From a virus: a stretch of 20,570 nt of DNA. Both the position numbers and the translations under genes were made by a program. Below are positions 1 through 20,570 of the stretch, one piece after another. The notes under the pieces are model-generated. The model made no database searches. It saw nothing but the letters and a program-made list of their open reading frames with translations, and had not been told where the DNA came from. The DNA is taken from the IMG/VR virus record IMGVR_UViG_3300031920_000325, positions 1-20,570 of that record, one strand, 5' to 3'. Each line of letters opens with the position of its first letter. The first letter of the stretch is position 1.

Positions 1-35
1 TTTTTGTAGGCATGATTAAATATATTAATGAATAA

Positions 36-242
36 TTAAAATAAATTTTCTTTTTCTTTCTTTTTAATAAGAACATCAAGTTGTTTAATTTGTCTATAAA
101 TATAAACTTGTCTTCTTTTTTCAATTATCAAATGTTCTGGTACATCTTTAATTGCAATACCTATCTGTGAAGCTAGTAATTGTTTGACATAAGAATATGA
201 TAATTCTTTTGATGCTTTATCATTTTGTTTTTTCTTCATCAT
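36..242 (-). CDS. Small basic hypothetical protein (68 aa)
   Basis: Product not recognised with certainty. The 68 residues are Lys-rich at both ends, with a predicted helical middle reading SYVKQLLASQIGI, then DVPEHLIIEKRRQ, then a helical stretch. The pattern of a short helix-turn-helix-like segment followed by 'D-[IV]-P-x-x-L-I-x-x-K-R' is one I associate with small phage and HNH-neighbour proteins that may bind DNA; this is family memory, not a demonstrated match. It starts at a double Met; the first was taken. It lies 13 bases after the stop of the larger minus-strand gene (256-1224) and has no GTATTTAT motif of its own, so it is probably the second gene of that transcript. Confidence 0.6.
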   Translation of the reverse strand: MMKKKQNDKASKELSYSYVKQLLASQIGIAIKDVPEHLIIEKRRQVYIYRQIKQLDVLIKKKEKENLF

Positions 243-255
243 TATAATTTTTTAT

Positions 256-1224
256 TTATATTTTTCTTAATGTTACACGATTCAATATCGTAAATTTCTT
301 ACCAACAATTTCCTTATGGTTTTTGATTGTTCCCTTCATTATGACCTCGGTATTAACAAGTGCGGGAATGGCTGCTGCTACACCTTCCTTTGTTTCATCA
401 GAAACTTTAGTGAAAAGACCATATGAGGTTCTAACGTAACTGTCTTTGTATTCAACACCAGTTAATTTACACATGGCTTTGGGTGTTGCGTAGAATTGGA
501 ATCTGTTTCCCTCGGTTTCTGTCCTAACCCTGTAACTAATATCACTACCATAATCCGAATAATTGTCAGGTCCCGATGCGTAGGCATTAATTTTCTCAAT
601 TAATACTGTCATTTCAACCTTGTCGCCACGATTTCCGAAAAAATCTTTGGTTTCTGCTGCTCTATTGGTGTCAGCCATTGACCTGAAGTACGTGTCACTA
701 AATTCTTGTGCTAAATCATGGAATTGTCTTTGTTTTGCATTTCTTGCCGTGAAATTCTTTGCAATCCATATAATATATTGTGGGTCTTCGGCATATACCT
801 CACCAAGAGTTCTGCCACGATATTTACCAAATCCAATGACATCAACGGGTCCACCAGCTAATCCTTTAAGGGTTTCGTGGTTATCAAAATATATTGGTTG
901 CTTTCCAGCAATCTGTTTTGCTTTTTCTGCTGCTCTAATGATGTCAGTTGCAAGATTTCCCATGTAGTGCATCTCACCAGCTTTGGGACTCCATTTCCAA
1001 AACGTGTAATATACCTGATGTCTTCCAGTAACTCCGATAAACATAGAACCCCATTCAGCAACATTCCAACTAGGGTCAACACCTTTTTCAACGATTTCTT
1101 CCGCTCTTTGAATATCTTCATCACTTATCTCTTTTGAGAAGAGGCTTCTAATATCTTCTTTAGGTTCATATGTTTCAGAAAGGAACGTTTTAATCTCTTC
1201 TGAGATAATATTATTAATGTCCAT
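256..1224 (-). CDS. ExoX-C-like domain protein with capsid-targeting-like N-terminus
   Basis: A 322-residue protein. Residues 128-158 contain VIGFGKYRGRTLGEVY followed by EDPQYIIWIAKNF. This is the signature of the small domain found at the C-terminus of exodeoxyribonuclease X-type exonucleases and in many phage proteins (FGKYKGKT...DPxYxxWl). The exonuclease catalytic domain itself is absent. The last 40 residues (VIMKGTIKNHKEIVG, then TILNRV) resemble the end of an OB-fold-like module seen in phage and metagenomic replication-associated proteins. The first 17 residues, with IISEEIKTFLSE, match the N-termini of the proteins at 9003-10298 and 7704-8330 and end in L-S-E, a possible prohead-protease site. 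Likely a DNA-associated protein that may be packaged; the biochemical role is unknown. It has its own upstream motif at 1239-1247. Confidence 0.75.
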   Translation of the reverse strand: MDINNIISEEIKTFLSETYEPKEDIRSLFSKEISDEDIQRAEEIVEKGVDPSWNVAEWGSMFIGVTGRHQVYYTFWKWSPKAGEMHYMGNLATDIIRAAEKAKQIAGKQPIYFDNHETLKGLAGGPVDVIGFGKYRGRTLGEVYAEDPQYIIWIAKNFTARNAKQRQFHDLAQEFSDTYFRSMADTNRAAETKDFFGNRGDKVEMTVLIEKINAYASGPDNYSDYGSDISYRVRTETEGNRFQFYATPKAMCKLTGVEYKDSYVRTSYGLFTKVSDETKEGVAAAIPALVNTEVIMKGTIKNHKEIVGKKFTILNRVTLRKI

Positions 1225-1238
1225 GAAACAATTTTTAC

Positions 1239-1247
1239 ATAAATACT
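1239..1247 (-). promoter_or_regulatory. AGTATTTAT motif, divergent to the one at 1281
   Basis: Sense-strand AGTATTTAT lies 14 bases before the ATG at 1224. The leader between motif and start codon is A/T-rich and has no Shine-Dalgarno sequence. Promoter role is inferred from recurrence across the window. Confidence 0.6.
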
Positions 1248-1280
1248 TATGTTGGCTTTAAAAGTTCTGGCACGTATATT

Positions 1281-1288
1281 GTATTTAT
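1281..1288 (+). promoter_or_regulatory. GTATTTAT motif before the Tyr-rich secreted protein
   Basis: GTATTTAT lies 16 bases before the ATG at 1305. With the minus-strand copy at 1239-1247 it makes an 80-base divergent control region. No other element is visible there. Confidence 0.6.
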
Positions 1289-1304
1289 TAATTAAACACA
1301 CATA

Positions 1305-2261
1305 ATGAAGAAAATATTCACAATACTATTACTCACACTATTATCATTTATGCTCATCGGACAAGAACGAGAACTTAGTGATTATGAAAAATATCGCATG
1401 CAGCAGGAAGAAGAAATGTATGGGACTCCCGATACAACAAAAACTGATACCGTTGTTATCATTATTGAGCAAGAAGCTGAAGCTGTGGTAATTAACAATT
1501 ATTATAACGATTATACTCGGCCAAATCATCGATTTAACCTGGCTTTTGGCTCAGGATGGGGATATTATAATCAGCCATATTATGGTTATCCTAGTTATGG
1601 AGCATGGTATAGCGGTTATTATAATTACGAAGCATATTACGGAATGTACTATCCCTATTATGGGCATAATTATTATAGACACTATAACAGACATGTCAAT
1701 TATCCATATTATTCACAACCACGTGGACACCGATATGCTGCCTCTAATGCGTTGGGTAGAAGTAGGAACTACTATCGTCCATATAATAAAACGTATAGTA
1801 GTGGGTACGTGAATAAACCAACACAGACTAAGAAGAGTGTTGCGACAACCAGAACACAAAATACTAGAAATGGTACAACACAATATACTAGAAATGGTAC
1901 AAAAACTTCTTACTCAGCGAATTATAACAGAGCAAGAAAATCCAACCGTCCTCAATATAATAGGAGTGCGACTAGAACAACATCAACCACACAAAAAAGT
2001 ACAGCAGTACGTACACAATCACGTACATATCAACGTACAACACCAACTAGAAGTTCTAGTTCATATAGTAAACCTGCTCAGAGCCAATCACGTAGTTATA
2101 GAGCACCGTCAAGTGCTCCGTCAAGAGCACCGTCATATAGTAGAAGTAGCTCACCTTCGAGAAGCAGTTATAGTGCTCCAAGGTCAAGTAGTTCATCGGG
2201 AAGAAGTTATAGTAGTGGAAGCTCAAGTAGGAGTAGTTCTAGTGGCAAATCTAGGAGATAA
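1305..2261 (+). CDS. Secreted Tyr-rich / Ser-Arg-rich low-complexity protein
   Basis: A 318-residue protein. Residues 1-20 form a signal peptide (MKK, a Leu/Ile/Phe-rich core, then LIGQ) with likely cleavage just after Gly19 or Gln20. A short acidic stretch follows (YEKYRMQQEEEMYG), then a hydrophobic strand with INNYYND, then about 80 residues dominated by Tyr with YYGY, YYNY and YYPYYGH repeats. The last 150 residues are Ser/Arg/Thr-rich, with short repeats such as TRNGT and RSSS. Similar Sec-exported YYGY proteins of unknown function occur widely in Bacteroidota, which suggests capture from a host. No lipobox is evident. It may coat the cell surface or act in the periplasm during infection; no enzymatic motif is seen. 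The stop codon region overlaps the convergent gene by 11 bases. Confidence 0.8.
   Translation: MKKIFTILLLTLLSFMLIGQERELSDYEKYRMQQEEEMYGTPDTTKTDTVVIIIEQEAEAVVINNYYNDYTRPNHRFNLAFGSGWGYYNQPYYGYPSYGAWYSGYYNYEAYYGMYYPYYGHNYYRHYNRHVNYPYYSQPRGHRYAASNALGRSRNYYRPYNKTYSSGYVNKPTQTKKSVATTRTQNTRNGTTQYTRNGTKTSYSANYNRARKSNRPQYNRSATRTTSTTQKSTAVRTQSRTYQRTTPTRSSSSYSKPAQSQSRSYRAPSSAPSRAPSYSRSSSPSRSSYSAPRSSSSSGRSYSSGSSSRSSSSGKSRR
1861..1902 (+). repeat. Short tandem repeat inside the Tyr-rich gene
   Basis: ATACTAGAAATGGTACAA occurs twice 24 bases apart, encoding TRNGT in each unit. It is in frame and part of the low-complexity coding region. Confidence 0.7.
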
Positions 2262-3282
2262 ACTTAGTTCTCATGTGACTAGGAAGAATCTTAATCGCTG
2301 AGTGCTCGATTTCATAGACCTTAATATATGTATCAAACAATGACTTGATATTCAGACTTCCATATGGATTCATCGAATGAATGATGATTTCATGTGGGAG
2401 TTCCTTTTTATTGTCAATGCAATAATCGATAAGCCATTTGGCACAATGATAACCAGTCTTTTCTTTAAATGTGTCTGGGATGAAAAATCTTTCAGAATAA
2501 TTCTTTTCTGATTTTGGAATATGTTTAATTTTACTATTAACAGTTGTGGGTTTATTTTCATATTTCCAAATAAATCCACCAGCAGTGTTTCTTTCACCAC
2601 GGGCACATTTAGCTATATTACTGAAAGAAATTTTTAATTGTCTTCCTGCCTCATTCACTGAACCATAAACATCTATTAATTCATTATTTTTATCATACTG
2701 TGAAACACTGGAACTATTAGAATGATTTTCACCATATGCAGTAAAATCACGTTTCAATTCATTATGTGAGTGAATTATATTTTCTGATTGGGTAGACCAC
2801 TCTAAATTATTTCTATCATTATTCCACCTATTACCGTCTTTATGGTTTATTTGTGGTTTATTATCTGGATTAGGTATAAACGCTTCTCCAACAAGTCTAT
2901 GGATTGTTTTACGAATATCGTTTCCTTGATTCCTTAATGTTACAAATAATCCCGATTCGTTTTTCATTGGTGATAGTAAGTTATCACCTGAAGTTCCCTT
3001 ACATTTTTTTACTCTAATGACTCGACCTAAATCAGACACTTTATAAACTCCATCATATCCATCAATATCTTTCCATTTTTCAATTTCACCACCCAAATCA
3101 TGGTCAAAAGCAATGATTTCTGGTACGCCTTTCTTTTCAACGAGTGTTATGAAAGCATAGTAATTACGTACAATAATCCATTCCGCTAAATTAAAAACTG
3201 GTAAATGCATGTAGTTGAATGCATCCTCTGGTCTTCTGATGTCATCAAGGAATAGATTATATGTCTTTTTGTCTTTCATCAA
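2251..3282 (-). CDS. cREC receiver-like protein split by an in-frame NUMOD4-HNH endonuclease
   Basis: A 343-residue composite. Residues 7-64 (LFLDDIRRP near the start, then PEIIAFDHDLG) and about 274-325 (EKTGYHCAKWLIDYC, then IHSMNPYG and a final helix) are the two halves of a cyclic-phosphate-processing receiver (cREC) domain, normally contiguous except for a variable loop. Between them sits a typical homing endonuclease: NUMOD4 (68-92, WKDIDGYDGVYKVSDLGRV), HNH core (H128, then N146-H147-x-D-G, and NNLEW), and a NUMOD1-like repeat (194-240, QYDKNNELIDVYGS, ending GFIWKYE). The reading frame is open throughout. No Cys/Ser start or His-Asn-Cys end supports an intein. It is the last gene of the 3590-2251 operon and overlaps the preceding small gene by 26 bases. 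Confidence 0.85.
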   Translation of the reverse strand: MMKDKKTYNLFLDDIRRPEDAFNYMHLPVFNLAEWIIVRNYYAFITLVEKKGVPEIIAFDHDLGGEIEKWKDIDGYDGVYKVSDLGRVIRVKKCKGTSGDNLLSPMKNESGLFVTLRNQGNDIRKTIHRLVGEAFIPNPDNKPQINHKDGNRWNNDRNNLEWSTQSENIIHSHNELKRDFTAYGENHSNSSSVSQYDKNNELIDVYGSVNEAGRQLKISFSNIAKCARGERNTAGGFIWKYENKPTTVNSKIKHIPKSEKNYSERFFIPDTFKEKTGYHCAKWLIDYCIDNKKELPHEIIIHSMNPYGSLNIKSLFDTYIKVYEIEHSAIKILPSHMRTKFIS

Positions 3283-3406
3283 TATCCTTTTTACCTAATT
3301 GTCTACGTTTTTTTGAGGTGAAACGCTTTAACCAGCTATCACCAGATGCACCCCATTCTCCATTAATAAATGAATTCTGTTTGTTTCCTCTTCTTAATCT
3401 ACCCAT
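3257..3406 (-). CDS. Small basic hypothetical protein (49 aa)
   Basis: A 49-residue open frame beginning MGRLRRGNKQN and containing INGEWGASGDSWLKRF and a Lys/Arg-rich C-terminus. It overlaps the stop codon of the upstream gene (ATGGGTAG arrangement at 3399-3406) and runs 26 bases into the cREC-HNH gene, so translational coupling is likely. No family recognised. The GEWG(A/S)S segment recurs at the end of the micro-protein encoded at 7280-7354. The call rests on tight operon packing and a protein-like composition. Confidence 0.6.
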   Translation of the reverse strand: MGRLRRGNKQNSFINGEWGASGDSWLKRFTSKKRRQLGKKDIDERQKDI

Positions 3407-3590
3407 TTTTATGCTCTTTAACTGTTATCGTAAATTTTGGGATTTCACCCTTATCAACCCTTTCCATTATCATTAATGAAACCTCGGTTTGTTTTTCTGT
3501 TGGGTCTCCTTTCGTTGGAAGAACGTATGTTTTCAAATCACCATGATTTAAAAATACTTCAATTCCACTCAATAAACTTTCAGCATCCAT
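3399..3590 (-). CDS. Hypothetical protein (63 aa)
   Basis: A 63-residue protein starting MDAESLLSGIEVF and ending FTITVKEHKNG. The frame is open further upstream, but that extension would run through the divergent promoter region and into the next plus-strand gene. The Met at 3590, just after the A-rich leader, was therefore chosen. No domain recognised; a mixed helix/strand fold is plausible. It is the first gene of a three-gene minus-strand operon with the 49-residue protein and the cREC-HNH protein. Confidence 0.65.
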   Translation of the reverse strand: MDAESLLSGIEVFLNHGDLKTYVLPTKGDPTEKQTEVSLMIMERVDKGEIPKFTITVKEHKNG

Positions 3591-3608
3591 AATAATTGTT
3601 TTACGAAC

Positions 3609-3617
3609 ATAAATAGT
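3609..3617 (-). promoter_or_regulatory. Variant promoter-like motif ACTATTTAT
   Basis: Sense-strand ACTATTTAT, one base off the consensus, lies 18 bases before the ATG at 3590. Confidence 0.4.
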
Positions 3618-3664
3618 ATTTGTTACAAAGGTATGAAAATTATTTATATTTCGTGGTTTTAAAT

Positions 3665-3673
3665 AGTATTTAT
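3665..3673 (+). promoter_or_regulatory. AGTATTTAT motif before the receiver protein
   Basis: An exact copy lies 14 bases before the ATG at 3688. Together with 3609-3617 it forms a divergent pair in a 97-base gap. Confidence 0.6.
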
Positions 3674-3687
3674 TTGAAAAACAACCA

Positions 3688-4272
3688 ATGAATAAAAAAA
3701 TATTGATTGCTGAAGATAATGAAACCAATTATCAATTAATTCGAGCTATTTTACCTCAAGATGGTCTCGATTTATTATGGACGAAAAATGGGGAAGAAGC
3801 CGTTAAAATTTATGAAGAAAATCTCGATATTAGTGTTATATTGATGGATATTAATATGCCGATAATGAACGGAACTACGGCAGCTAAAAAAATAAAAGAA
3901 ATTAATGAAAACGTTCCCATTATTGGTGTAACTGCATATCATGATGGGTTGCGAGATGAAACAAATCTTGATGCTTGTCTCGAAAAACCATTTTTAGCAA
4001 AGCAATTAGTATCGATTATCGATAAACACGTCAAAGATTTATGTACCGAAATGCTTGAAAGAGAAAATGATAGAGCAAAGGAATGGGTTGAAAGTGAAGA
4101 GGAAACACTTCGGGTATTGACTGGTGTTTCAAAAATACTAGAACTAACTGATTACGTAACTAAATCGGAGTCAACCAAAATATTAACTAAATTGGATGAA
4201 ATTAGAGACAGCTTAAAAAAAAAGAACATAAGTGAAAATAATCCCCTTAATACTGTCCTTCCTAATATTTAA
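3688..4272 (+). CDS. Stand-alone response-regulator receiver protein
   Basis: A 194-residue protein. Residues 1-115 are a complete CheY-like receiver domain: acidic pocket E9-D10 (IAEDN), phospho-acceptor D54 (ILMDINMPIMNG), switch Thr82 (IGVTA) and Lys100 followed by Pro-Phe (LEKPF). All catalytic positions are present, so it should be able to accept phosphate from a histidine kinase. The form resembles the receivers attached to hybrid kinases. Residues 116-194 are predicted helical and acidic/Lys-rich, with no recognisable DNA-binding or enzymatic output domain. A phage protein like this could tap or drain a host phosphorelay, which is an inference. It sits divergently from the operon that encodes the cREC-type receiver relative. 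Confidence 0.9.
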   Translation: MNKKILIAEDNETNYQLIRAILPQDGLDLLWTKNGEEAVKIYEENLDISVILMDINMPIMNGTTAAKKIKEINENVPIIGVTAYHDGLRDETNLDACLEKPFLAKQLVSIIDKHVKDLCTEMLERENDRAKEWVESEEETLRVLTGVSKILELTDYVTKSESTKILTKLDEIRDSLKKKNISENNPLNTVLPNI

Positions 4273-4288
4273 TAGTTGACCCTCAAGA

Positions 4289-4729
4289 TTAGTCAATAAG
4301 TAATTCAGGATAATAACAAGCGATTAATCCAAGTGCATCCAACATACTAACATCACCCTTTTTAATTAAAATCGTTTGTTTTTGAAATTTTCTAGCATCA
4401 AGTTTTTTTAATGCTGATGGTGAATGTGATAATAATCGTCTAACACCAAATCCATTTGAGTCACAGTTATAGAAAATTGTGTGTTCATTGTTGAATGCGA
4501 TGTAGCAATTATCATAAACCCCAATTTTTAACTTTAATGCGTTATTACCATAATTTACAATAAACACATCATATTCATTTCCATTATAATAATAGGTTTC
4601 TTCAATATCATCAATCGAGAAGATAATTTCATCGAAGGTGATGCCCTGATATACAGATTTATTGATATTACCAAAAACCATTATTGTTGTAGTTAATATC
4701 AATACTAGACTTAGAATAAATTTTCTCAT
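4289..4729 (-). CDS. Small secreted protein (146 aa), unknown function
   Basis: Residues 1-20 (MRKFILSLVLILTTTIMVFG) form a clear Sec signal peptide with likely cleavage after Gly20. The mature part of about 126 residues has alternating strands (YNGNEYDVFIVNYGNNALKLKIGVYDN), then a basic helix-prone stretch and a C-terminal LGLIACYYPELL helix. Two or three Cys are present but no metal site is evident. No family recognised. It is not preceded by the GTATTTAT motif. Instead its start codon lies inside one arm of a perfect 14-base inverted repeat. It converges on the receiver gene with a 16-base gap. Confidence 0.75.
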   Translation of the reverse strand: MRKFILSLVLILTTTIMVFGNINKSVYQGITFDEIIFSIDDIEETYYYNGNEYDVFIVNYGNNALKLKIGVYDNCYIAFNNEHTIFYNCDSNGFGVRRLLSHSPSALKKLDARKFQKQTILIKKGDVSMLDALGLIACYYPELLID

Positions 4730-4761
4730 AATTTCAAATTTAATTATAATTATGAGAAAAT
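4720..4761 (-). promoter_or_regulatory. 14-bp inverted repeat enclosing the start codon of the secreted protein
   Basis: Bases 4720-4733 and 4748-4761 are perfect reverse complements with a 14-base spacer. In the minus-strand transcript the downstream arm contains the ATG at 4729-4727, so the hairpin would hide the start codon. Confidence 0.55.
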
Positions 4762-4811
4762 CATGCCAAACATAGTAAATTCTGGAGTATCAGAAGGTTA
4801 GGTAATAAACA

Positions 4812-4864
4812 CATAAAAACAAATCGTTCAATTACGTACACTAGGTGTTTGTAATTGAACGATT
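4812..4864 (-). terminator. Hairpin with T-rich tail after the first tRNA block
   Basis: Bases 4822-4835 and 4851-4864 form a perfect 14-bp stem (AATCGTTCAATTAC and its complement) with a 15-base loop. On the minus strand it is followed by TGTTTTTATG, directly downstream of tRNA-Gln. A rho-independent-like terminator or 3'-end processing/stabilising hairpin for the tRNA transcript fits. Confidence 0.6.
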
Positions 4865-4869
4865 ACTGT

Positions 4870-4941
4870 TGACCCCGCAGGATTCGAACCTGCACTCTTG
4901 CGGACCAAAACCGCACGTGTTGCCAATTACACTAGGGGTCA
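4870..4941 (-). tRNA. tRNA-Gln (anticodon UUG)
   Basis: Cloverleaf: acceptor TGACCCC/GGGGTCA, anticodon stem TGCGG/CCGCA with loop TTTTGGT giving UUG, and T-arm GCAGG-TTCGAAT-CCTGC. U1-A72 is a known glutamine identity feature. No CCA is encoded. It is the last tRNA of the block on the minus strand. Confidence 0.88.
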
Positions 4942-4944
4942 ATG

Positions 4945-5029
4945 GGGGGATGGAAGGGTTTTCATCTACATCTCTGCCTCCAATGGCAGCACTTTCAAGT
5001 GTACACTTTTTTTATTAAGCTACACCCCC
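4945..5029 (-). tRNA. Degenerate tRNA-like element, class II length, identity uncertain
   Basis: The acceptor GGGGGTG pairs fully with CATCCCC (one G-U). The 85-base length and a strong CTGCC/GGCAG hairpin with loop ATTGGA in the variable-arm position suggest a class II tRNA (Ser or Leu type). A weak anticodon arm around CACTTGAAAGTG could carry UGA. The D-loop is an A-run without the usual GG, and the T-loop is TGAAAAC rather than TTCGAAT. It may be a decayed or noncanonical tRNA. Its 3' half closely resembles the element at 6130-6268. Confidence 0.4.
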
Positions 5030-5036
5030 ATTTGGA

Positions 5037-5117
5037 TGACCTGAAGGGACTCGAACCCTTAAACCTTACGGTGTCGCCTTCAAAGGGCGATGCATTAGCC
5101 AATTCTGCCACAGGTCA
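5037..5117 (-). tRNA. Class II-shaped tRNA with UUG anticodon
   Basis: Acceptor TGACCTG/CAGGTCA is perfect. The anticodon stem is TCGCC/GGCGA with loop CTTTGAA, so positions 34-36 read UUG. The variable arm is 13 bases with an ACC-GTAA-GGT stem. The T-arm is AAGGG-TTCGAGT-CCCTT. UUG would decode Gln CAA and U1-A72 fits Gln, but the long variable arm is a Ser/Leu/Tyr trait. Amino-acid identity is therefore left open. Confidence 0.7.
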
Positions 5118-5122
5118 ATATA

Positions 5123-5299
5123 CTATTCGTTTAACCATTTAACGAATTTATTTAAGGTATTTGTAGCACTTAACTCAGAAAAACATTCGTCATAAAATCC
5201 ATTATCGGCTGCTTCTGAACCATAATTGTCAACTACGAAGTTGTCTGGGTCTGATACAATTTCCTCAATTTTATCTTCTATTTCTTTTTCAGTTTTCAT
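5123..5299 (-). CDS. Small acidic hypothetical protein (58 aa)
   Basis: A 58-residue acidic protein beginning MKTEKEIEDKIEEIV and ending NKFVKWLNE, predicted mostly helical. No family recognised. It begins 3 bases after the stop of the HNH gene at 5302-6003 and ends 6 bases before the 5' end of the class II tRNA, so all three lie on one minus-strand transcript. The close spacing and regular codon use support a real gene. Confidence 0.6.
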   Translation of the reverse strand: MKTEKEIEDKIEEIVSDPDNFVVDNYGSEAADNGFYDECFSELSATNTLNKFVKWLNE

Positions 5300-5301
5300 A
5301 T

Positions 5302-6003
5302 CTAAATCATATTATCGTATTTTTCATAAATTTTAACCCATTTTCTAATAGCATTATCACTAACACCATATTTACGTCCAACCGCCAGATATGATGTATT
5401 CTTAATTTCCCTTATTAATTCTTTATGTGGTGGACGTTCAACTTTTCTCTTTTTTTTAAAATTCAATATTTGTTTATTACTGATTTTTTTATTTTTTCTA
5501 ACCAATTCTTTTTGTTTTATTTTTTCTAATCCACTTTTCCCTCTACAATGTGTGAGAAGTGTGGCATTACAATTAGGACAAACAATTTGAAGATTTTTAA
5601 TTCTGTTATCAGTATTATCACCATTAACATGGTCAATAATTAAACTCATTTTTTCACCATTCCATGTTTCATCTTGCCCACATTTTTCACAAATTCGTTC
5701 CTTTAAACCTTCAATATATAAACGATTCTTTAAATTTGAAGTGGTTGTATATGTTGAACCCGACACTAAAATTTCTTCAATTGGAATTCTTTTCAACCTA
5801 CCTAAATTACCATTCACCCTTAAAATACGTTCTTCATCTGTTTCGAAATGCGATATATCAATGTTATATAATTTCACATATTTTTGTGGTGTTTTTCTAC
5901 TGCTACCATGAATACTCATCCCAAGTAATTTAGTAACATCACTCCAATTTCTTGATTTTTTTATTATTTTCTCAAGATTATTTTTTATATATTTATCTTT
6001 CAT
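5302..6003 (-). CDS. HNH homing endonuclease with zinc-binding core and C-terminal HTH
   Basis: A 233-residue protein. Residues 17-53 (NWSDVTKLLGMSIHG and on to DISHF) resemble the N-terminal HTH-like module common in phage HNH endonucleases. The nuclease core has C105-x2-C108 (CEKCGQ), D124-H125-x-N127 (IIDHVNGDN), N137 (KNLQIVCPNC) and C142-x2-C145, which together bind structural zinc and the catalytic metal. Residues 203-224 (SYLAVGRKYGVSDNAIRKW) form a C-terminal helix-turn-helix for site recognition. It sits between the two tRNA blocks, a common position for homing endonucleases that spread within phage tRNA clusters. It has its own motif upstream at 6021-6029. Confidence 0.92.
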   Translation of the reverse strand: MKDKYIKNNLEKIIKKSRNWSDVTKLLGMSIHGSSRKTPQKYVKLYNIDISHFETDEERILRVNGNLGRLKRIPIEEILVSGSTYTTTSNLKNRLYIEGLKERICEKCGQDETWNGEKMSLIIDHVNGDNTDNRIKNLQIVCPNCNATLLTHCRGKSGLEKIKQKELVRKNKKISNKQILNFKKKRKVERPPHKELIREIKNTSYLAVGRKYGVSDNAIRKWVKIYEKYDNMI

Positions 6004-6020
6004 TGTAAATTCGTTTAAAT

Positions 6021-6029
6021 ATAAATACG
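6021..6029 (-). promoter_or_regulatory. CGTATTTAT motif before the HNH gene
   Basis: The core GTATTTAT is intact and lies 17 bases before the ATG at 6003. It sits just downstream of tRNA-His. Confidence 0.5.
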
Positions 6030-6046
6030 TTCGAATTTAAAAAAAG

Positions 6047-6121
6047 GGTGAAATGGGGGATTCGAACCCCTCACCGACAGTTTCACAGACTGTAATGCTA
6101 ACCAGTTACACCAAAATCACC
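6047..6121 (-). tRNA. tRNA-His (anticodon GUG)
   Basis: Anticodon stem ACAGT/ACTGT with loop CTGTGAA gives GUG. D-arm is GTAACTGGTTAGC-like and the T-loop is TTCGAAT with a GGGG/CCCC stem. The 5' GG and 3' C allow the extra G-1:C73 pair typical of tRNA-His. The acceptor contains two U-U mismatches. Confidence 0.88.
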
Positions 6122-6129
6122 ATATTAAA

Positions 6130-6268
6130 ATAATGGGTAGAATTTTCACCTACAAATCACCCCTCCAATGGGGCGTATGGTTGTTGCTACCGCTTTTACA
6201 ATTTTTCACCAAGCGTTCCCTCAAGGATTCATCATGCTACTTACAAATAGTGTTACCATCACCATTAC
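6130..6268 (-). tRNA. tRNA-like element, about 139 nt, possibly enlarged or decayed
   Basis: GTAATGG (6268-6262) can pair with CCATTAT (6136-6130). Next to the latter is a T-arm-like GTAGG-TGAAAAT-TCTAC hairpin and a strong CGCCCC/GGGGTG hairpin with loop ATTGGA. The spacing is 50-60 bases too long for a normal tRNA and no convincing anticodon arm could be drawn. The 3' half is conserved with 4945-5029. It fills the only long gap in the second tRNA block. Confidence 0.3.
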
Positions 6269-6275
6269 TCTTCGT

Positions 6276-6348
6276 CAACAAGACTGGAATCGAACCAATA
6301 TTCAGGTAACTCCACGTCACCCCGCTTTCTCCATCTGCGTACTTGTTG
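6276..6348 (-). tRNA. tRNA with UGG anticodon and abnormal G33 (Pro-type?)
   Basis: The acceptor CAACAAG/CTTGTTG is perfect. D-arm is CGC/GCG with GATGGAGA in the loop. The anticodon stem is GGTGA/TTACC and the T-arm ATTGG-TTCGATT-CCAGT. The seven-base loop CGTGGAG places UGG at 34-36, but position 33 is G instead of the near-universal U, and C32-G38 can pair to shrink the loop. Confidence 0.7.
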
Positions 6349-6353
6349 TTTTG

Positions 6354-6447
6354 TCTACGAGGTGGGGTTCGAACCCACGGAGGACAACGCCTTTGTGCCC
6401 TCACTGGTGTCCAAGACCAGTAACTTCAACCACTCGTTCACTCGTAG
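6354..6447 (-). tRNA. Class II tRNA with UGG anticodon (Ser/Leu-type body)
   Basis: Acceptor CTACGAG/CTCGTAG with A73. The D-arm contains CGAGTGGTTGAAG, a strong tRNA-Ser-type signature. The anticodon stem CTGGT/ACCAG has loop CTTGGAC, reading UGG. The long variable arm pairs GAGG..ACAA with TTGT.CCTC, and the T-arm is GTGGG-TTCGAAC-CCCAC. The body says Ser or Leu, while the anticodon says Pro. Confidence 0.78.
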
Positions 6448-6454
6448 AAATTGT

Positions 6455-6526
6455 AGAGTAGACAGGACTCGAACCTGCGACCCCCTGCTCCCAAAGCAGG
6501 TACACTACCAACTGTGCTACTACTCT
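6455..6526 (-). tRNA. tRNA-Pro (anticodon UGG)
   Basis: Acceptor AGAGTAG/CTACTCT, D-arm GCAC-AGTTGGTA-GTGT, anticodon stem CCTGC/GCAGG with loop TTTGGGA (UGG, G37), and T-arm GCAGG-TTCGAGT-CCTGT. It is canonical. Its first seven bases overlap the stop region of the upstream HNH gene. Confidence 0.9.
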
Positions 6527-7020
6527 ATATTTGTATAATATGCATTATTAAAAAAATAACTTAATGTTGACTTACTCGTATTATACTTCTCACATAGCTT
6601 ATTATACGTCATCCCCTTTTTCTTATCTTCCAAAATCTTTTTAACTGTCACATCATCAAATCTTCTATTTTTCTTTGATGCATGAATAGCACGTTGAATT
6701 CTTCGTTCTTTTGGAATATCCATCATATTATCACTATGTGTTCCAAGTTTAAGATTATCCCATGAATTATCAAGAGAATCTCCGTTTAAATGTCTAACAT
6801 CAAGACCTTCAAAAAGTTTATTACCATACTTTAAATATGCAATAAATCTATGAACAGGAACAACAACTCTTTGTCCATAAAATCTGATAGCAAATTTATA
6901 ACGGTCTTGTGCTAATGTTAGTGACAATTTCTTGTTTTTTGAATAAACATTTCCTAGTTTATCAACATAATAACCCTTTTTCTTGGCTTCGATTATATAT
7001 TCATCTGTTTTACTAAGCAT
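6520..7020 (-). CDS. HNH homing endonuclease (166 aa) abutting the tRNA cluster
   Basis: The N-terminal residues 5-55 hold a NUMOD4/AP2-like strand region (GYYVDKLGNVYSKNKK). The HNH core is VPVHRFIAYLKYG (H57), then VRHLNGDSLDN (H77, N79, D81) and WDNLKLGTHSDN. Residues 122-158 (DDVTVKKILEDKK, then NKLCEKYNTSKSTLSYF) form a resolvase-like helix-turn-helix for DNA recognition. This is the zinc-free HNH type found in phage homing endonucleases. The TAG stop is formed by the first bases of tRNA-Pro. It is transcribed in the same direction as the tRNAs and probably reads into them. Confidence 0.9.
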   Translation of the reverse strand: MLSKTDEYIIEAKKKGYYVDKLGNVYSKNKKLSLTLAQDRYKFAIRFYGQRVVVPVHRFIAYLKYGNKLFEGLDVRHLNGDSLDNSWDNLKLGTHSDNMMDIPKERRIQRAIHASKKNRRFDDVTVKKILEDKKKGMTYNKLCEKYNTSKSTLSYFFNNAYYTNIE

Positions 7021-7038
7021 AATATTTTGTTTTACAAC

Positions 7039-7047
7039 AAAAATACT
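7039..7047 (-). promoter_or_regulatory. Variant promoter-like motif AGTATTTTT
   Basis: One base off the consensus, 18 bases before the ATG at 7020. Confidence 0.4.
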
Positions 7048-7074
7048 TATAATATTTCAAAGAACAATTCTAAA

Positions 7075-7203
7075 TTACTTACTTGCCCCAATCGTTGCTA
7101 TTCTACCTTGTAGTTTCGCAACCATCTTTGGGTTCTGTGAATGACTTTTCAATTGGTCATTCAATTTCTTCAATACTTTTGTCTTACTTTTTTCCTTTGC
7201 CAT
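7075..7203 (-). CDS. Small basic protein (42 aa)
   Basis: A 42-residue, strongly basic protein from MAKEKSKTKVLKKLNDQ to RIATIGASK, predicted helical. Its size and charge are like small nucleic-acid-binding or ribosome-associated proteins, but no family is recognised. It follows a terminator hairpin by only a few bases, so it may be expressed by read-through or from an unseen promoter. Confidence 0.5.
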   Translation of the reverse strand: MAKEKSKTKVLKKLNDQLKSHSQNPKMVAKLQGRIATIGASK

Positions 7204-7210
7204 AATTTCT

Positions 7211-7249
7211 AATAATAAAAAAACCCCACTCTTGCGAATGGGGTTTCTT
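7211..7249 (-). terminator. Rho-independent terminator
   Basis: Stem AAACCCCA (7221-7228) with TGGGGTTT (7239-7246), a 10-base loop, then TTTTTTTATTATT on the minus strand. It ends the micro-gene at 7280-7354. A short T run also follows on the plus strand. Confidence 0.85.
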
Positions 7250-7279
7250 GTTTAACCTAAAACTTCTCTTCTCGAAAAA

Positions 7280-7354
7280 TTAAGCAGAACTTCCCCATTC
7301 ACCATCCTGTGGATGTTGTTGCGGTTGGGGTTGTATGTTTACCAAATTTTTCAT
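7280..7354 (-). CDS. Micro-protein (24 aa) ending GEWGSSA
   Basis: A 24-codon frame: MKNLVNIQPQPQQHP, then DGEWGSSA and stop. The frame can be extended upstream to 7471, but that would cross the terminator stem at 7464-7494 and the motif at 7406-7413, so the internal Met was chosen. It is flanked by a promoter-like motif and a terminator, making a self-contained short transcript. The coding call is modest; the same RNA could be functional in itself. The GEWG ending is shared with the 49-residue protein at 3257-3406. Confidence 0.45.
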   Translation of the reverse strand: MKNLVNIQPQPQQHPQDGEWGSSA

Positions 7355-7405
7355 GTCTACTACTTTTAATAATGAATAACTCTGCAAATATATGCATTTA
7401 GATTT

Positions 7406-7413
7406 ATAAATAC
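7406..7413 (-). promoter_or_regulatory. GTATTTAT motif before the micro-gene
   Basis: The core is exact, 51 bases before the ATG at 7354, so the leader is longer than usual for this window. Confidence 0.5.
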
Positions 7414-7451
7414 AAGGGTTATACGAAAAAAGTTTAAAAAATGTTACAAAT

Positions 7452-7494
7452 ATTATAAAAAATAATTGCACCCCGTATTAATAGAGGTGCAATT
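7452..7494 (-). terminator. Rho-independent terminator of the candidate ncRNA
   Basis: Perfect 9-bp stem AATTGCACC (7464-7472) with GGTGCAATT (7486-7494), a 13-base loop, then ATTTTTTATAATA on the minus strand. Confidence 0.8.
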
Positions 7495-7618
7495 ACCAAT
7501 TCTAATTAGTCAAGTCTCAAAATTTTACATAACCACTGTCTGGCGATAAAATTCAAAAACCATTCCTGATTTACTCAGACCTAACTTAATACTACTTATT
7601 AAGCAATGACTTTCGAAT
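7464..7618 (-). ncRNA. Candidate small non-coding RNA, about 130-150 nt
   Basis: A minus-strand stretch without a plausible gene, running from an exact AGTATTTAT motif (7619-7627) to a terminator (7464-7494). A perfect hairpin CTTAATA-AGTAG-TATTAAG lies at 7603-7585 near the 5' end. A self-complementary AAAATTTT follows in the middle. The only frame is 12 codons (MVFEFYRQTVVM). Family unknown; it could also be a leader of a lost gene. Confidence 0.45.
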
Positions 7619-7627
7619 ATAAATACT
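7619..7627 (-). promoter_or_regulatory. AGTATTTAT motif before the candidate ncRNA
   Basis: Context CTCAGTATTTATA is identical in 13 bases to the plus-strand copy at 7677-7689, giving a divergent pair about 50 bases apart. Confidence 0.6.
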
Positions 7628-7679
7628 GAGTCGGGGGGAAATATTTGTCAAAACTAATAAAAATTTTAGTTATTTTCTC

Positions 7680-7688
7680 AGTATTTAT
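7680..7688 (+). promoter_or_regulatory. AGTATTTAT motif before the 7704 gene
   Basis: An exact copy 15 bases before the ATG at 7704; no Shine-Dalgarno in between. Confidence 0.6.
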
Positions 7689-7703
7689 AAAAAATATATT
7701 CGC

Positions 7704-8330
7704 ATGAATAAAGCAGATTTTGTCAGAATTATAAGTGAAGAAGTCTCTAAATTCGATTTTTTAGGGAACGATAAACACCTTAAAGAACAAGAGACCACAG
7801 ATTTAATGTTAAATGAAGAGTTACAGAAGCAATTTATCTGTGACGCACTTTTGAATAGAAGTGATAAGGTTAAGATAGTAAAAATTGCCGATTCTTTTAT
7901 CTCAGGTAATTGGGACGAAAGTAACCAAGAAGACGCAGATAGAGTCTCATTAGAATATTCCCTTGATATGGAATATAATTATGATAGTACTCAAAAGCCA
8001 ATTTACTTCAACCTGTCATTCAATTCAGATAGAATTGATATTAGTGTTGATGGATGGTCGGACCCAGGCAGATGGGCTGGTACTATGGCAGATTCAATGG
8101 AACCAAGTGGTGAGGCATGGTATGATGTTTTTAATTGGGGCGATATTGAAGTTACTTTGCATACTATGGAAGATAATGATGAAGTCAGATTCATTGCTTT
8201 CGACAACGCACCACCTAATATCCAAATGTTATTCATTCGAGAATTTACTGAGAGTTTCATTGAAACCGAAACTCTTGAACTGAGAACTGATGATAATAAA
8301 GTCACGATTCAAAATACACCGTACTGTTAA
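7704..8330 (+). CDS. Hypothetical protein with capsid-targeting-like N-terminus (208 aa)
   Basis: The N-terminus has VRIISEEVSKF at residues 7-17, matching the II-x-EE[IV]-x-x-F signal shared with the proteins at 256-1224 and 9003-10298. Downstream L-K-E (26-28) and L-N-E (36-38) triplets are possible protease sites. The rest is acidic with alternating strands (YFNLSFNSDRIDISVDGWSD, split by turns) and several Trp. No known domain recognised. It may be a head-internal protein delivered with the DNA, inferred only from the N-terminus. It is followed one base later by the 8332 gene, so the two form an operon. Confidence 0.7.
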   Translation: MNKADFVRIISEEVSKFDFLGNDKHLKEQETTDLMLNEELQKQFICDALLNRSDKVKIVKIADSFISGNWDESNQEDADRVSLEYSLDMEYNYDSTQKPIYFNLSFNSDRIDISVDGWSDPGRWAGTMADSMEPSGEAWYDVFNWGDIEVTLHTMEDNDEVRFIAFDNAPPNIQMLFIREFTESFIETETLELRTDDNKVTIQNTPYC

Positions 8331-8331
8331 G

Positions 8332-8793
8332 ATGACAAGTGAAAAACAATTAACATTGACCAAGATTGACACTTTACTTCAGAAGAGGACAGCAGAGATG
8401 CTTAATGATTTACCCGATGTCAATGAAGTAGATGATGGAATCATTATTCGTTTTTTCGCTAAATGGGACAATTGTGAGGACGATGGTGTAATTAAATTTA
8501 AGAGAATTCCAAACCACGATAACCCAGAAGAAAGTTCAGTATTTTTTTACATCCCTAAAGGTGCACATTTTGATATAATCCATCGTTTTTATATTGGGTG
8601 TATTACATGTTTAAATGGAGCAATTGACATCACTGCTAATAATGAAACCAGACTTCTCGAAAATTATTCAAAAATATGTGTAGATTCTGATGATGTTCAA
8701 GGTATTGCATATGAAAATACGTATTTGGTTGTTACAAGTGATAGAAATACTTGGTCAGATGTCACAGTTAAACACATTAGTGAAAATTATTAG
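8332..8793 (+). CDS. Putative cupin-like protein (153 aa)
   Basis: Start taken at 8332, one base after the upstream stop; the frame extends further back into the upstream gene. Residues about 65-135 (FYIPKGAHFDIIHRFYIG, then CLNGAIDITANNETRLLENY and later YENTYLVVTSD) have the strand rhythm of a cupin: a conserved Gly/His start, a G-x-I turn and a second strand pair. The metal-binding His set is incomplete, so it may be a non-catalytic cupin or a look-alike. Acidic overall. Function unknown. It ends against the convergent zinc-ribbon gene with no gap. Confidence 0.65.
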   Translation: MTSEKQLTLTKIDTLLQKRTAEMLNDLPDVNEVDDGIIIRFFAKWDNCEDDGVIKFKRIPNHDNPEESSVFFYIPKGAHFDIIHRFYIGCITCLNGAIDITANNETRLLENYSKICVDSDDVQGIAYENTYLVVTSDRNTWSDVTVKHISENY

Positions 8794-8997
8794 TTACCAT
8801 TTCCCAATTCGACAATGAGACTTTGGACTTCTTGTCTTTGCAGGCATATAACATCCACATAAGTTACAAATGTTTCTTTGGTTTAGTTTGGGGCAATCTA
8901 CACAGATTTCGATGCGCCTCTTGGCTTCCGTTTCAATAGCTTGATTTGGGAATGTAAAATTCTTCCATCCGTCATAAATTTCTTGTAATCTACTCAT
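8794..8997 (-). CDS. Small zinc-ribbon protein (67 aa)
   Basis: Start taken at MSRLQEIYDGW; a longer frame begins at 9024 but would overlap the end of the upstream gene. Residues 29-67 carry two knuckles: C32-x2-C35-P (ICVDCPK) and C44-x2-C47-G-C49 (ICNLCGCYM), followed by a Lys/Arg stretch and C62 close to the end (HCRIGKW). This CxxCP...CxxCGC...C-x-x-GKW arrangement is a recurrent small zinc-ribbon family in tailed phages with no firm function. Last gene of the 12339-8794 operon, 5 bases after the ADP-ribosyltransferase gene. Confidence 0.85.
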   Translation of the reverse strand: MSRLQEIYDGWKNFTFPNQAIETEAKRRIEICVDCPKLNQRNICNLCGCYMPAKTRSPKSHCRIGKW

Positions 8998-9002
8998 AAT
9001 GA

Positions 9003-10298
9003 TTAATTTACATGATAACCCCACTCAAATATATCGTTTCCATCGGTATAGAGTGTTCGTGCTGGAACTGTTTTTGAAACAATTTTAAATTGGTTTAGGT
9101 TAGCCTTTCCGTGTTCATTTGCATAGTCACGGCTTATTGAAACCCAATCACCATCATTAATTGGTAGTGGTTTTGTTCTGCTTGAATAAAGTTCATCGAA
9201 TTGATTATTGACATCATCCAATATATGTTTCATTTTATCATCATAATCCAAATTCTCATATTTATCATCTAAGGAACGAACAATATCGTTTTTCATTGGA
9301 AAAAAATTAAATTTATGATAATATCTTATGATTTCATTTAGTTTATTTAACATCAATTTATTATCATAATTAACATCAGGAACTGCTCGATATATTTTAA
9401 TTGGTAGATTTGGTTTGTTTCTGGCTGACTGAATGACTTGAATTGCTTGAGCATCTCTATTATCACCATAGTGAGAATACATTCTTGCTGCATCATTACC
9501 ATATATATCATCAGGAAATAGTTTAGTTAAATCATGCATCTGAGCATCATCCTCGCCTTTAGGTGCACTATGGTCACCACGATAATCGTCTTCATTTAAA
9601 AACTTACTAATTTCTTCTTTTATTATATTTAAAACACTTTCATTAGTACCTGAAATCCTGTCAAGTGATGCTTCACCACCTTCAATAAATATCTCAGATA
9701 AGTCAGACCTTTGATGACTAATATCGAGTGCTTTATTAATTAACACCAGTATCTGATTCGGGTCTTGGATTTCCATCAATTGTTGCACAACCCCATTTAG
9801 TGGTTCCAGACCATAATCACTAATTAAATCATGACCGTTTGAAAACTTTGGCATAAATTCTTCGAGGACATCAGCATAACCCTTTTCTTCCATATATTCC
9901 CATGCTTCACTCCAATCTTTAACACTTTCACCTGTTTCTTCAGTATTGAAAACCCAATCGTTGAAAGTATCTACATTAAAATAACTTGTGTGTCCATAAA
10001 ACATTGTATTTACATCAAGAAAGATAGTATTTCTTATTACAATACCTTTCCAATCATGAATGTGTTTTGTGGGGTAGCGCATGATTTGACCATATTTCAC
10101 GAATTCATTGAGTGCCTGTTGATACATCTGGGGTTTGATTTTCTTTAGAATAATTTTGGTTGTATCACCATTAACCATTTTATACAATATATCCCTAAAC
10201 ACATCATCATACTCTTCATCATAATCATGCATGTCAGTGAAATCATTTTCTTTTAAAAATCGATTAATTTCCTCATTTATAATTTTAAGTATAGTCAT
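9003..10298 (-). CDS. Probable packaged ADP-ribosyltransferase with two capsid-targeting-like segments
   Basis: A 431-residue protein. Residues 257-431 look like an R-S-E class ADP-ribosyltransferase: IKIYRAVP (R304), DGDWVSISRDYANEHG (S-x-S at 387-389) and TDGNDIFEWGY (candidate catalytic E425). The IYRAVP...GDWVS-S..YA..HG...TDG...EWGY series is familiar from phage-associated and MuF-type ADP-ribosyltransferases. Such enzymes transfer ADP-ribose from NAD+ to host proteins, as T4 Alt does. Residues 4-17 (LKIINEEINRFLKE) and 222-236 (VLNIIKEEISKFLNE) are near copies of one signal, each ending in L-x-E. Residues 18-215 are an unrecognised acidic domain. It looks like two packaged proteins fused head to tail. 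The gene starts 1 base after the LamG-like gene ends. Confidence 0.8.
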   Translation of the reverse strand: MTILKIINEEINRFLKENDFTDMHDYDEEYDDVFRDILYKMVNGDTTKIILKKIKPQMYQQALNEFVKYGQIMRYPTKHIHDWKGIVIRNTIFLDVNTMFYGHTSYFNVDTFNDWVFNTEETGESVKDWSEAWEYMEEKGYADVLEEFMPKFSNGHDLISDYGLEPLNGVVQQLMEIQDPNQILVLINKALDISHQRSDLSEIFIEGGEASLDRISGTNESVLNIIKEEISKFLNEDDYRGDHSAPKGEDDAQMHDLTKLFPDDIYGNDAARMYSHYGDNRDAQAIQVIQSARNKPNLPIKIYRAVPDVNYDNKLMLNKLNEIIRYYHKFNFFPMKNDIVRSLDDKYENLDYDDKMKHILDDVNNQFDELYSSRTKPLPINDGDWVSISRDYANEHGKANLNQFKIVSKTVPARTLYTDGNDIFEWGYHVN

Positions 10299-10299
10299 G

Positions 10300-12339
10300 T
10301 TAACGATAAATTATTCTTCCACCTTTGCTTACCACCATATTCTTAGTTGGGTCTGCTTTGGCTTCCATTATTGCGTTATGAAGGATTTCTTGTGAAGTAA
10401 ATGCTCTGTCATAAACTCTGAGCTTCTGTATTCCACCAATGAAGCTGTAATCGAAGTTCTGCTCAATAGTTAGATTATTTTTCCTTTCATCCTGTATGAG
10501 AATATCAGCAGCAGTATAAACAAAGTCATTAACGAAAATAGTACCACCTGTGATAAGTTCACCACTAGTTTCAATCAGTAATCCAAGTGATACGAAACTC
10601 TGTCCACTATTATCTGTTGTTCTGAATGTGCTTTTCATTGATAACCAAGTTTCTTGACCAGTAACGGCATAATAAATTTGTGATGAATCGGGGCGAGTAT
10701 AACCAACTATGTTCGCATTCACTTGTGATACAGGGAAACCTGTTTCACCATAATACATTACACCATCAACAACCCACTCATATTCTTGGTCATCTGGGAA
10801 TGGGTGTAATCCCAATGCACCTTGTTCCAATAGATGTGCATTGGTTAATGGAAATAGATATTCTATGTCAGAAACAATATTAACATCCACATCATCACTA
10901 AACATCAGAACACTTATTTTATTTTGTGCTTCCGAATCAAAGATGTTATCAACAAATACTGAAAGGTCAACAACGTAATCTCTATTCGATAATACTGAAA
11001 TCGGTTGGTCAAATTTCAAGAAATACGTATTTCCTGTTCCACCTGTGTATTCCATGCGCATAACAGTCATTGTGTGTTCCACATCGGGTTCGCAAGCATC
11101 TGTATAATGGAATGTTGTGGTGTCAGCACTCAATAGGAAACCGTTTACCTGTGTATCACCAGTTGGTGGTATATAGCAGTCGGTTTGAATTGGGTCTGCG
11201 TCAACAACGAATTTCGAGTCAATATAGGCTTGATTCTGACCATTATATATTATATATGTCTGATAATCGTAATGCCATGATTCAGCTAATCCAAAACTAC
11301 CACCACCCCAACTCATAGAGTATGGTACTCCCAACTGCTTCTCCTTGTCATTAACAAATCCGTGGAAATAGTATTCAGGAAATTCCTTAATAGTCCAAAT
11401 CGCACGACCATTAACATACATTACAAGTTTTCCAATTCGTTGTTCAGCACATTCGAGTTCGTCTTCCGCTAAAACCTCATCAGGGGTAAATGCCATTGCA
11501 ATCATAGTCCAACCCGTTGTTGGATTAACTTGTAATGTAGATTTGTTTGTCACAACAAGTCCACTAGCATCAACATACTTATAAGCCAATTTCTTATCTT
11601 GAGTTATTTCGAAAGCAATCACGTTATTCTTGATGTTATCAAGTGGTGGCACTTCCTTATAAACGGTCTTGTACATGTTTGATTCAGGTAAACTAAAAGC
11701 ATCTCTGAGTTCTTCATATGGTTCAAGTGCGTCAAGGAAATTATCCAAACTTGTTGTTACACCACTAACTGTGCTGCCCGTTACGGTCTCACCACTAAAA
11801 TATGGATTGTATTTGTCTTCTGCACGAGCACCCATCATATAGAAAATACCCTGAGATTCAGGATAGAGATACATTAAGGTCTCAATAGTAATGCCTTTAC
11901 CATATCGTGCAGGTAGTAATTCGTAGTTGTAGTCTTCTAACTTAAAGAATCCCTGTAAATATCCACCATCCAAATCAAAATAATTACCGCTTGTGCCTGT
12001 TGTTACTGCCGAAATTGGCAGATACTCTGTTGTTACTGTAACTCCACTTGTCTCGCCACCAATTGGGTTCTCAATATCATTATATCCGACCTTATACATT
12101 GAAAACAGGTTATCTTGTGGTATTAATTCGATACCACTCCACATGATGTCGGTTCTACCGTTGTCAAAGCCCGTTAAGCCAAAGTCGAGTAAGTTAAGGT
12201 TGTCAGAAACCGCACCAGACCACTTGGTTAGACTAATAGAAGTCAAACCCGTGTTTAAATCCCATGATTTAAGGTCAGTTAAGTCAATATGTATTGCCAG
12301 ATTACTGGTGATGATGTCGTTTAAGCATTCTAAATTCAT
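10300..12339 (-). CDS. LamG-like structural protein (679 aa)
   Basis: A large, Thr/Ser/Gly-rich, beta-strand protein. Recognisable concanavalin A-like (LamG) signs are the GKLVMYVNGRAIW strand with the FHGF turn in the middle, and the C-terminal GIQKLRVYDRAFTSQEILHN segment, the usual last strand and helix of phage LamG domains. The chain ends KGGRIIYR, an ending I associate with structural proteins of large Bacteroidota phages. Probably a virion surface or tail-fibre-like protein binding glycans; exact place unknown. First gene of a minus-strand operon with the ADP-ribosyltransferase and the zinc-ribbon protein, from a motif at 12358-12366. Confidence 0.8.
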   Translation of the reverse strand: MNLECLNDIITSNLAIHIDLTDLKSWDLNTGLTSISLTKWSGAVSDNLNLLDFGLTGFDNGRTDIMWSGIELIPQDNLFSMYKVGYNDIENPIGGETSGVTVTTEYLPISAVTTGTSGNYFDLDGGYLQGFFKLEDYNYELLPARYGKGITIETLMYLYPESQGIFYMMGARAEDKYNPYFSGETVTGSTVSGVTTSLDNFLDALEPYEELRDAFSLPESNMYKTVYKEVPPLDNIKNNVIAFEITQDKKLAYKYVDASGLVVTNKSTLQVNPTTGWTMIAMAFTPDEVLAEDELECAEQRIGKLVMYVNGRAIWTIKEFPEYYFHGFVNDKEKQLGVPYSMSWGGGSFGLAESWHYDYQTYIIYNGQNQAYIDSKFVVDADPIQTDCYIPPTGDTQVNGFLLSADTTTFHYTDACEPDVEHTMTVMRMEYTGGTGNTYFLKFDQPISVLSNRDYVVDLSVFVDNIFDSEAQNKISVLMFSDDVDVNIVSDIEYLFPLTNAHLLEQGALGLHPFPDDQEYEWVVDGVMYYGETGFPVSQVNANIVGYTRPDSSQIYYAVTGQETWLSMKSTFRTTDNSGQSFVSLGLLIETSGELITGGTIFVNDFVYTAADILIQDERKNNLTIEQNFDYSFIGGIQKLRVYDRAFTSQEILHNAIMEAKADPTKNMVVSKGGRIIYR

Positions 12340-12357
12340 TTCGTACAGGAATTTTAC

Positions 12358-12366
12358 ATAAATACT
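12358..12366 (-). promoter_or_regulatory. AGTATTTAT motif before the LamG-like operon
   Basis: An exact copy, 18 bases before the ATG at 12339. Confidence 0.6.
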
Positions 12367-12390
12367 ATGAGACTTTAATTAATTAGTTCT

Positions 12391-12398
12391 GTATTTAT
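12391..12398 (+). promoter_or_regulatory. GTATTTAT motif before the GP88-like gene
   Basis: An exact core, 30 bases before the ATG at 12429; divergent to 12358-12366, with both followed by TGTAAAA-like A-rich sequence. Confidence 0.55.
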
Positions 12399-12428
12399 GT
12401 AAAATAAGAAAATTAACTCATTGTACCT

Positions 12429-13724
12429 ATGATTAAAGATACTAGACAACGACTCTTTGAAATAATGAAGAGTGTTAATACTATACCTATTAATGAGAAT
12501 AATGTTAGCTACTTACCCAAAAAAGAGTTTTTAAAAGAAATTGATTGGGGTGGTGATTTCGCTGACGCAAACGCAAGTTGTTTAAAACCAGAGGCTGTTG
12601 TCAAATGGTTAAATGATGAACTTCACCGTTTAAAATCAAATAGAGGTAATAAAGAAAAGGATAAAACCAAAAGAGGTGTTGGGGATATGATTGTAACTCA
12701 GGGTAATATTGAAGCTACTCAGGGTGAAACGGGTGATATTGAAATTGATACCTTCATATCAAATATAACCAAGGAACCCACAAATATTTTCGATAGCAAT
12801 CCAAAGGCAGAAAAAAGTGATGTTGGAAGACCTCAATTTACTGTAAATACAGGGTTACCAGCAATAGTTGGTATCGTATATGATAAGGAAAATCAAATTG
12901 GTTCAGAATCTCAATTCTATTCCGTGACTACATGTCCAGGTGCAGGTACTTGTGTTGTTGGTTGTTATGCAAGGAAAGCATTCTACGGTATGGATGACTC
13001 AAAAACGATGAAATTAACTCGAAGACTTAATTTTTTATTGAACGACCCGAAGAAATATGAAATGAGAGCATATGCTGAATTACTTGAAAAATCAACAGGT
13101 ATTCCTGATTGGCAGATGTTGATTATCAGGTGGAATGACGCAGGTGATTTTTTCGCACAAAAATATTTTGAAATTGCGAAAAATATAACCAAAAGACTAT
13201 TGGATGATGGACGTAACGTGAAATCATATGCTTATACTAAACGTGCTGAATATGTCATGGAGTTAGACGATAATGATAATTTCACTGTTAATTTCTCAAC
13301 TGATGCAAATAAAATAGAGCGTGATAAAATTAGTAATTGGGATGGTGATGCAAATACTAAGAAATCACATCGAGTTCCAGCATATCGTACAGAAAAACAA
13401 CCAACCAAAAAAAATCCAGATAAAGTGGTGAAGGTTCCAGAATGGAAACATTTCTTTAAACGAAAAGGTCCTCATTATCTAAAAGACTCTAACGATAAGG
13501 TGATTTTTGCCACGGATTCATCTAAAGAAGAATTAAAAACATATATTTTTGAGAAGTATGGTAGTGAATTTGGTTTCGAAAATGATAGTTTGAGATATAC
13601 ATGGGAACTCCCATTGGAGGACGAAGGTGGAAGAATATATAACGTAATTGTTCTACCTTCAGGTGATAGTGATTTATCAGCACAAAGAGAAGATGTTAGA
13701 ATGTCATTCCTATTAGAACATTAA
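12429..13724 (+). CDS. GP88-family-like protein with capsid-targeting-like N-terminus
   Basis: A 431-residue protein. Residues 165-276 carry TTCPGAGTCVVGCYARKAFYG (C169, C175, C179), an Arg/Asn segment (TRRLNFLLND), IIRWNDAGDFF (234-242) and SYAYTKRAEYV. This CPGAGTC..CYA...IR...GDF...YTK order is that of the phage 'gene 88' (GP88) family, conserved but functionally uncharacterised; the Cys cluster suggests metal binding. Residues 1-23 (TRQRLFEIMKSV, then TIPINE) match the start of the next gene's product and end in I-N-E, a possible processing site. The C-terminal 150 residues are extra relative to the short family core and unrecognised. First gene of the 12429-17740 block. Confidence 0.75.
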   Translation: MIKDTRQRLFEIMKSVNTIPINENNVSYLPKKEFLKEIDWGGDFADANASCLKPEAVVKWLNDELHRLKSNRGNKEKDKTKRGVGDMIVTQGNIEATQGETGDIEIDTFISNITKEPTNIFDSNPKAEKSDVGRPQFTVNTGLPAIVGIVYDKENQIGSESQFYSVTTCPGAGTCVVGCYARKAFYGMDDSKTMKLTRRLNFLLNDPKKYEMRAYAELLEKSTGIPDWQMLIIRWNDAGDFFAQKYFEIAKNITKRLLDDGRNVKSYAYTKRAEYVMELDDNDNFTVNFSTDANKIERDKISNWDGDANTKKSHRVPAYRTEKQPTKKNPDKVVKVPEWKHFFKRKGPHYLKDSNDKVIFATDSSKEELKTYIFEKYGSEFGFENDSLRYTWELPLEDEGGRIYNVIVLPSGDSDLSAQREDVRMSFLLEH

Positions 13725-13727
13725 TGA

Positions 13728-13736
13728 GTATTTATA
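13728..13736 (+). promoter_or_regulatory. AGTATTTAT motif before the acidic protein
   Basis: An exact copy, 13 bases before the ATG at 13750, in the 25-base gap after the GP88-like gene. Confidence 0.6.
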
Positions 13737-13749
13737 TAAAATCAACATT

Positions 13750-14256
13750 ATGAAAAAGAACGATAAACAAAGATTATTCGAGGTAATGGGTAGACTCGAC
13801 AAAACATTTATACCTAAATTAAATGAAGGAATTGATGATATGGAGGTTGACAGAATGCCCGATACAGGTCAAGCACCAGATTTACAAGACATGCCAGCAC
13901 CTGAAGCAATGCCTGATGAAGAAGGTGTTGAAGAAAAGTCTCCTGAAGAAAAACTTGCTGATTTAACGGCAAAGGTTGATGAGATGCACGCTATGCTTCA
14001 TGGTGGTGATGAAGAAATTGAAGTAGCTACTGGCGAAGTTGATGCAGAGAATCTTCAAGAATGGAATTTCGATAAGAAAAAGGGCGAAAAAGAAGAAGGT
14101 AATAAGCATGAAGAAAAAGAAAGTGCTGAATTCGAAAAGGGTGAAAAGGAAGAAGAGAAGGAAGAAGTTGATGAGGACGTGAGTATCAATGTTACAGAAA
14201 AAAAGGGTAAAGCACTAAGTGCTGAAAAAGCACCTGAAGTCGAAATAGGCAAGTAA
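13750..14256 (+). CDS. Acidic low-complexity protein, candidate prohead-core component (168 aa)
   Basis: N-terminus KQRLFEVMGRL (residues 6-16) parallels the GP88-like protein. It is followed by IPKLNEG, where L24-N25-E26 before Gly27 is a strong-looking T4-type prohead protease site. The remainder is Asp/Glu/Pro/Lys-rich with a short coiled-coil-like helix (EEKLADLTAKVDEMHAML, 67-84) and charged EK repeats. Residues 150-165, EKKGKALSAEKAPEVE, are identical to a segment of the 774-residue protein at 15416-17740. Charge and size resemble the small internal or core proteins of T4-like heads. The role is inferred; no homologous family is certain. The nucleotidyltransferase gene follows after 13 bases. 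Confidence 0.75.
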   Translation: MKKNDKQRLFEVMGRLDKTFIPKLNEGIDDMEVDRMPDTGQAPDLQDMPAPEAMPDEEGVEEKSPEEKLADLTAKVDEMHAMLHGGDEEIEVATGEVDAENLQEWNFDKKKGEKEEGNKHEEKESAEFEKGEKEEEKEEVDEDVSINVTEKKGKALSAEKAPEVEIGK

Positions 14257-14269
14257 TAATATAACAGGT

Positions 14270-15082
14270 ATGGATGAAGCTAAGAAAAACCCACGTTTTT
14301 GGGCAGGTAAGTATTGGAGAGGTCATAACATTTCAGATGTTCTGAAAGAAGTTGTCGAACCCGATACTGTTGATGTGTCGTCAATTCAAATGCATGACGA
14401 ACTAAATCCGCTTATCTGGGAATCTGAAGACAAATTAAAAGTAGAAGTTAGGGAAACACTGTTATTAAACGCCAAAAGATTCATTGAATTTTGTGATGCT
14501 GAAAACCTTGAGTTCAACGATATTATTTTAACTGGTAGTATGGCGAATTTCAACTACAATGAAAATTCTGATTTGGATGTTCATGTTGTTCTCGATTTTA
14601 GTCAGATTTCTGAAAACAAAGAATTTGTCGGTGACTTTTATAGGATGAAGAAAGCATTATGGGCAGAAAAAATTACAATCCAAGTTAAAGGACATGATGT
14701 TGAAATGTATTTCCAAGACAGTACGGAGCCACATCATTCATCAGGAACTTATTCATTGGCGAGAGACAAGTGGGTTAGGAAAGCAACTAAAAAGATAGTT
14801 AATGTCGATAGTGCAAATGTTCAGTTGAAATCTGCCGACATCATGAACGCCATTGAGGATTTGGAAACCAATAGAAGTGAGACTAATTTCATTAAGAAAC
14901 ATGAAGCTCTTAAGAATAAGATAAAAAAATTAAGACAAACAGGACTTGATAAAAGTGGTGAGTTTTCAAGTGAAAATCTTGCATTTAAGATATTAAGAAA
15001 CACAGGGTATCTTGAAAAAATGGTTAAAATGAAGAACGATTACCTCACCAAAGAATTAAGTCTAAACGAATTTATAGATTAA
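14270..15082 (+). CDS. Predicted nucleotidyltransferase (270 aa)
   Basis: Residues 84-110 hold the polymerase-beta-type nucleotidyltransferase signature: ILTGSMANFNYNENSDLDVHVV, with G89-S90 and metal-binding D101 and D103. A third carboxylate is offered by E145 in HDVEMYFQD. The preceding MHDELNPLIWE and the 'VRETLLLNAKRFIEF' helix are typical of a predicted nucleotidyltransferase found in T4-like and other large phages. The substrate is unknown. Residues 170-270 are basic and helical (KKHEALKNKIKKLRQ), perhaps nucleic-acid binding. An L-K-E triplet (25-27) after SDVLKE could be a processing site. It shares a transcript with its neighbours, 13 bases after the acidic gene and 3 bases before the 15086 gene. 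Confidence 0.85.
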   Translation: MDEAKKNPRFWAGKYWRGHNISDVLKEVVEPDTVDVSSIQMHDELNPLIWESEDKLKVEVRETLLLNAKRFIEFCDAENLEFNDIILTGSMANFNYNENSDLDVHVVLDFSQISENKEFVGDFYRMKKALWAEKITIQVKGHDVEMYFQDSTEPHHSSGTYSLARDKWVRKATKKIVNVDSANVQLKSADIMNAIEDLETNRSETNFIKKHEALKNKIKKLRQTGLDKSGEFSSENLAFKILRNTGYLEKMVKMKNDYLTKELSLNEFID

Positions 15083-15085
15083 GCC

Positions 15086-15337
15086 ATGAAAAAAAGATTT
15101 ATTGTAACCGAAGCACAGTTGACAGAGTATGTCGAAAGAAAAAAAGGTGAGAAAACTTTTTGGGAAATCGTGGGGAGCTTGCATAAAAACAAGAAGTTCT
15201 TAAATGAAGGTGTTTCTCGTGAAAAGGCTAATCAATCCGTTATTAAAGATTTTGAGCGAAAAGGTCTTATTACTTCAAAAGTTAATGAGATGCTCGTTAA
15301 ACATAAAATAATTAACCAAAAACCTGAAATAATATAG
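15086..15337 (+). CDS. Small protein with possible processing site FLNE-G (83 aa)
   Basis: An 83-residue, Lys/Glu-rich protein starting MKKRFIVTEAQLTEYVERKK. Short N-termini of the type [FI]-x-[VL]-T-E-x-[QD]-L recur in proteins of large Bacteroidota phages, in my recollection. Residues 38-42, FLNEG, repeat the [LI]-N-E-G site of its neighbours (E41). The C-terminal half is helical (REKANQSVIKDFERKGLI). Unrecognised function; a head-internal or core protein is plausible from context. Translationally coupled to the nucleotidyltransferase gene. Confidence 0.65.
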   Translation: MKKRFIVTEAQLTEYVERKKGEKTFWEIVGSLHKNKKFLNEGVSREKANQSVIKDFERKGLITSKVNEMLVKHKIINQKPEII

Positions 15338-15363
15338 TAAATCCATTTTTTTGGTCATAATAA

Positions 15364-15372
15364 AGTATTTAT
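15364..15372 (+). promoter_or_regulatory. AGTATTTAT motif before the 774-residue protein
   Basis: An exact copy, 43 bases before the ATG at 15416; the intervening leader is nearly all A/T. Confidence 0.55.
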
Positions 15373-15415
15373 AAAAAAATATAAGGTAAATAATTTACAC
15401 ATAAAAAATATTCCA

Positions 15416-17740
15416 ATGAAGAAACATACATCAGAAGACGCATATCACGAAAGAATGAGAAATCTAGCAGGTGTGAAAGATAGTTCCCTTAAAGAATCTC
15501 AAAACCGCACTTTGGGTACTTTGATTGATTTCGAAAGAGCAGCCGATGGCGTTGCATACGGTATTATCAAAGAACAACATAAATATTACATCAAAAAAGG
15601 TGGATTAAATGAAAACCAAACTGTTGCAGATTTTGCATATATTGGTGGTTTAGGTAATGTCACTGATTTCCAATACACTAAATTGGGTGAGGCAGAAAAA
15701 CAAAGAAATTTCTTGCTTGCAACACTTAATGAAGGTATTTCAACAAAGGTAAACCCAAACGGTAGTATTACTAAGAAGGCAATGCTTACTGAAGATAAAG
15801 CTAGTGCTGAAATCATGGGTGCTGAAGAAAAGTTGGATGACTTGGAAGCTGCAACTGCTGCTGCTGAAGTCCCTGCGGAAGAACCCGTAGCTGATGACGG
15901 TGCTGCTGAAATGGAAGCTGGTCTTGATGCTGAAGCTGGTGCAGAGGCAGGTGCTGAAGCTGGTGCAGAGGCAGGTGCTGAAGCTGGTATGGAAGGTGAA
16001 ATTAGTGCTGGTGATGAAGAATTAGGTGCTGAAGATTTAGGTCTTGATGGCGCAGAAGGTGGTGCAGAGGCAGGAGCCGAAGGTGGTGCTGATGGTGCAG
16101 AAGACATTGATATTGATGCTTTAGATGTTGATGCAGAGGCAGGAGCCGAAGGTATGGAAGGTGCAGAAGACGCAGAAGCTGAAGAAAATCTTTCAGACCT
16201 ACAAAGTCAAGTTCAGACATTAGCTGGTGAAATTAAGAATTCGAATTTACCCGAAGACGATTTAACTTGGTTACTTAAAAACTTCGTAAGGGGATTTGTA
16301 CCTAACAAAGCTGAAAAGAGTAATCCAAGTGCTAATAAAATGGCAATGATTCCTGATGAAGCAAGACATGAAGTTTCTGATATGATTCTTGATGTTGTTC
16401 CTGCTGAAGATAAGGAAGACCTTGGACAGAATGTCGAAGACACAACTACTGATGATACAATTCCTACGGAAGAACCCGTAGCAGAACCAGAAATGGCTGA
16501 ACAGCAATGTGCTGAATGTGGCGGTTTCGCACAATATGCCGAATCACGTGGATATAATGCAGATTCAATTATGGAATGTGGTGAAGAAGAAATGGCAAAT
16601 ATGGTTAGTGGTTACGCAAATGCACATGATGAAGGTCAGAATGATGGTGATTTTAAAGCAATTGCTATACTCATTACACCTGAAATCATTGAAAAACTCA
16701 AAGGTGATTACGGTCATGATGATTTCGCAAATCAAGTTGAACCATTTTCACAAGAAATGAATGAAACCACTGATGAAGAAAAGCAACTGAAGGTTAATGA
16801 AATGTTCGGTGTTAATGAAGAAAATGGAATTCCTGTTGATAGTGTTGAAGTTCAACCTATGATGGAAGAAGAAGCTATTGAGGAAGACGTTACAGTTAGC
16901 GAGAAAAAAGGTAAGGCACTTAGTGCAGAAAAAGCACCTGAAGTGGAAATGAAAGAAGCCGAAGAAAAAGATGGTGAAGTTATTGATGTTGACGACCTTG
17001 ACACTGGTGATGGTGATGATGTTCCTGTTGAAGACGATGCTGAAGCTGGTGAAGCAGCAATGGAAATTGATGCGGTAGTTGACGGCTCTGATATTGAACC
17101 TGAAGCAGAAGAAGGACCAGGAATTGTTGGTGGTTTCGATGCAATGGGTGGTGGAGTTGTTAAACCTGACGGTGCTGAAACAACAGTTGTTGAAATCACT
17201 AAAGATACTGTTAATGTGACACTAACTGAAACAGAAGTTAAACTCAGAAAATATGTAAACAACAAACTTCATGAACTCGCAGGTCTTAAAAAACCTAAAC
17301 TGAATGAAGGAGTAAAGTCTAAAGGTTTACAGAAACTCGATAGGATTATCGAAAAGCAATTCAAACTTCATGAAGGACAGGCAATCGAAAAGATTGAAGG
17401 TATTGACGAAGTTTTTGGTATTGGAGTGAAAGAGAAAATTGCTAAACTCAACCCACAAGATGAGGCGGGTATTGAAAGTCTTTTTGCAAAAGCATTTAGT
17501 GTAATATTAATTAATCCTAAAATGAGAGCGATTGCAAGGGCAGCGCAGACTACTCCAATTGAAACTAAATTCGAAATACTACAACAATTTGCTCAAGGTG
17601 GTGGTGGAACACTAAGACTTGGTGATAACCCTAACACTGTGCGTTACGAAACTGAAGAAGCAAGAAACGCAGCAGTATCTAACCCATTCGCTGGTGGTGG
17701 TACTCAAGGTAGAGTCAACTATGGTGGTACTACTGGATAA
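15416..17740 (+). CDS. Large acidic Ala/Glu-rich protein, candidate prohead scaffold or internal protein (774 aa)
   Basis: Residues 1-110 are an ordered N-terminal part (RTLGTLIDFERAADGVAYG, then KYYIKKGGL) ending ATLNEG, with E106 before Gly107. Residues 130-250 are a low-complexity Ala/Gly/Glu/Asp run. A globular stretch follows (LTWLLKNFVRGFVPNKAEKS), then an acidic linker and a CAECGGFAQYAESRGY motif with two Cys pairs' worth of candidates near 363-366. Residues 496-511 repeat EKKGKALSAEKAPEVE from the 13750 product. KPKLNEG (E631) is another possible cleavage site, leaving a 143-residue basic-to-neutral C-terminal domain. The composition is like phage scaffold/core proteins. Function inferred from charge, sites and its position upstream of the terminase. 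Its transcript ends at the terminator at 17769. Confidence 0.75.
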   Translation: MKKHTSEDAYHERMRNLAGVKDSSLKESQNRTLGTLIDFERAADGVAYGIIKEQHKYYIKKGGLNENQTVADFAYIGGLGNVTDFQYTKLGEAEKQRNFLLATLNEGISTKVNPNGSITKKAMLTEDKASAEIMGAEEKLDDLEAATAAAEVPAEEPVADDGAAEMEAGLDAEAGAEAGAEAGAEAGAEAGMEGEISAGDEELGAEDLGLDGAEGGAEAGAEGGADGAEDIDIDALDVDAEAGAEGMEGAEDAEAEENLSDLQSQVQTLAGEIKNSNLPEDDLTWLLKNFVRGFVPNKAEKSNPSANKMAMIPDEARHEVSDMILDVVPAEDKEDLGQNVEDTTTDDTIPTEEPVAEPEMAEQQCAECGGFAQYAESRGYNADSIMECGEEEMANMVSGYANAHDEGQNDGDFKAIAILITPEIIEKLKGDYGHDDFANQVEPFSQEMNETTDEEKQLKVNEMFGVNEENGIPVDSVEVQPMMEEEAIEEDVTVSEKKGKALSAEKAPEVEMKEAEEKDGEVIDVDDLDTGDGDDVPVEDDAEAGEAAMEIDAVVDGSDIEPEAEEGPGIVGGFDAMGGGVVKPDGAETTVVEITKDTVNVTLTETEVKLRKYVNNKLHELAGLKKPKLNEGVKSKGLQKLDRIIEKQFKLHEGQAIEKIEGIDEVFGIGVKEKIAKLNPQDEAGIESLFAKAFSVILINPKMRAIARAAQTTPIETKFEILQQFAQGGGGTLRLGDNPNTVRYETEEARNAAVSNPFAGGGTQGRVNYGGTTG
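15931..15978 (+). repeat. Two perfect 24-bp tandem units encoding EAGAEAGA
   Basis: TGAAGCTGGTGCAGAGGCAG plus GTGC is repeated exactly twice and begins a third time. It lies in frame inside the Ala/Glu-rich region. Related units with GCAGAGGCAGGAGCCGAAGG occur near 16063 and 16133. Confidence 0.85.
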
Positions 17741-17768
17741 TAACCGATTGAAATATTAGATATAAAAG

Positions 17769-17793
17769 AACCCGAAGAAATTCGGGTTTTTTT
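17769..17793 (+). terminator. Rho-independent terminator after the acidic protein
   Basis: Stem AACCCGAA (17769-17776) with TTCGGGTT (17781-17788), a GAAA tetraloop, and a run of T. It closes the 12429-17740 block. Confidence 0.92.
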
Positions 17794-17827
17794 GTAACAT
17801 ATAAGTCAGATAATCGTATAATAACCC

Positions 17828-18238
17828 ATGATACATAGAAAATTTGACAACTTAAAGTTCAGAAGAACCTATATTGGTGGTTCAAAACAACGTGAAAACC
17901 AAATCTTTACTGAGGTTCAGGGAACCAAAGAAGATAATTCAGAAGTGAATTGGTTTGAGTACCGAAGAGTTTTCACCCAATATTGTGATGACACGCTCAA
18001 TATCATATTGAGTTGGAAGTACCTGTCACTCATAGTATCTTACATATTTCTTGTAATTGCAACACTTGCATCATTCGTAAATCTCAAGGTATCGCTGATT
18101 TTCTTAGTATTCGCAATAGTTTCCCAATTAGGGTTCCAATATCTTAAGCGAAAAGAGAAGAAAAATCTTTCAGATTTCAATTATTCTTTGAATTCAATCC
18201 ACTCAGAAATAAAAAAACGAACAGGTTTGGAATTTTAA
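17828..18238 (+). CDS. Two-TM membrane protein (136 aa)
   Basis: The 60-residue N-terminal part is polar and basic (HRKFDNLKFRRTYIGG) with a WFEYRRVFTQYCDD helix. Two membrane helices follow, about 64-84 (YLSLIVSYIFLVIATLASFV) and 87-106 (VSLIFLVFAIVSQLGF), then a basic C-terminal tail (KRKEKKN). A hairpin topology with both ends in the cytoplasm fits the positive-inside rule. A holin or another membrane-acting phage protein is possible, but there is no specific holin signature. It lies between two terminators and has no GTATTTAT motif, so its promoter is unlike that of its neighbours (only a TCGTATAATAAC stretch is seen). Confidence 0.7.
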   Translation: MIHRKFDNLKFRRTYIGGSKQRENQIFTEVQGTKEDNSEVNWFEYRRVFTQYCDDTLNIILSWKYLSLIVSYIFLVIATLASFVNLKVSLIFLVFAIVSQLGFQYLKRKEKKNLSDFNYSLNSIHSEIKKRTGLEF

Positions 18239-18246
18239 TTGTGATT

Positions 18247-18272
18247 AAGCCACATTCGTGGCTTTTTATTTT
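18247..18272 (+). terminator. Rho-independent terminator after the membrane protein
   Basis: Stem AAGCCAC (18247-18253) with GTGGCTT (18258-18264), loop ATTC, then TTTATTTT. Confidence 0.88.
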
Positions 18273-18281
18273 CCCGTAATC

Positions 18282-18290
18282 AGTATTTAT
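18282..18290 (+). promoter_or_regulatory. AGTATTTAT motif before the 18305 gene
   Basis: An exact copy, 14 bases before the ATG at 18305 and directly after a terminator, which supports a new transcript starting here. Confidence 0.65.
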
Positions 18291-18304
18291 GATAAAATCA
18301 TACT

Positions 18305-18793
18305 ATGGATTACGATGAGAAGAAACTGAAACTGATTTTTATTTTGAAAATCGGTTATAACGCAAAGGACGAGGGACTGTATGAATTCATATTTTCATTA
18401 GACCATACGAATATCGATATTGAAGGTTGGTGTTGGGACCTATCTCCCGCATGTAACAATGCAATTCCACCAACAGAAAAATATATAAACGCAATTTTTA
18501 ATCTTAAGACAAGCACATTCGACCTATTCTGCCTACATGAAGCAGTTGATAGAGAATATATGCATGGTGTTTATACGATTCACGCATTGGCTTATGAAAC
18601 TGAAAGAGAAGGTGATGAAAACACTGCTTTTAGTGATTACGAAAAGATGTTTGAAGGTGAAGCTGATGACGACCCATTATTGGTTTTCCATTATGGTATG
18701 TCACTATCAAGGGTAAAGGAATTACTAACACCAAGGAAGATAATTCTAAAAAACAACGAATTTATTGAAACTTCTTCAATTAAGTTGGATTAA
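18305..18793 (+). CDS. Hypothetical phage protein (162 aa)
   Basis: An acidic 162-residue protein with LYEFIFSLDHTNIDIEGWCWD, PPTEKYINAIFNLKT, and DREYMHGVYTIHALAYETE. The series 'YEF.FS, then a W.WD..PA box, then an A.D....ALA.E box' is one I recall from conserved hypothetical proteins in T4-like giant phages; this could not be verified. No catalytic motif seen. It sits where T4 has its small terminase gene, but the sequence does not look like gp16: no coiled coil is obvious. It ends shortly before the GTATTTAT motif at 18797. Confidence 0.7.
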   Translation: MDYDEKKLKLIFILKIGYNAKDEGLYEFIFSLDHTNIDIEGWCWDLSPACNNAIPPTEKYINAIFNLKTSTFDLFCLHEAVDREYMHGVYTIHALAYETEREGDENTAFSDYEKMFEGEADDDPLLVFHYGMSLSRVKELLTPRKIILKNNEFIETSSIKLD

Positions 18794-18796
18794 TAA

Positions 18797-18805
18797 CGTA
18801 TTTAT
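18797..18805 (+). promoter_or_regulatory. CGTATTTAT motif, distal copy before the terminase
   Basis: An intact core 114 bases before the terminase ATG, followed by a structured leader rather than a gene. Confidence 0.5.
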
Positions 18806-18893
18806 AATTGCCTATCGGTACTGATTAGTCCGAAAAGGTTTCGAGGCACGATGGTTCAAGATAATTACCGTGCTTTGCTATTTCAGGTTTACA
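18806..18893 (+). ncRNA. Structured leader or small RNA between two promoter motifs
   Basis: Two hairpins can be drawn. TCGG-T-ACT-GATT-AGT-CCGA lies at 18815-18833 (7 bp with a bulged T). GGCAC-GA-TGGT...ACC-GTGC lies at 18845-18873, with bulges. No reading frame or terminator is apparent. Function unknown. Confidence 0.35.
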
Positions 18894-18902
18894 AGTATTT
18901 AT
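18894..18902 (+). promoter_or_regulatory. AGTATTTAT motif, proximal copy before the terminase
   Basis: An exact copy, 17 bases before the ATG at 18920. Confidence 0.6.
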
Positions 18903-18919
18903 TTATAAAGACTTTGTAA

Positions 18920-20570
18920 ATGAGTGATGAATTTGATATAAAATTGGAAGGGGCTTCCGATGAGGATAAATTGAATCTTAAATTGGTTGATATTCCTGAG
19001 ATAGACGATTCCGAATTTCCTGAACATGTCCCGATAATTTCTTATAACGCACAAAAAGCGAAAGAAAAGGAAGAAGCACGAGACCAAGCAAAAAAACTTA
19101 GAAAAGCTGCTAGTAATGTTGAGGCGATAATTGTAACTAAATCAACAGTAATAAAGAAAGCTAGTGAATTAACATATGCTGAACAGGAAGATGAAATCGT
19201 TCGATGCATTACCAATCCACTATATTTTATCGAAACATATTTAACAATCTTTGACCAGACACAAGGTGCTAATGGTATGATTGTGCCTTTCAAGTTGTTT
19301 GATTTCCAAAAAACATTAATCGATGCATATCAAAACCATCGATTCGTTATTGCTAACAAATATCGTCAAGCAGGTATATCAACAACCACCTGTGCATATA
19401 TTGCATGGTATATCATGTTTAATAAAAACAGGGCATGTGCAATTGTTGCCGATAAGTTGGAAACCGCAACTGGTGAGTTAATGAGTGATGTCGTTGAATT
19501 TATTGAAATGTGTCCTAAATGGCTTAGACCAAAAACAGGTAAAGAATCTGAAGATGGTTTAAAAGACACCCAAAAACTTAAGATTTATGATAATAAGTCA
19601 AGGCTAGGTGCATTCGCATCTAAGATGATTCGTGGTATGACACCAACCTTATTATTTTGGGATGAAACTGCATGGGCAGAAAAGAATGATAAGTTCTGGA
19701 CATCAGCACTACCATCATTGGTAACTGGTGGTCGTGCAATCATGGTTAGCACTCCTTCAGGACTTGACCCCGTATTCTATAAGACGTTTCAGGGTGCAAG
19801 AGAATTAGATGACGAAGGGAAACCTAAAAACAACTTCCATGCCGTTGAACTCTGGTGGTATAATGACCCAAGATATAATAAGGATTTATATTGGATTAAA
19901 AACAAAAATAAGGAAGACGAGATTAAATTAGAGGACAACGGTAGGTCACAGGAGCAACGAAGTCAATTAGTTAATGATGGTTGGGTTGCGAATAATGTAT
20001 GGTTTGAAGAACAAGTTAAGAATGCCAATGGCGACATGCGTAAAGTTGCGCAGGAGCTACTTTGTTCTTTCTTAGGTTCTGGTGATAACTTTATTGCTGA
20101 AGAATATCTTAAGCGAATCGAGGAAAAAGAGGTTAGAGTTCCAATTAAACAAGAATATCACGATGGTAATATGTGGATTTGGGAAGACCCAATTCCTGGG
20201 GAAGACTATATCATGGCATTGGATGCTTCACCTGGACACGGTGAGGATAACTCAACACTAAACATGTTGAAAACCGTTGAAATTATTGAGACAAAGACAA
20301 TTAAGAAAAATGGTAAAATAAAGAAAGTCAAGTTAAAACGACATAAAGTTGAACAAGTTGCTGAATATTACGGTAAAATTACCCCGCAATTACTTGCTGA
20401 AATAGCATACCAATATGGTAAAGCCTATTATGATGCTTATTGTGTTGTTGATGTTACGGGTGGTCATGGAGTTCATACTGTTGAGAAAATGTTGGAAATC
20501 GGATATGAGAACGTCCATTATGCTGAAGTAGCTCACAAACCAACAAGAGATAGATTACAGGGTTACATTA
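18920..20570 (+). CDS. Terminase large subunit, T4 gp17-like (partial, 550 codons visible)
   Basis: The ATPase-nuclease motor that pumps DNA into the prohead and cuts the concatemer. After an acidic N-terminal region with a Lys/Glu/Arg-rich helix (45-65) comes LFDFQKTLIDAYQNHRFV (adenine-motif region). Then come the deviant Walker A KYRQAGISTTT (147-157), Walker B LLFWDE (D248-E249) and the coupling motif VSTPSG (276-281). The nuclease domain shows MALDASPGHG (D435) and VVDVTGGHG (D511), acidic residues expected for the RuvC-like metal site. It runs off the window end; T4 gp17 has 610 residues, so perhaps 50-100 residues are missing. Walker A position and overall order agree with T4-type enzymes. 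No Shine-Dalgarno precedes the ATG. Confidence 0.95.
   Translation, partial: MSDEFDIKLEGASDEDKLNLKLVDIPEIDDSEFPEHVPIISYNAQKAKEKEEARDQAKKLRKAASNVEAIIVTKSTVIKKASELTYAEQEDEIVRCITNPLYFIETYLTIFDQTQGANGMIVPFKLFDFQKTLIDAYQNHRFVIANKYRQAGISTTTCAYIAWYIMFNKNRACAIVADKLETATGELMSDVVEFIEMCPKWLRPKTGKESEDGLKDTQKLKIYDNKSRLGAFASKMIRGMTPTLLFWDETAWAEKNDKFWTSALPSLVTGGRAIMVSTPSGLDPVFYKTFQGARELDDEGKPKNNFHAVELWWYNDPRYNKDLYWIKNKNKEDEIKLEDNGRSQEQRSQLVNDGWVANNVWFEEQVKNANGDMRKVAQELLCSFLGSGDNFIAEEYLKRIEEKEVRVPIKQEYHDGNMWIWEDPIPGEDYIMALDASPGHGEDNSTLNMLKTVEIIETKTIKKNGKIKKVKLKRHKVEQVAEYYGKITPQLLAEIAYQYGKAYYDAYCVVDVTGGHGVHTVEKMLEIGYENVHYAEVAHKPTRDRLQGYI

What the first reader, a model, noticed from the sequence alone, without database searches (positions are those of the whole stretch)
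9003..10298. ADP-ribosyltransferase with two near-identical capsid-targeting-like segments: an Alt analogue made by fusion
Seen: residues 4-17 (LKIINEEINRFLKE) and 222-236 (VLNIIKEEISKFLNE) are copies of one signal, one at the start and one in the middle, both ending L-x-E. Seen: the C-terminal domain has R304, S387-x-S389 and E425 in the order of R-S-E ADP-ribosyltransferases. Known: T4 Alt is packaged through a short N-terminal signal, cleaved by gp21 and injected to modify host RNA polymerase. Inferred: this gene fuses two packaged proteins. Protease cleavage at both sites would release an unknown 219-residue effector and a separate transferase inside the head.
Basis: partly seen in the sequence, partly recalled or inferred. 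Interest (0 to 1): 0.75.

Follow-up and report, generated by a model that had tools for sequence, protein, structure and literature searches.

The report
Phage head effectors fused with signals
A virus of bacteria carries one gene that joins two proteins, each still bearing its own apparent 'pack me into the virus head' tag ending in a cutting site, which suggests that phages make and deliver several host-attacking proteins from one string.

Summary
The 431-aa product (window 10298-9003, minus strand) has two leader-like helices, residues 2-17 and 222-236. They are 9/14 identical, not near-identical, and are the best internal 15-mer match in the protein. In 1,654 gene products of 77 related phage loci the motif occurs 13 times, 11 at N-termini (about 0.1 expected). 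The only internal copies are this one and one at the C-terminus of a relative. In relatives, residues 222-431 form a stand-alone gene starting exactly at the second signal. The N-domain is separate too, once with its own N-terminal signal. The C-terminal domain is a predicted ADP-ribosyltransferase: R304, S/T387 and E425 are conserved, and the structural matches are almost all ARTs. It is not an Alt-family sequence. Relatives encode a T4-type prohead protease, portal and gp23, and their gp23 has I-N-E at the T4 cleavage site. Packaging and cleavage are inferred, not shown. N-domain relatives carry the signal at the C-terminus, and a distant gp23-type phage has giant proteins with repeated leader-like L-x-E linkers.

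The parts
9003..10298 (-). Fusion gene, 431 aa: signal 1 - N-domain - signal 2 - ADP-ribosyltransferase domain
   Evidence: Open frame. No ATG/GTG/TTG in frame between residues 185 and 254, so the ART cannot be started separately at signal 2 by a standard start codon.
10248..10295 (-). Signal 1 (residues 2-17, TILKIINEEINRFLKE), predicted helix ending L-x-E
   Evidence: Sequence; helix 2-17 in the AlphaFold2 model; same leader on other cargo
9642..10247 (-). N-domain (residues 18-219), helical, no known family
   Evidence: Relatives at 61-66% identity as separate genes at the same place in L033, L035, L036, L041, and a distant one with its own N-terminal signal in L195. No Pfam or PHROG match.
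9591..9635 (-). Signal 2 (residues 222-236, VLNIIKEEISKFLNE), predicted helix ending L-x-E
   Evidence: Aligns with the N-terminal leader of the stand-alone ART genes L005-L008, L032, L034 and with the C-terminal tail of N-domain-only proteins; helix 220-236
9003..9590 (-). ADP-ribosyltransferase domain (residues 237-431) and stop; R304 at 9387-9389, S387 at 9138-9140, E425 at 9024-9026
   Evidence: Family alignment of 38; PHROG 2579 E 9e-30; model pLDDT mostly above 90 from about residue 280; fold of the insert-less relative L034 matches ART structures
10300..12339 (-). Upstream neighbour, 679-aa protein with a weak laminin-G-like C-terminus; left border of the cargo slot
   Evidence: Weak Pfam Laminin_G_3 match; 76 loci found with it
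8794..8997 (-). Small cysteine-rich (zinc-ribbon-like) protein; right border of the cargo slot
   Evidence: Matches in 63 loci, usually directly after the LamG-like gene when the slot is empty
7704..8330 (+). Conserved neighbour with a similar leader helix (MNKADFVRIISEEVSKFDFL) and LKE at about residue 28
   Evidence: Leader-type N-terminus conserved in about 30 loci
256..1224 (-). Another cargo with the same leader (MDINNIISEEIKTFLSE); ExoX-like C-terminal motif
18920..20569 (+). T4-type terminase large subunit (cut by the contig end): start of the head-gene cluster
   Evidence: Pfam PF03237 E 2e-6; in relative G002 followed by portal, protease and gp23

Best explanation
The gene is a natural fusion of two head-targeted cargo proteins of a T4-like phage, probably infecting Bacteroidetes. 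Each unit keeps its own capsid-targeting leader: an amphipathic helix [ILV]xxIIxxE[IV]xxFLxE. Shown by sequence: the two units exist apart in relatives, the junction lies exactly at the second leader, the leader is shared by unrelated cargoes, and relatives carry the matching T4-type protease and capsid gene. Inferred: either leader brings the precursor into the prohead core. The gp21-like protease then cuts after E17 (FLKE) and E236 (FLNE) during head maturation, leaving an unknown helical effector (18-236, still bearing the spent second leader) and a free ADP-ribosyltransferase (237-431) in the head. Both are ejected with the DNA, and the transferase modifies a host molecule, as T4 Alt does.
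For: Stand-alone ART genes beginning at signal 2 in L005-L008, L032, L034. Stand-alone N-domain genes in the same slot and with an N-terminal signal in L195. Motif enrichment at N-termini. [LI]xE enriched 1.5- to 2-fold at residues 9-40 of gene products in this region. gp21-type protease, portal and gp23 in the relatives. T4 gp23 E65 aligns with HMINE|S. T4 ipII and ipIII leaders MKTYQEFIAE|A resemble leaders of other stand-alone ARTs of this family, e.g. MKTFKQYFLE|SEDYRG in contigs with gp23, two of the three also with a gp21-type protease. gp21 cleaves after L/I-x-E, and 10-19-aa propeptides act as targeting sequences (PMC9026906). ART fold and conserved R-(S/T)-E.
Against: No virion proteomics or biochemistry. 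The window contig itself ends inside the terminase gene and contains no protease or capsid gene. Structural matches are modest (best Z 5.3, Foldseek E above 0.1). N-domain-only relatives lack the N-terminal signal and mostly lost L-x-E in the C-terminal copy, so cutting at signal 2 may be dispensable there. L-x-E is a short motif and occurs often by chance (about 20% of 16-residue stretches).
Confidence: 0.6

Rival explanations
1. Fusion packaged uncut: the gene is a true fusion of two packaged proteins, but signal 2 is only a leftover linker or a second core-binding helix. The virion carries one bifunctional 414-residue protein after removal of signal 1.
For: N-domain-only relatives keep the helix but mostly lose the cleavage triplet at that place (YFND, YYKDNE, FMIAND). 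In T4 an aspartate at the cleavage position blocks processing but not targeting (PMC9026906). Some polyvalent proteins are packaged unprocessed (PMC5512222).
Against: In the window the triplet at signal 2 is intact (FLNE|D), is the same as in stand-alone leaders, and is flanked by low-confidence, probably exposed stretches.
Confidence: 0.22
2. The helices are not head-targeting signals but a general docking or oligomerisation helix, for example binding another phage protein in the cell. The gene acts after late expression without being packaged.
For: The leader also occurs on the conserved 7704-8330 family with FDFL in place of FLxE. No direct packaging data.
Against: Distant members of the same ART family swap this leader for a T4 ipIII-like MKTFKQYFLE leader at the same place in gp23-bearing phages. 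Leaders of the window clade end in the gp21 triplet. The genes lie near the terminase-portal-capsid cluster.
Confidence: 0.12
3. The fused arrangement is a chance or sequencing artefact of two adjacent genes, without function as a fusion.
For: Only the window shows the complete signal-N-domain-signal-ART order in this clade.
Against: A single lost stop would not create it: there is no usable start codon for the ART between residues 185 and 254. The N-domain tail in four relatives also continues into the signal helix, and a distant phage repeats the order linker, N-domain, linker.
Confidence: 0.04

Closest known systems
T4 internal head proteins with capsid-targeting sequences (IPI, IPII, IPIII) processed by gp21
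   Same: Short N-terminal leader ending (L/I)xE directly before variable cargo, in a phage group with gp21-type protease, gp20 and gp23
   Different: Leader sequence is a different, longer amphipathic helix; two leaders in one chain; cargo includes an ART; packaging not shown
T4 Alt
   Same: Predicted ADP-ribosyltransferase with a leader cut site, likely head-packaged; Alt too is processed at both termini by gp21 (PMC9026906)
   Different: No detectable sequence relation; much smaller ART; target unknown
Polyvalent proteins of phages (Iyer et al. 2017, PMC5512222) and packaged phage ARTs (PMC9503650)
   Same: ARTs fused with other injected domains; the same ART family occurs inside 1000-2000-aa polyvalent proteins
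   Different: Here the units are separated by a copy of the leader with a protease triplet, and each unit exists alone in relatives
PHROG 2579 'ParB C-terminal domain' (mycobacteriophage proteins such as Murphy gp127)
   Same: Homologous domain, E 9e-30
   Different: The ParB name probably describes another part of those proteins (inference); the shared part is the ART-like domain

Membership tests
T4-type capsid-targeted, prohead-protease-processed head protein | Short N-terminal leader ending in L/I-x-E just before the cargo | tested here: met
   Leader 1-17 ends FLKE; second leader ends FLNE and is N-terminal in stand-alone relatives
T4-type capsid-targeted, prohead-protease-processed head protein | Phage encodes a gp21-type protease and gp23 capsid with the same cleavage triplet | tested here: met
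   Relatives G002-G004: PF03420 E about 1e-20, PF07068 E about 1e-65; HMINE|S aligned with T4 gp23 E65. The window fragment itself ends before that cluster.
T4-type capsid-targeted, prohead-protease-processed head protein | Present in the virion head and cleaved after the leader | not testable with these tools
   Needs virion proteomics
ADP-ribosyltransferase superfamily | Conserved R - S/T - E in strand 1, strand 2 and the last strand | tested here: met
   R85, T/S103 and E142 of A10 (window R304, S387, E425) in 38 relatives; R in strand 80-88, T in 101-103, E just before strand 143-145 of the L034 model
ADP-ribosyltransferase superfamily | ART fold | tested here: met
   Model of L034 (pLDDT 88.5): almost every listed structural match is an ART or its relative (Tpt1/KptA Z 5.3, rmsd 2.6, 73 aligned; Vis, PARPs, SdeA, ExoS, RES). 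Z values are moderate and Foldseek E-values exceed 0.1, so this is assignment by consistent company rather than by one strong match.
ADP-ribosyltransferase superfamily | Transfers ADP-ribose from NAD+ | not testable with these tools
   No assay
Alt/VIP2 ART family | Detectable sequence relation to Alt or its Pfam/NCBIfam models | tested here: not met
   No ART model of Pfam or NCBIfam matched any of 38 members; no significant PDB sequence match
MuF-type ART fusion | MuF or portal domain in the same chain | tested here: not met
   No such Pfam match; N-domain is an unknown helical domain
Polyvalent protein | Two or more unrelated delivered domains in one chain | tested here: inconclusive
   Two separable units are present, but the N-domain's activity and delivery are unknown

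The most novel reading that the evidence does not exclude
Some T4-like phages make strings of packaged effectors as polyproteins: each cargo carries its own targeting helix, N- or C-terminal, and the prohead protease cuts the string at the L-x-E ending each helix inside the prohead. The window gene is the simplest two-unit case, formed at a slot where cargoes recombine through the shared signal. A distant gp23-type phage (G051) would have the extreme form: a 4069-aa and a 2605-aa protein with 7 and 6 leader-like (I/V)GxLDxxLxE-type linkers between domains, including a relative of the N-domain with such a linker on both sides.
Probability: 0.35. Interest if true: 0.8.

Novelty: new variant of a known kind. 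Interest (0 to 1): 0.6.

Why it matters
Capsid-targeting leaders and polyvalent effector proteins are each known, but how multi-domain effectors are packed and separated is mostly open. A gene with two complete leader-plus-cargo units, whose halves occur alone at the same slot in relatives, suggests a simple route (fusion at the shared signal, separation by the head protease) and gives a testable prediction at two exact peptide bonds. It also gives a sequence handle for finding packaged effectors in uncultured T4-like phages and extends the ART superfamily to a phage family that Pfam does not list and PHROG calls ParB.

Tried and rejected
Pfam, NCBIfam and PDB sequence searches gave no family for either half; only PHROG 2579 matched. 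Foldseek of the full-length model gave no significant PDB match, because the helical insert 307-375 and the poorly modelled N-domain filled the list, so an insert-less relative was folded instead. The N-domain could not be assigned a fold (model pLDDT mostly 35-82). It was not found in phage GenBank records. The first full alignment misplaced L195 and was redone without it. Direct descent versus recombination for the slot was not resolved: on the LamG tree ART-only, N-domain-only and fused slots interleave, which fits either an ancestral fusion with repeated loss or exchange between phages. The ART tree disagrees with the LamG tree (L007 and L008 are sisters in one, distant in the other), which favours some exchange. 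A possible ParB function was considered and dropped, since only the C-terminal part of PHROG 2579 matches.

Full report
What is there. The gene runs on the minus strand from 10298 to 9003 and encodes 431 residues. They are 9/14 identical over residues 4-17 and 223-236 and are the best-matching pair of 15-mers within the protein. The window is a 20,570-base viral contig that ends inside a T4-type terminase gene.

Is it more than chance? A strict pattern for the helix was scanned over 1,654 non-overlapping gene products of 77 loci. It gave 13 hits; 11 start within the first 15 residues, against 0.1 after shuffling the N-termini. Only two were internal: this protein and the C-terminus of the related L041 protein. 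The hits cover several unrelated cargoes: the ART, the N-domain, an ExoX-motif protein (256-1224), a second HGT-type ART family (its L007 member gives a weak ART-PolyVal match, E 0.003) and an unknown 259-aa protein in L053.

Is it a fusion? Yes. Relatives of residues 215-430 at 57-61% identity are stand-alone genes whose first residues are the signal, e.g. MNRLQEIIRNEVESFLSE-NDYRGEH. Seventy-six loci were collected through the upstream LamG-like gene. Between that gene and a small zinc-ribbon-like gene there is a slot. It is empty in most phages. It holds signal+ART in L032, L034, L038/L039, L040 and L076. It holds the N-domain in L033, L035, L036, L041 (decayed in L052) and another signal-bearing gene in L053/L054. 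Only the window has both in one frame. There is no ATG, GTG or TTG in frame between residues 185 and 254, so the ART cannot be translated separately from its own signal by a standard start codon. A distant N-domain relative, L195, stands alone with its own N-terminal signal MGRVKQIIREEINKFLNE.

A complication worth keeping: the four intact N-domain-only proteins have no N-terminal signal (the LamG stop lies 1-2 bases before their start) but all end in the signal helix: NFIISEEIIKFINE, KIIREEVSKYFND, KIINEEILNYYKDNE, RRIVREEIKNFMIANDRY. The hydrophobic and EE positions are kept and the L/I-x-E is mostly lost. This fits a C-terminal targeting helix that need not be cut; T4 Alt is processed at its C-terminus as well, and aspartate at the T4 cleavage position blocks cutting but not targeting (PMC9026906). 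On the LamG tree the three slot states interleave. So the fusion is either ancestral with repeated loss of one half, or the product of exchange at the slot; the shared signal is the joint in both cases.

Is the C-terminal domain an ART? In 38 relatives R304 and E425 are invariant and residue 387 is nearly always T or S. The full-length model is confident here (pLDDT mostly above 90) but carries a helical insert. A relative without the insert, L034, gave a model with pLDDT 88.5 and pTM 0.79. Its structural matches are almost exclusively ARTs: Tpt1/KptA (Z 5.3, rmsd 2.6, 73 residues), Vis, PARPs, SdeA, ExoS and RES-type proteins. Single scores are modest, so the assignment rests on the consistent company plus the catalytic residues in the expected strands. 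No Pfam or NCBIfam model covers it; PHROG 2579, named ParB C-terminal domain, does.

Is it a head-targeting signal? Context evidence only. The relatives encode a gp21-type protease, T4-type portal and gp23. Aligned with T4 gp23, whose propeptide is 65 residues long (PMC9026906), their gp23 has HMINE|S at T4 E65, matching the L/I-x-E rule. [LI]xE is enriched 1.5- to 2-fold at residues 9-40 of gene products in this region (33-41% of proteins per 16-residue stretch, against 20-23% further in). More distant members of the same ART family carry other short leaders directly before the DYRG start, such as MKTFKQYFLE-SEDYRG, close to the T4 ipII and ipIII leader MKTYQEFIAE-A. All three contigs with that leader have gp23 and two of them a gp21-type protease. 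A constant cargo with exchangeable leaders is what a targeting signal predicts.

Host. The nearest named gp23 records include Flavobacterium phage immuto (about 40% identity over 60%). Together with related-looking T4-like lake phages reported from Bacteroidetes (PMC9723584) this suggests a Bacteroidetes host. This is inference.

How it most likely works is given in Best explanation; anatomy and relatives are shown, packaging, cutting, injection and target are inferred. The widest reading comes from contig G051, a distant phage with gp23 and a weak gp21-like match next to it. Its 4069-aa protein holds seven (I/M)GxLxxxLxE-type linkers, 0.34 expected by shuffling, and a relative of the N-domain with such linkers on both sides; a second, 2605-aa protein has six. 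That would be the same principle at larger scale, but no gene in G051 was found to start with that linker as a leader, so the link is suggestive only.

Noticed in passing
L205:4039-16248 (-) and L203:12183-20000 (-), contig G051: Two giant polyvalent ORFs (4069 and 2605 aa) with repeated (I/V/M)GxLDxxLxE-type linkers, 7 and 6 copies, between domains; the larger one includes weak Arr-like and KptA/PARP-like matches and a relative of the N-domain.
   Followed up: partly
window 2251-3282 (-): A cREC-domain gene carries an in-frame insertion of about 195 residues with NUMOD4, HNH and NUMOD1 motifs; L007, L008 and L009 have the intact 140-aa gene. No Rfam intron match and no Hint domain seen.
   Followed up: partly
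window 12429-12510 and 13750-13830 (+); also G002 1770-2504 and 37599-38045, G003 2012-3286, L208:7699-8061: A second leader class, (Q/E)RLFEVMxRLDKTFxPxLNE, at the start of several otherwise unrelated proteins, mostly ending in L-x-E again.
   Followed up: no
L006:8914-9592 (-): The signal-bearing HGT-type ART gene is split into two frames here (66 and 141 aa) but intact in L007, L009 and L033.
   Followed up: no
window 4868-6526 (-): Cluster of six tRNA genes: two Gln, one His, three Pro, with two HNH endonuclease-like genes in and beside it.
   Followed up: no
window 3688-4272 (+): Phage-encoded response-regulator receiver domain protein, with similar genes at matching places in relatives.
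   Followed up: no
L053:11103-11882 (+): A further unknown 259-aa cargo with the same leader (MTLKNIINEEIRNFVTE) in the same slot, without any Pfam or PHROG match.
   Followed up: no
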